A stretch of DNA of 64,000 bases from contig JANXAC010000001.1 in NCBI GenBank assembly GCA_025061835.1, positions 1 through 64,000 of the forward strand, written 5' to 3'. The notes beneath the pieces were generated by a model. That model ran no database searches and was not told the DNA's origin. It worked only from the letters and a program-made list of their open reading frames with translations. A program made the position numbers and the translations under genes. Source of the stretch: Spirochaetota bacterium (GTDB taxonomy: Bacteria > Spirochaetota > Brevinematia > DTOW01). This document shows, one piece after another, positions 1 to 64,000 of this stretch. The stretch's first letter is position 1, and every line of letters begins with the position of its first letter.

Positions 1-812
1 ATCTTCAACTCAAACCAGTTTGAAATAACATTTGTAGTAGTTACATTTGTTCCAAAATCAGATTCCGTGAATATTGTTCCACCAGCGCCATCATCTATCC
101 TAAACTCAAGGTATATCTTATCAGGGATATAAGCAGGGTTATCACCAAATATGAAGGACCAGGGAATTGCTATCTCGGTAACATTATTTGTTATATACCT
201 ACTCCAAGCAAGTCCTCCACCAGGACCAACCTTAGCCTCTTTTTCAACGCTACCGTTTATAAACCTATAAGCCTTGAAGTTCTCTCCCGTAGGTTCAGAG
301 TATTGATATGGTCTATAGTGCTTAATAAACACAGAAAACTTCCTACCACCGGTAGTTGATATTTGGACATCATCAAGGAAGTCAAATGAGCCTGTGATAC
401 CACTATCGCCGTTTGCTAGTTTAACCATTCCTTTACTACCGTTACCGTTAGTAATGTTGTTGTCAATGAATACATAGAAAGCACCTCTATTAAGATAACC
501 TGGGGGGTCATTAGCATCAACAGAGTTTTTATGTCCTATGAAAAGGAATCTCTTGGAATACGCAACATAAACTTTATTCAGAGCCTTCCATGTACCACCA
601 TCATCAGTGTTTAAAAACACATAGGATGCCCCAAAATCTACACTCGGATCACCTGTAAATTTTATAGCAGTCGGTGTGAAAAACGGGTTTGATTCACTAA
701 CATCTATTGGCTTGGGTAGCTTTGAGAAATCAACATTTTCCGTAAGTAAGAAAGCACAACTACCCAGAAGCAAAGCATTAAAGATAATCAATCCGCAAAC
801 TAATCTTCTCAT
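1..812 (-). CDS. Secreted lipoprotein, 3' end outside the window
   Basis: An uninterrupted reading frame runs from an ATG at 812 to the window edge, about 270 residues with no stop, so the C-terminus is missing. The start has a strong ribosome site (AGGAGGG, 7 bases upstream). The N-terminus is a lipoprotein signal, MRRLVCGLIIFNALLLGSC, with Cys-19 as the expected lipidated residue. The rest is rich in Gly, Asn and aromatic residues in alternating beta patterns, with stretches such as KVYVAYSKRFLFIGHKNS and EIAIPWSFIFGD that recall DOMON/CBM9-like sugar-binding beta-sandwiches. That resemblance is by eye only. It lies 39 bases downstream of the 962-residue outer-membrane protein on the same strand, so the two are probably co-transcribed and may act on the same surface glycan. 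No specific family is claimed. Confidence 0.8.
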   Translation of the reverse strand, partial: MRRLVCGLIIFNALLLGSCAFLLTENVDFSKLPKPIDVSESNPFFTPTAIKFTGDPSVDFGASYVFLNTDDGGTWKALNKVYVAYSKRFLFIGHKNSVDANDPPGYLNRGAFYVFIDNNITNGNGSKGMVKLANGDSGITGSFDFLDDVQISTTGGRKFSVFIKHYRPYQYSEPTGENFKAYRFINGSVEKEAKVGPGGGLAWSRYITNNVTEIAIPWSFIFGDNPAYIPDKIYLEFRIDDGAGGTIFTESDFGTNVTTTNVISNWFELK

Positions 813-833
813 AATTCCCTCCTAAACATCAAG

Positions 834-852
834 AAGGTGGTAAAACCACCTT
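834..852 (-). terminator. Hairpin between the outer-membrane protein and lipoprotein genes
   Basis: AAGGTGG and CCACCTT form a perfect 7-bp stem around a 5-base loop. The hairpin overlaps the stop codon of the upstream gene. On the minus strand it is followed by CTTGATGTTT, without a clear T run. It is therefore more likely a partial attenuator or a 3'-end stabiliser within an operon than a full terminator. Confidence 0.4.
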
Positions 853-3740
853 TAGAAACCATACTCCCACTCAAGGACACTATACGCTCCAAACGGTGCT
901 CTGCTCGGAAAGTCCTTATTCTCGCCTTCTTGGAATATCTCTGCTCTCCATTTATAATATCCAACTGGTGTATCAGCTCTTGCAGTGAAGATGACTCTAT
1001 GTCTGCTGTAGTTTTTGGTTTGGATATCTTCAGCTTTGATATTTCCAACTGCAAAGTTAAGAGTAGTAGTATATGAACCAATTTCATACTTATAACCAAC
1101 ACTCATAAAGAATAGTTTAGTCCATTGAATACCAAAAGTCAAACTTGGAGAAATAAACATAGTATTACCACTGAACTTTATCTTTTCTAGTATGAAACTT
1201 CCCTTACCAGAAACAGTTGGATAACTATTCATCTCAAGCATAACTGCAGGAGTTATATCAATACCATATAGTATATCAGAGAGCTTGTAGGTTCCTAGTA
1301 GCATTGCCCTTATTTTTGAGATTTGTGTGTATGGAACACTAAAGGAGATAGTGCTACCCGAAGGAATAAGTGTTGTTGATAGGAAGTTTGAATTAACAGG
1401 AACAACACTGATGGTATTGGATTCTTGATCGTATCCGAAGGCTATGTAGCTTCCCTCAGCCTGAATTCTCAAAACATCAAGAGAGTAATCAACTCTAGCT
1501 GTAGCACCTCTCCATCCAAGAGCGGCAATACCTTCCCATTTTTCATTAACCCATCCTATTCCATTGAGACCCGTAACAGGATCATTTACAAGGAATTCTG
1601 AAGGAACTGGTTGCAATGGAGCAGAGCCGACGAAGTCTGCTGCTTGTGGAGCTCTGTGAACAGATTGCCAACCATTCATTATCAAAACATCCGCACCCGT
1701 AGTTCCTCCACCGAAGCCAGCAGATGCAAGAGGATCATCACCCCTAGCAGCAGTGAAAGAGATATAATTTGGATCAATGTAAAATCCTTGAACGGCAAAT
1801 CCTATACCAGTATCAAACAAATTGTCATTCTTAAGAAGCAACGTTCCACCGAAACCTATTATGTTAAGAGCGCTAGTCTTGGTAGGGAAAGCAGGGCTTA
1901 TACCAGTTTGTCCAAGTTTTCCAACAAGTCCGTTACCATCTATATCCAGCTCAAGTCCTTTTTCTAGCTCTAGGAAGTCAGGATTTACACCAACGGAAGA
2001 AAGCGCTCCAACTACACTGACTACAAACCCAAGTGGTAGTTTTACCTCAATGTAGCCATCAGTAGTAGCATTCCCTCCTCTGTAAATCATAGTTTTAGCA
2101 GCACCACCTTTACCAGACTCAGGATTAATTTCAAAGTCAGAATAATATCCCAGGGTGTGTTGCAGTTTAACACCAGGTATCGCAGAAGAAACTACCCTAT
2201 ATCCATAAACTAGGTCGTATATCCTATTATTACCTTTACCCCACTCAAAACCTATCCAGTTAAGCGGGTAGTGAATAGTGAAGTTGTAACCTAACAAACC
2301 TTCTATACTACCATCAACGAACAAACCTAAAAACTTATCTCTGTCAGGATACCAGGCCTGCCCAAGCGTCCAAGGACTGTAGTTAAGGTCATAGTTACCA
2401 ATGCTGACAACATCAATCGTTGGTAACGGTCTATTTAGCATCACTCTTCTTGACTGCAATGCGATAGGAACCTGACCTGGTGTTGAGTTAACCCAAGTGG
2501 TCCATTTTGTAGCCTCCCAATCTGTTAGCTCAAACCTAAGATAGAAGTCTATAACCTCTGTGAATACCTTACCATCTATTCCTATCTCCAGTGAGTTTCT
2601 GATGACATTCTCTTTCGTTGCATCGTAGTTCCAGTTCCATCTTGTAAATAGTTTTCCGAATAGGTCAAAGTTTCCAGAGACATACTTATCAGGCGGAGCC
2701 TGTGGCTTCAATCTTTCGGATATGGCTTTTGCGAATTTATAATAACCAATCGGTGGCTTCCATTGTTCTGTCTGATCTAAATATACCATCGGTACTACCG
2801 CCTTCACATCCTGAATAGGATTAGGATATGACTCCCAAACATTAAGTATTTCAAACTGGTCCTGTGCTTCCTTTAGCGTTCCTTTGGCAGGCCAAACAAC
2901 AATATCAACAAACTCTGGGTCTCCCCAGTAGTCGCTACCACCTCCCCACCTATGTAATCCTCTATACTCATTAACATTTCTCGTCAAAACATCTTCAGGA
3001 TCAGGAAAACCTTCATTGGATTGTGCGAATATTTGGAACCCCCACTTGGTTACATCCTTATCAGGTGTTAAATCAATATCTTTTTTTGATACAACAGCTA
3101 TGATTGTCCTACCAACACCTTTTATAACTCTAGGTATGACAACATCCTGTGCCATATCCTTTGCTTTTGAATTAACCTCTATCTCAACTCTCGCTCTAGG
3201 TTGAGGTGAAATTATAACAGCCTTCTCCCAACCCTGGTCTGGTGGAAAGTAAATGTTAAGGCCAGGGATAGACCTTAAATACCCCGAACCAGGCAGTCTG
3301 TCTTGGTCTATATATATCTGGAAGTGTTGAATATCAAAATCAGCTGCCATTCCCCACTCTTGCTTGAGGTCCGCATTAACCGTTATCTTGAAGGTAATAT
3401 TTCTGTCGTCCATCGCATCTATCTCAACCTTAACTATGTCAAAACCTCCAACAACATAAACAGGATGTGTTGGATATGTGTAATAACCTGGTCCCTTATC
3501 ATCACCAACAGGGTCAAGTAGAACTATCCTAGCTTGGTCTGGTCTTGTTCCTTTCTCTATAATATTGTCTTTCAGTATAGCACTTTCAGGATTTTCTCTC
3601 ACACCTTCCATTGAAGGTGTAGGTCTCTGAAATGCCACTCCTGCCGCTTCCTCATCTGTTTCTTCCTGAGCATAAACCAAATTAGCAACCGGAAGGGCAA
3701 GAACAAAAAGGATTGTCATAACTAATATCAGTATCCTCAT
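852..3740 (-). CDS. Outer-membrane beta-barrel protein with glucodextranase-type binding module
   Basis: 962 residues with a cleavable signal peptide (MRILILVMTILFVLALPVANLVYAQ) and a good ribosome site (GAGGGGG). Residues about 60-330 match the pattern of the C-terminal binding module of glucodextranase (Glucodextran_C): LLDPVGDDKGPGYYTYPTHP, then GFDIVKVEI, a QIYID strand, and PGLNIYFPP...GWEKAVII. The remaining 600 residues are Gly/Asn/aromatic-rich amphipathic strands ending in LEWEYGF, with a terminal Phe as in proteins inserted by the BAM complex. I infer a surface porin-like protein that binds or admits polysaccharide. A downstream lipoprotein gene on the same strand is a likely partner. 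The catalytic domain of glucodextranase is absent, so no hydrolase activity is proposed. Confidence 0.75.
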   Translation of the reverse strand: MRILILVMTILFVLALPVANLVYAQEETDEEAAGVAFQRPTPSMEGVRENPESAILKDNIIEKGTRPDQARIVLLDPVGDDKGPGYYTYPTHPVYVVGGFDIVKVEIDAMDDRNITFKITVNADLKQEWGMAADFDIQHFQIYIDQDRLPGSGYLRSIPGLNIYFPPDQGWEKAVIISPQPRARVEIEVNSKAKDMAQDVVIPRVIKGVGRTIIAVVSKKDIDLTPDKDVTKWGFQIFAQSNEGFPDPEDVLTRNVNEYRGLHRWGGGSDYWGDPEFVDIVVWPAKGTLKEAQDQFEILNVWESYPNPIQDVKAVVPMVYLDQTEQWKPPIGYYKFAKAISERLKPQAPPDKYVSGNFDLFGKLFTRWNWNYDATKENVIRNSLEIGIDGKVFTEVIDFYLRFELTDWEATKWTTWVNSTPGQVPIALQSRRVMLNRPLPTIDVVSIGNYDLNYSPWTLGQAWYPDRDKFLGLFVDGSIEGLLGYNFTIHYPLNWIGFEWGKGNNRIYDLVYGYRVVSSAIPGVKLQHTLGYYSDFEINPESGKGGAAKTMIYRGGNATTDGYIEVKLPLGFVVSVVGALSSVGVNPDFLELEKGLELDIDGNGLVGKLGQTGISPAFPTKTSALNIIGFGGTLLLKNDNLFDTGIGFAVQGFYIDPNYISFTAARGDDPLASAGFGGGTTGADVLIMNGWQSVHRAPQAADFVGSAPLQPVPSEFLVNDPVTGLNGIGWVNEKWEGIAALGWRGATARVDYSLDVLRIQAEGSYIAFGYDQESNTISVVPVNSNFLSTTLIPSGSTISFSVPYTQISKIRAMLLGTYKLSDILYGIDITPAVMLEMNSYPTVSGKGSFILEKIKFSGNTMFISPSLTFGIQWTKLFFMSVGYKYEIGSYTTTLNFAVGNIKAEDIQTKNYSRHRVIFTARADTPVGYYKWRAEIFQEGENKDFPSRAPFGAYSVLEWEYGF

Positions 3741-3949
3741 AAATACCCCCTCAACATTACTAAATCGTAGTATAAATCAACGAAACCAAGTTGTCAATAA
3801 GTTTAGCAAGAAGTTTGATCAAGATAGGGCGAGTCTTTTACATTAATTTTTACTAAACTCTCCTACAAACTTTAGTAAAACAAAAACTAGTATCATATCT
3901 TATTATTCCTTTATAATAGAACAATAAACTTATCAAAAGAGGTAACATT

Positions 3950-6073
3950 ATGTCTGGAAAGAAGATTTTTAGTAAAGAAATTGGAGGTAAGAAAATCATC
4001 GTTGAAACTGGAGAATTAGCCAAGCAATCTGATGCTTCAGTTCTGGTAAGATATGGTGATGTTGTTGTGTTGTCAACAGTAAATTATGGTGCTGAAGTTG
4101 AAGGTGTTGATTTTGTCCCACTTACTGTTAACTTCGTTGAAAAATTCTATGCATCCGGTAAAATACCAGGAGGATTTGTAAAAAGAGAGAGCAAATCATC
4201 CGATAAAGAAATCCTTGTATCAAGGCTAATTGACAGACCTATAAGACCCCTATTCCCAAGAGGTTTTAAAAATGAGGTTCAAGTTATAACTATGGTTCTA
4301 TCCGCAGACCAGATAAATCCTGTTGATATAGTCTCGGTTTTTGCATCTTCTGTTGCACTTATGATATCTTCCTTACCATTCAGAGGGCCTGTAGGTGGTG
4401 TAAGAGTTGGATACATAAATGGAGAATACATCCTAAATCCTACATTTTCACAGCTTGATGAATCATTGCTTGACATAGTAGTAGCAGGAACCGAGAGAGG
4501 AATAACGATGATTGAAGGTGGAACCAAAGGAGTAAATGAAGAGGAGATGTATGGTGCATTAGAGTTCGCAAACAGATACATACTTGAACTCATAGAGTTC
4601 CAGAAGGAAGTTGCTAACGCGGCTGGTAAAGAAAAGATACAGATCCAAGAGAAAGAATTACCAAAGGAAGTTTTTGATATTATCTGGAAGTATGAGAAGG
4701 AGATGAAGACTGCTATGAATGTTCAAGATAAAAAGACAAGAGAAGGGAATATGGATGCAATAGTTGAAAGTATAAAGTCAGAAATAGTTCAAACTCTTGG
4801 TGAAGAGAAATCAAGCGAGATAAACTGGGAAGATGTAAACTTCTACATAGAGGAGATGGAAAGAGACATTTTGAGGCGACAGGTTTTGGAAGAAGGAATA
4901 AGAATTGATGGTAGAAAGCCTAAAGAACTACGACCAATATGGTGCGAGCTTGGAATACTACCTAGGACTCATGGTTCTGCTATATTCACAAGAGGACAGA
5001 CACAGAGTCTTGGAATAACGACTCTTGGTAGTGCAAGTGATGTTCAGTTTATTGACGATATTGAAGAGGAAGGATTTAAGAGGTTTATGCTACACTATAA
5101 CTTTCCCCCATTCTCAACAGGGGAAGTTAAGAAATTAGGACCAGTTTCAAGAAGAGAGATAGGGCATGGGCATCTTGCTGAACGGGCAATAGAAGCAGTT
5201 CTTCCGTCAGAGGAGGAGTTCCCCTACACCATAAGGGTAGTATCTGAAATCCTTGAGTCTAACGGTTCTTCGTCTATGGCGACGGTTTGTAGTTCATCTC
5301 TAGCACTTGTAGATGCTGGCGTTCCGATAAAGGAGCTTGTTGCTGGAATAGCACTTGGTATAGTCCTTGATGAAAAAACAGGAAAATATGACTTGATTGT
5401 TGATATTCAGGGGCTTGAGGATAAGTTTGGTGATATGGACTTCAAGGTAGCAGGAACAAGAGATAAAATAACTGCATTTCAGATGGACCTCAAGATAGAG
5501 GGGCTACCACTTAAGATACTTAAAGAGGCTTTGTATGTAGCGAAAGAGTCTAGGAATCAAATACTTGACATAATGGAAGAGAAAATAAGAGGTAAGGAGT
5601 TCAAACTATCAGAGCACGCACCTAGAATAAAGTTTATAAAAACAGAACCTGATAAACTAGCAGATGTGATAGGTCCCGGAGGTAAGGTTATAAAGAAGAT
5701 AATACAGGATACCAATGTTAAAATTGATATATCACCTGAAGGCAAGATAACTATTTCAGCAAAGCCGGGAGAGGGAGACATAGAGAAGGCTTACAACACT
5801 ATAATGACCATAATTGAAGGAGTGAAGGTTGGAGATATAATAACAGGACAAATAACTAGGATAGAGGATTACGGAGTGTTTGTTGAGGTTATGCCCGGAA
5901 AAGAGGGTATGATACATATTTCAAAGTTATTTAGGTCAAGAGTAAAGGACATAAGAGATTATCTGAGTGTCGGAGATACTATAACTGCAAAGGTAATATC
6001 AATTGATAACCTTGGAAGAATTGCACTCTCAAGAATTGATGCTGAACGAGAAACCATCTCAAGAAATTCATAA
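3950..6073 (+). CDS. pnp: Polyribonucleotide nucleotidyltransferase (PNPase)
   Basis: Phosphorolytic 3'-5' exoribonuclease of the RNA degradation machinery, 707 residues, the usual length. Order of domains: RNase PH 1 (about 10-140), the alpha-helical linker (about 225-310), RNase PH 2 (about 320-545), KH (about 555-615, with GPGGK near 575) and S1 (about 620-695). The second RNase PH domain has the phosphate-binding GSSSMATVCSSSLAL and the metal-binding DIQGLEDKFGDMDFKVAG near 484-500. The start ATG is preceded by AAAAGAGGTAACATT. A TTATAAT stretch at 3911-3917 is a plausible -10. First gene of a probable pnp-guaA-glycosyltransferase run. The common partner rpsO is not adjacent. Confidence 0.98.
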   Translation: MSGKKIFSKEIGGKKIIVETGELAKQSDASVLVRYGDVVVLSTVNYGAEVEGVDFVPLTVNFVEKFYASGKIPGGFVKRESKSSDKEILVSRLIDRPIRPLFPRGFKNEVQVITMVLSADQINPVDIVSVFASSVALMISSLPFRGPVGGVRVGYINGEYILNPTFSQLDESLLDIVVAGTERGITMIEGGTKGVNEEEMYGALEFANRYILELIEFQKEVANAAGKEKIQIQEKELPKEVFDIIWKYEKEMKTAMNVQDKKTREGNMDAIVESIKSEIVQTLGEEKSSEINWEDVNFYIEEMERDILRRQVLEEGIRIDGRKPKELRPIWCELGILPRTHGSAIFTRGQTQSLGITTLGSASDVQFIDDIEEEGFKRFMLHYNFPPFSTGEVKKLGPVSRREIGHGHLAERAIEAVLPSEEEFPYTIRVVSEILESNGSSSMATVCSSSLALVDAGVPIKELVAGIALGIVLDEKTGKYDLIVDIQGLEDKFGDMDFKVAGTRDKITAFQMDLKIEGLPLKILKEALYVAKESRNQILDIMEEKIRGKEFKLSEHAPRIKFIKTEPDKLADVIGPGGKVIKKIIQDTNVKIDISPEGKITISAKPGEGDIEKAYNTIMTIIEGVKVGDIITGQITRIEDYGVFVEVMPGKEGMIHISKLFRSRVKDIRDYLSVGDTITAKVISIDNLGRIALSRIDAERETISRNS

Positions 6074-6115
6074 CAATTCTAGAAGTTAGGATTTTGTAGT
6101 ATCCTTGAGAATTTT

Positions 6116-7651
6116 ATGATAGTTATACTTGACTTCGGCTCGCAATACACCCAACTTATAGCCAGAAGGATAAGAGAGATTGGCGTTTACGCAGAAATAT
6201 TTCCGTTTGATGTTGACAAAAGAAAACTACATTCACACATCGCAGATGACGTGATAGAAGGAATTATCCTTTCAGGAGGACCTTCAAGTGTTTTGGATGA
6301 TAACGCTCCATCTGTGTCTTTAGATTTTTTACGAGGATACAATGTGCCCGTTTTAGGAATATGCTATGGGATGCAGCTTATCTGTAAGTTGCTAGGTGGG
6401 AAGTTAGAAAAATCAAAACTTAGGGAATACGGATACACTGAACTTGAGATAAAATCTGACTCAAAACTCTTTAAGGGTATTCCTAAAAACATCGTAGTTT
6501 GGATGAGTCATGGTGACTCCGTCGTTGAGATACCTAAAAACGTCACACCTACTTCATTGACTAAAAATGGCATATTGGCTTCCGTAGAAGTGAAGGATGA
6601 GAATTTTTATTGTGTTCAGTTTCACCCAGAGGTTTTTCACACACAGTATGGAACAGAAATCTTATCTAACTTCGTTCTCAATATATGTAATGCTACTAAA
6701 AACTGGTCTCTTGAGAAGTTTATGGATAGAGAGAGGGATAGAATAAGAAGTTTTGTTGGTAATAGAAATGTAGTAATGGCTGTAAGCGGTGGTGTTGACT
6801 CAACGGTAATGGCAGTATATCTAAACAAACTATTAGGTCGTCAACTTACGCCTATATTTGTGAATACTGGTCTTTTGAGAGAAGATGAAGATAAGGAAGT
6901 TATTGACAACTTTAGGAGTCTTGGTATTGATGTCAAGTATATTGATGCGCAGGAAGAGTTCTTGTCAGCGCTTAAAGGAGTTAGGGACCCTGAAGAGAAG
7001 AGGAAGATAATAGGTAAGAAGTTTGTTGAAGTGTTTTTTAGGAACTTTGGCAACCTTGACATACTAGCACAAGGCACTCTCTACCCCGATGTTATTGAGA
7101 CATCCTCCGTCAAAGGTCCTTCCGCAACTATAAAAACTCACCACAATAGAGTAAAAGAAATAAGACAACTTGAAAAGCAAGGTAGAATACTAGAACCTTT
7201 CAAATTCCTATTCAAAGACGAAGTAAGAAAACTAGGTAAGATACTCGGGATTCCAGATGATATACTCAACAGGCATCCATTCCCGGGACCCGGGCTTGCT
7301 GTGAGATTGATAGGAGAGATAAGTAAGGAAAGGTTAGATATGCTTCGCAAGGCTGACAAAATCTTTATTGAAGAACTGAAAAAAGAAGGTTTGTATGAAA
7401 AAGTTTGGCAGTCTTTTGTAGTATTGTTGTCAGACAAAGCAGTCGGTGTAATGGGAGATGAAAGGAGTTATGGTTATGTAGCAGTCTTAAGAAGTGTCAA
7501 TAGCGTTGATGGAATGACTGCCGATTGGTCTAGATTACCTTACGACTTTCTGAACAGAGTTGCTAATAGGATTGTAAGAGAAATCTATGGAATAACTCGT
7601 GTGGTTTATGATATAACATCCAAGCCTCCTGCAACCATAGAGTGGGAGTAA
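6116..7651 (+). CDS. guaA: GMP synthase (glutamine-hydrolysing)
   Basis: Converts XMP to GMP using glutamine and ATP, the last step of GMP synthesis. 511 residues, standard length. The class I amidotransferase domain comes first: LSGGPSSV near 57, nucleophile Cys-83 in GICYGMQ, and the His/Glu pair in QFHPEVFH near 168. The PP-loop ATP pyrophosphatase domain follows (SGGVDSTV near 223). The C-terminal dimerisation domain contains RHPFPGPGLAVR and ends in KPPATIEWE, the canonical GuaA terminus. No good Shine-Dalgarno precedes the ATG, and the gap after pnp is only 42 bases, so expression is probably from the pnp transcript. Confidence 0.98.
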   Translation: MIVILDFGSQYTQLIARRIREIGVYAEIFPFDVDKRKLHSHIADDVIEGIILSGGPSSVLDDNAPSVSLDFLRGYNVPVLGICYGMQLICKLLGGKLEKSKLREYGYTELEIKSDSKLFKGIPKNIVVWMSHGDSVVEIPKNVTPTSLTKNGILASVEVKDENFYCVQFHPEVFHTQYGTEILSNFVLNICNATKNWSLEKFMDRERDRIRSFVGNRNVVMAVSGGVDSTVMAVYLNKLLGRQLTPIFVNTGLLREDEDKEVIDNFRSLGIDVKYIDAQEEFLSALKGVRDPEEKRKIIGKKFVEVFFRNFGNLDILAQGTLYPDVIETSSVKGPSATIKTHHNRVKEIRQLEKQGRILEPFKFLFKDEVRKLGKILGIPDDILNRHPFPGPGLAVRLIGEISKERLDMLRKADKIFIEELKKEGLYEKVWQSFVVLLSDKAVGVMGDERSYGYVAVLRSVNSVDGMTADWSRLPYDFLNRVANRIVREIYGITRVVYDITSKPPATIEWE

Positions 7652-7662
7652 TGTAATATTCT

Positions 7663-8751
7663 ATGAAGATACTACTAGATGGAAGAAGTATCAACAGAAC
7701 TGGTATAGGAACATACACCAAAATGCTTATCTTCGGTCTCAAAGAAAGGGAGGATATCCATCTTAAGATTATTGGAGACGAGAAAGAGATAAATTCTTCG
7801 TTTAGAGACCTTGAAGTCGTCAGAACCTCAAACTCAATATACTCGCTTGAAGAGCAGATTTCAACACTTCTAGCAGAGATTATGTCAAACGACGCTGACA
7901 TAGTTCATTACACTAATTACAATAAATCGCTATTTTCTGTAAAGCCTTATATAATCACAATACACGATCTTATACAGTTTAAGTTTGAGTATGGTTCAAA
8001 ACTCAAGAGAAAAGTTGCAGAAGCATTACTCAAGAATGCTGTTATCAATGCTAGAGCAGTTATATGTGTTTCAAACTCAACGAAAAATGACCTTCTTGAA
8101 CTTATACCAAATCTAGACCATTCAAAAGTCCATCTAGTCTATAACTCTTCAACTAATCCACTAGCTGGAAAGGTAGAATATGTTGATGTCAAATCAAAGT
8201 ATGGTCTAGATGAATTTTTGTTATGCGTTGGAATAAGAAAGAAACACAAAAATCTATCTTTACCAGTAAAAGCGCTAGAAATCCTATCCAGCAGGTTTCC
8301 AAAACTAAAACTAGTCCTAGTCGCTAAAAGATTTGATAAATACGATTTTCTAGATGAAACAATTGAGAGCAGTAAAGTTAAAGATAGAATCATCGTTCTT
8401 GAGAATATCCCTTATGAGGAGATTGTATCACTTTATAGAGAAACAATAATTGTCATTCTTCCTTCATTTGACGAAGGTTTTGGACTTGTGCCTTTTGAAG
8501 CAATATCAAATGATACTCTTCCTTTAGTTTCAAACATACCTGTTATGAGAGAGTTATTCTTTGAAGAGGAAGATATATTTTTCGATCCTTACTCTCCAGA
8601 GAATTTAGCAGATAAATTAGAAACCTTCTTGAACGATAGTGGAAAAAGAGAATCTACACTATCAAGGTTAAAAAAATACACAAATATATATTCGTTTGAA
8701 AGGTTTATAGACGAAACGGTAAATGTCTACAGAAAAGTAGTCAATTCATAA
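7663..8751 (+). CDS. Glycosyltransferase family 4 (GT-B fold)
   Basis: 362 residues. The N-terminus MKILLDGRSINRTGIGTYTKML is typical of bacterial GT4 mannosyl/rhamnosyl-type transferases. The acceptor domain covers about 1-170, with DIVHYTNYN and ITIHDLIQFKF. The Rossmann donor domain starts near 180 (EFLLCVGIRKKHKNL). The conserved EX7E-like motif lies in PSFDEGFGLVPFEAISNDTLP near 268-288. The family transfers sugars from nucleotide donors to cell-surface glycans or lipid carriers. The exact donor and acceptor cannot be read from sequence. It starts 11 bases after guaA and lacks a clear Shine-Dalgarno, so it is probably translated from the same mRNA. Confidence 0.85.
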   Translation: MKILLDGRSINRTGIGTYTKMLIFGLKEREDIHLKIIGDEKEINSSFRDLEVVRTSNSIYSLEEQISTLLAEIMSNDADIVHYTNYNKSLFSVKPYIITIHDLIQFKFEYGSKLKRKVAEALLKNAVINARAVICVSNSTKNDLLELIPNLDHSKVHLVYNSSTNPLAGKVEYVDVKSKYGLDEFLLCVGIRKKHKNLSLPVKALEILSSRFPKLKLVLVAKRFDKYDFLDETIESSKVKDRIIVLENIPYEEIVSLYRETIIVILPSFDEGFGLVPFEAISNDTLPLVSNIPVMRELFFEEEDIFFDPYSPENLADKLETFLNDSGKRESTLSRLKKYTNIYSFERFIDETVNVYRKVVNS

Positions 8752-9101
8752 CAGTTTGCCTAACTTTAAGGTTTATACGGGCTTAAAAGGAAACAACAAA
8801 CACTGTAAGTTCATTAATTCTTCTAGATGTAGTTAGCAGAATGAAAACGGGGACCTTGTATATTATACAGATTCATCATTTTCCTAAGCATTAACTATGG
8901 TGATACTAAAAACAAACTGTTAGGCTACTAGAGAAATACAAAGCAAAGGTTTGACAAATAGATTACAAACAGTTACTGAACCTAGTAGATTTTTTAGTCC
9001 AAGGTTTTCTAGTTGCGTTTAGAGATAGACTAGACTGTTCTTATTTGTAAGAAACTAGAAGACATTACAAATCTTGTCTCAAAATACTTATATTAGTTTC
9101 T
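8752..9101 (+). other. Intergenic stretch without a recognisable gene
   Basis: 350 AT-rich bases between the glycosyltransferase and uvrC. No reading frame with a ribosome site is visible, and no tRNA or hairpin followed by T residues. A TTGTATATTATAC stretch near 8857 looks promoter-like but has no gene close behind it. The last 15 bases hold the TATATT that probably starts the uvrC transcript. Confidence 0.4.
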
Positions 9102-10706
9102 ATGATAGACAAAGAGGTTTTGAGGACGCTCCCTGAAAGTCCAGGTGTGTATATAATGTATAGTGAGACTGGAGAGGTTGTGTATATCGGTAAGTCAATC
9201 AATTTGAAAAACCGTGTTTCTTCCTATTTTACTTCAAAAAACCATTCAAGAAGGATACAAAATCTAGTGAATAGAGTTGAGAAGATAGACTACATTGTTG
9301 TGAATAATGAAGCAGAAGCATTAATACTTGAGGCAAACCTTATAAAAAAACACAAACCTAGATACAACATTCTGATGAAAGATAGCAAATTTTATCCTTT
9401 CGTTAAGATGTCAAAAGATGACTTTCCTTACATAAACGCAACAAGGAAGTATGAACCAAGCAAAGTGTTTGAATATTTTGGACCTTACACTGACAGTAGT
9501 CTTCCCTATAAACTAGTTGATGTGATACAGCGGGTATTTAAATTGAGGACTTGTAGAAAAATGCCGAAAAAGGCATGTCTAAATTACTATATCGGTAGAT
9601 GTTCCGCTCCTTGTATAGGTATTATCTCAATTGAGGAATACACAAAAGATGTTGAGAATGCTAAAAAAGTTCTAAAAGGTGAGATAGACGAGGTAATATC
9701 GCTTCTAAAAGAAGAGATGTTAAAGTCATCAAAGGAGTTGAATTTTGAAAAAGCGGCGCACTTGAGAGACAGCATAAAGGTTCTTTCTGAACTTGAGTCA
9801 CAGAAACAGTTTGTGTTTTCAACAGATGAAGGAATAACATCCGACTACATCGCTTCAACAGAGAATGAAGAGCTTGTGAATTTTTACCTAGCACATATGA
9901 TAAATGGTAAGTTTATAGGTAAGCAGAGTATCACATTTAACAAAAATGATGAAGAGAATCCTATTGAGAAGTTTTTATCAATAATCTACCTAGAAAGGGA
10001 TGAACCCGTTTCTGTAAGTAGAGTTTGTGTTGAAAGTAAGATATTTAATGGAGTCTCCTCGTTTTTTGAGAAGGTAGGTTCTGGTTTTTCTGATACAGTT
10101 GTTATCACAGCCTCTGACGAGACCGACAGGAAGATACTGGAAATTTGTAGGAAAAATTCTGAACTTCTACTGAATGAACACTCTGCTAGGATGGATATGG
10201 AGAACAAAGAATTAGATGAACTATGTAAAGTTTTAGGTATTGAAAGTGTTTCAGTAATTGACGGTTTTGACATAGCGAACTATGGAGATGAAGTTGCAGT
10301 TGGCTCTAGCGTTAGGTTCATTGATGGGATGCCCTCAAAGAAGAATTATAGGATCTTCAAGATTAGAACTGTTGTTGGACAAAACGACTTTGGGATGATA
10401 AAGGAGATAGTGTATAGAAGGTATAAAAGAGAGATTGAGACGGGTAATTTACCAGACCTTATAGTGATTGATGGTGGAATTGGACAACTAAATTCAGCAA
10501 TATCATCACTAGAAGAACTCGGGCTAAACATACCAATCATCTCTATTGCAAAGCAAGAAGAGAAAATATATACAAGAGATGGTAATGAAATAGTGCTACC
10601 TAGAAATTCGTATGCGTTGAGGTTAATCCAAAGGATAAGAGATGAAACACATAGGTTTGGTAACTCTTTTGTAAGAAACCTGAAGTCAAGACAGTTGAGG
10701 AAGTAG
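9102..10706 (+). CDS. uvrC: Excinuclease ABC subunit C, short form
   Basis: Dual-incision nuclease of nucleotide excision repair. Present in order: GIY-YIG nuclease (residues about 12-95, GVYIMYSETGEVVYIGKS), a cysteine cluster near 149-173 (RTCRKMPKKACLNYYIGRC and a following APC, four Cys), the UVR domain for UvrB contact near 200-235 (ELNFEKAAHLRDSI), and the RNase H-like domain from about 370 (IDGFDIAN, PDLIVIDGG, DETHRFG) with its catalytic Asp and His. The protein then stops at LKSRQLRK, so the tandem helix-hairpin-helix DNA-binding domain found at the end of most UvrC proteins is missing. 534 residues against about 600. No remnant of it occurs in the 74 bases before the next gene. TATATT ends 7 bases before the ATG. 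Confidence 0.95.
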   Translation: MIDKEVLRTLPESPGVYIMYSETGEVVYIGKSINLKNRVSSYFTSKNHSRRIQNLVNRVEKIDYIVVNNEAEALILEANLIKKHKPRYNILMKDSKFYPFVKMSKDDFPYINATRKYEPSKVFEYFGPYTDSSLPYKLVDVIQRVFKLRTCRKMPKKACLNYYIGRCSAPCIGIISIEEYTKDVENAKKVLKGEIDEVISLLKEEMLKSSKELNFEKAAHLRDSIKVLSELESQKQFVFSTDEGITSDYIASTENEELVNFYLAHMINGKFIGKQSITFNKNDEENPIEKFLSIIYLERDEPVSVSRVCVESKIFNGVSSFFEKVGSGFSDTVVITASDETDRKILEICRKNSELLLNEHSARMDMENKELDELCKVLGIESVSVIDGFDIANYGDEVAVGSSVRFIDGMPSKKNYRIFKIRTVVGQNDFGMIKEIVYRRYKREIETGNLPDLIVIDGGIGQLNSAISSLEELGLNIPIISIAKQEEKIYTRDGNEIVLPRNSYALRLIQRIRDETHRFGNSFVRNLKSRQLRK

Positions 10707-10780
10707 ATAACTTATTCTAATAACCTATGCAAGACCTTTTGTAGAAATGACCTTCTAGTAGCGGTTAAAATAGTAAGTCT

Positions 10781-11983
10781 ATGAATTTTGAGGAGATTGT
10801 TTTTCTTGACAAGGAGTATATCCTTCCATTCTATTCTAGGTTTAACATAGGATTTAGAAGAGGGAAAGGGTGCTATCTGTATGGGTATGATGGTAAGAAA
10901 TATCTTGACTTTACATCAGCGATAGGAGTTATGAATTTCGGTCATTCAAACAAGTTTATATTGAAGGCTTTGAGAAAACAGTCTTCTAAACTAATGACTA
11001 CATCAAACCTTTTCCACTCCGAAGAGAGGGTTAAGTTAGCAAAACTTTTGGTTGATATATCTTTTGATGGAGGTGTTTTCTTTTCAAACAGTGGTGCTGA
11101 AGCAAATGAGGCTGCTATTAAAATAGCGAGATTTTTTGGGAAAACGATCCACAAGGATAAATATATAATTCTGTCATTGAAAGGTTCTTTTCACGGTAGA
11201 ACGCTTGCGACTATAACTGCAACAGGACAGGCAAAGTATCAAAAAAATCTAGAACCATTACCTTCAGGTTTTGAGTATGTTGAATACAACGATTGTGATG
11301 ATCTTGAGAGTAAGTTTAACGATAGAGTATGCGCTATTTTTCTTGAGGCTATACAAGGAGAGGGTGGAGTTAGACCTTTAAGTTATGAGTTTGTCAGGAA
11401 GGTTGAACAACTTGCGAAGAAGTATAATGCTTTAATAGTTTTTGATGAAGTTCAGACAGGTATAGGTAGGACAGGGAAGTATTTTGGTTATCAACATTAT
11501 GACATCCAACCTTCTATCATAACACTATCAAAAGCATTAGGTGGGGGATTACCGATAGGCGCTACAATACTGGGAAGAGAGTATTTCAATGTCTGTGAGG
11601 TTGGGATGCATGCATCAACGATGGGGGGTAACCAGCTATCTACTGCCGTTGCTCTTGCTACTCTGAAACTACTTACGGATACCAACATTTTGTCAAGAGT
11701 AGAATACCATAGTAGTATACTATTTTCTGAATTAAAGGAACTACAAAAGTCTTTCACTTTCATAAGAGAAGTGAGAGGTAAGGGACTTATGATAGGTGTA
11801 GATATTGATGAAAGTGTTAAGGTGATGGATATAATAAATAAATTGATAGAAGAATGTATCTTAACACTCAGGTCAGGTGAGAATACTTTGAGATTACTAC
11901 CACCACTTGTTATAACCGAGAAAGAAATAAACCTGTTTATAAAAGCATTTAAAAAAGTGCTGTCAAAGATAAAAATGAATTGA
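10781..11983 (+). CDS. argD: Class III aminotransferase, acetylornithine/ornithine type
   Basis: PLP-dependent aminotransferase of about 400 residues, the length of ArgD and ornithine aminotransferase. Visible landmarks: FTSAIGVMNFGHSN near 46, the PLP phosphate-binding SNSGAEANEAAIK near 103, KGSFHGRTLATITATGQ, LEAIQGEGGV, IVFDEVQTGIGRTGKYFGYQ near 220, and the Schiff-base lysine in LSKALGGGLPIGA near 250. The family works on N-acetylornithine, ornithine, 4-aminobutyrate or related amines, and sequence alone does not settle which. No arg genes are adjacent. TAAAAT ends 9 bases before the ATG and there is no Shine-Dalgarno, so the mRNA may be leaderless. Confidence 0.8.
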   Translation: MNFEEIVFLDKEYILPFYSRFNIGFRRGKGCYLYGYDGKKYLDFTSAIGVMNFGHSNKFILKALRKQSSKLMTTSNLFHSEERVKLAKLLVDISFDGGVFFSNSGAEANEAAIKIARFFGKTIHKDKYIILSLKGSFHGRTLATITATGQAKYQKNLEPLPSGFEYVEYNDCDDLESKFNDRVCAIFLEAIQGEGGVRPLSYEFVRKVEQLAKKYNALIVFDEVQTGIGRTGKYFGYQHYDIQPSIITLSKALGGGLPIGATILGREYFNVCEVGMHASTMGGNQLSTAVALATLKLLTDTNILSRVEYHSSILFSELKELQKSFTFIREVRGKGLMIGVDIDESVKVMDIINKLIEECILTLRSGENTLRLLPPLVITEKEINLFIKAFKKVLSKIKMN

Positions 11984-12061
11984 ATAGCCCTATTCAAAAG
12001 GATTTAATCAAACCGAAATTGAAGAGACGAAAGTATTAATACTTTAATGAAATCTTATGGA

Positions 12062-12076
12062 GGGGGATGTACCCCC
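12062..12076 (-). terminator. Hairpin after the acidic protein gene
   Basis: GGGGG-ATGTA-CCCCC, a five-pair GC stem 26 bases beyond the stop codon of the acidic protein. The trailing minus-strand sequence TCCATAAGATTTCATT is only moderately T-rich. Its G5/C5 stem resembles the terminators after hsp20 and groEL in this window. Confidence 0.5.
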
Positions 12077-12102
12077 GAATGAATATTTGTTGAGGATCTT
12101 TA

Positions 12103-12333
12103 CTATTCTTCTTCGTCTTCAAACTCCTCATCTTCAAACTCTTCGCTTGTGTCTTCAAATTCCTCATCTTCATAATCTTCAAACAGATTTTCATCTTCAA
12201 ACTCATCATCCTCAATATTTTCAAACTCATCGTCAAAGTCCTCTTCATCAAAGCTCTCATCCTCAAAATCTTCCTCATCTCCTGTTAATAGTATGAATGG
12301 GTAAGAAGGGTTACTATCTAGGTTTTCCCTCAT
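12103..12333 (-). CDS. Small, extremely acidic protein with DEEFED repeats
   Basis: 76 residues. About 20 N-terminal residues of ordinary composition (MRENLDSNPSYPFILLTGD) are followed by a tail made almost only of Asp, Glu and Phe, with recurring units such as DEEFED, EDYEDEEFED and SEEFEDEEFED. The start has a near-perfect ribosome site (AAGGAGGAGC), which supports a real gene over a shadow frame. The overlapping frames on both strands lack such a site. It stands alone between the aminotransferase and tRNA-Asn, followed by a G5/C5 hairpin. No family is recognised. A highly charged acidic tail could mimic nucleic acid, bind cations or bind a basic protein, but this is speculation. The C-terminal tail of DnaB in this window carries the same DEEFED motif. 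Confidence 0.7.
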   Translation of the reverse strand: MRENLDSNPSYPFILLTGDEEDFEDESFDEEDFDDEFENIEDDEFEDENLFEDYEDEEFEDTSEEFEDEEFEDEEE

Positions 12334-12418
12334 AACGCTCCTCCTTTTGTAGAATGATTGTGAAGAATTAGACGAAGTTTTTCAACAATTTCTTAAAACT
12401 TCTAGTTAAATCCAGAAT

Positions 12419-12448
12419 TTGACAAAGATTATATTGATTTTTTAAACT
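12419..12448 (+). promoter_or_regulatory. Promoter for tRNA-Asn
   Basis: A consensus -35 TTGACA (12419-12424) is followed after 18 bases by TAAACT (12443-12448). The predicted start lies about 30 bases upstream of the mature tRNA. Confidence 0.5.
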
Positions 12449-12485
12449 AATTGTTAGACCAAAACTAAATTACAAACTATAACTT

Positions 12486-12558
<73 letters not shown>

Positions 12559-12775
12559 ATAGTTTTAACCTTACAAACCAGAAACCTTTGGAAAGAAAAA
12601 TTAAAATTCGCTTTTCTTCATCCACTGTGATTTGAGAATTGTTTGGATAAGTTTATGAACACGAGGTATTCAGGATATCAACAGAATACCAAACTATTGA
12701 CTAAACTTCAGATCTATATCAATTTGAAAAAATATACTTTCCTTATACACCATTAGGATAGTTTGAGTAGCAAGT

Positions 12776-13873
12776 ATGAGCAAGATAGATGTTCTTGTCG
12801 TTGATGATTCAGCACTCATGAGAAAGATGATAAGTGATATACTTTCGTCTCACCCTATGATAAATCCGAAAGACACAGCGATAAATGGCAAAGTTGCTCT
12901 GAATAAACTAAAGAAGAACACTTACGATGTTATTCTACTTGACATAGAAATGCCAGATATGGATGGGATACAGTTTCTTGAGGAGTATGCGAAACTTAAT
13001 ATTGACCTTCCCGTAATAATACTATCCTCGTTTGCGAAAAGAGGAGCAGAGATAACAATCAAGGCATTATCGCTAGGGGCGAAGGACTTCATCACCAAAC
13101 CATCAGGTCCTATATCTATGGATATAGAGAAAGTAAGAAACGAAATTTTAGAAAAAGTTCTGGTTTGGGGTGTGAAAAGAACTTCATCAATAAGACAAGG
13201 AGTTGAAATAACTCCGTCGTTAGCAGTAGTTGAAAGTAAACCAATAACATTTGAGAATCCACCTATTAACGAAGTTGTATCTAAGAAAAGAATAAAACCT
13301 AAACTTATAGCAATAGGTATATCAACTGGAGGTCCTCCAACAATAAGAAAGTTTCTGTCTAGTATTGGAAACCAACTCCCAGTAGGAATGGTTATAGCAC
13401 AGCATATGCCAGAGTTTTTTACAGCAGAGTTTGCTAAATCTTTATCAAACTCGTATCCCCATTTTTCAGTTGTTGAATCCAAAGATTTTGAACTTATTCT
13501 ACCAAATAAGATAATCGTTGCTAGGGGTGGGAAACACATAGTAGTTGGTTTGATGGAAGGCAAGGTGTTTGTTAGAAATGTTGATGATGGTAGGTTCTCT
13601 TTCAGACCTTCTGTAGATCTGTTCTTTGATAGTATTGCCGAAAACATAGGTAAGGATGCTATAGCCATAATTATGACAGGTATGGGGTCTGACGGTAGTA
13701 AGGGGCTTAAAAAACTTCACGATGCTGGTGCTATAACTATCGCGCAGGGCGAGAAGTCTTCAGTAATATTCGGTATGCCCAAGAGTGCGATAAGAAACGA
13801 AGCAGTTGACTTTGTGTGGGAAATAGAAGAGATGGGACATAACTTAAATCATCTACTTTCGTTACTTTTATAG
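12776..13873 (+). CDS. cheB: Chemotaxis protein-glutamate methylesterase CheB
   Basis: 365 residues. Removes methyl groups (and deamidates Gln) on chemoreceptors, resetting adaptation. The N-terminal receiver domain (1-125) has the acidic pair in VVDDSALMRKM, the phospho-acceptor Asp near 56 in VILLDIEMPDMDG and the late Lys in DFITKPSG. The C-terminal esterase domain starts near 178 and holds the catalytic triad: Ser in IGISTGGPP, His in AQHMPEFF, and Asp in MTGMGSDGSKGL. It is not beside cheR, cheA or receptor genes here. Its 3' end overlaps that of the convergent diguanylate cyclase by 6 bases. It fits the flagellar genes elsewhere in the window: the organism swims and adapts chemotactically. 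Confidence 0.96.
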   Translation: MSKIDVLVVDDSALMRKMISDILSSHPMINPKDTAINGKVALNKLKKNTYDVILLDIEMPDMDGIQFLEEYAKLNIDLPVIILSSFAKRGAEITIKALSLGAKDFITKPSGPISMDIEKVRNEILEKVLVWGVKRTSSIRQGVEITPSLAVVESKPITFENPPINEVVSKKRIKPKLIAIGISTGGPPTIRKFLSSIGNQLPVGMVIAQHMPEFFTAEFAKSLSNSYPHFSVVESKDFELILPNKIIVARGGKHIVVGLMEGKVFVRNVDDGRFSFRPSVDLFFDSIAENIGKDAIAIIMTGMGSDGSKGLKKLHDAGAITIAQGEKSSVIFGMPKSAIRNEAVDFVWEIEEMGHNLNHLLSLLL

Positions 13874-14725
13874 ATCCTTATTCCATGCTACTGTTCTATT
13901 CTTACCTCTAAGTTTTGCAGTGTATAAAGCCTTATCTGCAAGCTCAACAAGATGAGCAGGGTCCCTACTATCGGTAGGAAATTCACTTATACCAATACTG
14001 ACTGTAGCAGACAATCCTTTTTCATTAAGAGCCTCTTCAAGTTTCCTCTTTATCCTACTTATAAATGCTATTGCACCTGCTTTGCTAGTCTCCGGAAGTA
14101 GTATAATAAATTCATCACCACCATATCTACAAATAGTGTCCTCAGCTCTCTTATTCAAATCTATTACCTTTGCTACAGTCTTTATGACTAAATTACCTTT
14201 ATCATCCCCGTATTTCGCGTTTATACTCTTAAGGTCATCAATATCAATGAGTGCCAAAGAGAATACCAAATTATACCTTTCCGATCGCCTAGTCTCACTC
14301 CACAGAGCTTCCTTGAAATATCTGTAATTATAAACTCCAGTCATCTCATCAACATACACCTTCATTTCAGACGAGTCATACAGGAATATCTCAATTACAA
14401 CAGGATTTTTGAGAACATCATTGTTATAAGTAAAGTAATCAATCACAGAAGTTCTTACACTTATATTCCTTCCTAGTTTTGCGGATAACTCTTTATGTCT
14501 CTGGATAATCTTTGACCAATGCTCTTTTGCTAAATCTTCCGAGAACTCAAGATGTGAAATAATATACAACAGCGCAGAAAAAAAGTTTTCTTTATCCTTT
14601 GGGTCACTAACAGATTCATATAAGCCTTGTATCTCATCAAAAAAAGTCTCTCCAAGGTTATACTCTTGATTAAGTAAATCAACTATCCTCTGTCTTAACA
14701 GTTTGCTTATCTTTCTCTCAAGCAT
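13868..14725 (-). CDS. Diguanylate cyclase (GGDEF domain)
   Basis: Makes cyclic di-GMP. Residues 1-120 are a helical region without a recognised sensor domain or membrane span. Residues about 125-285 are a complete GGDEF domain: MTGVYNYRYFKEAL, LIDIDDLKSINAKYGDDKGN, the active-site RYGGDEFIILLPE near 200, and VSIGISEFP with DKALYTAKLRGKNR at the end. The intact GGDEF signature suggests an active enzyme. No RxxD inhibitory site is evident at the usual spacing. I prefer the ATG at 14725 over a TTG nine bases upstream: TAAGAT ends 8 bases before the ATG and neither start has a Shine-Dalgarno. Convergent with cheB, overlapping its end by 6 bases. Confidence 0.92.
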   Translation of the reverse strand: MLERKISKLLRQRIVDLLNQEYNLGETFFDEIQGLYESVSDPKDKENFFSALLYIISHLEFSEDLAKEHWSKIIQRHKELSAKLGRNISVRTSVIDYFTYNNDVLKNPVVIEIFLYDSSEMKVYVDEMTGVYNYRYFKEALWSETRRSERYNLVFSLALIDIDDLKSINAKYGDDKGNLVIKTVAKVIDLNKRAEDTICRYGGDEFIILLPETSKAGAIAFISRIKRKLEEALNEKGLSATVSIGISEFPTDSRDPAHLVELADKALYTAKLRGKNRTVAWNKDL

Positions 14726-14777
14726 AATAACCAATCTTATTTTTATTTGATTTCAAGGAATGGAATCAAATTAAATA

Positions 14778-15221
14778 GTGAAAAATATGTCCTTGATTGA
14801 GAGAGTGATGTTAAGCCTGTTCCTTATTGTTTTAATCAACCACCAAACTATTTCCCCTTTGAGTAAAACTAATGTGTATATTATCAATGAGAGAGGAACG
14901 AATATATTTCTATGTGAGGTTGCAAAATCACCAGATCAGTGGCAAAGGGGACTTATGTATAGAAAAACAATGAATACCAACGAGGGTATGCTCTTTATAT
15001 TCCCTTATTCCTCATATATTCCGTTTTGGATGAAGAATACCTACTTGAGTCTAGCAATAATATTCGTTGATGAAGAAAATGAGGTTGTGGATGTTTTCTA
15101 CCCAAAACCTCTCTCAACCAACAGTGTTTATCCATCAAAACCTTCCAAGTATGTTCTTGAAATACTCTCAAATGTTTCAACCAAGATCAATGTAAAAAGA
15201 GGTGATATAGTATTGTTTTAA
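14778..15221 (+). CDS. DUF192 family exported protein
   Basis: 147 residues with an N-terminal hydrophobic segment (VMLSLFLIVLI) that serves as signal peptide or anchor. The body carries the DUF192 signature: QRGLMYRKTM, GMLFIFPYS, FWMKNTYLSLAIIFVDEENEVVDV, then SKYVLEI near the end. DUF192 proteins are small beta-barrel-like proteins of the envelope with no settled function. The start may be GTG at 14778 or ATG at 14787. The ATG has TAAATA ending 9 bases upstream. It stands alone, between the divergent cyclase and the convergent ABC transporter gene. Confidence 0.88.
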   Translation: MKNMSLIERVMLSLFLIVLINHQTISPLSKTNVYIINERGTNIFLCEVAKSPDQWQRGLMYRKTMNTNEGMLFIFPYSSYIPFWMKNTYLSLAIIFVDEENEVVDVFYPKPLSTNSVYPSKPSKYVLEILSNVSTKINVKRGDIVLF

Positions 15222-15421
15222 GTTAGATGTTCTGAAAAATTTAGGGTATGAGGTCAGATACGAGAGTGTCTTGAGTTATTCAAATTATCAACTTCCGAGT
15301 AAGATGGGAAGTATAGAAACAAAATCCTTGACAGTCTAGCAATGTTTTTAAATAACTATTCGGTAAAGTTCCTTCCCCGCAAGTATTGTAGATATCTTAA
15401 TACTCTACGTAATTCAAAAAC

Positions 15422-17119
15422 CTAACTTACATAACTAGAAAATAATTTAAAGTATTCACCGCCTCTGCTTATTAATTCTTCATGCTTACCAATCTCAACT
15501 ATCCTACCTTCTTTCAGGACTACTATTTTGTCTGCTATAAATATTGTTGATAGTCTGTGCGCTATTATTATAGTTGTGTATCTGCCTTTTATCTTGTTGA
15601 AAGTGTCTGCTATAAAAGACTCGGAGAGAGGGTCTAACGAAGAAGTAGGTTCGTCAAGTATAAGTATTCTAGGTTTTCTAACCAATGCTCTTGCTAGTGC
15701 TATTCTTTGCTTTTCTCCTCCGGATAGTTTGATACCACTCTCACCAAGAAGTGTATCATACTTTCTAGGTAGTTTTTCTATGAACTCGTGGGCATTTGCT
15801 AATACAGATGCTTCAACTATTTCGTCAATACTAAATTCCCCTCCGAATGCTATGTTTTCTTTAACTGTCGTTGAGAAGATTATAACATCCTGTGGCACGA
15901 TAGCAAGATGTTTTCTATACTCTTTAAGGTCATAATCTCTGATATCCAAACCTCCTACAAACAGGTTTCCTCTGGTAGGTGTAATGAAGCCCATAACGAG
16001 TGAAACCAATGTAGTTTTACCACTACCTGAAGGCCCCACCAGAGCAACCATCTCACCATCATTTATCTTGAGATTGATGTCTTTAAGAACATAATTTTCA
16101 CTTTCGTATGAAAAGTATAAGTTTCTAAATTCTATCTCACCATTCTTTAAGGTTTCGTATCCTTCGCCACTAGTCTCATCCTCAAGGAGTAAAAGTTTGT
16201 GTATTCTTTCCAGTGCTGTAAGAGACCTCTGAAAGAGGACGAACTGACTTCCCAGTATTGATAGTGGTTGAGATAGAAAGAAGATAGTTGCTATAAACGT
16301 TGCAAAGTTTTCGTAAGTCAGTTCTCCGTTTTTTATCTCAAAAGCACCAACTACTATTACTGCGACAACTGCTAAAGCACCGAAAAAGTCTGAAATTGGA
16401 ACAGGTAAAACGCTAAACCTAGTGAATTTTATCTGTGATGAAGTGTATTGAGAACTGTAAGTTAGGAATTTTTCTCTAAAGTTATCCTCAACACCGAACC
16501 CTTTTATAGTTTCTATTCCTCTTATGGACTCACTCATCAGGGATGTGGCGTCTGAAATCCTGCTTTGGATATCTTCTGAGATTTTTTTGGATAGATTACC
16601 AACCACAAGGACTATTACGAATACTGGAGCGATAGCAAGAATAACTATGGATAATTTTAGACTCGTGTAGAAGAGAAGTAGTATACATCCAAGTATTATA
16701 AGGGGGTTTTTCACAAGTTCTAGAAAACCTGTAGATATGAAACTCTCCAGGACCTGAACATCGTTTAGGATGTTTGAAATGAACTCACCACTACTTTTCT
16801 GTCTGAAGAGTATAGGTTTTATGGTAGTAAGTTTATTGAAAAGTTCATTTCTTATACTAAACACAACCTTCTGTGCTAGCACTACGATTGAGAGTGAAGA
16901 AAAGTATTTTGAAAGAGACCATAGGACTATTATAGGAGCACCAATTAGGACGACCTGTAATGTGTTATCAATCAGAGTTTTAGGATTGAAAATACTTCCT
17001 ATTACTCTACCTGCTAAAATCGGTAGGATTACCGTTGTAAATGTAGTTATAAGAGTAAGAAAAATGCTTAATGTTAGAAGGACTCTGTGTTTTACTAAAT
17101 ATTTGAGTAGTAACTTCAT
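15422..17119 (-). CDS. ABC exporter, fused permease and ATPase (MsbA/MdlB type)
   Basis: 565-residue half-transporter. Residues 1-310 are a six-helix type I ABC exporter membrane domain. Residues about 325-565 are the ATPase: Walker A GPSGSGKTTL near 361, Q-loop IVPQDVI, signature LSGGEKQRIALARAL near 463, Walker B ILILDEPTSSLD, and switch histidine in IIAHRLST. Works as a dimer in the inner membrane. Members export lipids, peptides or drugs, and the substrate is not evident. Its ATG overlaps the stop of the upstream GlsB-type gene (TAATG), so the two are translationally coupled. The ATPase motifs are all intact. Confidence 0.92.
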   Translation of the reverse strand: MKLLLKYLVKHRVLLTLSIFLTLITTFTTVILPILAGRVIGSIFNPKTLIDNTLQVVLIGAPIIVLWSLSKYFSSLSIVVLAQKVVFSIRNELFNKLTTIKPILFRQKSSGEFISNILNDVQVLESFISTGFLELVKNPLIILGCILLLFYTSLKLSIVILAIAPVFVIVLVVGNLSKKISEDIQSRISDATSLMSESIRGIETIKGFGVEDNFREKFLTYSSQYTSSQIKFTRFSVLPVPISDFFGALAVVAVIVVGAFEIKNGELTYENFATFIATIFFLSQPLSILGSQFVLFQRSLTALERIHKLLLLEDETSGEGYETLKNGEIEFRNLYFSYESENYVLKDINLKINDGEMVALVGPSGSGKTTLVSLVMGFITPTRGNLFVGGLDIRDYDLKEYRKHLAIVPQDVIIFSTTVKENIAFGGEFSIDEIVEASVLANAHEFIEKLPRKYDTLLGESGIKLSGGEKQRIALARALVRKPRILILDEPTSSLDPLSESFIADTFNKIKGRYTTIIIAHRLSTIFIADKIVVLKEGRIVEIGKHEELISRGGEYFKLFSSYVS

Positions 17120-17397
17120 TATCTATTTGACGGATTTATCCTTGCTGCTATGTAGAGAACTATGGAAGCACCAAGTAATACCGCTATGAAGTTTATGTTT
17201 GTCCCCATCACCAAAAAATTCACAATGTAGCCGAGATAGTAGAAACCAATTACTCCTCCTAAAATGGAGAGGGCTATTGCCCCCCAATACCCGAGTAGAA
17301 CCGATTTACCGTAGAACCTTTCACTTACAAAATTCCAGATAAAACCAAATGCAGCACTAACTGCTATAACTATCAGCAAACTCAAAAGGAAGTCCAT
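17119..17397 (-). CDS. GlsB/YeaQ-like small membrane protein (transglycosylase-associated family)
   Basis: 92 residues with three hydrophobic helices. The sequence LLGYWGAIALSILGGVIGFYYLGYI has the Gly-rich pattern of the GlsB/YeaQ/YmgE family, small inner-membrane proteins often linked to stress but without a known reaction. The chosen ATG at 17397 has a strong ribosome site (GGAGGTAG). A longer frame reaching 17484 lacks one and adds a polar, non-membrane leader, so it is rejected. The stop codon overlaps the ATG of the ABC exporter, which suggests coupled translation and a shared membrane role. Confidence 0.8.
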   Translation of the reverse strand: MDFLLSLLIVIAVSAAFGFIWNFVSERFYGKSVLLGYWGAIALSILGGVIGFYYLGYIVNFLVMGTNINFIAVLLGASIVLYIAARINPSNR

Positions 17398-17731
17398 ACT
17401 TCTACCTCCAGAAGAGATTCTAAATGATATTGTTTTATGGATACTAAATAAAGAGTTCTTATCGTAATAGATCCTAAAATTCACAGCTAGGTGTAGTTTC
17501 TTTTTTCACTTACAGTTTAAATTCCCTTCTTAACAATCACTTTAGAAATTGGAACAAAGTTAAATTCGGGGACTAACAGATACCATGAATAATCAGAATT
17601 TAGGAGTTTGACCTACTCACATAATGAAAACTATTGTTCTACAGTATCAAAACCACATCCTAAGATAATAATAAGTATAGGATTTGAAAAAAGAAACTAA
17701 AGTATATATTTTTAAAGAGGATAATTTTATC

Positions 17732-18241
17732 ATGCAAAAGGATAAGACTATCAACCACCAAGAAATTGAAAAGATTGTCAAGAGTGTTGTATTTGCGACT
17801 GTAAAAAACAACCCTGAATATAAAACAATCATATCAGACCTTATACAGGAAGGAATACTTAAGGCGATGGAAGCAATTGATAAGTTTGATCCCTCCAAAG
17901 GAGCGAGTTTCAAAACATTCATAAGAAAGTGTGTTAAAAACGAGATTATAAACCATTTAAAGAATCTATCAAAGCACAAGTCCTATGAGTTAACCGAAGA
18001 TCTTGATATAATTGACAATAAGTCTTCAAACTACGACCTAGAAATTCTAGAGCAACAGATACGAAATTTTATTGAGACTAATAGAGATTTGTTTTCTGAA
18101 GAAGATATAGAGATACTTAACCTTAGAATGATGGGATACAAGTACGAAGAGATAGCTATCAAAATAGGTAAAACCAAAAAATATGTTGACAACGCAATAC
18201 AGAGAATAAAAAGAATTATATCTAAAAAGTTTGGCATATGA
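17732..18241 (+). CDS. Sigma-70 family RNA polymerase sigma factor, small
   Basis: 169 residues from the ATG at 17732, which follows AAAGAGGATAATTTTATC. An upstream TTG at 17684 is possible but less likely. Region 2 lies about 15-85 (DLIQEGILKAMEAIDKFDPSKGASFKTFIRK, the SxGxxFxTFxxx(C/W) pattern of sigma-70 region 2). Region 4, a helix-turn-helix, lies about 125-165 (LNLRMMGYKYEEIAIKIG and VDNAIQRIKRII). Region 3 is absent, as in SigH-like or ECF-like alternative factors. No anti-sigma factor is adjacent. The stop codon overlaps the ATG of ftsQ (ATGA), so the two are coupled. A role in controlling envelope or division genes is possible but only inferred. Confidence 0.88.
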   Translation: MQKDKTINHQEIEKIVKSVVFATVKNNPEYKTIISDLIQEGILKAMEAIDKFDPSKGASFKTFIRKCVKNEIINHLKNLSKHKSYELTEDLDIIDNKSSNYDLEILEQQIRNFIETNRDLFSEEDIEILNLRMMGYKYEEIAIKIGKTKKYVDNAIQRIKRIISKKFGI

Positions 18242-18930
18242 ATTTTGTAAAACTTGTATTTGTTGTAACGCTGTCATTAGTTATCCTCATATCTACGATA
18301 GTCATCTATTACGATACTCCTAGACTTAGAGTTGAAAATGTGAATATAACACACAATATAAGGTATTACCCAACCAGTCTGGATGAAAAGATTTCATCAA
18401 TGATAAGGAATGAAAACATTTTAGCTCTTGATAAACCTATCCTTGAAAACACGATCAAGAACCTATCTGAAGATATTAAGGATGCTAGAGTTCTGATATA
18501 TCCTCCTAACACTGTGCATATCAGTGTCATTCACAGAAAACCTATTGTGAAAGTATTCACTGGTAGGGGCTATACGCTTTATGATGAAGATGTCATGGAA
18601 GTTAAGAGTTACGATAAAGAATCGTTTGATAGAGCGATAACCATAATACCAAAGACCACCATTCGCAAAGAGATATTAGAAAACATCATCAAAGAAGTTC
18701 ATCTGCTTGATGAGGATATATTAGTGAGTAAGTATTTCCCAAATGTCTTTATAACAGATAGAGATGGAATATACGGTTTCAACTCAAACTTTAAGATAAA
18801 CATATACTTTGGTGAGGAGATTAGTAGGGAAAAACTTAGAAAAGCGTTTCTATCAACAAGATATATAGTTCAGAAAAAATTACCTGTTAGATATGTTGAT
18901 GCAAGGTATGAAAACATAATAGCAAACTAG
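18238..18930 (+). CDS. ftsQ: Cell division protein FtsQ/DivIB-like
   Basis: 230 residues with a short cytoplasmic end and one membrane helix (LVFVVTLSLVILISTIVIYY, 5-25). A POTRA-like domain follows from about 32 (VENVNITHNIRYY, ENILALDKPILENTI, RVLIYPPNTVHISVIHRKPIVKV), then an FtsQ-type beta domain ending with KKLPVRYVDARYENIIAN, which matches the family's terminal YVDLR-type strand. FtsQ bridges early and late divisome proteins in the periplasm. The ATG overlaps the stop of the sigma-factor gene. No ftsA, ftsZ or mur genes flank it, which is unusual, since ftsQ normally sits in the dcw cluster. Overlaps the convergent PEGA lipoprotein by 4 bases. Confidence 0.8.
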   Translation: MNFVKLVFVVTLSLVILISTIVIYYDTPRLRVENVNITHNIRYYPTSLDEKISSMIRNENILALDKPILENTIKNLSEDIKDARVLIYPPNTVHISVIHRKPIVKVFTGRGYTLYDEDVMEVKSYDKESFDRAITIIPKTTIRKEILENIIKEVHLLDEDILVSKYFPNVFITDRDGIYGFNSNFKINIYFGEEISREKLRKAFLSTRYIVQKKLPVRYVDARYENIIAN

Positions 18931-20648
18931 AAGTTAAAATTCCACTTTATGAAAAACTTGTCTGACTCAAGACCTAGAGTAACACCCCATAAAACGAAGG
19001 TTGCTACCGCACCTACAATAGCAGTCGTCCTCATGTTATCTTTAAAGTAATAATAATACTCTCTCATCCTTACATATTCTTCCTTGTTCTCTCTCCTAAC
19101 CAAGAAGTCATAGTATTTCTCTTGAGAATCAGCGAAGAAATACAAGAATATGCTAGATGCAGTAGCAACGCCAAACATAATAGTAATACCTGTCATAACA
19201 TTATACCCTGTTTTCTGATTTAGATCTTCTAATGTAACTGTTATGTTTGTATCTCCATTGAGTTCAAAAGCCAGAAACTTTTCTAAAGCATCCTTTTTAA
19301 GCCATATTCTGTAATTGCCAGTAGGAAGGTTAATGTTAGTAGGTGTCTTTCCGATGTAAGTATTCTCAACGAAAATATCAGCACCTACAGGAATAGTGTT
19401 TATGTTGAGAGATGAAATATTTTCATACTTCTTCGTGAAATCCCTTTTGTAGATATTTAACTTATTTTTCTCAAGCATAACATACTCATTGACAACGAAG
19501 TATCCTCTTGATAGTGTTATCTTATGGATACCTTCTGAAAAGTATTCAGGTATTGTCTCTCCTCTACCTACATAGAAGTCATCTACAAATATGTCAAAGT
19601 CTTTTGGTTCAACTTCAACCTTGAGTAATCCTGTCCGGTAGTTGTAGAAAAAAGGTTTCAAACTACTAAAGATTCTATAATCCGATGATAGCAAATCTAC
19701 CAGATCAAGATTAGTCTTGAATAGCACATAGTTTGAGTTCAAGTTATTTGATAACAAAACAAATATTCCTACATAGAGATTTGTTAGATATTTACTGACT
19801 GGTTTTTCGTATATATCGTAGAACACAGATATTGAGTAATCACTTGGAGTTCCTTCATCAAACTTCACTCCGTTTGTGATCTTCAGAACCCAAGGATAAT
19901 TCGTTGTCAGTATATTCATAAGTGTATCATTACTTATCTTGAGTTCAGAGATTACTAGCTCAGTCTCTAGTATCTCAACATCTATCTTGTTCGTATTAGT
20001 CTGACTTCTGTAATAATTTGTCTCAAAAATAATATTTGTTATGTAATTCGTAAAGATACTGTTGGATATGATTTCGTTGGTGTATAACTTAAGTAATTCA
20101 CCTTCTATTTGAGGTGTGTTAAGAACTCTTATCTCACTTGGTTCGTAGTTGTATTTCGTTAAACTTCTAATAAAACTTTTCAAACTTGATCTCAAGTTGT
20201 TCCTTATTACAGAGTCCAAATTTAAAGTATAGTCAGCATCAAACTTATTATCTGTTGTTGGAAGGATGAGGTTAGTTTTATCTGAAAGAACATTAGTAGA
20301 GACAATATTAGTTGAGACTTCGGAAAGATTAGTCAAATTGAAGTTTGTGTTTGTATCGGGAGCGTTTGTTGCGGTATTCGTTATAAAATTTGTTGTATTT
20401 GTGATACTCTCAATTTCTTCAATACCGTCAAAATCCAAAATGTTTATGTTATCTTTCAAGTTTTTTAGAAAGCCAAGTTTTTGAGACAGGTTAAGGTTTG
20501 TGTTTGTTGATATTGGTGTTATTCTATATATTGAAACCTTAATATCCGTTTTGAGTAAAGGCTCTGGTATCTTGAGTTTCTCAACCTTCGTGCCGCATGA
20601 TACCAAAACAATCCAAAATAAGAAGATAATTAAGAATAGTTTATTCAT
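18927..20648 (-). CDS. PEGA-domain lipoprotein
   Basis: 573 residues from the ATG at 20648. A TTG-started extension is rejected because the lipoprotein signal begins at this ATG: MNKLFLIIFLFWIVLVSC, lipidated Cys-18. TAAAAT ends 8 bases upstream and there is no Shine-Dalgarno. Residues about 50-160 are extremely Asn/Thr-rich. PEGA-type beta repeats occur near 350-400 (VEPKDFDIFVDDFYVGRGE) and 410-460 (SLNINTIPVGADIFVENTYIGKTPTNINLPTG), the classic PVGADIFVDGxxxGxTP form. Two membrane segments follow near 490-515 and 545-562. PEGA repeats are thought to bind surface or peptidoglycan components, but the exact role here is unknown. Convergent with ftsQ. Confidence 0.82.
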   Translation of the reverse strand: MNKLFLIIFLFWIVLVSCGTKVEKLKIPEPLLKTDIKVSIYRITPISTNTNLNLSQKLGFLKNLKDNINILDFDGIEEIESITNTTNFITNTATNAPDTNTNFNLTNLSEVSTNIVSTNVLSDKTNLILPTTDNKFDADYTLNLDSVIRNNLRSSLKSFIRSLTKYNYEPSEIRVLNTPQIEGELLKLYTNEIISNSIFTNYITNIIFETNYYRSQTNTNKIDVEILETELVISELKISNDTLMNILTTNYPWVLKITNGVKFDEGTPSDYSISVFYDIYEKPVSKYLTNLYVGIFVLLSNNLNSNYVLFKTNLDLVDLLSSDYRIFSSLKPFFYNYRTGLLKVEVEPKDFDIFVDDFYVGRGETIPEYFSEGIHKITLSRGYFVVNEYVMLEKNKLNIYKRDFTKKYENISSLNINTIPVGADIFVENTYIGKTPTNINLPTGNYRIWLKKDALEKFLAFELNGDTNITVTLEDLNQKTGYNVMTGITIMFGVATASSIFLYFFADSQEKYYDFLVRRENKEEYVRMREYYYYFKDNMRTTAIVGAVATFVLWGVTLGLESDKFFIKWNFNF

Positions 20649-20810
20649 TAACAGATATTTTAAATAAATGCTACACAACTTATCACTTTTAGGTAAGGCT
20701 TAATAATATCGCCTACTCAATAGAAATTGAAATTTATTGAGGTTTGAACTGATTTACCAAAATTGATTTAAGTTTTCTATGTTATTCAGAATGTTAATCT
20801 GGATTAAGGT

Positions 20811-22214
20811 ATGTTGAAGACTATTCCCAGTGATGTAGAAGCTGAAAAAGCATGTCTAGGTGCTTTAATAGTTGATAACGATAAAATACTCAAAGTTATT
20901 GATATTTTGAGAGAGGAACACTTCTATCTAGAGAAGCACAGAGACATATTCAGAGCAATCATGGAATTATACGATGAGAAAAACCCTGTTGATATAATTA
21001 CTCTTCAAAATAAACTCAAGGAGATGGGCAAACTAGAGAATGTAAGCATTTCTTACCTATCCTCTCTACTTGACTCCATACCTACAACTGCGAATGTTGA
21101 GTATTACGCTAGAATAATATACGAGAAATATATCCTCAGGTCCATAATAAGAGCATCTTCCGAAATAATTGAAATTGCAATGAGAGATAATGTTGATATA
21201 AATGAAGCAATAGAGATAACTGAACGAAAACTCCTTGAGTCCATTGACATAAGAGGTAAATACGATTACTTCAAGTTGAGAGATTTAGTGATTGAGACAC
21301 TGAAAGGTATTCAGATGCTTGCCAAAGAGAAAACAGTATACACCGGGGTGCCCTCAGGTTACAAAGCGATTGACGATATGACATCTGGTTTCCAAAGGGG
21401 GGACCTAGTGGTATTTGCAGGAAGGCCCGCTATGGGTAAGACGGCGTTCGCACTTAACCTTTGCCTAAACATGGCTAAACCACCTTACGCTAAGAAGGTT
21501 CTGTTCTTCTCTCTTGAGATGTCAAAAGAGCAACTAGTTCAAAGGCTACTATCAACAGAGTCTAGAATTAACCTTATGTCTTTAAGGACAGGTAATATAA
21601 AGGATTACGAATGGGAGTCTATACTTGAAGCGTCAATAAGACTATCTTCACTGGATGTGATAATTGATGATACACCATCTGCATCAATAACTGACATAAA
21701 GTCAAAAGCAAGAAAGATATTCGCAAAGGAAAAAGGCATTGATGTTATAATCATTGACTACCTTCAGATAATAGAAGTTCCTAAAGGGTTATCAGTTATA
21801 AGGAGTAGGAATGAAGAGATAGGTTTCATATCAAGAAGTCTGAAGGCATTGGCAAAAGAATTGAATGTTCCGGTGATAGTTCTATCGCAGTTATCAAGGA
21901 GTGTTGAGAAGAGGATTGACAAAAGACCAATCCTATCAGACTTAAGAGAAAGCGGAAGTATTGAGCAAGATGCAGATCTGGTTGCATTTCTGTATAGAGA
22001 AGAGTATTACAAGCCTGACACTGACAAGAAAAACATCGTTGAAATAATCATATCAAAACAAAGGAATGGTCCAGTTGGCACGATAGAACTTATGTTCATA
22101 AAAGAGATAGGAAAGTTTGAGAACCTTTCAACAGCCGATTTCTCTTATCAAGATAATGACCAACAATACTATGATGAAGAATTTGAAGACGAAGATGAGT
22201 CAGAAGAAGAATAA
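20811..22214 (+). CDS. dnaB: Replicative DNA helicase DnaB
   Basis: Hexameric 5'-3' helicase of the replication fork, 467 residues. N-terminal domain (1-105): IPSDVEAEKACLGALIVDN. RecA-like motor from about 175: Walker A GRPAMGKTAFALN near 203, FFSLEMSKEQLVQR, Walker B region VIIIDYLQII near 316, VIVLSQLSRSVEKR, and the R-finger-bearing DLRESGSIEQDADLV. The protein ends in an acidic, aromatic tail (QYYDEEFEDEDESEEE) longer than in most DnaB proteins. This tail shares the DEEFED motif with the small acidic protein at 12103. TTAAGG lies just before the ATG. An ABC ATPase gene follows after 11 bases. Confidence 0.97.
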   Translation: MLKTIPSDVEAEKACLGALIVDNDKILKVIDILREEHFYLEKHRDIFRAIMELYDEKNPVDIITLQNKLKEMGKLENVSISYLSSLLDSIPTTANVEYYARIIYEKYILRSIIRASSEIIEIAMRDNVDINEAIEITERKLLESIDIRGKYDYFKLRDLVIETLKGIQMLAKEKTVYTGVPSGYKAIDDMTSGFQRGDLVVFAGRPAMGKTAFALNLCLNMAKPPYAKKVLFFSLEMSKEQLVQRLLSTESRINLMSLRTGNIKDYEWESILEASIRLSSLDVIIDDTPSASITDIKSKARKIFAKEKGIDVIIIDYLQIIEVPKGLSVIRSRNEEIGFISRSLKALAKELNVPVIVLSQLSRSVEKRIDKRPILSDLRESGSIEQDADLVAFLYREEYYKPDTDKKNIVEIIISKQRNGPVGTIELMFIKEIGKFENLSTADFSYQDNDQQYYDEEFEDEDESEEE

Positions 22215-22225
22215 AGAATTAAATT

Positions 22226-22909
22226 ATGGAATCACCATTAGTTGAGATAAGAAACCTGTATTTTACATACAACAATAGAGATTACATATTTGAGGGTATA
22301 AACCTGACATTAGAAAGATATGGTGTAACTTGTGTAGTTTCTGATCCCGGCAAAGGTAAAACAACACTATTAAAACTCATAAAGGGAATACTCAAACCTA
22401 CAAGAGGAAATGTAATAGTAATGGATATTGACATCTCCAGCGCCCCTAAATCAAAACTTATGAATCTCCATACCAAAGTATCCATACATTTCCAAGATAC
22501 CTTCCTTATAAGCAATATAGATGTTTATAATAACCTGGCACTTCCACTCATGTATAATACGAACTTGTCAAAGAAAGAGATAGAGTATGAGGTTGATAAG
22601 GCACTTAATCTTTTTGGAATACAAAACCTTAAGTATGATGCTCCTTTTGACTTAAGCCCAACCGAAGCGAGGTTAGTGTCTCTTTCTAGAGCATTTTTAG
22701 GATTACCAAGAATAATACTCCTTGATGAACCGTTCTCGTTATTAGATGGATACTATAAAGCAAGGCTATTAGAAGTGATTGGCGAGTTTAAAGAAAAATC
22801 AAAAATTATCTTCACAACATCAGATGAAAACCTTTCAATGGCATCAGAATCCATTCTATATATCCTAAATATAGAAAGCTCAAAGAAAATCTATTACGTC
22901 AACAAGTAG
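22226..22909 (+). CDS. ABC-type ATPase with degenerate motifs
   Basis: 227 residues, a lone nucleotide-binding domain resembling FtsE/MlaF-type ATPases. Walker A reads SDPGKGKTTLLK near 35, where the first Gly of GxxGxGK(S/T) is replaced by Ser. The Q-loop is HFQDTF. The signature motif, normally LSGGQ, reads LSPTEARLVSLSRAF near 145. Walker B is intact (IILLDEPFSLLDG near 165). The switch His is absent at FTTSDENLSMA, where the family has (T/S)H(D/R). So ATP may be bound but the hydrolysis cycle is doubtful. No permease gene is adjacent. It follows dnaB by 11 bases, and the functional link is unclear. Confidence 0.8.
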   Translation: MESPLVEIRNLYFTYNNRDYIFEGINLTLERYGVTCVVSDPGKGKTTLLKLIKGILKPTRGNVIVMDIDISSAPKSKLMNLHTKVSIHFQDTFLISNIDVYNNLALPLMYNTNLSKKEIEYEVDKALNLFGIQNLKYDAPFDLSPTEARLVSLSRAFLGLPRIILLDEPFSLLDGYYKARLLEVIGEFKEKSKIIFTTSDENLSMASESILYILNIESSKKIYYVNK

Positions 22910-23062
22910 TAATTTGAAGTAATAAACTAACTATCTGAAAACTTCTGACCTTTAGGGGGTATTAGATGATATTCTTTCTCACCAAACTCATCCTTTTGAC
23001 ACAAAACTATGCTACAGAACTCCAAAAGTAGAAAAGTTTTAAGAGTTAGAGATTTAAATTTT

Positions 23063-23821
23063 TTACTGAAGTCTAACTGGTATTCCGTTTTTCTTGAGGT
23101 ATGATTTCAAATCAAGTATGTCAATCTCTTTGAAGTGGAATATTGACGCTGCGAGTCCTGCTGTGCATTTTGTCTTTTGGAATAACTCCAAAAAGTGTTC
23201 CTTCTTACCTGCTCCTCCTGAAGCAATAACCGGTATTCTAACCGCTTCGGATACCATCTTTAGTATTTCAATGTCGTATCCATTTTTTGTTCCATCAGCA
23301 TCAATACTCGTGAGTAATATCTCCCCCGCTCCAAGTTGTTCAACCTTCATAGCCCATTCAACTGCTTCAAGGTTTGTCTCATCTCTTCCTCCCCTTATGA
23401 ATACTTTATAAACCTCACCAACCTTCTTTGTGTCAATCGCAACTACTATACATTGAGAACCAAATCTCTCAGCCCCCTCGGATATCAGGTTTGGGGTCAT
23501 AACAGCAGAAGTATTTATAGAAACTTTATCTGCACCAGCAAGAAGCATCTCCCTCATATCATCAACGCTTCTAATCCCCCCACCAATAGTGAATGGTATT
23601 GAGATATTATCCGCTACCTTTCTTGCTACATCCACTAGTGTCTTACGGTTCTGATACGAAGCGGTTATATCTAGAAAAACTATCTCATCAGCACCGGCGT
23701 TGTTATATGCAACTGCATTATCAACAGGATCACCAGCATCAACTATATCAACAAACCTAACCCCTTTCACAACCCTACCAGCATCTATATCCAAACAAGG
23801 AATTATTCTCTTCGCTAACAT
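23063..23821 (-). CDS. hisF: Imidazole glycerol phosphate synthase, cyclase subunit HisF
   Basis: Histidine biosynthesis: with the amidotransferase HisH it makes imidazole glycerol phosphate and AICAR from PRFAR. A (beta/alpha)8 barrel of about 252 residues, full length. Catalytic Asp-11 is in [17 protein letters not shown] and Asp-130 in [10 protein letters not shown]. Phosphate-binding Gly-rich loops are [11 protein letters not shown] and [11 protein letters not shown]. The end PVRLQ fits the family. I prefer the ATG at 23821, preceded by AAGGGCGATGTGCTT. A GTG six bases upstream is possible. A TATAAT lies about 26 bases further upstream. No other his genes are in the window, so the pathway is scattered. 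Confidence 0.96.
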
Positions 23822-24116
23822 AAGCACATCGCCCTTAACGACCTGAAATTATAATCTATTAGACTTATAGTAATGAAGTAAATGAGTTCCTTTTGTAAAA
23901 GTCCCTTCACAAATTCATTTAGATTCCCCCTTGAAGTAATATCTAGAAGAACTTTTGTTTTCCCTTCCCCAACTACACAAACTTCAATTAAGGTATCCTT
24001 TAAACTCTCTTAATGAACCTTTCTTGCTTTTTTGATTAGATAGTTTCCGAACAAAGTAAGATACAACTTGCTTATGGCTTATCAAATTCTAAAAAATCTT
24101 TCAAGAAAGCAAGTTT

Positions 24117-25313
24117 ATGAAGTATGTTTTTGGTGTAACTAGTAGCGTAAGTATATACAAGGTTTTGAATGTTGTCAGAGGACTAACAAAAAGAAAAAAT
24201 GAAGTAAAAGTAGTTATGACGGAAAACGCAACGAAATTAGTATCTCCTATTCTATTTCAAGCACTATCTTACAACAAAGTATACGTTGATAACTTTAATT
24301 ATGATGATCCATTAATTCACATTTCCCTAGCAAAATGGGGAGATGTATTCGTTGTTATACCTGCGACAGCAAATATCATTGGTAAAATTGCAAATGGTAT
24401 ATGTGATGACCTAGTTAGCACGATTGCTCTCGCCTTTCCAATTAGCAAGAGAAGAATTCTGATACCAGCGATGAACAAAGAAATGTGGTCAAACCCGATA
24501 ACACAAGAAAATATACACAAACTACAGAACCATGGATGGGAGATTATTGAACCAGAGGAAGGGCTGTTTGCCTCACCCCTTGAGGGAGTAGGAAAAGGAA
24601 GACTACCAAACGAAAAAACTATTATCTACAACCTTTTAAGAAACCCAAATGGTTCTCTCAAAGGTAAGAAAGTTCTTGTAACAGCTGGTGCTACGAAAGA
24701 ATATATTGACGATGTTAGGTTTATCTCAAACGACTCATCTGGGTTAATGGGACTTTCACTAGCATTAGTTTCGTATCTAGAAGGCGCAGAAGTTTGTCTG
24801 GTCTATGGGAATATGAAGTTCAAACCATTTCCTTTCATTAGGTCAATAGGAGTTTCTTCAACTGATGAAATGCTAAGTGTTGTTGAAAAAGAGTTTGAAA
24901 ATACTGACATACTATTTATGGCTTCGGCAGTCGCAGATTTCAAACCTTCTACAAAGTTGAGTGGTAAGTTAGCAAAGGACGAAATAACGAGTATAGAACT
25001 CGTTAAAACACCAGATATACTTAAAACGGTTTCAAGAAACAAGGATAGTAGGGTCATAGTAGGTTTTGGATTAGGTAGCGGTGATCTTGAAGAGTATGCA
25101 CTTAAGAAGATGAAAGATAAAAATGTTGATCTCATCGTAGCAAACAAGATAGAAATATCGGATGGCAAAGTTTCTTTCAACCCTATGGGCAACAAAAATA
25201 ATAAGATTACAATCTTTACAAGAAACGGTGATAAGATTTATTACGAAGGCAGTAAATTGAAAGTTGCTAGATTTATATTAGATCAGGTTCTAAAAATTAG
25301 TAAGCCGTTATAA
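24117..25313 (+). CDS. coaBC: Bifunctional CoaBC (4'-phosphopantothenoylcysteine synthetase/decarboxylase)
   Basis: Two consecutive steps of coenzyme A synthesis: CTP-dependent ligation of cysteine to phosphopantothenate (CoaB) and FMN-dependent decarboxylation (CoaC). The flavoprotein half (1-185) has a catalytic-region His in PLIHISLAKWGD near 64, IPATANIIGKIANGICDDL, and the PAMNKEMWSNP substrate motif near 121. The synthetase half (190-398) has VTAGATKEYIDDVRFISNDSSGLMG, MASAVADFKP and LVKTPDIL. 398 residues is the normal length. No strong ribosome site. A stretch with AAACTCTCTTA about 110 bases upstream resembles sequence upstream of pnp and of the gene at 29670. Confidence 0.96.
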   Translation: MKYVFGVTSSVSIYKVLNVVRGLTKRKNEVKVVMTENATKLVSPILFQALSYNKVYVDNFNYDDPLIHISLAKWGDVFVVIPATANIIGKIANGICDDLVSTIALAFPISKRRILIPAMNKEMWSNPITQENIHKLQNHGWEIIEPEEGLFASPLEGVGKGRLPNEKTIIYNLLRNPNGSLKGKKVLVTAGATKEYIDDVRFISNDSSGLMGLSLALVSYLEGAEVCLVYGNMKFKPFPFIRSIGVSSTDEMLSVVEKEFENTDILFMASAVADFKPSTKLSGKLAKDEITSIELVKTPDILKTVSRNKDSRVIVGFGLGSGDLEEYALKKMKDKNVDLIVANKIEISDGKVSFNPMGNKNNKITIFTRNGDKIYYEGSKLKVARFILDQVLKISKPL

Positions 25314-25345
25314 TTTAAAAGCATAGTAAAAATATATCTTAGGAC

Positions 25346-25374
25346 TTGACGATTCGGAAATATTTTGGTATATT
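25346..25374 (+). promoter_or_regulatory. Promoter of hsp20
   Basis: TTGACG (25346-25351), 17-base spacer, TATATT (25369-25374). The start codon lies about 31 bases beyond. The same two hexamers with the same spacing precede groEL. No CIRCE inverted repeat is present. Confidence 0.65.
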
Positions 25375-25405
25375 ATAGTTGAAAAATTTGATTTGGGGGT
25401 GGGTT

Positions 25406-25843
25406 ATGAGAAAAGGATTAAGCATTTGGCAACCTTTCTCTGAAATTGAGAGGGTAAGAAGAGAGTTTGACAGGTTGTTTGATGAGTTCTTTGGTAGTCC
25501 CGATACTACAAAAGATTACATTCTATCACCAGTAGTTGACGTTTATGAGACTGACAAGGATGTTGTTATAAAGGCAGAGATGCCCGGTGTTAAGAAGGAT
25601 GAAATTGAGATAACTGTTAAAGACAACTTCGTTCACATAAAGGCAGAGAAGAAAGAAGAGAAAGAGGAGAAGAAGGAGAATATACACAGAGTAGAAAGGT
25701 TTTACGGAAGAGTTGAGAGACTCATTCCTATGCCAACGGATGTCAAAAGCGAGGAAGCAAAAGCAGAATACAAAGATGGAGTTCTTGAAATAAGAATTCC
25801 TAAAGAGAAAATTTCAAAAGAAACAAAGATAAAAATTTCGTAA
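25406..25843 (+). CDS. hsp20: Small heat-shock protein, Hsp20/alpha-crystallin family
   Basis: ATP-independent chaperone that holds unfolding proteins. 145 residues from the ATG at 25406, chosen for its GGGGGTGGG ribosome site. An in-frame ATG at 25379 would place the start inside the leader. The N-terminal helix has WQPFSEIERVRREFDRLFDEFF. The alpha-crystallin domain runs about 42-135: SPVVDVYETDKDVVIKAEMPGV, the HRVERFYGRVERLIPMP region, and the A-x-x-x-n-G-V-L motif as AEYKDGVLEIRIPK. The IxI-like tail is KETKIKIS. It has its own promoter and a strong terminator, so it is monocistronic. Confidence 0.96.
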   Translation: MRKGLSIWQPFSEIERVRREFDRLFDEFFGSPDTTKDYILSPVVDVYETDKDVVIKAEMPGVKKDEIEITVKDNFVHIKAEKKEEKEEKKENIHRVERFYGRVERLIPMPTDVKSEEAKAEYKDGVLEIRIPKEKISKETKIKIS

Positions 25844-25852
25844 TTAAACTTC

Positions 25853-25888
25853 AAGGGGGCTATAGTCCCCCTTTGTCTATTTTTTAAG
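25853..25888 (+). terminator. Rho-independent terminator of hsp20
   Basis: AAGGGGG-CTATAGT-CCCCCTT stem, then TTGTCTATTTTTT. It lies 10 bases after the hsp20 stop and overlaps the 3' end of the convergent gene. Strong by GC stem and T tail. Confidence 0.85.
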
Positions 25889-26488
25889 TTTTCTTAATTC
25901 AAAGTCCTTTCCTAGAACTACTACTATCCCAGATAATTCACCTTCCAAAGAAGGTTCAAAGAAAAGATTTGATACCATACTTATTCCTAGACTCCTTGAT
26001 AACTCTTCCAAAACTTTCCTATTAGGTGTTCTATTTATTATTAGAGAGTTGCCAATCTCTGATGCGTAGTTCCCATAGTTTTTAACATTCATACCCCTCT
26101 CTATTAGAAAAAGAGAGACATTCATAGCCAAATCCTTCTCCCCCTTCGCATTCAGTACTGATATTTCCGGATTTTGTAGCGAGTAGTATGAGATTAGCTT
26201 GCTATCAAGGTAGATCTTTACATTCACATCCTTACCTAAACTCTCCGCAACTTCCTCTACTTTACGAATAATTTGTTCAAAATTTGTATCAATACTCGTT
26301 ATGTTTAAGATTATATCTTTACCTTCAACAGTTATATTTGGATACTTTGAGATAATACTGTTATTTTCAGTATTGCCAAACAATGCTATGAAAACAAAAG
26401 ACAAAACCAAAATTAGCGCTAGAAATACCCAATTTCTGACTTTTCTTTTCTTGAACTTCGTTCTCCTGTAATCTTCAACTTTTATCAT
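25877..26488 (-). CDS. Membrane-anchored LytR_C-domain protein
   Basis: 203 residues. A basic cytoplasmic N-terminus (about 1-20) is followed by one membrane helix (NWVFLALILVLSFVFIALF, 19-38) and a linker domain of about 80 residues. The C-terminal LytR_C domain spans about 115-200 (ISVLNAKGEKDLAMNVSLFLIERGMNVKN, LIINRTPNRKVLEELSRSLG, and GIVVVLGKDF at the end). This domain occurs in LytR-CpsA-Psr proteins and alone in envelope proteins. The catalytic LCP domain is missing here, so no transferase role is proposed. TATACT ends 7 bases before the ATG with a TTGAAG 18 bases further up, so the transcript is probably leaderless. Confidence 0.78.
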   Translation of the reverse strand: MIKVEDYRRTKFKKRKVRNWVFLALILVLSFVFIALFGNTENNSIISKYPNITVEGKDIILNITSIDTNFEQIIRKVEEVAESLGKDVNVKIYLDSKLISYYSLQNPEISVLNAKGEKDLAMNVSLFLIERGMNVKNYGNYASEIGNSLIINRTPNRKVLEELSRSLGISMVSNLFFEPSLEGELSGIVVVLGKDFELRKLKK

Positions 26489-26541
26489 AAAGAAAAGTAT
26501 AGATTGATTATAGTTCTATCTTCAATTTAGAATACTCCAAT
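26489..26541. promoter_or_regulatory. Divergent, overlapping leaderless promoters
   Basis: This 53-base gap contains two opposing promoters. Plus: TTGATT (26504-26509), 18 bases, TAGAAT (26528-26533), then 8 bases to the ATG at 26542. Minus: TTGAAG (26520-26525), 18 bases, TATACT (26496-26501), then 7 bases to the ATG at 26488. Neither gene has room for a Shine-Dalgarno downstream of the predicted start. Confidence 0.6.
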
Positions 26542-27087
26542 ATGAAAAGATATTCGCTTACCTGTATGGGTAAAGACAAGCCCGGTATAGTTGCCAAAGT
26601 TTCTGAAGTTCTCTTCAAAGCAGGTTCAACAATTGAAGGTTCAAGAATGTCTTTGTTGCAGGGAGAGTTCGCTATAATTCTCATATTTACTCTCCTAGAG
26701 GATAAAAATGCTCACTTTCTCAAGAGGGAGTTAAAAAGAGTTGAGTATGAAATGGATATTGAGATAAACATAAGAGAGTTAGACCCAGAGGAATATTCAG
26801 ATAAATACGAAATGCCAAGAAGAACTTATGTTATTAATGTCTATGGTGCAGATAAACCCGGAATAGTATTCAGCGTTACAAATATACTCTACCTCAATAA
26901 CATAAACATCACTAACCTATTCACAGACCTTATAGAAAGTGAAGGGCAAAAAGTGTATATAATGTCAATAACCGTAGATGCGAGCAACATCCAATCTGAA
27001 ACTATCTTGAAAGATAAAATTGAAAAGATATGTAGAGAAATGGGATTACAGGTTAGTATTCAAGAAGTTGAAGAGGTGGAGATGTAG
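26542..27087 (+). CDS. Tandem ACT-domain protein, GcvR-like
   Basis: 181 residues made of two ACT domains (about 1-80 and 92-178). Each opens with the ligand-binding pattern: TCMGKDKPGIVAKVSEVL and VYGADKPGIVFSVTNIL. This arrangement is that of GcvR, the glycine-cleavage repressor protein, and of related amino-acid-sensing regulators. No DNA-binding domain is present, so it presumably acts through a partner. No gcv genes are in the window and the sensed amino acid is unknown. It has a promoter ending 8 bases before its ATG. Its stop is one base from the def start, so the two are co-expressed. Confidence 0.8.
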   Translation: MKRYSLTCMGKDKPGIVAKVSEVLFKAGSTIEGSRMSLLQGEFAIILIFTLLEDKNAHFLKRELKRVEYEMDIEINIRELDPEEYSDKYEMPRRTYVINVYGADKPGIVFSVTNILYLNNINITNLFTDLIESEGQKVYIMSITVDASNIQSETILKDKIEKICREMGLQVSIQEVEEVEM

Positions 27088-27088
27088 A

Positions 27089-27598
27089 ATGATACTTGAA
27101 GTTATAAAATTCCCAGACTCCCGTCTTAAGATGTTATCCAAAGAAGTAAAGTTTGATGAAGAGAATGAAGAAGAAATACAAAACTTCATTGATAACCTTA
27201 TAGAGACTATGTATAACGCACCCGGAGGAATAGGAATATCCTCACCTCAAGTAGGAGTTCATAAAAGAATAATAGTTGTTGATGCAAGACCTAATAAGAA
27301 AACTACTGTATCACACGGACTAGTTGTTATGATAAACCCTGTGATAGTCTATTCCGAAGGAAATATAATAGTCAGAGAAGGATGTATGAGTATTCCTGAC
27401 TACACTGGTAATGTTGAAAGGAAAGAAAAAATAGTGGTTAAGGGATTTGACAGAAATTTTAAGGAGATTCAGATAGAGACAGAAGGAATGGAAGCCGTAG
27501 TGTTTCAGCATGAGATAGACCATCTTGACGGAATATTGTTTATTGATAGGATAAAAGACCCACAAACTGACCTGTTTAGAAGGAAGAAATACCTATAG
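27089..27598 (+). CDS. def: Peptide deformylase
   Basis: Metalloenzyme that removes the formyl group from nascent proteins. 169 residues from the ATG at 27089, preceded by GAAGAGGTGGAG inside the end of the upstream gene. A longer frame from 27020 overlaps that gene and is rejected. The three deformylase motifs are present: GIGISSPQVGV near 47 (usually GIGLAAPQVG), EGCMSIP near 97 (metal Cys), and QHEIDHLDGILFID near 138 (two metal His and catalytic Glu). The Ser-Ser in motif 1 is a mild variant. One base separates it from the ACT gene. fmt is not adjacent. Confidence 0.96.
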   Translation: MILEVIKFPDSRLKMLSKEVKFDEENEEEIQNFIDNLIETMYNAPGGIGISSPQVGVHKRIIVVDARPNKKTTVSHGLVVMINPVIVYSEGNIIVREGCMSIPDYTGNVERKEKIVVKGFDRNFKEIQIETEGMEAVVFQHEIDHLDGILFIDRIKDPQTDLFRRKKYL

Positions 27599-27736
27599 TC
27601 AGAACCAAAAGAATATCTTTGATTATCCACTATAAAGGGATAGGAAACATCAATAAAATTCCAACAACATCAAGGTGGGATTTTTAAACCCTCGCTAGAA
27701 GCAAAATACTGCTAGTTAGATATACTAAAATTACTT

Positions 27737-28393
27737 CTATCTCACATTTAGAAAGACTTGGAGTCTAGGTGAGTAGTTTAGACCATTGTTTATACAAAAA
27801 GGTAGTATAAGCTTTGATTTTGATAGAATTTCTTCTGGTGATGTTCCTTCTGGCATAAGAAAAACTTTATTTTTCGGAAGTGAATAACTTGTTATTATTT
27901 CCATCACAATCTCAAGGTCCTCTTCATTGGAGATTACAAACTTGAATATTGATTTGAGTTCTGAAAACACTTTGAGATTTTGATACATTTTATTGTATGC
28001 TTTTTCACCCCCTGATAGTTTAGCGTTCGGAAGTTTAGGTGAGACATTGAATTTATGCTTTCTTATTTCACTTTTAGGTAGGTAGATACCTGATGTTTCA
28101 AACTCAACGAACCTAGGTTGTGAAAGAGTGATTATTCTATGTATTTCATCTTGAAAGGCAAGGGGTTCTCCACCTGTGAATACGACTATGCCTTCTTTTC
28201 TTTCAATGAACTCGCTTATAATGTTTGATATTTCAAAAACACTCTTTTCAATTCCTCCTTCAAATGGAACAGAATACTTCGTATCACACCACACACAATC
28301 AAGAGGACACCCCTGAACTCTAATGAAGAGTGCTACTCTACCAGCAGTGTCACCTTCTCCCTGAATAGACTCAAAAATCTCTGATACTCTCAT
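27737..28393 (-). CDS. queE: 7-carboxy-7-deazaguanine synthase QueE (radical SAM)
   Basis: Converts 6-carboxytetrahydropterin to 7-carboxy-7-deazaguanine on the way to queuosine or other deazapurines. 218 residues. The N-terminus EIFESIQGEG is diagnostic. The cluster motif CPLDCVWCDT (CxxxCxxC) is near 29-36. The SAM-binding VVFTGGEPLAFQDE is near 70, followed by VEFETSGIYLP. It sits one base downstream of the rodZ-like gene, in the same transcript. queC, queD and queF are not visible in this window. Substrate contact in the C-terminal half (FNVSPKL) fits QueE. Confidence 0.94.
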   Translation of the reverse strand: MRVSEIFESIQGEGDTAGRVALFIRVQGCPLDCVWCDTKYSVPFEGGIEKSVFEISNIISEFIERKEGIVVFTGGEPLAFQDEIHRIITLSQPRFVEFETSGIYLPKSEIRKHKFNVSPKLPNAKLSGGEKAYNKMYQNLKVFSELKSIFKFVISNEEDLEIVMEIITSYSLPKNKVFLMPEGTSPEEILSKSKLILPFCINNGLNYSPRLQVFLNVR

Positions 28394-28394
28394 C

Positions 28395-29387
28395 TTACTC
28401 CATATAAGATATATTCACAACAACCCCCTTAAGTCCTTCAATCAGTTCAAGAACCAAATAAGAAGGTCCTTCATCTTTGATCGGAACGCTACTACCTCCA
28501 GCAGTTATCTTGAGGTTTTTTATGTCTGATGTCTTTAAAACTACCTTATTTTTGGCAGAGAATTTTTTAGAAGAATCTTTGTTGAGATAAAACTGTGTCT
28601 CTTCAGTGTTATCAATTAAAAGCGATACCCAAACAACATCCTGAGACAGTATCTCAAACTCTACAGGAACTGTTACATTTTCTAAGAATACACTATCCTG
28701 CTTTGATTTTTTCTCTTGTGATTTGTAAAACGATATCCTTAACCTAGGTTTTCTGTCAATGAATGATTCATACTTTATCTCCATATCAACGATGCCATCC
28801 ATATTGAAATCCATCATTGAACGATTCCTCAGCACGAACGAATAGATAGAGTCGTTTATGCTCAAAACTATATCATTACCGTTATTTCTTACTTCTATAA
28901 GTTTTATTTTGACACTAATATCACCAACTGTATCTCTGAATTCCTCTCCTTCCGAAAATGGTTTAAGGATCGTTTTGACATTATTGTTATCAACTACAAC
29001 TTCATAGCCTCTATGAAACACCAATACCAATACAATAACTATAAGACTTATAAACACTACCAAGATACCTAATACAACTCCGATTTTCCTAAAATCTAAC
29101 CTGTCAAAAACAGATCTTTTACCGATAAGTTCTTCAAACGGAACATCTTTCTCCTCAATCTTCTTCTTCTCATACAAACTTAAGGCATAGTCCGGATCAC
29201 CCCCAAGGAACATAGTATAGGATTTTATGTATCCTTTTATATACACCTCACCAGGAAAATCTGAAAAATCTTCTTTTTCAATCCCTTCAATGTACCTCCT
29301 AGGAATATTTGTATTTCTTACAACCTCCTCTATTGAGACACTTTTCTGGAGTCTTAGATTTTTCAAATACTTACCAACTGTATCCAT
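28395..29387 (-). CDS. rodZ: RodZ-like helix-turn-helix membrane protein
   Basis: 330 residues. Residues 1-75 are a RodZ-type HTH_25 domain: VGKYLKNLRLQKSVSIEEVV, IPRRYIEGIEKEDFSDFPGEVYIKGYIKSYTMFLG. A membrane helix covers about 102-128 (IGVVLGILVVFISLIVIVLVLVF), followed by a periplasmic beta domain of about 200 residues (DUF4115-like end, VWVSLLIDNTEETQFYL). RodZ links the MreB cytoskeleton to the wall-elongation machinery and helps set cell shape. mreB is not in the window. The start lacks a clear Shine-Dalgarno. Coupled to queE by a 1-base gap. Confidence 0.88.
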   Translation of the reverse strand: MDTVGKYLKNLRLQKSVSIEEVVRNTNIPRRYIEGIEKEDFSDFPGEVYIKGYIKSYTMFLGGDPDYALSLYEKKKIEEKDVPFEELIGKRSVFDRLDFRKIGVVLGILVVFISLIVIVLVLVFHRGYEVVVDNNNVKTILKPFSEGEEFRDTVGDISVKIKLIEVRNNGNDIVLSINDSIYSFVLRNRSMMDFNMDGIVDMEIKYESFIDRKPRLRISFYKSQEKKSKQDSVFLENVTVPVEFEILSQDVVWVSLLIDNTEETQFYLNKDSSKKFSAKNKVVLKTSDIKNLKITAGGSSVPIKDEGPSYLVLELIEGLKGVVVNISYME

Positions 29388-29669
29388 AATAAACTACCAC
29401 CAAACTAAACAAAATTATGGATGTGTAGTTAATATCTTTTCAACTGAGAAAACTGAAGTTTGGCATTTTTTAAGGTCAGAAAGTTTTTGATAAACCGACT
29501 TATAGTTTTTCTGTTAGTCATATATTCCTTCTTTTGCTTTCATTTTGCGAGGCAAGATAAGGTTCTTTCACATTAAATTTCTACAAACTCTCTTATAAAC
29601 TTCAGTTTGAAAATATTGCTAATCAACACTATGTTATTTTTAGTAGTCAAGTTTTCATAGGAGATAGTT

Positions 29670-30044
29670 ATGAAAGTTTATGTGCTTTTGGTTTTACTAA
29701 CTATCTTAATAGGAGGTTGCTATCTGTTCTTCTATCCAGGAGAGTATGAGGACCTTCTTTCAAGTCGCGATAATCGCAGGAACGAAGGAAACAATAGATC
29801 AGGAGGTTCTACTGGAGGCTTAACCCTAGAGTCAGGTGTTTATGTATCTACATATGGAAATGATACGAATAATGGTCTTACCAAAACAAGCCCCGTGAAG
29901 AGTATTCAAAAGGCAATCAGTATAGATGTAAGCAACAATCTGACATACATTTACTTATCAACAGGTGTATATACACGAGATAATGGACTTAGCGCTGAAA
30001 CAAGCGGTGTTGTGATAACGAACGATGGTATCAAGATAATATAG
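29670..30044 (+). CDS. N-terminal part of a frameshifted beta-helix lipoprotein
   Basis: 124 residues from an ATG with a good ribosome site (TAGGAGATAGTT). The lipoprotein signal is MKVYVLLVLLTILIGGC with Cys-17. A Gly/Ser/Asn-rich linker follows, then YVSTYGNDTNNGLTKTSPVKSIQKAI, the opening found in many right-handed beta-helix surface proteins. The frame ends abruptly at 30044 in GIKII-stop. In the other frame the sequence continues at once as IGGFNESFSS, the normal next segment for this family. A 2-base excess in ATAATATAGG explains the break. Taken with the following entry this is one gene, either a pseudogene, a phase-variable gene or a sequencing error. Confidence 0.7.
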   Translation: MKVYVLLVLLTILIGGCYLFFYPGEYEDLLSSRDNRRNEGNNRSGGSTGGLTLESGVYVSTYGNDTNNGLTKTSPVKSIQKAISIDVSNNLTYIYLSTGVYTRDNGLSAETSGVVITNDGIKII

Positions 30045-30088
30045 GAGGCTTCAACGAGAGTTTTAGTTCTATAGTTGGATACAGTGAG

Positions 30089-31438
30089 TTGGACGGCGGG
30101 GGAAGTTTGATACATATCATACTTGCTACGAATGTGAGTGATGTCGTCATAAGGAACTTGGTAGTGAGAGGAGGAAACGCGAATGGTGCTGGGATAATAA
30201 ACAATTGTGGAGGTGGGATATACTTTGAGAGAGTAACTCATAGTTTGGTGAGTAATGTTGTGTTGTCAAACAACAGTGCTAATAATGGAGGTGGAGGCAT
30301 GTTCCTAGACTCATCCAGCAACAATATTCTGATCATTACGGCGGTGAGTAATAGTGCTATGTTTGGAGGAGGAGTGTATTTATACAACAACTCTGTCAGT
30401 AATCTGGTGAGAGGGATAGTGAGTAGGAACTTTGCGAGTGCTAATGGTGGAGGATTTACGATTTTTGGCTCTTCGTTTAATGTTGTTGAAAGTCCTATTG
30501 TGAATAATCTTGCTGGTGGTTCTGGAGGAGGAGTATTTCTGCTTAATAATGCAAACGACAACACCATAAGTGGGAGTGTGTATAGCAACAGTGCTACAAA
30601 CAACGGAGGAGGGATATTTTTGGAGAGTTCTCACAACAACACCATAAGTGGAAGTGTGTATAATAACAGCGCTACAAACTATGGAGGAGGGATATATTTG
30701 ACCAATTCTCACAACAACACCATAAGTGGTAGTGTGTATAACAATAGTGCTAGTTGGTATGGAGGAGGAATATACTTATATTATTCTGACAACAACTCCA
30801 TAAGTGGAAGTGTATATAACAACATTGCTACAAACTATGGAGGAGGGATAGCTTTGCAGTATTCTCACAGCAACAACATAAGTGGAAGTGTATATAATAA
30901 CAGTGCTGCAAACAACGGGGGAGGGATATTTTTGTACTTCTCTGACAACAACACCATAAGTGGTAACCTGTATAACAATAGTTCAAGCTCTGGTGGTGGA
31001 ATTTATATACTCCAATCACACTGGAGTGTGATAAGAGGTAATATCTATAATAATTCGTCTCTTGTTAATGGTGGTGGAATATTGGTTTATAGTTCAACGA
31101 ACGTCTCAATCCTAGACTCATACATAACGAATAACTGGGCATCAACAATAAATTCAGTGATAAGCATATACTATCATGCAATAAACCTTTTAATCTCAAA
31201 CTGCTACATAGGCGGGAACAACAACACAGACTCAATAGGTATATATGAAAACCATGCTGATATAAGCACTCACACGATAGTTAATAACAAGTTTATAACG
31301 AATAGGTTGAGATACCTGTATAGGGAATTCATGGGTAGTAGATTGATAACCAACAATGCTGACTGGATCAATATCAACAATCCATCTCTTCTTGGCACAA
31401 CTTCTGGATCAACTAACAACACTTTGACAAATTTATAA
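30089..31438 (+). CDS. C-terminal part of the frameshifted beta-helix surface protein
   Basis: 449 residues in the frame that is open before 30041 through 31438. The listed start is a TTG without a ribosome site and is almost certainly not a true start. The protein is a parallel beta-helix: short rungs rich in Asn, Ser and Gly with NNGGGI turns. A block of six near-identical 26-residue rungs (NNTISGSVYNNSATN-GGGI) lies near residues 155-310. The family includes adhesins and polysaccharide-binding or -cleaving surface proteins, but no catalytic residues are evident. Together with the segment at 29670 it would give a lipoprotein of about 590 residues. Confidence 0.65.
   Translation: MDGGGSLIHIILATNVSDVVIRNLVVRGGNANGAGIINNCGGGIYFERVTHSLVSNVVLSNNSANNGGGGMFLDSSSNNILIITAVSNSAMFGGGVYLYNNSVSNLVRGIVSRNFASANGGGFTIFGSSFNVVESPIVNNLAGGSGGGVFLLNNANDNTISGSVYSNSATNNGGGIFLESSHNNTISGSVYNNSATNYGGGIYLTNSHNNTISGSVYNNSASWYGGGIYLYYSDNNSISGSVYNNIATNYGGGIALQYSHSNNISGSVYNNSAANNGGGIFLYFSDNNTISGNLYNNSSSSGGGIYILQSHWSVIRGNIYNNSSLVNGGGILVYSSTNVSILDSYITNNWASTINSVISIYYHAINLLISNCYIGGNNNTDSIGIYENHADISTHTIVNNKFITNRLRYLYREFMGSRLITNNADWININNPSLLGTTSGSTNNTLTNL
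30554..31018 (+). repeat. Tandem 78-bp coding repeats
   Basis: Six consecutive units beginning at 30554, 30632, 30710, 30788, 30866 and 30944. Each encodes one 26-residue beta-helix rung. DNA similarity is high across CACCATAAGTGGAAGTGT and GGAGGAGGGATA, so the array could expand or contract by recombination. The last unit is one codon shorter. Confidence 0.85.
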
Positions 31439-31643
31439 ACTAAAAGGTGTATTTGATCTCTTATTGTATTACCGAACGATACTTGAATAAGGTCTAAAAT
31501 TTGCGAAAGGATCAAGGAAGAAGTAGAAAGACAACCCTAAACTATGACAAATCCAAATACAAAAACAAATAACCTTATTGACCAAACATTCAAATTCCAG
31601 ACCTTATAAAAAAGATTGACAAATGTTGAAGCAATACAACGAA

Positions 31644-32102
31644 TTACTCAGTTTGTATCACAGCCATCATTTCCGCTTCAACACAGGTTTTATCATCTAC
31701 CTTCGCAATACCTTTGAACTTACCAAACTTGCTAGAAAGTTTTAATACTTCTACCTCATAGATAAGTTTGTCTCCGGGAAACACTGGATTTCTGAATTTG
31801 ACATTATCAATCGTTGCGAAGAATATGAGAGGTGGTTTTTCGGAACTATAGCCGATTGATTTCAGTGCCAAAACTCCAGCACATTGAGCCAAACCTTCAA
31901 TTATCAAGACACCCGGCATTATAGGATAGTTAGGGAAATGTCCCTGAAAGAACCACTCGTTTATCGTAACGTTCTTATAACCTATTGCCTTAGTTTTACT
32001 CATTTTCTCAATCTTATCAACTAGAAGGAAAGGAAACCTATGAGGAAGCACTCTCTGTATCTCAACAACATCAATATTAACTTCTTTTAGTTCCTCTTCC
32101 AT
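31644..32102 (-). CDS. fabZ: 3-hydroxyacyl-ACP dehydratase FabZ
   Basis: Fatty-acid elongation: dehydrates 3-hydroxyacyl-ACP to trans-2-enoyl-ACP. 152 residues from the ATG at 32102, with GGGGG 5-9 bases upstream. A longer frame to 32141 overlaps uppP and is rejected. Hot-dog fold with catalytic His in LPHRFPFLLVDKI near 22 and Glu in MPGVLIIEGLAQCAG near 66. The helix-capping GHFPNYPIMPG is present. Third gene of a fabH-uppP-fabZ transcript, joining fatty-acid and undecaprenyl metabolism, both needed for the envelope. Confidence 0.95.
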   Translation of the reverse strand: MEEELKEVNIDVVEIQRVLPHRFPFLLVDKIEKMSKTKAIGYKNVTINEWFFQGHFPNYPIMPGVLIIEGLAQCAGVLALKSIGYSSEKPPLIFFATIDNVKFRNPVFPGDKLIYEVEVLKLSSKFGKFKGIAKVDDKTCVEAEMMAVIQTE

Positions 32103-32115
32103 ACAAACCCCCAAA

Positions 32116-32922
32116 CTAAAAGATAAGAGCAATAAGACCAATTATAAATGTGTATATTGAGAAGATATAAAATTTTCCTTCTTTAAGTAGTTTCATAAGC
32201 AACCATAGTGCTACGTATCCAACTACTAAAGCAACGACAAATCCAACGAGGTATGACAACTCAAATCTCAAAGCAATTTCTTCAGAATTCACACTTTTGA
32301 ATGTCTCATAGAAAAAAGCACCTACCGTAGCAGGTATGAATATCAAGAAACTAAAAACACCTGCAGTGGTTCTATCAAGCCCTGCCACCAATCCAGCAGA
32401 GATAGTTATACCAGACCTTGATATGCCAGGTAAAACACCAACACCTTGTGCTATACCAACCACAATGCTTTCAAATAAACCAATGTTTTCAATCGTTTTT
32501 TGTTGTTTTCTAATATGAATGATGTATGGAATAAGTAGAATAAAAGAATTGACAATCAAAAATACTCCAACTATTTTGTAGTTAGTCTCACCTGCTTCAC
32601 GCAAGATAGGTTCAAGAATGAGTGCTACAACGACAGTGAATGCAGTTGCTATCACAACAAGCCAGAAAAGCTTGCTTTCTACATCGCTAAACAACTTGTA
32701 GAACTTCAACCCACCTCTAACTAACATCATAAACTCTTTGAAGAAGAAAGTAATAACAACTATCAAAGTTGCTATATGTAATAGCACGTCAAACCATAGC
32801 GTTGTCTTTCCCATATCCTTCAGATAATGGTCAATAAGAACAAGATGTCCAGAACTGCTTATAGGTAGAAATTCCGCAACACCTTGAATAAAACCCATTA
32901 TGACTGCTTTTAGTATATCCAT
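32116..32922 (-). CDS. uppP: Undecaprenyl-diphosphatase UppP (BacA family)
   Basis: Inner-membrane phosphatase that recycles undecaprenyl pyrophosphate to the monophosphate carrier for peptidoglycan and other glycans. 268 residues with about eight membrane helices. Signature motifs: GFIQGVAEFLPISSSGHLVL near 10-29 (catalytic Glu and Ser region) and GVLPGISRSGITISAGLVAG near 160-180. The ATG follows GAGGTAGGTGTT. It lies 10 bases after fabH and 13 bases before fabZ. Overexpression in the family gives bacitracin resistance. Confidence 0.96.
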   Translation of the reverse strand: MDILKAVIMGFIQGVAEFLPISSSGHLVLIDHYLKDMGKTTLWFDVLLHIATLIVVITFFFKEFMMLVRGGLKFYKLFSDVESKLFWLVVIATAFTVVVALILEPILREAGETNYKIVGVFLIVNSFILLIPYIIHIRKQQKTIENIGLFESIVVGIAQGVGVLPGISRSGITISAGLVAGLDRTTAGVFSFLIFIPATVGAFFYETFKSVNSEEIALRFELSYLVGFVVALVVGYVALWLLMKLLKEGKFYIFSIYTFIIGLIALIF

Positions 32923-32932
32923 AACACCTACC

Positions 32933-33910
32933 TCAATATCTTAATGCTATAGCACCCCAAGAGAAACCACCACCAAAGGCTACTAGTATTAGAATGTCTC
33001 CTCTTTGAATTCTACCTTGCTCTACCGCCTCTGCTAGTGCTATAGGAATAGAAGCTGCAGAAGTATTACCATATTTATCAAGATTTACAAAAACCTTTTC
33101 TTCTCTTTTAACGCCTAAATATTCTGCGATTGCATCAACTATCCTCATATTTGCCTGGTGAGGTATAACTAATTTTACATCTTCTTTCCTTATACCTGCT
33201 TTTTGAATAACTTTTTCAACGGACTCTGTCATCATCCTAACCGCCATCTTGAATGTTTCTCTTCCATTCATTTTGATAAAGTGAAGTCTATTTTTAACAG
33301 TATCTTCGGTTGCTGGTAATTTTGATCCACCTGCTGGCATATAAAGTAGATCAGCACATCCTCCATCACCACCCAGTTCTACAGAGATTACATCTGATTC
33401 AGAATCGTCATAAGTATAAACAACTGCACCAGCACCATCACCGAAAAGCACACAGGTATTCCTATCAGTCCAATCAGTTATCTTTGACAAAACTTCAGTT
33501 CCAACTACTAAAATGTTTTTATACATTCCAGATTTCAGAAGCGATCCTGCCAATACAGAACCATATACGAAACCAGAACAAGCAGCGTTTATATCAAATC
33601 CTGGCTTCTTAACACCGAGTTTCTCAGAAATCAAGTACGCAGTAGCAGGAAAGACCATATCAGGCGTTATAGTAGCACATATTACCAAATCTATATCTTC
33701 AGGTGAGATACCTGCTCTTTCAATTGCTACTTTACTCGCTTCAAATGCTAAATCAGATGAAGCGACTTCTCTGTCTGCTATTCTTCTCTCAACTATTCCA
33801 GTCCTTGTTCTTATCCATTCATCACTAGTTTCAACCATTTTCTCAAGGTCAAAGTTTGTGAGAACCCTCGTAGGAACATACATTCCTACTCCTCTTATTT
33901 TTACTCCCAT
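32933..33910 (-). CDS. fabH: 3-oxoacyl-ACP synthase III FabH
   Basis: Starts fatty-acid synthesis by condensing acetyl-CoA (or a branched primer) with malonyl-ACP. 325 residues from the ATG at 33910, which has GGGGGATGAA upstream. A frame extending to 34012 is rejected because its extra residues are unrelated to the family. Catalytic triad: Cys in NAACSGFVYG near 112, His in IPHQANMRI near 250 and Asn in YGNTSAASIP near 280. The C-terminus GGGFSWGAIALRY is canonical. First gene of fabH-uppP-fabZ. Confidence 0.96.
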   Translation of the reverse strand: MGVKIRGVGMYVPTRVLTNFDLEKMVETSDEWIRTRTGIVERRIADREVASSDLAFEASKVAIERAGISPEDIDLVICATITPDMVFPATAYLISEKLGVKKPGFDINAACSGFVYGSVLAGSLLKSGMYKNILVVGTEVLSKITDWTDRNTCVLFGDGAGAVVYTYDDSESDVISVELGGDGGCADLLYMPAGGSKLPATEDTVKNRLHFIKMNGRETFKMAVRMMTESVEKVIQKAGIRKEDVKLVIPHQANMRIVDAIAEYLGVKREEKVFVNLDKYGNTSAASIPIALAEAVEQGRIQRGDILILVAFGGGFSWGAIALRY

Positions 33911-34119
33911 TTCATCCCCCAAATCAAAAATAACAGTAATATAATTTTGATACAAAATTTTATTTATAGAGTCCCCCAAATTACAATTAGCGAAAGAATA
34001 CCATAACTTCAATCCTTTGTTGAGTATTTTTTATTTCCTACAGGTTATCTAAAATGCTACATTTTGAAAAAACGACCTCTTACTAATAAAAATTCTATCC
34101 AAAATTGTTGGAGAGGTTT

Positions 34120-35316
34120 ATGAAGATAAAAGTGATAGATGGTAAATTATCCGTTCCTGATGATGTTGAAATACCTTATATAGAAGGTGATGGAATTGGC
34201 GAGGACATATTCAAAGCGTCCATACCTGTTTGGAACGAAGCAGTAAGAAAGGCTTACAATGGAAGACGAAAGGTAAATTGGATAGAGGTATATGCTGGTG
34301 AGAAATCGTATAAAAAGCATGGTGAGTACCTACCAAAAGAGACTCTAGATACTCTCAAAGAGTATATCGTTTCAATCAAAGGTCCCCTGACAACTCCTGT
34401 AGGTGGTGGATACAGGTCTATCAATGTTGCCATAAGACAAGAGTTAGATTTGTTTGCGGTAGTTAGACCTGTTAAATATTTTAAAGGTATAGAGACGCCT
34501 GTAAAACATCCTGAACGCGTTGATATAGTAATATTCCGAGAAGCAACTGAAGACCTATATGCAGGGATTGAATGGCAAAAGGGATCTAAAGAAGCAAGTA
34601 TGATTAAAGAATTTTTGAAAAACAATTTCGGGATAAACATAAGAGAGGATACAGGAATAGGTATAAAGGTTATGTCAGAATTTGGAACGAAAAGATTAAT
34701 GAGAGTAGCACTTGATTACACAATTAAGACTAATATGAACACAATAACTATAATGCACAAAGGTAACATAATGAAATACACCGAAGGTGCTTTCAGAGAG
34801 TGGTGTTACGAATTGGCGTTGGGAGAATATAGAGATTATGTAGTTACCGAGGAAGAGTTAAAGAACGGTGCTAGTAGAGATGGGAAGATTCTTATCAACG
34901 ATGTTATAGCAGACAATATGTTTCAACAGGTTTTAACAAAACCTGAAAATTTTAAGATCATAGTAGCCCCTAACTTGAACGGAGATTACATATCAGATGC
35001 TTTGGCAGCACAGGTGGGTGGATTAGGTATGGCTCCAGGTGGGAATATAGGTAATCCTTATGCTGTCTTTGAACCTACCCATGGCTCTGCTCCGAAATAC
35101 GCAGGACTAGATAAAGTTAATCCTTCCTCACTGATCCTCTCGGGATGTCTAATGTTTGAATATATTGGATGGAAAGAGGTTTCGGATATGATAATAAACG
35201 CTATACAGAAAGTTATACAAAATAAGACTGTAACTTACGATCTAGCGAGAGAGATGGAAGGAGCAAAGGAAGTAAAGTGTTCGGAGTTTGCAGAACTAGT
35301 AATTAAGAACTTATAG
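34120..35316 (+). CDS. icd: Isocitrate dehydrogenase (NADP-type)
   Basis: Oxidative decarboxylation of isocitrate to 2-oxoglutarate. 398 residues from the ATG at 34120, which follows GGAGAGGTTT. An ATG at 34105 is possible but lies ahead of the ribosome site. Substrate loop [26 protein letters not shown] has the Ser and Arg residues of E. coli-type Icd. Other landmarks are [13 protein letters not shown] at the N-terminus, [13 protein letters not shown], the [19 protein letters not shown] block, and [26 protein letters not shown] near 300. No other citric-acid-cycle gene is adjacent, so the enzyme may mainly supply 2-oxoglutarate for glutamate. NADP preference is inferred from type only. Confidence 0.95.
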
Positions 35317-35372
35317 TATTTATTGAAAACTTACAACTTTTTCGTTATTTTTTAATCTAACGGAGGTTCAGA

Positions 35373-36179
35373 ATGAACTTTACTGATCAACAAATAATGA
35401 GGTATGCTAGGCACATAATACTTAATGAAATAGGAGTTGAAGGTCAGAAAAAACTATTGAACTCAAAGGTTTTGATAATAGGAGCAGGAGGTTTGGGATC
35501 TTCCCTGATTTATTACCTTTCTGCCGCTGGTGTAGGGAAGATAGGAATCGTTGAAAATGATGTAGTTGATATATCTAACCTTCAGAGACAAATAATACAC
35601 GACACTCTCCATTTAGGTGTCCATAAAGGCGAGTCTGCAAAAGAAAAGGTCAATGCACTGAACCCCGACGTTGATGTTGTGCTTTACAAGACCTTCATTG
35701 ATAGTAGTAATGCAATTGATATAATAAAAGACTACGATGTAGTAGTAGATGGTAGTGACAACTTCCAGACGAGATTCTTAATAAACGATGCCTGCTATCT
35801 ACTTAACAAACCACTCGTTCACGGAGCGGTATTGAGATTTGAGGGACAGGTTAGCGTTTTTGTTCCTAGTAATACAACACCTTGCTACAGGTGTATATAT
35901 GAAGAAGCACCTCCTCCAGGATTTGCTCCAAGTTGTAAGGAAGTAGGTGTTTTAGGAGCTGTTGTTGGAGTAATAGGAACTATACAAGCAACAGAAACTA
36001 TTAAACTTATAACTGGTGTAGGAGAACCGCTTGTAGGCAAGTTATTAGTCTATGATGCTCTATATAGCGAATTCAACAAATATGTAATTAACAAAAACCC
36101 TAACTGTCCTCTATGTGGAGAAAACAAGAAGATTAAGGATCTAAAGACTGTTGATTATTCCTACTCCTGTGCCATATAG
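35373..36179 (+). CDS. MoeB/ThiF/HesA-type E1-like adenylyltransferase
   Basis: 268 residues. Activates the C-terminus of a ubiquitin-like sulfur carrier (MoaD or ThiS type) by adenylation. The nucleotide-binding loop is VLIIGAGGLGSSLIYYLSAAGVG near 32-54, and the conserved DNLQRQ-type motif reads VDISNLQRQIIH. VVVDGSDNFQTRFLINDAC is the acidic segment for Mg-ATP. Zinc Cys pairs are PCYRC near 171 and CPLCG near 246. The catalytic-loop Cys lies in PSCKEVGVLG. It stands alone with a clear ribosome site (ACGGAGGTTCAGA), and no carrier gene is adjacent, so the pathway (molybdopterin, thiamine or other) is undecided. Confidence 0.88.
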   Translation: MNFTDQQIMRYARHIILNEIGVEGQKKLLNSKVLIIGAGGLGSSLIYYLSAAGVGKIGIVENDVVDISNLQRQIIHDTLHLGVHKGESAKEKVNALNPDVDVVLYKTFIDSSNAIDIIKDYDVVVDGSDNFQTRFLINDACYLLNKPLVHGAVLRFEGQVSVFVPSNTTPCYRCIYEEAPPPGFAPSCKEVGVLGAVVGVIGTIQATETIKLITGVGEPLVGKLLVYDALYSEFNKYVINKNPNCPLCGENKKIKDLKTVDYSYSCAI

Positions 36180-36182
36180 TTT

Positions 36183-36947
36183 TTACCATAGGTCTGACAT
36201 ATCATCAATCTCTCTAAACTTCTCAACGAATAAGTCAGTTTCTGCGGTAAGATAATCAAAGTATATATAGAACGGTCTCCCAGGAACTATATCAGTCATA
36301 TCACACACAATTTTTATACCTGTCAGACTGAGACCTCTCTCTTCTGATACTTTGTAATTTTCTTGTTCAATAAACTCAGGTATATTTACCTCAAGAAGCT
36401 TCCATCCTGAGAAGTTAATCTTACCAATAGTCACTTCTTTTTCTCTACCCAAGTAGTCTCTTACAACAACCCTAAGAGTATGAGTATAATTTCTACCTAC
36501 CACCCATAATTTGAGTTTTTTAGTTATTCCAGGTATTTTTATCTGCCTTACAGGTCTTATTAATATTTCAGCTGGTCCTCGCTTAAAGAAATTTATTTTT
36601 ACACCAAAAACTTTGTTATTTTTGTCCTTTATATCAGCCAGTGCTTTAGGGAACCCATCTCTGTTCATAAACGATACTACGCCAAAGTCTCTTGATATCT
36701 GAACTTCCCAATCTCCAGGAACTTCAAAATCTTCAACCAAAACAGGTTGTATCATCTGTTTTGCGGTATCTTTTATCTCTGCTTCAGTAGGTTCTCCCAA
36801 TATCTTAAACCCTTTCAGATATTCTGCACTCTCTTCTGTTTGCTGTGTCTGCTGTTGGTTTTGTTGGTTATTCTGTCCCTGTTGGGAATATCCCCCAACA
36901 CCGAAGAACAATGAAAAAGCTAATATCAAAATAGTTATCCTTTTCAT
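36183..36947 (-). CDS. flaA2: Flagellar filament sheath protein FlaA (second copy)
   Basis: 254 residues with a signal peptide (MKRITILILAFSLFFGVGGYSQ) followed by a Gln/Asn-rich linker (NNQQNQQQTQQ). The body has the FlaA pattern: VLVEDFEVPGDWEVQISRDFG, NKVFGVKINFFKRGPAEILIRPV, KKLKLWVVGRNYTHTLRVVVRDYLG, INFSGWKLLEVNIPEF, and the final IYFDYLTAETDLFVEKFREIDDMSDLW. FlaA coats the periplasmic flagellar filaments of spirochaetes and is exported through the Sec pathway, not the flagellar type III system. Ribosome site GAGAGGG. It follows the first flaA by 39 bases. The numbering of the two copies is mine. Confidence 0.9.
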   Translation of the reverse strand: MKRITILILAFSLFFGVGGYSQQGQNNQQNQQQTQQTEESAEYLKGFKILGEPTEAEIKDTAKQMIQPVLVEDFEVPGDWEVQISRDFGVVSFMNRDGFPKALADIKDKNNKVFGVKINFFKRGPAEILIRPVRQIKIPGITKKLKLWVVGRNYTHTLRVVVRDYLGREKEVTIGKINFSGWKLLEVNIPEFIEQENYKVSEERGLSLTGIKIVCDMTDIVPGRPFYIYFDYLTAETDLFVEKFREIDDMSDLW

Positions 36948-36986
36948 ACACTTACCCTCTCATAAATAATCGGAAAAAAGATAACA

Positions 36987-37724
36987 TTACCAAGCAATTT
37001 TACCAAGGTCATCACCGTCAAATCTTTCCATATACACATCAGTCTGTAATTGCAAGTAGTCAAAATAAACATAAAACTTATCTGCTCTTTCAGTAGGCGC
37101 TGCAGTAAGTCTTATCTTAGTTAACTTTAGTGGTCTTGAGAAGGGAACATAAGGTTCATATTGAGGAATATAGTTAGGGATGGTAACCAAAAAGTTCTTC
37201 CAACCTATGTGTTTTATCGTTCCTGCCTCTATCCTATAGGTGTAGCCTTTGTAGTCTTTAACATATATATCCATAACCCAGTTGTAGTTTCCACCCCAGA
37301 CCCAGAAGTCAATAGTTTTCGCAACACCAACAAAATCAATAGGTTTGTTAGGAGTAATATCTATCCAGTTAAAGCCTCTTCGTAAAAAAGCAGATTTAAC
37401 TCCAAAGACATTTGTCTGCTTCGCCATTATTGTCTCCAAAAGTCCTGAGGGATGACCGGGGAAATACTTATAGTCGCAGTAAGTTTTATCAACAACCTCC
37501 TCACCTGTTTGAGGGTCTTTTATCCTAGGGGCAAAGTAGGAAAAGTTAGCAGACCACTCTATATCTTTAGATTTGTCATACTCATCACCAAAATCCGATA
37601 TTAACACTGTCTGTAAGTTAACAGTTTTTCTACCAATCTCGGTAAATCCAAAAGAGAAACCTATATTAGACATCAATAATGTCATTAAAAGTAATATTAT
37701 GCTCATTTTTGATACTCTCGTCAT
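36987..37724 (-). CDS. flaA1: Flagellar filament sheath protein FlaA (first copy)
   Basis: 245 residues with a signal peptide (MSIILLLMTLLMSNIGFSFG). Same domain plan as its downstream paralogue: TVLISDFGDEYDKSKDIEWS, TNVFGVKSAFLRRGFNWIDI, KTIDFWVWGGNYNWVMDIYVKDYKG, GWKNFLVTIPNYIP, and YVYFDYLQLQTDVYMERFDG. Similarity to the neighbour is clear but far from identical, so the duplication is old. The ATG has GGAGGGG upstream and a strong sigma-70-type promoter 65 bases further up. The pair is probably co-transcribed. This gene is the best single indicator that the organism is a spirochaete. Confidence 0.9.
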   Translation of the reverse strand: MTRVSKMSIILLLMTLLMSNIGFSFGFTEIGRKTVNLQTVLISDFGDEYDKSKDIEWSANFSYFAPRIKDPQTGEEVVDKTYCDYKYFPGHPSGLLETIMAKQTNVFGVKSAFLRRGFNWIDITPNKPIDFVGVAKTIDFWVWGGNYNWVMDIYVKDYKGYTYRIEAGTIKHIGWKNFLVTIPNYIPQYEPYVPFSRPLKLTKIRLTAAPTERADKFYVYFDYLQLQTDVYMERFDGDDLGKIAW

Positions 37725-37788
37725 ATACCCCTCCGAGTCTATCAGTAAATTTCGGTTTTACACATCAGCAACTTGAAACACACAAACT

Positions 37789-37817
37789 ATTATAATAGTG
37801 AAAAACATCAGATTCAA
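37789..37817 (-). promoter_or_regulatory. Promoter of the flaA operon
   Basis: On the minus strand TTGAAT (37817-37812), a 17-base spacer and a perfect TATAAT (37794-37789). This is a housekeeping-type promoter, not a sigma-28 or sigma-54 site. Confidence 0.7.
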
Positions 37818-37900
37818 TAAGATAGACTAGAATTTGCTATAAAGATCTTTCATTTTACTCAGAAGGATTTGTTTAATCTTAAATTTTTCAAAACTCAACA

Positions 37901-38842
37901 CTAAATGTTTAAGAATTTTTTGAAATACGCTATTGTTTCTTTAAGCCCCTCCACAAGAGGAACTTTAGGTTCCCAGCCAAGTTTATTTTTTGCTAGCGTT
38001 ATATCAGGTCTTCTCATCTTTGGATCGTCTTCAGGTAGAGGCTTATACACGATCTTTGATTTTGAACCTGTCATTTTCAAAACCATCTCGGCAAGTTCTA
38101 TAATTCTAAACTCACCAGGATTTCCAAGATTTACAGGTCCTCTAAAACCTTCTTCAGAATTCATCATTAGAATTATACCATCAATCAAGTCAGATACATA
38201 ACAGAAGCTTCTAGTTTGACTACCATCACCATAGACGGTTATATCCTCACCTTTGAGTGCCTGAACTACAAAGTTGCTAACTACCCTACCATCATCCTCT
38301 CGCATCCTAGGTCCGTAAGTATTAAATATCCTTATTACCTTTATACTAATTCCATACTTTCTCCAGTAGTCAAAACATATAGTCTCACTTGCTCTCTTAC
38401 CCTCGTCGTAGCAAGCTCTAGGTCCAATAGGATTAACATTTCCTCTATACTCTTCTCTCTGCGGATGCTCAAGAGGGTCTCCATAGACTTCAGAAGTAGA
38501 TGCCTGCATTATCTTAGCATTATACATCCTAGCAAGTTCTACCATATTCAGAGTTCCAATAACATTCGTTTTCAAAGTGAATATAGGGTCATATTGGTAA
38601 TGGGGTGGAGAAGCAGGTGAAGCAAAGTTATAAATCTCATCAACTGCTAAACTCAAAGGATTTATTATATCATGTGTTATCACTTCAAACCTAGGGTTAT
38701 TAAGTAAATGAGATATGTTGCCTTTACGACCAGTGAAGAAATTATCAACACATATAACTTCATTTCCTTCGTTCAACAACCTTTCACACAGGTGGCTTCC
38801 GATAAATCCAGCTCCTCCCGTTACTAATATCCTCTTATTCAT
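37901..38842 (-). CDS. uxs: UDP-glucuronate decarboxylase (UDP-xylose synthase)
   Basis: Converts UDP-glucuronate to UDP-xylose. 313 residues, extended short-chain dehydrogenase. NAD loop [19 protein letters not shown] at the start. [48 protein letters not shown] and [10 protein letters not shown] are hallmark UXS segments. The catalytic Tyr-x3-Lys is in [13 protein letters not shown] near 148-152. [15 protein letters not shown] and [14 protein letters not shown] follow. Sequence is very close to animal and plant UXS by eye. It begins 9 bases after UDP-glucose dehydrogenase, the enzyme that makes its substrate. flaA lies directly downstream. Confidence 0.93.
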
Positions 38843-38851
38843 TTAGTCCTC

Positions 38852-40237
38852 CTACTCCCTGCTAAAATGTGTAAGGGGTGGTTTCCCTATTGGATAAACA
38901 TTAAAACCAATTGAGTAGAGGAGTTTATGATCCAATATATTCCTGCCATCAAATACATATGCTGGTTTCCTCATAAGTGAGAAAACTTTTTCGTAGTCCA
39001 ACTCTTTGAATAATTCCCATTCAGTCATAACTGCGATAGCATCGGCATCCTTAACCGCCTCATACGGGTCATCAAAGTAATTTACCGAACCCTTAACGTT
39101 GTGAAGATCATTTTTTGCATTTTCTATCGCTTTTGGGTCGTAAATATTTACAATTGCTTTTTCTTCTAGAAGTCTCTTAGCTACTGTTATAGCAGGACTT
39201 TCTCGTGTATCATTCGTATTAGCTTTGAACGCAAAACCAAAGAGTGCTATCCTCTTGTTTGCCAGTGTAAATGACATCTCTCTTATCATATTGATAATAA
39301 ACCTACTCTTCTGGTGTTCATTTATCTCAACTACTTTAAGCCAATAGTCTGCAACTTCGTCAAGACCATAGGTTTTACAAATATAAACAAGGTTTAGGAT
39401 ATCTTTCTTGAAGCAAGAGCCACCAAAACCGACACTAGCCTTCAAGAACTTACTACCAATCCTACTATCCAAACCAACATTTCTTGAAACTTCTTCAATA
39501 TCTGCACCAACCTTCTCACACAATTCCGACAGAGCATTTATAGATGATATTCTCTGCGCTAGAAATGCATTTGAGGCTAGTTTTGAAAGTTCAGAACTCC
39601 AGATATTTGATGTTATAATCTTCTCCATCGGAACCCAGTTTGCATAAATTGACACCAGTTTGTTTCTTGCTTCTATTCCTTCAGGAGTTTCTTTAGAACC
39701 TATCAAAACTCTATCAGGATATAGAAGATCTCTTATAGCACTACCTTCAGCCAAAAACTCAGGATTTGAGATTACCTCAAAGTGATACTTTTTTGAAGTA
39801 CTTAAAACTTTTTCAATTGCTTCTGCTGCTCTTACTGGGACAGTGCTTTTTTCAACTACAATCTTATCTCCTTCAGCATACTGAAGTATCTGTCTTGAAG
39901 AGTTCTCAAGATTGCTAATGTCAGGAGCCATACCCCTACCCTCACCATACTCTTTGGTTGGAGTATTAACACTGACGAATATTATACCAGCTTCCTTTAT
40001 AGCGGATGGTATATCCGTTGAGAAAAATAGATTTTTACCTCTTACTTCTCTAACAATATCATCTAATCCCGGTTCATAAACCGGTAGATTGTCAGAGTTC
40101 CATCTATCTATTCTATCTTTGTTTATATCAACAACTATCACTTTAAGATGTGGACACTTGTATGCAATCACTGCCATAGTTGGTCCACCAACATATCCAG
40201 CTCCAATACAAGCAATGACATTTTCATTTACAACCAT
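38852..40237 (-). CDS. ugd: UDP-glucose 6-dehydrogenase, eukaryotic-like type
   Basis: Oxidises UDP-glucose to UDP-glucuronate with two NAD. 461 residues, longer than the usual bacterial form (about 390-450). NAD loop CIGAGYVGGPTMAVIAYKCP. VVDINKDRIDRWNSDNLPVY, YEPGLDDIVREVRGKNLFFS, VEKSTVPVRAAEAIE and SNPEFLAEGSAIRDL follow the animal enzyme almost word for word. Catalytic Cys is in KASVGFGGSCFKKDILNLVY near 275. FGFAFKANTNDTRESPAI closes the UDP-binding domain. The ribosome site is GGGAG. With UXS downstream and galU at 54417 it gives a route from glucose-1-phosphate to UDP-xylose. Confidence 0.95.
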   Translation of the reverse strand: MVVNENVIACIGAGYVGGPTMAVIAYKCPHLKVIVVDINKDRIDRWNSDNLPVYEPGLDDIVREVRGKNLFFSTDIPSAIKEAGIIFVSVNTPTKEYGEGRGMAPDISNLENSSRQILQYAEGDKIVVEKSTVPVRAAEAIEKVLSTSKKYHFEVISNPEFLAEGSAIRDLLYPDRVLIGSKETPEGIEARNKLVSIYANWVPMEKIITSNIWSSELSKLASNAFLAQRISSINALSELCEKVGADIEEVSRNVGLDSRIGSKFLKASVGFGGSCFKKDILNLVYICKTYGLDEVADYWLKVVEINEHQKSRFIINMIREMSFTLANKRIALFGFAFKANTNDTRESPAITVAKRLLEEKAIVNIYDPKAIENAKNDLHNVKGSVNYFDDPYEAVKDADAIAVMTEWELFKELDYEKVFSLMRKPAYVFDGRNILDHKLLYSIGFNVYPIGKPPLTHFSRE

Positions 40238-40419
40238 ATTTAACTCCCTAGAATTTGAAAGTTATTCTAAATAAATTAATTTATGCCTCTCAAAAAACCA
40301 AAACCTAAAAGAGTGTCCAAAAAACTACTTTATGTATTCAGAGATCAAACATAGAGACTTCGTCAGAATTACGAGTAAATCTACATCGTTTATATGCATT
40401 TTGAGCACCCTCATCAATT

Positions 40420-40448
40420 TTGAAAACGACACACCATTTTATGATAAT
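40420..40448 (+). promoter_or_regulatory. Promoter, probably leaderless
   Basis: TTGAAA (40420-40425), 17-base spacer, GATAAT (40443-40448), then 7 bases to the ATG at 40456. No Shine-Dalgarno is possible in between. Confidence 0.55.
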
Positions 40449-40455
40449 TACTAGT

Positions 40456-41091
40456 ATGAAGATACTTACATTAACATTAATGCACGTATCGTTCCTATTC
40501 ATTTTCATTGGAGTTTGCAAAGGATTACCTTTTAACATAGTTGAGACAAACTCAAATTATGTTCAGAGAGTTATTGATGATGCTTATAAGAATATCCTTC
40601 TTCCTACCAACCATAATGTTATATCAACTTACATTCAATCGTTCCTGAAAGAAACTTGGAATATAGAGAATGCTTCAACATATTTTAGTATCTCAAACAG
40701 AGAACTGTATCTCTTCGTATCCACGCAACAAACAAATTTTTCAATCAAAAGATTACCAGTGCCTCTAATTGAAGGTATTGAAACACTCGTATCCTTTGCT
40801 TTCAGAGACTATCTTTCGAAGTTTAGAAAGATTGGAGTTGCTGACTTCGGGGATACAAAGATTTTAGGACTTTGGTATAGTGATAATGCTTATCTTCTGA
40901 TATATGTTTCCCAAAACACTATCCTAAGAGTTGATTACTGGCTCTCGGAGAAAGGTGAAGATATAATGATATGGTCATACCTATGTGCTTATGACGAAAA
41001 GAAGACTGAGAAAAAGTTTTCTTTGAGCGGGATACTACTAAACATACAATCAAAGGAGTTCTACAAGTTTGACTTTGTAGATAGAAAATAG
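40456..41091 (+). CDS. Secreted protein of unknown function
   Basis: 211 residues from the ATG at 40456. An upstream ATG at 40420 falls inside the predicted promoter and is rejected. The signal peptide is MKILTLTLMHVSFLFIFIGVCKG. The mature protein is a mixed alpha/beta sequence with a run of aromatic residues (YLFVSTQQTNFSIKRL, LLIYVSQNTILRVDYWLS) and no recognised motif. It stands alone between the divergent ugd gene and the convergent deacetylase gene. Confidence 0.7.
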   Translation: MKILTLTLMHVSFLFIFIGVCKGLPFNIVETNSNYVQRVIDDAYKNILLPTNHNVISTYIQSFLKETWNIENASTYFSISNRELYLFVSTQQTNFSIKRLPVPLIEGIETLVSFAFRDYLSKFRKIGVADFGDTKILGLWYSDNAYLLIYVSQNTILRVDYWLSEKGEDIMIWSYLCAYDEKKTEKKFSLSGILLNIQSKEFYKFDFVDRK

Positions 41092-41121
41092 TGTATTTTC
41101 CTTAACATCAATGGTAAAATT

Positions 41122-42867
41122 TCATTTTCTGTCAACTAGGATATTCGTTTGCTGTTCATAGTCTTTAGGAGTTGTTAGGCTATCGTCTTCAGAAGAAGAT
41201 TTCTTAACCAGACTTAATATCTTTCTTGATACATCATCCGAGACAAAAATCTCTACGGTTGATAGATTTACCTTCTCTCCTTCACCACCGAAAACATTTG
41301 TTATCTTATCAAAATTCTTCTCAAACATCTCATTGTAAAAGACAAACACTTCACTAAAATTATTGGATACTTTACTAACTCTTAACCAAAACTCGTTTAT
41401 CCCTAGAAGGTATGGTATAGGTTGGACGAAAGCAAATGGATAAAATGGTGACATCTGAATTTTTTGTATAATCTCAATAAAATTAGTCATACCAAGTGAG
41501 TTTAATCTTAAATTAACATTCTCACTCAAGTTATACAAAAGAACTTCAAGATTATTTCTTTCACCAAAGAGCTTCTTGAACGGTGTTTTTGATAGAGGTC
41601 TGAGTGATGCTAAGTTAAGCAACACAGAAGTTCTTATACCTTCTCTGATATTATCAAAATCATACTTCTTTTCGGATAGCAGTTTTTTATATAGTAATAC
41701 ATTTGCTTGTAGTGTCTTCAGGTCTGTACCTCCGACTAGTGAAGGATTGATTGATATTATCTTTGATATCCTCTCCTGTAATCCGTGAGTTAATATTGAA
41801 TACACAAGAAGATCAAAGCCATCACCCCAAGTTATTGCAACCAATCTCTTGGAAGGAATAATACTTATTGCTTTTGATAGGGAAAGACTGATAGCATCAG
41901 CAGATAACTCAAGTATTGATTCATAATAAACTTCATACTTGTAGAACGGGAACCCGTATACCTCACTGTAAAACACCCATACATCAATGTTGAACTCTCT
42001 CAATCTATCAATCATCGGTAGAAACCACGAAACACCAACGGATAATGAAGGTATTACAACAACAGACATCTCTGGGTAATCAACAGGAAAATGATATAAC
42101 TTTGCCGAAGAACCTTTAACCACACTGCTTATTCGGTAGAATTTGTAGTCAAGATTTGATACATCGTATAGACTATCCAGTATTTCTCTGAACTGACCTA
42201 GAGTAGTGTGGTTGAATACTATGTATCTAGGCAGTCTGTAAGTCTTTCTTAAATCTCTAATTGGTTGATCCTCAACGATAAATGACAATTTGTAAGTCTT
42301 TGAAGCAACAGTGTATGACTTGGTGTCCGCAACACCAAATGGATAAGCCAAAGCAAAAACCTCGGTGCCTAATTTTTTCTGTATATACTCCTTTGACATT
42401 ACAACCTCTCTGTATAATACACTGTTGGATAGACCTTTCAAGAAGATATGTGAATAGCCATGAGATCCTATTATAAACCCATTCTCTGATAGTTCCTTTA
42501 ATTCATTCCAAGAAAAGAAGCCTCTACCACCTATAACTGATGGATAAATAAAGAAGGTCGTTTTTATGCCTTCCTTCTTGAAGAAATTAATTACACTCCT
42601 TGGTAATCTCCATCCATCATCAAATGTGAATGAAACAGAGTAGTTTGTAAAGCTGTATGAGTTTGTGAAGTAATCTATACCTACTATATCTATTCCAAAA
42701 CTTCTAATTTGCCTAATCTGTTCTTCTAACATCTCTGGTAGGATGGAATATATGTCATCAATTGAATAACCTACCTTATGATAGCACAATACAACACTTT
42801 TAGCGTATAAGTAGTTATGACAATATAGACAAAGGATCAAAACAATGAGTAATACCAATCGTGACAT
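41122..42867 (-). CDS. Polysaccharide deacetylase (NodB) fused to a second, hydrolase-like domain
   Basis: 581 residues with a signal peptide (MSRLVLLIVLILCLYCHNYLYA). Residues about 20-225 are a NodB/CE4 domain: VVLCYHKVGY, motif 1 SFTFDDGW near 80 (catalytic and metal Asp), motif 2 GSHGYSHIFL near 137 (metal His pair), and YPFG near 177. The remaining 350 residues do not match CE4. Segments MSVVVIPSLSVGVSWFLPMI, VAITWGDGFDLLVYSIL and ISKIISINPSLVGG recall an alpha/beta-hydrolase core, with WGDGF where the nucleophile elbow would be. The fold is my inference. A role in trimming acetyl or acyl groups from a cell-surface glycan is likely. The ribosome site is AAGG. Confidence 0.8.
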   Translation of the reverse strand: MSRLVLLIVLILCLYCHNYLYAKSVVLCYHKVGYSIDDIYSILPEMLEEQIRQIRSFGIDIVGIDYFTNSYSFTNYSVSFTFDDGWRLPRSVINFFKKEGIKTTFFIYPSVIGGRGFFSWNELKELSENGFIIGSHGYSHIFLKGLSNSVLYREVVMSKEYIQKKLGTEVFALAYPFGVADTKSYTVASKTYKLSFIVEDQPIRDLRKTYRLPRYIVFNHTTLGQFREILDSLYDVSNLDYKFYRISSVVKGSSAKLYHFPVDYPEMSVVVIPSLSVGVSWFLPMIDRLREFNIDVWVFYSEVYGFPFYKYEVYYESILELSADAISLSLSKAISIIPSKRLVAITWGDGFDLLVYSILTHGLQERISKIISINPSLVGGTDLKTLQANVLLYKKLLSEKKYDFDNIREGIRTSVLLNLASLRPLSKTPFKKLFGERNNLEVLLYNLSENVNLRLNSLGMTNFIEIIQKIQMSPFYPFAFVQPIPYLLGINEFWLRVSKVSNNFSEVFVFYNEMFEKNFDKITNVFGGEGEKVNLSTVEIFVSDDVSRKILSLVKKSSSEDDSLTTPKDYEQQTNILVDRK

Positions 42868-43237
42868 ATATAAACCTTATGAGATATTATAATATTACAA
42901 TAGTCGGTTTAAAGTTTGGATGATTTAAGATGAAACAGACTCTGTTGGTCAATAAACCAAGAAGAAAATAAATACAGAAGCAAAAATTCTCGTTCAAGTA
43001 AGCCGAATAGTTGAAAGTGAAGCTAGAATCTTGATACCAAAAAGAACTGATATTATTAAAAATTTTCCCTTTTTAGGGTGAATATATTGAAACATTATCC
43101 ATTCATAAGGAAAAAACGAACCTTGGTTCTTTACAATCAAAAAAGTTTTGTCAAAATTCTAGACTTTTTATTAGAATATTAAGGTAGTGTGAAGAGTTAG
43201 TTATAACTTTTCCGATATTTAGATATAGGAGATATCT
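42868..43237 (+). other. Intergenic stretch with promoter candidate
   Basis: 370 AT-rich bases between divergent genes. A perfect small palindrome CCCTTTTTAGGG lies near 43069. TTGTCA and TAGAAT, 18 bases apart near 43148-43177, form a plausible promoter for the following secreted-protein gene. No further gene or RNA is recognised. Confidence 0.4.
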
Positions 43238-43606
43238 ATGAGACTATTCCTTTCAGTGTTCATAATATTATTGATATTTTTCAGTGTCACCTACGGGAAC
43301 AAACTAACTATCGTAACAACCGATGGCTCAGTTATAAACGTTCCAATGCTACCGCAATACACTAACATAGTTGTAAGAGTTAGAACAGACTACGGAGAAT
43401 TAAATATGAATATAACATCCATCCAGAAGATACTCCTCGTTACTAACAATATTCATAGCATTCATACCCTCAAAGGAGAGATGCTCCAGGGAACGATAAC
43501 ATCACCTAACATAGTTTTACCTACAAGATACGGCAATCTTACTATACCACCTAGTGAGATAGGGAAGCTTATGGTAATAATGACCAATATCAGTTTTTCA
43601 AGGTGA
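43238..43606 (+). CDS. Small secreted protein with an internal repeat
   Basis: 122 residues. Signal peptide MRLFLSVFIILLIFFSVTYG. The mature part is all beta in character and contains two related segments: VRTDYGELNMNITSIQKILL near 47-66 and LPTRYGNLTIPPSEIGKLMV near 94-113, both of the form T-x-YG-x-L-x(6)-I-x-K(I/L). The same kind of element (a nucleating G-x-L-x-IP strand before an isoleucine-rich strand) is common in secreted bacterial proteins of unknown function. Good ribosome site (ATAGGAGATATCT). Convergent with groEL. Confidence 0.72.
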   Translation: MRLFLSVFIILLIFFSVTYGNKLTIVTTDGSVINVPMLPQYTNIVVRVRTDYGELNMNITSIQKILLVTNNIHSIHTLKGEMLQGTITSPNIVLPTRYGNLTIPPSEIGKLMVIMTNISFSR

Positions 43607-43634
43607 ATGATTTCTAAATTTGAAAAGGCGTAAA

Positions 43635-43660
43635 CTAAAAAGGGGGCTTGCACCCCCTTA
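43635..43660 (-). terminator. Rho-independent terminator of groEL
   Basis: On the minus strand AAGGGGG-TGCAAG-CCCCCTT followed by TTTAG. It begins a few bases after the groEL stop codon. Same G5/C5 stem style as the hsp20 terminator. Confidence 0.85.
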
Positions 43661-43664
43661 TAGA

Positions 43665-45308
<1,644 letters not shown>

Positions 45309-45326
45309 TCACAAAATTCGTATAAA

Positions 45327-45355
45327 AATATAATAAAAAATCCTAAATTCGTCAA
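45327..45355 (-). promoter_or_regulatory. Promoter of groEL
   Basis: On the minus strand TTGACG (45355-45350), 17-base spacer, TATATT (45332-45327), about 33 bases ahead of the ATG. Hexamers and spacing are identical to those of hsp20. No CIRCE element is present. Confidence 0.65.
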
Positions 45356-45386
45356 AACAATGTCTGTATAATTTAGAATTTGAGAT

Positions 45387-46052
45387 ATGCCTAGAGTAGA
45401 AGGATTTATATTTGACCTTGATGGAACATTACTTGACACACTTGACGATATAGTTGATGCTGGGAACTCAGTGCTATCCCAACTAGGAATTACACCAGTA
45501 GATAAAGAACATTATAGGGAATTTATAGGAGATGGTGTGAATGAACTATTTAGAAAATTACTAGAATACAGAAAAGCTCTCTCGGAAGAAAAACTCCAAA
45601 TATGTGTATCCTTAATGAAAGAAGCATACTCAAAAAACTATTTAAACAAGACAAGGCCCTACGACGGTATATATGAAATGTTAGATTATTTGTACAGAAA
45701 TAACTACAAATTATCAATTCTATCAAACAAACAACACTTTTTTACGAATGAGTTGGTAAAACATTTCTTCAGTAATTTCAAATTCGTTGTGGTAAGAGGT
45801 ATAGAAAGTTCTGAAGACAGAAAGCCAAACCCAAGGTTAGCCATTGAGATAGCAAACACTATGGGAATACCTCCTCAAAAAATAATGTTCGTAGGCGACA
45901 GTATAAACGATATCATCACAGCTAGAAACTGTGAAATGATACCTGTTGGCGTATCTTGGGGGTTCAAGAACTACGAAGAGATTTTATCATATAAACCTAG
46001 TTACATACTAAACAATCCAATGGATATTAGAAGGATATTAGAAGAATATTAG
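45387..46052 (+). CDS. gph: HAD-family phosphatase, phosphoglycolate phosphatase type
   Basis: 221 residues. HAD motif I FIFDLDGTLLDTLDDI near 8-20, motif II LSILSNKQ near 113, a conserved Lys-Pro in EDRKPNPRLA near 145, and motif IV FVGDSINDIITARNC near 170. The Gph-type cap is between motifs I and II. The family dephosphorylates 2-phosphoglycolate or other small phosphomonoesters; substrate is uncertain. No Shine-Dalgarno: TAGAAT ends 7 bases before the ATG, with a TATAAT a few bases further up. Divergent from groEL. Confidence 0.85.
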   Translation: MPRVEGFIFDLDGTLLDTLDDIVDAGNSVLSQLGITPVDKEHYREFIGDGVNELFRKLLEYRKALSEEKLQICVSLMKEAYSKNYLNKTRPYDGIYEMLDYLYRNNYKLSILSNKQHFFTNELVKHFFSNFKFVVVRGIESSEDRKPNPRLAIEIANTMGIPPQKIMFVGDSINDIITARNCEMIPVGVSWGFKNYEEILSYKPSYILNNPMDIRRILEEY

Positions 46053-46180
46053 ACAATATAGCCAATAAATAGTATCATATCATTTACATCAGGGTGTCGG
46101 TATGGTGTTCCTATTAATTGTATCTCATTCTTACGAGAATGCTTTAGTAGAAGATGAAAAGTTTTTTCAGCATATTTTTA

Positions 46181-46747
46181 TCATATAAACATTCTAGTTT
46201 CTTTCATATACTGTATGTATTCATCACCGAATTCCTTTATCAGGGCTTTCTCTTCAACCATCGCTCTGTATATGAAAGCTATTGTTGGGAACAGAACTAT
46301 AAAGATTGACGATGGTATGTGTTGAAATACTATACCTACTCCTATAAATGCTATTATCTCTCCTGTATAACTTGGATGTCTTATCCACTTGTAGAGCCCC
46401 TTCTTAACTATCTTTCTCTCATTGGAAACCCCTATGTCTGGAGTAAAATGCTTACCAAGTGTTATAATTGCTGAAAGCCTGACTAAAACACCAGTCATTA
46501 TTACAAATGTTCCTATAAGTTGAAATAATCCGAATTCTCTACTCCTCCAGGTTGCTCTAAAATCTTCTGGAGCTATCGCTAGGATAACCCCTGTCAGGAT
46601 AAGAAATATAACCACTAACCTACTCTTCCTGTCTAAAACCTTTGAGTAAAAATTCTTTTTCACAAATAGCACATAAATATCCAAAACCCACCAAAGCACA
46701 ACAAATAACCAGAATAATATTCTACCTATGGTAAGAATACCATCCAT
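46181..46747 (-). CDS. Isoprenylcysteine carboxyl methyltransferase-like membrane enzyme
   Basis: 188 residues with about five membrane helices. The C-terminal part matches the ICMT/PEMT family: VRLSAIITLGKHFTPDIGVSNE, KKGLYKWIRHPSYTGEI (the conserved RHPxY), and EEKALIKEFGDEYIQYMKET (EE-x-x-L-x-x-x-FG-x-x-Y). The family transfers methyl groups from SAM to lipids or lipidated substrates; bacterial substrates are mostly unknown. The ribosome site is GAGAGG. It stands alone. Confidence 0.85.
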   Translation of the reverse strand: MDGILTIGRILFWLFVVLWWVLDIYVLFVKKNFYSKVLDRKSRLVVIFLILTGVILAIAPEDFRATWRSREFGLFQLIGTFVIMTGVLVRLSAIITLGKHFTPDIGVSNERKIVKKGLYKWIRHPSYTGEIIAFIGVGIVFQHIPSSIFIVLFPTIAFIYRAMVEEKALIKEFGDEYIQYMKETRMFI

Positions 46748-47112
46748 AAAGACCTCTCAACAATCAACAAAATTAAATAAAATTAGTATAATCCTGTATA
46801 AATTTCAAATTTTCTTTCTAGTTTTCAGTAAATTCCAATTTCTAATAGGCGAGTAGTCAATATTCCTGACTTTAATTACGCACCAACTTTAGTTCTGTGC
46901 ATAGAAATAAGACTACACCTAATTATGCCTACACCTGATTCCGAATTTTGGAGTTTGTCATTTAGATCTATTCTCAAAGTAAATTTTAATATCTTCAGTT
47001 TCATAATCTCTGGAATGTGCACATAAAAACATCAAAAGTCTCAAGTCCATACCCTGACTTTGAAATAGATTCTAGAATTTTTTTAAAATTTAAATCAAGA
47101 TGGAGGTTGTAA
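46748..47112 (+). other. Intergenic stretch before dnaN
   Basis: 365 AT-rich bases between the divergent methyltransferase gene and dnaN. No reading frame with a ribosome site, no tRNA and no stable GC hairpin are visible. It presumably holds promoters for both genes, but I cannot assign hexamers with confidence. Confidence 0.4.
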
Positions 47113-48246
47113 ATGAAAATTAAGATACTATCAAAGGATCTAGAAAAACTTTTGAAACCGGTCGTTAAAGCATCATCCTCAAACAAGACATTACAGATAC
47201 TTAATCATATATACTTTGAAGCAAAAGGTGATGAAATAACCATAGTTGGTGCTAATCCTGAATATACAGTAAAAATCGCAGAAAAAGGAGATATTGACGC
47301 AAATGGAAGTTTTCTTATACTTGGCGATAAGTTCTTACAGATAATAAAGTCTCTATCAGATATGGAAATTATAATAACTAGTGAAGATAGTTCTATATCA
47401 ATAAGAGCAGGTGATAGTATCAATTTTTCGCTTCAAACCTTTCCAATTGAAGAGTATCCTAAACAGATACTTGATGTGATTGAAACTACTTACAACTTTG
47501 ATGTCTCTCAAGGCGATATTAAGAAAGCGATAAAGAAACTTATAAAATTCTGTTCTTCTGACGCTTCAATTCAGGCTATCTTTACAGGTTTCTTGTTTGA
47601 CTTGAGAGAAAGTGGAGATCTTACACTCGTTACAACGGATACCAAAAGAATGGGTGTTTATAGGTCATCCTACAAGGCAGAGAAAGATACCAAAAATATA
47701 AAGTTTGTAGTTCCAAAACAGACACTAGAAATTCTCTATGATGCTCTACTAGACGAAGGACCTTTGAATGTTGGAATAAACTATGATGATGACGGTAACG
47801 TCAAGAATGTCGTTTTTAAAGTTCCTTCAATGACAATCTCTTCTTCAGTCATATCTGGAAATTTTCCAAACTACGAGATGGTTATACCTTCAATGCTTAA
47901 TAACTACGCAATCATAAACCGCAAATCGCTTGAAGAAGCAATAAAGAGAGTTTCCATAATATCAGACAAGGAAACAAATAGAGTTATATTTAGTTTTAAT
48001 AGAGACAATCTAAAGATAGAGGTTCAGAATAACATACTAGGCTATGCTCATGAGTTTGTTCCTTGTAGGTATCTTGGTAACCCCGAAAGCGTTCATTTCA
48101 ACTACGAGTTTATACTTGAATATCTATCCGTTTTAGACGCTGAAGAGTTCTACTGGGGATTTAACCATTACGACTCAGGGAATAAGATGTGGTCGGACGA
48201 TGAAAAAGATTTTATATATGTCTGTATGCCATTGAGGAGGACTTGA
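47113..48246 (+). CDS. dnaN: DNA polymerase III sliding clamp, beta subunit
   Basis: Ring-shaped processivity factor, 377 residues in three similar domains (about 1-120, 130-250, 255-377). N-terminus MKIKILSKDLEKLLKPVVKAS and the KKTLQILNHIYFEA-like SSNKTLQILNHIYFEA are typical. The C-terminus FIYVCMPLRRT matches the conserved (M/V)PMR(L/I) end in position. The ribosome site is GGAGG. The stop overlaps the ATG of efp (TGATG), which shows coupling. dnaA and recF, common neighbours, are absent, and an origin is not evident here. Confidence 0.95.
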   Translation: MKIKILSKDLEKLLKPVVKASSSNKTLQILNHIYFEAKGDEITIVGANPEYTVKIAEKGDIDANGSFLILGDKFLQIIKSLSDMEIIITSEDSSISIRAGDSINFSLQTFPIEEYPKQILDVIETTYNFDVSQGDIKKAIKKLIKFCSSDASIQAIFTGFLFDLRESGDLTLVTTDTKRMGVYRSSYKAEKDTKNIKFVVPKQTLEILYDALLDEGPLNVGINYDDDGNVKNVVFKVPSMTISSSVISGNFPNYEMVIPSMLNNYAIINRKSLEEAIKRVSIISDKETNRVIFSFNRDNLKIEVQNNILGYAHEFVPCRYLGNPESVHFNYEFILEYLSVLDAEEFYWGFNHYDSGNKMWSDDEKDFIYVCMPLRRT

Positions 48247-48812
48247 TGCCAGGCGTTGAAGCAGCATCTTTGAGGAGAAACAATATCGTTTTTATTGATG
48301 GTAAGTATTACCTCGTAATTGACAACCAACATATAAAACTGGGAAGAGGTGGTGCAAACTCAAGACTCAAACTAAAATCAATTGAGACAGGAAATATTAT
48401 TGAGAAAACCTTCGGTTCAGATACTCTTATAGAGAAACCAGATGTTGAAATAAAGGAAATGAGTGTTGTTTATATTGATCAGGACAATATAAGTGTGATG
48501 GATAACGACACATACGAACAGTATGAGATAACAAAACAGGCTTTAGGTGATACACTATTATACGTCAAGGAAGGAGTTAATGTTACTGGATATATTAACA
48601 ACGGTAGAATAATAACTATACTTCCTCCAGACTTTATAGAACTTGAGGTAGTGGATACAGATCCAGGACTGAGGGGGGACACAGTAAGTGGCGGGTCAAA
48701 ACCTGCTAAACTTGAGACAGGTCTAGTGATCCAGGTTCCCTTATTCGTTCAGATAGGTGACAAGGTAAAGGTTGATACAAGAGATAATAGGTATGTAGAG
48801 AGAGTTAAATGA
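48246..48812 (+). CDS. efp: Elongation factor P
   Basis: Relieves ribosome stalling at polyproline stretches. 188 residues in the usual three beta domains: KOW-like domain 1 (about 1-65), domain 2 (66-128) and domain 3 (129-188, with PPDFIELEVVDTDPGLRGDT and GLVIQVPLFVQIGDKVKVDTR). The functional loop of domain 1 reads KLGRGGA. Arg-34 occupies the place of E. coli Lys-34, and the preceding Pro is Leu, so lysylation by EpmA cannot occur. Ribosome site GAGGAGG lies in the end of dnaN. The start overlaps the dnaN stop (TGATG) and the stop overlaps the next ATG (ATGA). Confidence 0.96.
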   Translation: MPGVEAASLRRNNIVFIDGKYYLVIDNQHIKLGRGGANSRLKLKSIETGNIIEKTFGSDTLIEKPDVEIKEMSVVYIDQDNISVMDNDTYEQYEITKQALGDTLLYVKEGVNVTGYINNGRIITILPPDFIELEVVDTDPGLRGDTVSGGSKPAKLETGLVIQVPLFVQIGDKVKVDTRDNRYVERVK

Positions 48813-50110
48813 TATTCAGAAAAGTAGTTTTACTCATAGCAGGAAGGTATATTAACTTCTCTGGTAGAGATGTGATATCAAAAATCTCGCTAGTTGCTTT
48901 TCTTTCTATCATTGTTGGGGTAGCAACCTCTGTTGTCGTTCTTTCAATCACTAACGGTTTCAGGGAAGATTTAAAGGAGAAGATGATCGGCAAGGAATCT
49001 CATATATCGGTCGTGGGAAGAGGACTTGGTATAAAGGACTACGAATTCTTTATCAATGACATAAAAACAAACTTCTCTTGGGTCAGGGAAGCAGAACCAT
49101 ATTACCAGGGTCAGGGACTTTTGAGGCGCTGGGGTGATAACATTCAAGGAACTCTGATAATGGGAATTACTACAAATTCAATAGATAGATACAGAAAGCA
49201 TTTTAAACTACTAAAAGGTAGCTATAACCTAAAAAGAGGTGAGATACTCCTTGCTGAAACACTCGCTTATAACTTGAGGGCATACATAGGTGCGGAGATT
49301 GAGGTTATAGTTAAACCACCTATTGAAGGACAACTACCTAGGATAAGGACTTTCGTTGTCAAAGGAATATTTTCAACGGGGTACGGAGAGTATGATAGTA
49401 TTCTTTCAGTTGTTTTGCTTGAAGATGCTCAGTCTATCTTTCAAGTTGGCAGACTTGCTTACGGCATAAGTGTGATGGTTGATGATGTTGAAAAGGTCAA
49501 ACAATACAAGTACCAGATACTCAACAAGTATTCAGGTGGGTTTATTGTTCTAACTTGGCAAGAATTGAATAGAAATCTCTTTGAAGCGATGTATAACCAG
49601 AAAACTGTAATGATGTTAGTTCTTTTTCTGTTCTTTATTGTTGTATCCTTTGGTATAATTGGCACTATGATGTCGCTCACACTTGACAAGAAATCCGAGA
49701 TTGCTATCCTTAAGGCAATAGGAATGCGAAATGTTGATATTCTAAACATATTCGTAATATCTGGTGGATTACTTGGGATGGTCGGTAGTATGTTTGGACT
49801 TATCGTAGGCGTTCTGATTTCAATAAATCTTGAAGAGATTACACTAGGTATTGAAGACTTTATAAACTATGTCATCTTCAATCTATCCTACCCAGTCGCT
49901 AAGCTAATAACTCCTAACATAATGTATCCAGAGAAGTTTGAATTCTTTAAGAGTAATGTATATTACATAAAATCGTTTCCATCAAAGGTTGAGTTCTGGG
50001 ACTTGTTTTTCATATCTGTGTTCGCTACTACTGTATCAATATTATCTGGTCTCGTTCCAGCATTGAGAGCATCCAAACTCAAACCATCAGAGATACTTAG
50101 AAACGAATAA
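48809..50110 (+). CDS. lolC: Lipoprotein-releasing ABC permease, LolC/LolE family
   Basis: 433 residues. Extracts lipoproteins from the inner membrane for transfer outward. One N-terminal membrane helix (SLVAFLSIIVGVATSVVVLSITNG), a periplasmic domain of about 220 residues, and three C-terminal helices with the FtsX-type motif GIIGTMMSLTLDKKSEIAILKAIGM near 283-307. The C-terminal SGLVPALRASKLKPSEILRNE is typical for the family. LolD, the ATPase partner, is not adjacent. It overlaps efp by 4 bases (ATGA). Confidence 0.9.
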   Translation: MIFRKVVLLIAGRYINFSGRDVISKISLVAFLSIIVGVATSVVVLSITNGFREDLKEKMIGKESHISVVGRGLGIKDYEFFINDIKTNFSWVREAEPYYQGQGLLRRWGDNIQGTLIMGITTNSIDRYRKHFKLLKGSYNLKRGEILLAETLAYNLRAYIGAEIEVIVKPPIEGQLPRIRTFVVKGIFSTGYGEYDSILSVVLLEDAQSIFQVGRLAYGISVMVDDVEKVKQYKYQILNKYSGGFIVLTWQELNRNLFEAMYNQKTVMMLVLFLFFIVVSFGIIGTMMSLTLDKKSEIAILKAIGMRNVDILNIFVISGGLLGMVGSMFGLIVGVLISINLEEITLGIEDFINYVIFNLSYPVAKLITPNIMYPEKFEFFKSNVYYIKSFPSKVEFWDLFFISVFATTVSILSGLVPALRASKLKPSEILRNE

Positions 50111-50151
50111 ATTTGAAAAAAACATTTGTCTTGAAAAACAATTAACTGAAA

Positions 50152-50430
50152 ATGCTTATAGGAACTATCAGGCTACATTTGTATCTTGATACAAAAACAC
50201 TAAAAGAAAAAAGAAGGATAATATCAAGTTTGAAAGAAAAGACAAGGAATAAGTTCAATGCATCTATAGCAGAGGTTGACTACAACGATGATCACAGTAA
50301 TGCAGTTATAGGAATAGCGGTTGTTTCCAACGATGGCAACTATCTGAATTCGGTCTTATACTCAATACTTGACTTTATAAACAAAGAATTTCCAACTATT
50401 GTAGGTGACTACCAAGTTGAGATAATATGA
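50152..50430 (+). CDS. DUF503 family protein (YlxP-like)
   Basis: 92 residues. The sequence GTIRLHLYLDTKTLKEKRRIISSLKEKTRNKFNASIAEVD and following IGIAVVSNDGNYLNSVLYSILDFI matches the YlxP/DUF503 family, small ferredoxin-like proteins. These often sit near infB, rbfA and nusA in other bacteria; the function is unproven. Here it lies 41 bases after the Lol permease and overlaps comEC by 4 bases. Confidence 0.88.
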   Translation: MLIGTIRLHLYLDTKTLKEKRRIISSLKEKTRNKFNASIAEVDYNDDHSNAVIGIAVVSNDGNYLNSVLYSILDFINKEFPTIVGDYQVEII

Positions 50431-51992
50431 TATATCTTCTATTTCTTTTCATATCTATACTCGTTGGAGCCGGGCTTGGTGTGTTCCTATCAACATACTA
50501 CTATCCTCAAATGCCATCACTGGAGGTCCTGAAGAATTTCTATACCGTTCTACCTTTCTTTCTAGTTCCAATCATCCTAGGTCTTGTGTTCAGATTGAGA
50601 GCAATACTTATAATGACGTTGATTGTTCTCATAGGTTTCTTGTCATTTTGCTATTCAACAATAGTTTCAAAAAACAGGTTAGATACTATCCTGACAACAC
50701 CTTCACAAAACTTTATAGTCGGCACTGTGTCAGTGAGTTTTCTAAACAAGATATTCATAAATGTATCAAACTACACAGTGGTTGTTTATCTAAGAGATTT
50801 TGATTATGAATATACTTCATTGGGATCACAGGTTCTGATATCAGGTAGGGCAAAGCATACCTACTCTTACCTAACGAATAAGAATATGTATGGATATTTC
50901 CTATATCTCTTTAAAAACAACATACCCTTCGTAGTTTATTCAAAAGATGATACCGTAGGTGAAGTTATAATCCCCGATTCTGTTTTTTTGAACTCTGTCA
51001 ATACCATAAGGCAGGACATATACAATAAGTTTTCCGAATACTTACCACACACTAGTTTTCTATCTTCATCTCTTATAATGGGGGAGTCTTCTGAAATATC
51101 AAAAGAATTTATGGAGAGTATAAGACTTTCAGGTGTCTCACATATATTCTCCGTATCAGGATTCCATGTTAGTATAATTGTAATTGCTTTTGTCATATTC
51201 TTAAGCCTGATGAGGATACCTAAATTTGTTCAGTTCATTGTAATCTCTATCTTTCTTGCTGGTTATAGTCTTATAGTTGGTCTTAAACCCCCTGTTGTTA
51301 GAGCATCAGTACTAGCATCAATAATACTTCTTGTAAGATCATTTAGTCTAAAACCAAACTATCTCAACATAACTCTAATAGTAGGCGTCATTATGCTAAT
51401 GATTGACCCACTGCTATCTGTTGATGTTGGATTCATTCTATCTTTTCTCGCTATCATAAGCATAATATTATTCACAAAATATGTTGATGATGTGTTTATA
51501 TTCTACCTTAACAAACTAAACATTGAACCAAGCAAACAAGTTAAGAATATAATAAGTCTATTTTCAGTCTCACTAACTGCTGTAATATTCACTCTACCGG
51601 TTGTAATTATGTGGTTCGGTGAATCACCACTTATGGGAATATTTTCATCCATTGTGTTAGTTCCTCTATCTTCATTAAATATCATATATGGTGTCGTAGC
51701 GTATCTAGTATCTTTATTATCATCTACATTAGGTGAGATAATGTTTAGAGGATTAAATCTAATCAATTTAATATTCATCATTATAACCCAAATGTTTGCT
51801 AGTGTTGATTTGTCAGTTAGTTTAAGATTGGGATCCCCTTTCACAATAGGATTATTGATACTTGCTTATTATGCAATAGTTGTGTTTTTATACCTGTTCA
51901 TAGCAAATCCCAGATTACTACTTTCTTTTATCAAAAGAGTTTTTAGGACAAACTATTTTGACACTTCTAGTGTTCAAAAACTATCTCCATAG
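50427..51992 (+). CDS. comEC: ComEC/Rec2 family competence membrane protein, short form
   Basis: 521 residues. The family conducts single-stranded DNA across the inner membrane during natural transformation. The N-terminal part (1-180) has two helices and a DUF4131/OB-like domain (FIVGTVSVSFLNKIFINVS). The Competence domain lies about 210-470, with LIMGESSEISKEFMESIRLSGVSHIFSVSGFHVSII near 215-250 and GLKPPVVRASVLASI. The C-terminal metallo-beta-lactamase domain of long ComEC proteins is absent. No other com gene is in view. Coupled to DUF503 by a 4-base overlap. Confidence 0.9.
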   Translation: MIYLLFLFISILVGAGLGVFLSTYYYPQMPSLEVLKNFYTVLPFFLVPIILGLVFRLRAILIMTLIVLIGFLSFCYSTIVSKNRLDTILTTPSQNFIVGTVSVSFLNKIFINVSNYTVVVYLRDFDYEYTSLGSQVLISGRAKHTYSYLTNKNMYGYFLYLFKNNIPFVVYSKDDTVGEVIIPDSVFLNSVNTIRQDIYNKFSEYLPHTSFLSSSLIMGESSEISKEFMESIRLSGVSHIFSVSGFHVSIIVIAFVIFLSLMRIPKFVQFIVISIFLAGYSLIVGLKPPVVRASVLASIILLVRSFSLKPNYLNITLIVGVIMLMIDPLLSVDVGFILSFLAIISIILFTKYVDDVFIFYLNKLNIEPSKQVKNIISLFSVSLTAVIFTLPVVIMWFGESPLMGIFSSIVLVPLSSLNIIYGVVAYLVSLLSSTLGEIMFRGLNLINLIFIIITQMFASVDLSVSLRLGSPFTIGLLILAYYAIVVFLYLFIANPRLLLSFIKRVFRTNYFDTSSVQKLSP

Positions 51993-52170
51993 TTGAATAC
52001 AGAGTATCACTAGAATAAAAGATTACATTGTAATCACCTAACAAAGAGTGTCAAGTTGTCTTGAAGACAGACGCTTTCATACTTCATTCATCATCAACCT
52101 ATTGAGAGGTTAAAGGGGATTTTTGAATACTAAACAATCAAGATATTATAATTTTTTTAGAGGTTAAGGT

Positions 52171-52512
52171 ATGTTTATAAAAAACATAACTCTCGGGATC
52201 TTTGGAAACATCTTATTTCCACTATCTTATCTCTTGACTAATAACTCGCAGTTGCTAATATATGGTCTCTTGGTAAGCTTTTCACTAATATTATTTTACT
52301 TTGTAAATGTATATGTGATAGGCAAGAGAAGGACATTTTTTACGATAACATCCTCTTGGGTCATGATACTTTCTTTGGCGCTACCAGTTAGTTTTTTATT
52401 AAATGGTGATACAAAAACTATTCTTCAATACATTGGAATATCGTCACTCTCACTAGGATGGTTTATGACATTATACGAAACAATAGCAAGTCAGACATTT
52501 AAAGGACATTAA
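52171..52512 (+). CDS. Small four-helix membrane protein of unknown function
   Basis: 113 residues with about four hydrophobic segments (ITLGIFGNILFPLSYLL, LLIYGLLVSFSLILFYFVNVYVI, SWVMILSLALPVSFLL, YIGISSLSLGWFMTLYE). I recognise no family. The ribosome site is AGAGGTTAAGGT, close to the ATG. Its end overlaps the convergent aroB by 4 bases. Hydrophobic composition and a proper ribosome site argue for a real gene. Confidence 0.65.
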   Translation: MFIKNITLGIFGNILFPLSYLLTNNSQLLIYGLLVSFSLILFYFVNVYVIGKRRTFFTITSSWVMILSLALPVSFLLNGDTKTILQYIGISSLSLGWFMTLYETIASQTFKGH

Positions 52513-53621
52513 TTAACTGATTTTATTGCTTCAATTATTTGCTGTGGTTCTACCGTTAATGTGAAAGTTTCCACCATTTCACCTATGGTTCTAGGAAGAG
52601 ACATATTAATGTTGAATTTGATAGACTTCTTATCTCCCTTCATTAGTTCTATTAACTTAATGATATCCTTATCGTTCAACTTATATTTTATATCTCTTAA
52701 GTTCGTAGGCAATTGGTAATCCTCAAGAATTTTCAATATACTCACATAGTCTTCATCAGACAAAATACCAATATTTCTTGATATAAGAGATTCAACACTC
52801 ATACCAACGCTTACAGCAAACCCATGTAGAACTTTATAGTTTGACATTGTCTCAATAGCATGTCCAATAGTATGACCAAAATTGAGGATTTTGCGAAGAC
52901 CAGTTTCTTTTTCATCTTTCTCAACAACTTCCTTCTTTATCCTACAACTCCATTCTATAACTTTTACCAAAGATTCATAATTCTTTGAGATAATACTACC
53001 TTTGTTCTGACTCAAAAATTCAAACAACTCTCTGTCTCTTATTATTGAATGCTTAATTATCTCAACCAAACCATTTCTGAACTGAACTTCTGGTAGAGTA
53101 TCAAGAAAAGATACATCTATTATAACTGCCTTAGGCTGATGGAATGCACCTATCGTATTTTTGCCGTAAGGTGTATCTATACCTACCTTACCACCTATTG
53201 AACTATCCACCATACTCAAAAGTGTAGTCGGAACTAGGATGAAATTTATACCTCTTAGATAAGTTGCAGCCACGAAACCTGAAATATCACCTACAACCCC
53301 TCCACCAAAACCTATTATCAAACCTTTGCGGTCTATGTTTAACTTAAACATCTCATTCTCAATATATTCTTTTGTTTTTCTATCCTTAAACTTCTCTCCA
53401 CTTGGTATAACTATAGTGCTAACAGGTATATTCCATTCTTGTATATTCTTAATAACATAATTTAAATGAAGGCTTGAGATAATACTATCTGTTATTATGA
53501 CTATATGTGAAGGAGTAAGCCTATTAACCTCCTCCTTGAGATTATCAAAGATTTTATTACCTATGTATATAGGGTATGATAAGTCTTCGTTTCTAAAAAT
53601 ATTTATAGAAAGTCTTATCAT
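52509..53621 (-). CDS. aroB: 3-dehydroquinate synthase
   Basis: Second step of the shikimate pathway, turning DAHP into 3-dehydroquinate with NAD and a divalent metal. 370 residues. NAD loop GFGGGVVGDISGFVAATYLRGI near 104-124, VPTTLLSMVDSSIGGKVGIDTPYGKNTIGAFHQP near 131-165, and metal ligands in NGLVEIIKHSII near 184 and LNFGHTIGHAIE near 245. The ATG follows the ilvN stop by one base, so the two are co-transcribed. Confidence 0.96.
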   Translation of the reverse strand: MIRLSINIFRNEDLSYPIYIGNKIFDNLKEEVNRLTPSHIVIITDSIISSLHLNYVIKNIQEWNIPVSTIVIPSGEKFKDRKTKEYIENEMFKLNIDRKGLIIGFGGGVVGDISGFVAATYLRGINFILVPTTLLSMVDSSIGGKVGIDTPYGKNTIGAFHQPKAVIIDVSFLDTLPEVQFRNGLVEIIKHSIIRDRELFEFLSQNKGSIISKNYESLVKVIEWSCRIKKEVVEKDEKETGLRKILNFGHTIGHAIETMSNYKVLHGFAVSVGMSVESLISRNIGILSDEDYVSILKILEDYQLPTNLRDIKYKLNDKDIIKLIELMKGDKKSIKFNINMSLPRTIGEMVETFTLTVEPQQIIEAIKSVN

Positions 53622-53622
53622 C

Positions 53623-54123
53623 TTACTTTTTTTCTTTCTTTTCTAGGTAGAGACCTCTTTCAAGGGCAACTTTACCAGTCCTAGCCATCTCAATTATACC
53701 ATAAGATTTCATAAGTTCAATAAATCCTTCCACTTTCTCACTTGCTCCTGTGATCTCAACAACGAGTGAGTTATGAGCAACATCAACAACCTTCGCTTTG
53801 AAAACATCAACAATCTCTATAACCTCACCCCTTCTTTCTTTTGGTATAGCAATTCTAAGAAGTGCTAGTTCTCTTTCAACCCTAGGTGATTCGGTAATGT
53901 CCTTTACTTTAACAGTCTCAACCAACTTGGCAAGCTGCTTCCTAACTTGTTCCGCTGTTCTCTCATCCTCATCTACAACTATTGTCATAACTGAAACTTC
54001 TGGATCTTCCGTCTCTCCTACTGATAAACTCTTTATGTTAAAACCCCTAGCACTAAAAAGACCTGAAACTCTCGCTAGTACTCCAACACTGTTTTCAACT
54101 AACACAACTATCGTTCTTTCCAT
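53623..54123 (-). CDS. ilvN: Acetolactate synthase, small regulatory subunit
   Basis: Regulates the first step of branched-chain amino acid synthesis. 166 residues from the ATG at 54123; a TTG 12 bases upstream is also possible. The N-terminal ACT domain has RTIVVLVENSVGVLARVSGLFSARGFNIKSLSVG (about 1-75). The C-terminal part (about 80-160) has ERELALLRIAIP, AKVVDVAHNSLVVEITGA and YGIIEMARTGKVALERG, all typical of IlvN/IlvH. The catalytic subunit ilvB is not adjacent, which is unusual. One base separates it from aroB. Confidence 0.95.
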   Translation of the reverse strand: MERTIVVLVENSVGVLARVSGLFSARGFNIKSLSVGETEDPEVSVMTIVVDEDERTAEQVRKQLAKLVETVKVKDITESPRVERELALLRIAIPKERRGEVIEIVDVFKAKVVDVAHNSLVVEITGASEKVEGFIELMKSYGIIEMARTGKVALERGLYLEKKEKK

Positions 54124-54416
54124 ACACAACTTCAACGCCCCTAGATTAAGTATTATATTAATACACCCTTGTTTTCAATTAAACCAATCAACAAGTAGTA
54201 TGTTGTCTATCAAAAAACACTTTAGATGGATTAAACAACATATTGAGTTAATTCATATATCAGAACTTATCCTTTATGAGAAATACAAAATAATAAAACT
54301 ACAAACACCTAGTTGATAAAACCTTAAAATTCAAATTTCAAAATCCTGAATATGATGTTTCAATTCATATAGAATTACTCCAGAAGATGGATTACTTTTT
54401 CAAGCAGGAGGTTTGA

Positions 54417-55274
54417 ATGAGAGGAGTTATACTATGCGCTGGGTATGGAAGTAGATTCTTTCCTATAACTAAAACTATTCCTAAAGAGATGCTACCGTTA
54501 TACAACTTACCGTCAATCCATTTCGCTATTCAAGAATTTATGGATGCTGGTATCAAAGAGATTGTGATCGTAACAAGTAGGCGTAAGAAGTCTTTGGATG
54601 ACTACTTTGATATTGAATTTGAACTTGAGACTTTCTTTAAAGACACTGACAAGTCAAGACTACTCAAACCTTACGATGTTAAGATCGCTTTTGTAAGGCA
54701 GAAGCAGATGAAAGGAGTTGGTGATGCTCTTCTAGAAGCAGGAAATTTCATAGGAGAGAATGAGTTTATACTACTCTACCCGGATGATATCGTAATATCA
54801 AACCCTTCTTTAAGTAAAAGGCTCGTTGAGGTTTATAGAAAAACTGGTAAGAATGTCTTATCGCTTCTTGACAAGACTGGTGAGGATGTATCTAGGTTCG
54901 GTGTTGCTAGAATTACAAAAAGAAACGGTGAAATTTTTGAAGTAGGAGGTATAGTAGAGAAGCCAAATAAAGGCAGTGAACCGTCAAGTTATATAACGAT
55001 TGGTAGATACCTTTTCACTCCAGAAGTGCTACACTTACTCAAGAAAGAGTGGCACATGTTCGGTAGAGAAGGAGAGTTTTATCACATATCCTCAATAAAC
55101 AGATTGTGTGCTGATGGCAAGGTCGTAGGGATTGAGGTAAATAAAAGTGAATTCTTTGACACTGGAACTCCGAATGAGTATGTAAAATCATTCATAAGGT
55201 ATGCTTTGGAATTTTCCGAAGATAGATTAGAGATAAGAAATTGGTTAAAAGAATATATAGAGAAGCTCTCGTAA
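54417..55274 (+). CDS. galU: UTP--glucose-1-phosphate uridylyltransferase
   Basis: Makes UDP-glucose from UTP and glucose-1-phosphate. 285 residues, standard length. The nucleotide-binding start is LCAGYGSRFFPITKTIPKEMLPL. Other landmarks: VIVTSRRKKSLDDYFD, FVRQKQMKGVGDALLEA, LLYPDDIVI (Mg-binding Asp near 122), GVARITKRNGEIFEVGGIVEKP and ITIGRYLFTPEVL. Ribosome site GGAGG. It supplies UDP-glucose for the ugd/uxs pair located 14 kb away. A hairpin overlaps its stop codon. Confidence 0.97.
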   Translation: MRGVILCAGYGSRFFPITKTIPKEMLPLYNLPSIHFAIQEFMDAGIKEIVIVTSRRKKSLDDYFDIEFELETFFKDTDKSRLLKPYDVKIAFVRQKQMKGVGDALLEAGNFIGENEFILLYPDDIVISNPSLSKRLVEVYRKTGKNVLSLLDKTGEDVSRFGVARITKRNGEIFEVGGIVEKPNKGSEPSSYITIGRYLFTPEVLHLLKKEWHMFGREGEFYHISSINRLCADGKVVGIEVNKSEFFDTGTPNEYVKSFIRYALEFSEDRLEIRNWLKEYIEKLS

Positions 55275-55290
55275 GAGAGCCTCTCTTTAT
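55265..55290 (+). terminator. Terminator of galU
   Basis: GCTCTC-GTAA-GAGAGC stem overlapping the galU stop codon, followed by CTCTCTTTAT. The stem is compact and GC-rich, but the T run is interrupted. Confidence 0.6.
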
Positions 55291-55315
55291 AGGAATTTAT
55301 ACAAGCGGTAGGGAA

Positions 55316-55540
55316 TTAGTAGTTTTGGTGCGAACAATTACTTCTTTGATCTTCTTCATTTTTTTCTTCTTGATTTTCTGGGTCTCCACGGATTTTTGTA
55401 AAAATTATTGAAGCAAGTTGAGATGTTACATAATCAATGTAAGATGGGTCACGTATTTTACTCCGCAGTTCCCTGATCTCCTCCTCCGTGAGCCTTGAAC
55501 GGAGGCGATTTTTAGACTGCCTCACTCTCACTCTGGACAT
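55316..55540 (-). CDS. Small basic/acidic protein of unknown function
   Basis: 74 residues: an Arg-rich N-terminus (MSRVRVRQSKNRLRSR), a helical middle (LTEEEIRELRSKIRDPSYIDYVTSQLASIIFTKI) and a Glu/Asn tail. The ATG has a strong ribosome site (AAAGGAGGGACAAGG), which supports expression. No family is recognised. It follows the YraN-like gene on the same strand after 52 bases that include a small hairpin. Confidence 0.65.
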   Translation of the reverse strand: MSRVRVRQSKNRLRSRLTEEEIRELRSKIRDPSYIDYVTSQLASIIFTKIRGDPENQEEKNEEDQRSNCSHQNY

Positions 55541-55567
55541 CCTTGTCCCTCCTTTAGTTTATTTTCC

Positions 55568-55583
55568 AGGAACATCCTTGTTC
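55568..55583 (-). other. Palindrome between the YraN-like gene and the 74-residue protein
   Basis: GGAACA-TCCT-TGTTCC, a six-pair inverted repeat without a T run. It lies 28 bases ahead of the ATG of the 74-residue protein. Could be an RNA hairpin between cistrons or a protein-binding site. Confidence 0.35.
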
Positions 55584-55592
55584 CCTAGTTTT

Positions 55593-56144
55593 CTACACTA
55601 AATAGTCTCTATGGTAAGTAAATCTATTACCATCAAAAAGTAGAGCATCATACCCTACTTCTTGAGTTGATACCTTACTGGTAAAATCTTCGGAAGCCTT
55701 GAGAATTTTGTTAGTTTTTACCCTACCGAGTCTCTCCTCCGGTAGAAATGATGAAAACGAACTTCTAACCTCAACAAACCTGATGAAGTTATTATCACTA
55801 CATATTATATCAATTTCACCTACTTTAGTCCGATAATTTGTAATGACAATTCTCATTCCCAGACTACACAGATATCTACACCCTCTTATCTCAACTTCCC
55901 TACCGACGTTTACCTTGCCTTCAAACTTATTCTGCAAAACATACCTGAGAAAGGTTTGAGAGAAAAGAAACCAGTTTTCAAGAGATCTACTCAACCCATA
56001 CATATCAACAAGTAACCAGTCAAATACGATACCTCTTGAGTAGAATTCTAAAACTCTTACCAATTCTTCTAAAGTAATGTTATACTTCCTTGTAATACTT
56101 GACAGGGTCTTGTCTCTTCCTCTTACTACTTTTTCAAAATCCAT
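55593..56144 (-). CDS. YraN/UPF0102-like nuclease-fold protein with N-terminal extension
   Basis: 183 residues. The UPF0102 core is residues about 80-165: GREVEIRGCRYLCSLGMRIVITNYRTKVGEIDIICSD with the GEIDII metal-binding motif, then FIRFVEVRSSFSS, matching the restriction-endonuclease-like E-x-D-ExK pattern, with Arg in place of Lys. An extra 75 residues precede it (SRKYN-like helices, no motif). Usual UPF0102 proteins are about 120 residues. Its ATG lies within the end of mazG (19-base overlap), so the two are co-translated. Function in the family is not established. Confidence 0.75.
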   Translation of the reverse strand: MDFEKVVRGRDKTLSSITRKYNITLEELVRVLEFYSRGIVFDWLLVDMYGLSRSLENWFLFSQTFLRYVLQNKFEGKVNVGREVEIRGCRYLCSLGMRIVITNYRTKVGEIDIICSDNNFIRFVEVRSSFSSFLPEERLGRVKTNKILKASEDFTSKVSTQEVGYDALLFDGNRFTYHRDYLV

Positions 56145-56773
56145 GATTCAAGTTTGTCAAATAATATCTCTCTTAACTCAACTTCACTCCTTACATTCCT
56201 GTAAGAAATCAGGACGAGTAGTAGTAATATAAGTTCTTGTATAGTCTTATTGTCGTTGAGGTCAAGGTTTTGTAGAATATTATTTATACTTTGCATAATC
56301 TCACTCTCTGATATTTTCAAAGCATCTCTCCGCCTTAACTTCTGAATGACTTTATAGATAAATAGAAGTGTTGGAAGGTTTTGTGGTATTTCATCTAGAA
56401 TGTTTGAACTTGAATTCTTTTTGCTTTCCCAGACTTTGAGTGCTTCATCTCTATCTTCTGGTAGGGTTTCGTTTGCGAAAACATGTGGGTGTCGGTAGAT
56501 CAATCGTTCATTAAGACTACTTATAACATCTTGTATTGTGAATTTACCTAACTCTTTCGCTATTTGTGAGATGAAAACACTCTGAAGAAGCAAATCTCCT
56601 GTTTCTTCCTTTATCTTCTCAAAATCCTTAAGCGATATAGAATGAACTACCTCATAAGCCTCTTCTATGATATTCTCAACGATACTTTCAAGTGTCTGCT
56701 CTCTATCCCAAGAACAACCATTCGGTGACCTCAAGACCTCAACTATTTCAACCAGTTTATCAAATTTATCCAT
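56126..56773 (-). CDS. mazG: Nucleoside triphosphate pyrophosphohydrolase MazG
   Basis: Hydrolyses NTPs to NMP and pyrophosphate, clearing abnormal nucleotides. 215 residues. N-terminal all-alpha domain: LRSPNGCSWDREQTLESIVENIIEEAYEVV with the EExxE motif near 37, and EETGDLLLQSVF with the ExxD motif near 55, giving the four Mg ligands. RHPHVFAN follows near 94, as in typical MazG. The second MazG domain is reduced: after about 130 residues no second motif set is visible. TTGATC and TATAGA, 17 bases apart, lie about 35 bases before the ATG. Confidence 0.9.
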   Translation of the reverse strand: MDKFDKLVEIVEVLRSPNGCSWDREQTLESIVENIIEEAYEVVHSISLKDFEKIKEETGDLLLQSVFISQIAKELGKFTIQDVISSLNERLIYRHPHVFANETLPEDRDEALKVWESKKNSSSNILDEIPQNLPTLLFIYKVIQKLRRRDALKISESEIMQSINNILQNLDLNDNKTIQELILLLLVLISYRNVRSEVELREILFDKLESWILKK

Positions 56774-56838
56774 ACAAATTTAATTTTCAAGGAAGTTCTA
56801 TAACATTTTCACAAAGACGGATCAACCAAACAAGTTTT

Positions 56839-57309
56839 TTAACTCTCTTCTATCAGAACAACGGCAAACACCATCATACCATCGTCGTCAAAGAAAAAAC
56901 CCTCTGTTGTCTTTGCCTTAATTGATATATTATCTTTGCTTATACCTACGATTGAGGATAAACTCTCCCTTATCTGTTCAACATAAGGTTGGAGTTTCGG
57001 TTTGTTGGCTATTATCGTTGCATCAATGTTTATTAGTTTATAACCTTTCTCCTTAACCTTCGCAAGAACTTCTCGTAGCATAAGCCTACTATCCATATTC
57101 CTAGTATGTTCTGAAGTGTCTGGATAATGGTATCCGATGTCTCTCTCTCCGATAGAACCGAGTAAAGCGTCGGTAATTGCGTGAAGTAAAACATCACCAT
57201 CTGAATGTGCTAGAAATCCTTTGTGATATGGAATTTCAACTCCACCGATCAATAACTTTCTACCTTCTACTAACCTATGAATATCAAAACCCTGTCCAAC
57301 TCTATACAT
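56839..57309 (-). CDS. ispF: 2-C-methyl-D-erythritol 2,4-cyclodiphosphate synthase
   Basis: Fifth step of the MEP isoprenoid pathway. 156 residues. Zinc ligands Asp and His in GQGFDIHRL near 8-10 and His in HSDGDVLLHAITDALLGSIG near 42. Substrate loop DIGYHYPDT, NIDATIIANKPKL, and ISIKAKTTEGFFFD near 131-143. Ends the transcript on this strand after ecfA. TAGAAT ends 6 bases before the ATG and no Shine-Dalgarno is present. Isoprenoids so made feed undecaprenyl phosphate, linked to uppP in this window. Confidence 0.96.
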   Translation of the reverse strand: MYRVGQGFDIHRLVEGRKLLIGGVEIPYHKGFLAHSDGDVLLHAITDALLGSIGERDIGYHYPDTSEHTRNMDSRLMLREVLAKVKEKGYKLINIDATIIANKPKLQPYVEQIRESLSSIVGISKDNISIKAKTTEGFFFDDDGMMVFAVVLIEES

Positions 57310-57339
57310 AGCATAATTCTAAATGTGTTTGAATATAGT

Positions 57340-58218
57340 CTAGAAATTGTTGCTCTGTGATAACAGACTGGAGCGATTTGATAGTAGCTTGTCAATAAAC
57401 ATTAATCCTTCATCAACCGTTGTAGGTATGTTATCACAATCCAAGTTATACTTCTTACAGATTTTTCTAAACAGTATTGATATGAACGGTAGGCGAAGAT
57501 TGGATTGATGGATAATATCTTCATCTATGAATAAGTTTTTTGGAGTGTCATCATATACTATCCTACCTTTTATCATTACGAGTATCCTGTTTGAATACTC
57601 CGATATGTATTCAACATCGTGTGTTGTAATAATGACTGTTATTCCTTTACTGTTTAGTTCCTTCAGCATATTCATAATATCAATCTGCGTAGCAGGGTCA
57701 AGATAAGAAGTTGGTTCATCAAATACTATTACCGATGGTTCATTAGCGAGCACACCAGCAATAGCAACTCTTTGCTTCTGTCCGAAACTCAACTCATCAA
57801 TTCTATGTTTTCTTAACTCAAGTATTCCAACGGCCTTGAGTGAATTAACAACTCTTCTTTCTATCTCTTCTTCTGGAAGTCCTAGATTTATAGGTCCAAA
57901 TGAGACATCCTGTTCAACCGTGAGCCCAAATATCTGGTCGTCAGGATTTTGAAATAGAAACCCTATCTTTGAAAATATCTCAACATCCCTGTATTCCCAA
58001 ACCCTCTTATCATACCAAAAAACATCCCCTCTTTGAGGTTTCAGAAGTCCGTTTAGGTGTTTGAGTAGTGTTGTTTTACCACAACCATTATGACCAAGAA
58101 TTATTACAAACTCTCCTTCTTTTATCTGTAAGTTTATACCTTTCAAAACCCAATCATCATCACTAGAGATTTTCGGAGAATATGAAAAATATACGTCTTT
58201 CAAAGAAAACTGAACCAC
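57340..58218 (-). CDS. ecfA: ECF transporter ATPase (EcfA/CbiO type)
   Basis: 292 residues, energy-coupling ATPase for vitamin or metal uptake. Walker A GHNGCGKTTLLKHLNG near 40, Q-loop FLFQNPDDQIFGLTVEQDVSFGP near 88-110 (the QNPDDQ form is diagnostic of EcfA/CbiO), signature ELSFGQKQRVAIAGVLA near 143, Walker B VIVFDEPTSYLDP near 165, switch His in IITTHDVEY. Only one ATPase is present, so it may act as a homodimer. Downstream of ecfT with a 12-base gap. The substrate-binding S component is not visible in the window. Confidence 0.92.
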   Translation of the reverse strand: MVQFSLKDVYFSYSPKISSDDDWVLKGINLQIKEGEFVIILGHNGCGKTTLLKHLNGLLKPQRGDVFWYDKRVWEYRDVEIFSKIGFLFQNPDDQIFGLTVEQDVSFGPINLGLPEEEIERRVVNSLKAVGILELRKHRIDELSFGQKQRVAIAGVLANEPSVIVFDEPTSYLDPATQIDIMNMLKELNSKGITVIITTHDVEYISEYSNRILVMIKGRIVYDDTPKNLFIDEDIIHQSNLRLPFISILFRKICKKYNLDCDNIPTTVDEGLMFIDKLLSNRSSLLSQSNNF

Positions 58219-58230
58219 AACCCCCTCTCC

Positions 58231-58995
58231 TTACAAGAAAACTTTCAACGCGAAACCAGTGGCAAGCATAATAACTACATATCCTGCTACAAGTGCTAAT
58301 TCTTTGATATTCAGTTCTCTAGATGATTCGTAGAACAGTTTTCCATTATAACCTCTTGAGACCATCGCTTCATAAACCCTGGAAGCCCTATTTAATGATC
58401 TTACTAGCACAAGTCCCCACAACTCCCCGATTGACCTTAAAGAGTTTTTGAGACTACAATATCCAAGCCTTACCTTCTGAGCAAGAAATATCCTCATCGC
58501 TTCATCTCTCAAAATGAAAGTATATCTATACATCATTATAACAACATCAATCATAACAGAAGGAATACCTATCCGTTTAAAAGCACTCAAAAACTCATCT
58601 TCTTTTGAGGTTTTTGAAGCTAAAACAAGAAACCATACACCAGATACGATGGTAAGGAAAATTCTAATTCCTCTTAACAATCCCTCCTCGTAAAACACTA
58701 AACCCAAAAACTCTATTCTATCCCCACCTTTAAACCACAAAGCCTGCATCACAACCAAGAATACACCAAACACCGCCGGAACTCTCAAAGAGTGAATTAC
58801 ATCCTTTATCCTAATTTTGGCAACTAGAGTAGCAACCAAAGCGTTTAGTATAAGAAACAAACAGAAGTAAATATTAGCAAAACCAATGTTTGCAAATAGA
58901 ACAAAAAAAACTATTACTAACTTGAGTCTTGCGTCAATTCTTCTTAATATGTTTGTCTTCAAGTCTACCGATACGGTGTGAGATAATTCGCACAT
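58231..58995 (-). CDS. ecfT: ECF transporter membrane component (EcfT/CbiQ type)
   Basis: 254 residues with about five or six membrane helices. The coupling segment LSHTVSVDLKTNILRRIDARLKLV and the conserved cytoplasmic RSIGELWGLVLVRSLNRASRVYEAMVSRGYNGK near 190-222 carry the paired Ala-Arg-Gly motifs (SRGY) that contact EcfA. Membrane scaffold of an energy-coupling factor transporter. It precedes ecfA. A terminator at 59128 separates it from the TonB receptor gene upstream, so shared B12 control is not assured. Confidence 0.9.
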   Translation of the reverse strand: MCELSHTVSVDLKTNILRRIDARLKLVIVFFVLFANIGFANIYFCLFLILNALVATLVAKIRIKDVIHSLRVPAVFGVFLVVMQALWFKGGDRIEFLGLVFYEEGLLRGIRIFLTIVSGVWFLVLASKTSKEDEFLSAFKRIGIPSVMIDVVIMMYRYTFILRDEAMRIFLAQKVRLGYCSLKNSLRSIGELWGLVLVRSLNRASRVYEAMVSRGYNGKLFYESSRELNIKELALVAGYVVIMLATGFALKVFL

Positions 58996-59127
58996 ATCCT
59001 AGTCCTATGGATAGCGATTATCCATTACTAGATATAATTATAGTCCTTCAAACTTCAAGATTCAATTTTATGGAAAATTTTTGCAACATTAGTCAAGATT
59101 TGTGGTTATAGTTAGAACTAACATAAC

Positions 59128-59150
59128 AAGGGAGACTACATATCTCCCTT
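59128..59150 (-). terminator. Terminator of the TonB receptor gene
   Basis: AAGGGAGA-CTACATA-TCTCCCTT, an 8-pair stem 22 bases after the stop of the TonB receptor gene. On the minus strand it is followed by GTTATGTTAGTT, weak in T. The plus side has TTTT, so it may also act on plus-strand transcripts. Confidence 0.6.
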
Positions 59151-59172
59151 TTAGAGTATAATGAACTTTGTA

Positions 59173-61245
59173 TTACCAACTGAACTCAAATATCACATAA
59201 GTGTTTATCTTTTCTTCCGGTATAGGATAACCTTCCACGTATTCGTTACCGATCAAATTTCTTTTCCACTCAACACCAAGCTCAACCCATTCTTTTGGTC
59301 TAGCCCAGTGTTTTATTGAAAGTGTGAGTATGTCATCAAATGTTCTGTTTCCTATAATATTGAATGCTGAATCATATACATAACCGAATCTGTTCCAGAA
59401 GTAATTCAAGTATGCTCCTAATCCAAAATAACCTCTCTCATAGACTATGTCAATATATAGAGAGTTGAGAGGTCTATGGCTTAAAAATACCAATCTTGAC
59501 CATCCTATAAATTCGCTTGCATTACCATTAATAGACTCATTGTAAGTGTATGAAATTGTTGAAGTCAGAGTATCTCTAAACGACAACTTAAACTGTGAGT
59601 TTATGCCTCTTGTAAACACTTTGCCAATATTTTCTGTTGTGAATGTTGCGTTATTGAAAGCAATCAGGTTTGTAGTATCAGAGTAGTACGGTGTCAGAGA
59701 TAGGTAGATACCAAAATCTCCAATCTTATAGTCAAATATTATACTTGCGTCTATACCATTCACATACTCGGTTTTGAGGTTCGTCAAAACATTAGGTCCA
59801 TATCCATACGCAACAGGACCATATACATCATCAAAGTATGGCAATCTGTAAGCTCTCCAAACACTAGTCCTAATTCCTAAAAATTCAGTAGGTTTCACCA
59901 GAACCCCAATTCTTGGAGACAATTCAAAGATATTAGCATCTATCAAATCAAACCTACTGGATGCTGTTAATTGGAGTAATGACGACAAGAGATAGTTTCC
60001 TTCTAGATAAACACCTATTATATTTCTTGATGCATTAGTTTTGCTCTCATTCGTGTTAGTAGAAGGGAATGTTGAGGAGTTTGTATTCACAACATCGTAG
60101 CCATCAGAAATATAATTCAACGCTAACCCCAGTAGAACTGCATTCATCGTATCAATATCTATTCTTTGTTTAACATCAAACTCGGCACCTACCTTACTAG
60201 CAAGGATTTTTGAGCCTATACTTCCACCAAATGGAGATAAAAGCTTTTCAACTTTTCTGTTCCTCAATTGTTCGGTATAGTATAACTTGAAACCTAACTC
60301 TGTTAAGTCCATCTTGTAGTTTGCTTTTATGTAGGGCAAAATGAATCTAATTCTTGATTCTGCTTTTTCGTAATCTAGAGGATTATTTTTTTGAACCTGA
60401 TTTGGTTCGTGAGTTGTTGGTAGTGTTAGTAGAACTCCTGTGTCAAGCATAATTCCGAACACTTCACTTATATACCTAAAGAGACCTGAATACTTCGTAT
60501 GTTCAGCACCTTGTCTTACATAGTTTGTAGGTTCCAAAGAAGATTGGTTTGTGTAGAGTGTTGATACATTGAAGTTGAATATATTTTCACTTCTATTATA
60601 ACTTACACCTAGATAGAACTTTCCAAAATCGGTAATGAGTGATAAATCACTCATAACATAGTAAGTTTCAAAGGATGCCCCAAGTGTTCTTATAACCCTG
60701 ATAAAGTTTTTCTTCTCATCGCCAAGTAGATTGAAATTTACAACCCCTCCGTAGTTTCCACCACCATACCTAGCAGATGAAGGACCATAGTATATCTCTA
60801 GAGACTCAAAGAATAATGGATCTAACACGCTAACATCGTAAGAAGAGTTCGCGGCAGTAGATATGTCAATTCCATTCACTGCTATGTTTACCTTATCTCC
60901 TCTCGGTGTGAATATATTAACTACATGTCCTATCATTCCGTAGTATGTAGGTGTAAGAGTATCTGGAATGTTCTGGAAGTAGTCCGTGAAATCAGGTGAA
61001 TCACCTTTCTTTTTATACTTCCTTACATCCATCGTAGATGCGGAAGTCTCTCTCTCCCAAACACTTCCAATAACAGTAGTTTCAAACACAAGTGGGCTGA
61101 GAGTCTTCAACGAATCTTTTTGAACGACATTTGTTTGAGGAGCGTTTTGAACCTCATTGGTATTTGTTTGCTCCTCTGCGAATACATAAGCTACCATAAT
61201 CGTAGCCATAAGCATCGCAATCAACAATCTGGCTAAACCTCTCAT
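59173..61245 (-). CDS. TonB-dependent outer-membrane receptor (BtuB-like)
   Basis: 690 residues from the ATG at 61245, which has a perfect AGGAGG. An upstream start at 61275 is inside the preceding gene. Signal peptide MRGLARLLIAMLMATIMVAYVFA. The plug domain covers about 70-190 (DFTDYFQNIPDTL, VVNIFTPRGDKVNIAVNGIDI, SLEIYYGPSSARYGGGNYGGVVNF). A 22-strand-type barrel follows to the end (YVIFEFSW with terminal Trp). It lies 10 bases after a BtuD-like ATPase gene in a transcript governed by a cobalamin riboswitch, so cobalamin or a cobinamide is the likely substrate. Known family of TonB-linked importers; the substrate is inferred from the riboswitch. Confidence 0.9.
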   Translation of the reverse strand: MRGLARLLIAMLMATIMVAYVFAEEQTNTNEVQNAPQTNVVQKDSLKTLSPLVFETTVIGSVWERETSASTMDVRKYKKKGDSPDFTDYFQNIPDTLTPTYYGMIGHVVNIFTPRGDKVNIAVNGIDISTAANSSYDVSVLDPLFFESLEIYYGPSSARYGGGNYGGVVNFNLLGDEKKNFIRVIRTLGASFETYYVMSDLSLITDFGKFYLGVSYNRSENIFNFNVSTLYTNQSSLEPTNYVRQGAEHTKYSGLFRYISEVFGIMLDTGVLLTLPTTHEPNQVQKNNPLDYEKAESRIRFILPYIKANYKMDLTELGFKLYYTEQLRNRKVEKLLSPFGGSIGSKILASKVGAEFDVKQRIDIDTMNAVLLGLALNYISDGYDVVNTNSSTFPSTNTNESKTNASRNIIGVYLEGNYLLSSLLQLTASSRFDLIDANIFELSPRIGVLVKPTEFLGIRTSVWRAYRLPYFDDVYGPVAYGYGPNVLTNLKTEYVNGIDASIIFDYKIGDFGIYLSLTPYYSDTTNLIAFNNATFTTENIGKVFTRGINSQFKLSFRDTLTSTISYTYNESINGNASEFIGWSRLVFLSHRPLNSLYIDIVYERGYFGLGAYLNYFWNRFGYVYDSAFNIIGNRTFDDILTLSIKHWARPKEWVELGVEWKRNLIGNEYVEGYPIPEEKINTYVIFEFSW

Positions 61246-61255
61246 AAGCAACCTC

Positions 61256-61927
61256 CTATAAAGACACACTAGCAACTTGTTCTATCTCAAACACAGAACT
61301 TGATATTATACTAACTTTCCTGTTGTATAAATTTGAGTAGAAAGATTCGTTGTGAGACACAAAGATGATAATTTTACCTTCACTTAAAACTTCTTTTATA
61401 CCATTTCTGACGAGTTTTTGATTATAAGTATCAAGAAAGGCATCAGGCTCATCAAGAAGCAAAATACTACTACCCTGAACAAAGGTTCTACAAATTAACG
61501 CAAGTTTCTTCTGTCCTTCACTCAAAGTGTTAAGTGGTTTTAGAAGTAAATCTTCAACTTCTAGTAAATCTATGTACTTTCTCAATCTCTTTGGGCCTAG
61601 TAGCGAGAATTGTCTTGGCAAAGCCATCTCAAGATATTCAATTACTTTAATAGGAGTGTTGTAGTGCGGTGATTGTTGTGCTAAAGCAACTAAACTCTTT
61701 CTTTTTGTAGAAGAAACGGAGAATACATCAAATCCATCAATAGTTATTTTACCTGATACAGGCTCAAGAAGTCCTGATATCGCTTTAAGTATTGTAGTCT
61801 TACCTTTTCCATTCCTACCTTCAAGAAGAATACAATCACCTGAGTGCGCTTCTAGCGAAAAATTAGAAATTACCAAGTTTCTCCTATCGTAAGATAACGA
61901 CACATTCTCAACCTTCAGAAAACTCAT
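61256..61927 (-). CDS. ABC ATPase, BtuD/FecE type
   Basis: 223 residues. Walker A EGRNGKGKTTILK near 36, Q-loop VALAQQSPHYN, signature LSEGQKKLALICRTF near 135, Walker B ILLLDEPDAFLD near 158, switch His in IFVSHNES near 190. Resembles the ATPases of B12/iron-siderophore importers. The permease (BtuC type) and binding protein (BtuF type) are not adjacent, so the ATPase is stranded relative to its usual partners. First gene of the riboswitch-controlled transcript. Its ATG has AGAGGG six bases upstream, and this site is locked in a hairpin (61934-61952). Confidence 0.88.
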   Translation of the reverse strand: MSFLKVENVSLSYDRRNLVISNFSLEAHSGDCILLEGRNGKGKTTILKAISGLLEPVSGKITIDGFDVFSVSSTKRKSLVALAQQSPHYNTPIKVIEYLEMALPRQFSLLGPKRLRKYIDLLEVEDLLLKPLNTLSEGQKKLALICRTFVQGSSILLLDEPDAFLDTYNQKLVRNGIKEVLSEGKIIIFVSHNESFYSNLYNRKVSIISSSVFEIEQVASVSL

Positions 61928-61933
61928 CTTTTA

Positions 61934-61952
61934 CCCTCTCTAGTTAAGAGGG
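61934..61952 (-). promoter_or_regulatory. Hairpin covering the ribosome-binding site of the B12 operon
   Basis: On the minus strand CCCTCT-TAACTAG-AGAGGG. The 3' arm is the only Shine-Dalgarno for the ATPase gene and ends 6 bases before its ATG. A second hairpin, AAAGTTC...GAACTTT (61954-61975), lies just upstream. Confidence 0.6.
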
Positions 61953-62094
61953 CAAAGTTCTAGAAAAGGAACTTTACACCAGAAAGAAGTTAGGTGGCCA
62001 AATGAAAGAAGAAAACAAATAAGAAATAACTTGAGCAAACTGTATTATACCCCACCTTCACCCTATTTCTTAAGCCCGAGAAATAGGATAACCT

Positions 62095-62290
62095 TCTTTC
62101 TGGGTAAAGCAGGTCTTCCGGCTCGTGGATCATCCTACTAGTCACCCTTCCCATCCTTCCCAGCGATCAACCAAGAAGGACAGTGGTTAGATGTGACTTT
62201 CGTCCCCACTCACGGCTGCGGGACCAGCGAGGGACTTTCACCCTTCTTCCCTTTTAATCCTTCTTCAGGAACTTTACCCTCCGAAAATCG
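62095..62290 (-). ncRNA. Cobalamin riboswitch
   Basis: On the minus strand the region contains the B12 box AGCCGGAAGACCTGC (62123-62109) and the upstream core GGGTGAAAGTCCC followed by TCCCGCAGCCGTGAG, both hallmarks of cobalamin riboswitches. It lies in the leader of the BtuD-like ATPase and TonB receptor genes. About 20 bases after the B12 box a perfect hairpin CCTATTTC...GAAATAGG (62062-62087) may be part of the expression platform, and a second hairpin hides the ribosome site 115 bases further on. No T-rich terminator follows, so control is probably at translation. Confidence 0.92.
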
Positions 62291-62296
62291 GAACCT

Positions 62297-62327
62297 ATTA
62301 TAAAGAAGTAGAAAATCTAAGTTTCAA
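62297..62327 (-). promoter_or_regulatory. Promoter of the riboswitch transcript
   Basis: On the minus strand TTGAAA (62327-62322), 19-base spacer, TATAAT (62302-62297). It begins right behind the stop codon of cstA and ends just before the riboswitch. Confidence 0.5.
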
Positions 62328-62332
62328 GTTTT

Positions 62333-63997
62333 CTAAACTTTCTCTCCCTGAACTTTTAAAAATTTCGTTCTTATGATTGATAAAGCAATACTTATATACG
62401 AAATCACAGATACAACCAGTAATACCGAATCAATGATCAAAAATGTGATGTTAAAGGAGTCAAAGGCATACTTATAGAAATAGAAAACCAACGACCCAAG
62501 TGTCGTTATAACCATAAATATAGCAGGTATCATAGCGAACATACTATTTTTTCCTTTGTATAGCAAATAGGTTGATATCACGACTAATGCTAACGCAGCA
62601 ACGAGTTGATTAGCAGTCCCAAACAGTTTCCAGATTGCAACATACGCACCACTCAATGCGAGATAGCCCGATATAACAACTACTATCGTAGTTGACAGAT
62701 ACTTGACTATCTTTCTATTAAACAAGTTTTGAACAATCTCCTCGAGAATAAACCTTGATATTCTGGTTGCTGTATCAAGTGTTGTCAGCATAAATCCGTT
62801 TATCATTAGTATTGCAAGTGATAATCCCCAACCTCCAAGAATGCTACTTGTAAGACCTCCAAACGACTCCCCAAACGCGAGAATAGTCTTACCATCTTTT
62901 ACAAGGCTTATCAGTTTATCATATGATAGGAAAAATATAACCCCTATTATTACAATGACGGCAAGTAGGCTTTCGGTTAACATTCCACCGAATCCCACAA
63001 ACCTAGCATCTTTCTCATTGGCTAGTTGCTTTGAAGTAGTTCCTGAAGAGATAAGTGAGTGAAATCCGGATATTGCTCCACAGGCAACTGTTATGAAAAG
63101 TATAGGCCATAAGGGCTCTAGAAGACCAGTGTTAGGGTTTTTTGCTATCTCGGATATTTCAAAGAACGGAATTTTTACTTCCAGATTGCTAAAACTGAAG
63201 GATAGTATTCCTGCTATGCCGAATAGCATACCTACGAATAGAATATATGAGTTGATGTAATCTCTTGGCTGAAGGATTAGATTAACAGGTAATACCGAAG
63301 CAATGAAAGAGTATGCTAACAGAATGAAAATCCACACTGTTGTTGATGTCTTACTATCGTATGGTAAAGCTATAGCAATGTTAAAATTGAATGAAATAAA
63401 TATGCTTGCTATGACTATTGAAAGACCTATAAGTGTAGATAGTATCAATCCAATCTTCAATCTGTATATCATAAAACTTACTATCAATGCTACAAGTAGT
63501 ATTGATAGTGTTGGAATAACAATTCTTGGTTCAGAAACAAATGTTACTGCAGTGTATGCAGCAAAGACTGCAACCACGATCATAAGTGCTAGAAACACGA
63601 ATATTGACATAAATAGACTTGTGAATTTACCTAAAATATCCTTTGATATATCAAATATTGACCTGCCTTGGTTTCTGACAGATACTATGAGTGAAAGGAA
63701 ATCATGTACAGCGCCAAAGAACACTCCACCAATTATCACCCAGATCCAGGTAGGTCCCCATCCATACATACTCGTTGCTATTATAGGTCCGAGTATAGGA
63801 CCTGCACCTGCTATTGAAGCAAAATGATGTCCAAATAGAACAAATTTATTAGTAGGAACAAAATCAACACCATCTTTCCTCTCAACAGAAGGAACTGGGT
63901 TTTCAGGCTTTATGTTTAAAACTCTACTTATATACCTTGCGTAAAGGAAGTATCCAAAAGCGAAAAGTAATACAGATGTTATAAAAATTAATATCAT
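62333..63997 (-). CDS. cstA: Carbon starvation protein CstA family (peptide/pyruvate permease)
   Basis: 554 residues with about 14-16 membrane helices. Signature VPTNKFVLFGHHFASIAGAGPILGPIIATSMYGWGPTWIWVIIGGVFFGAVHDFLSL near 46-105 is diagnostic. GFHSLISSGTTSKQLANEKDARFVGFGGMLTE near 310 is another conserved block. The family imports peptides under starvation, and some members pyruvate. An in-frame TGA immediately precedes the ATG at 63997, so the gene is complete despite lying at the window edge. Not obviously linked to the B12 transcript downstream. Confidence 0.93.
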   Translation of the reverse strand: MILIFITSVLLFAFGYFLYARYISRVLNIKPENPVPSVERKDGVDFVPTNKFVLFGHHFASIAGAGPILGPIIATSMYGWGPTWIWVIIGGVFFGAVHDFLSLIVSVRNQGRSIFDISKDILGKFTSLFMSIFVFLALMIVVAVFAAYTAVTFVSEPRIVIPTLSILLVALIVSFMIYRLKIGLILSTLIGLSIVIASIFISFNFNIAIALPYDSKTSTTVWIFILLAYSFIASVLPVNLILQPRDYINSYILFVGMLFGIAGILSFSFSNLEVKIPFFEISEIAKNPNTGLLEPLWPILFITVACGAISGFHSLISSGTTSKQLANEKDARFVGFGGMLTESLLAVIVIIGVIFFLSYDKLISLVKDGKTILAFGESFGGLTSSILGGWGLSLAILMINGFMLTTLDTATRISRFILEEIVQNLFNRKIVKYLSTTIVVVISGYLALSGAYVAIWKLFGTANQLVAALALVVISTYLLYKGKNSMFAMIPAIFMVITTLGSLVFYFYKYAFDSFNITFLIIDSVLLVVSVISYISIALSIIRTKFLKVQGEKV

Positions 63998-64000
63998 TCA

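Follow-up and report, generated by a model that had tools for sequence, protein, structure and literature searches.

The LIC10774/LIC10365 family surface proteins of Leptospira are of the DUF1565 type (PMC13066512, in the excerpted part of that source). The split gene described here, found in a 64 000-nucleotide stretch of a spirochaete genome (the whole stretch analysed, called the window below), shares with them a lipoprotein-type N-terminus and the first portion of the helix cap: its first part matches positions 7–108 (of 358) of the family model NF047854 with an E-value of 1.7e-5. The score, however, is 23.9 bits against an NCBI cut-off of 380 and the second part has no match to this model, and by the NCBI criterion the gene is not a member. 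One paralog matches OmpL47, a Leptospira family (NCBIfam). These Leptospira-family matches would suggest that the DNA comes from a spirochaete.

The second part resembles right-handed parallel beta-helix repeat proteins. It passes the cut-offs of PF05048 (NosD; E = 3.9e-18, 66.1 bits, cut-off 23.6), PF13229 (Beta_helix; 5.9e-18, 65.4 bits, cut-off 25.9) and TIGR03804 (parallel beta-helix, NCBIfam; 2.2e-11, 43.3 bits, cut-off 19.45), which bears out the beta-helix call of the original prediction, and its coils appear as a tandem array of 5.4 copies of a 78-base (26 a.a.) unit between 30558 and 30982 (plus strand; Tandem Repeats Finder). Assignment to NosD proper (TIGR04247) is unsupported, with 26.3 bits where the cut-off is 300. 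The single-sequence structure model is poor, with a mean pLDDT of 57; its best PDB match has an E-value of 0.13 and none is significant, though the top matches are mostly beta-solenoids. A sequence search of the PDB returned no match. The chlamydial polymorphic membrane proteins (PF02415) are also multicopy surface beta-helix proteins with glycine-rich GGG coils, and their family includes disrupted members. The match to PF02415, however, is below the Pfam cut-off (E = 0.0019, 18.7 bits, cut-off 20.6), and we have here a lipoprotein in which no autotransporter barrel is seen. A literature search listed no paper describing a comparable frameshifted beta-helix lipoprotein.

The two parts of the split gene

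The first part (29670–30044, plus strand; identified by sequence, tblastn and NF047854) comprises the signal peptide, the lipobox and the N-terminal helix cap. Its frame of 124 codons runs from the ATG at 29670 to a TAG at 30042–30044, with a ribosome-binding site AGGAG (29659–29663, plus strand) six bases 5' of the ATG and a lipobox IGGC within LTILIGGC, whose cysteine (residue 17) is encoded at 29718–29720; the N-terminal lipoprotein signal and ribosome site are thus as originally claimed. The second part (30041–31438, plus strand) encodes the glycine-rich repeats of the right-handed beta-helix in a frame of 465 codons that is open from before 30041 through a TAA at 31436–31438. The two frames belong to a single beta-helix surface protein, and a net +2 shift separates them. 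When searched separately by tblastn, both parts align end to end with one set of relatives, in which a single codon corresponds both to the residue that closes the first part and to the one that opens the second: the frame change lies at 30039–30043 (plus strand), where codons 30039–30041 and 30041–30043 stand for a single codon.

At this codon the frame runs on without interruption in all 17 relatives aligned there (10 from the window's own genome, G000, and four, one and two from G001, G003 and G004, respectively; both G004 genes carry breaks elsewhere). The given sequence therefore does contain a split, which is not due to chance, with the frame broken here and kept by the homologs, as in a pseudogene. 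Outside these 17 are L079 and L081, in which the region is missing at contig ends, and L084 of G001, which has other lesions in the region. The proposal of a gene split by a two-base shift, with one frame ending at 30044 and an overlapping one going on from 30041, is therefore confirmed. There are no further stops inside the two parts combined, i.e. the gene carries a single lesion.

It was also correctly noted that the second part has no start of its own: there is no ATG, GTG or TTG at a usable distance after the AGGAGG that overlaps the stop, and the earliest in-frame start codon (TTG, 30089) lies inside conserved family sequence. We therefore rejected separate translation of the second part. 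The AGGAGG itself is the product of conserved Ile-Gly-Gly codons, as the codon view of the relatives shows. Since no usable start and no recoding signal at the frame change were found, the probable product of the gene is a stub of 124 residues.

The gene family and its neighborhood

The window's genome (1.80 Mb in 55 contigs, 95.95% complete) contains many members of the family. Across G000–G004 we examined 38 family loci: 20 have a complete open frame, 11 have an open frame truncated by a contig end, six are broken and one is a remnant (L159 in G003). L169 and L170 count among the complete loci on the strength of the 1310 and 941 a.a. frames obtained for them in the whole-genome search. The broken copies are present in four genomes: the gene in the window (G000), L084 (G001, contig C72), L158 (G003, contig C18) and L087, L088 and L160 (G004). 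Their lesions differ in site and in kind, including frameshifts, nonsense codons and missing parts. L084 and L160 are located at contig ends, where assemblies are least reliable, and are weaker evidence of breakage.

The split gene adjoins a queE-like and a rodZ-like gene (the labels of these and of the other neighbor genes named here, including L25 and metE below, are our assumption from the appearance of their sequences). This pair is kept together in four congeners (G000–G003), and a different gene is found on the other side of rodZ in each genome where that side can be seen: the split gene in G000 only, a glycosyltransferase-like gene in G003 and an amylase-like gene in G002 (in G001 this side falls off the contig). 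At this locus, therefore, the split gene is accessory. A search with the rodZ-like protein in the contig collection found one distant relative only. In the Rfam scan of the window there was nothing at the split-gene locus, and the only matches were a tRNA gene (12486–12558, plus strand) and a cobalamin riboswitch (62091–62291, minus strand; 101.6 bits).

Explanations for the frame break

It is likely that the split gene is a recently inactivated paralog of a multicopy beta-helix lipoprotein family, and decay is the best reading of the locus. A short indel in the N-terminal helix cap would recently have knocked out a lineage-specific paralog of a spirochaete-type surface lipoprotein family. Ribosomes starting at 29670 would make the 124-residue lipoprotein stub and stop at the TAG; the 465-codon helix downstream would be left untranslated, as its frame differs from that of the stub and it has no start of its own. 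This reading draws on what is directly seen at the locus and in the family (the frame break, homology on both sides of it, intact paralogs and recurrent breakage of other members), and we infer from it that the break is in the DNA of the cell and that the stub is non-functional. By itself one broken paralog is of little weight and is an ordinary finding; it does show gene birth and decay at work in the turnover of this lineage's large beta-helix lipoprotein family.

The main rival to decay is a sequencing error or misassembly, in which the cell carries an intact gene and the break is an artefact (e.g. of collapsed paralogs or strains). We regard it as improbable, though worth keeping in mind: a single lesion in otherwise intact sequence, which we attribute to recent decay, is also expected from an error or from a minority variant in a mixed population, the location of L084 and L160 at contig ends weakens the case for recurrent breakage, and this multicopy family does disturb assembly, as contigs C6, C10, C11, C31 and C32 of G000 end within family members. 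But the longest exact tract common to the split gene and any of 18 tested relatives is 21 bases, which makes a collapse of near-identical copies at the break unlikely. Furthermore, the gene has no homopolymer of six or more bases, and coding is dense elsewhere in the window, with no other split pair evident among its ∼60 listed frames (by inspection, not by homology). The same limit of 21 bases bears on the suggestion that the gene is a reserve copy, i.e. a silent cassette from which expressed paralogs receive sequence through gene conversion. Other spirochaetes have silent donor cassettes, and the many paralogs here have a common repeat design; but no recent conversion is visible in tracts this short, and we rejected this explanation as scarcely credible. 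Programmed recoding, in which ribosomes would reach the full-length protein by hopping or slipping at the ATA codons, was rejected as well, for lack of both a signal and conservation, and is highly improbable. From the sequence, a peptidyl-tRNA could meet the same codon two bases on, and the AGGAGG overlapping the stop is like a Shine-Dalgarno sequence; however, this motif, with its origin in conserved codons, is at and after the stop rather than upstream of it, a slippery heptamer or a long A/T run is absent, and none of the 17 relatives needs recoding there.

The original prediction offered three causes, namely a decayed gene, phase variation and a sequencing error, and called the AT/TA run at the break a natural slippage site. 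Decay fits best among them; slippage that turns the lipoprotein on and off is a tempting claim for a surface lipoprotein family with recurring broken members, all the more as the change equals one dinucleotide unit, but it is unsupported and, in our view, very unlikely. The run at the frame change (30039–30043) has two units, and the window contains 911 AT/TA runs of at least two units (839 of two, 68 of three and four of four), 32 of them in the split gene, where several have three units and so are longer than the one at the break. None of the 17 relatives has a repeat tract at this codon, and the breaks of other members are of other kinds and sit elsewhere. Published screens ask for longer tracts: in the excerpted parts of the two sources, dinucleotide tracts are counted from at least five units in Haemophilus influenzae (PMC2651432) and from at least eight units in Neisseria, a screen in which variation was seen in none of the dinucleotide tracts (PMC5953494). 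With so short and common a run, no homopolymer, no tract in the relatives and a length below these thresholds, ordinary mutation is sufficient, and phase variation was rejected.

A dispersed element upstream of the split gene

The Correia repeat enclosed elements of Neisseria are short intergenic repeats that occur in many copies and are associated with promoters (PMC5039591, as excerpted). A noncoding element with similar features is found 64 nt upstream of the ATG of the split gene (29478–29605, plus strand; 128 nt, with boundaries taken from the alignment), and our reading of the alignment is that the element has imperfect inverted ends, another likeness to the Correia elements. The two are likened by features and not by sequence, and they differ in that the promoter is here just past the 3' end of the element and that the element is found in one genus only. 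Its covariance model (R1) has 46 matches, 14 in G000, 23 in G001 and nine in G003, and none in the 18 other genomes searched, G002 and G004 included; in this search the element is genus-restricted.

We left out three partial matches at contig ends and used the remaining 43 copies for position counts. A gene on the same strand starts 39–87 nt beyond the 3' end of the element in 26 out of 43 copies, and a divergent gene starts 39–90 nt from its 5' side in five out of the 38 copies with a gene called there. The 3' end of the element carries a AAACTTCAG box; in the window it is followed by a promoter-like pair, TTGAAA (29607–29612) and TATGTT (29630–29635), the box and pair spanning 29597–29635 on the plus strand and being consensus matches only. 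A sigma-70-like TTGAAA/TATAAT-like pair matching at least nine of 12 positions follows the AAACTTCAG end in 23 out of 26 copies (a count that takes the best of several placings, without a shuffle control); the copy in the window scores 8 at the position usual for the other copies, the pair at 29607 and 29630 being an alternative. The pattern AAACTTCAG-N(0–16)-TTGAAA has 14 exact matches in G000, as compared with one for the reversed pattern: two are those at 29438–29461 (minus strand) and 29597–29612 (plus strand) of the window, and 12 are at other places in the genome. A similar motif precedes rodZ in G003, where the element is missing, and to judge from these matches the AAACTTCAG and TTGAAA motif seems to mark promoters whether the element is present or not.

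For three genes (rodZ, L25 and metE) two species carry a copy of the element, and in all three the orientation is opposite between the species (compared regions: 29388–29670 of the window, L091, L092, L097, L100 and L155). The element is possibly mobile, regulatory or both. Its 46 matches in three congeners, most of which keep a set distance to the gene start that follows, would make it a promoter module specific to the genus, regulatory or mobile, and it may matter more than the broken gene. One could go further and regard the whole family as a contingency repertoire, in which frame breaks repeatedly silence copies that are afterwards lost or replaced, with some of them driven from this dispersed, possibly mobile promoter-docking element; the split gene would then be a freshly silenced copy. 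We consider this extended scenario speculative and unlikely.

In five copies of the element in G001 (L085, L095, L131, L133 and L136), a similar short ORF on the minus strand overlaps the 5' end of the element, so the repeated unit in that genome may exceed 128 nt.
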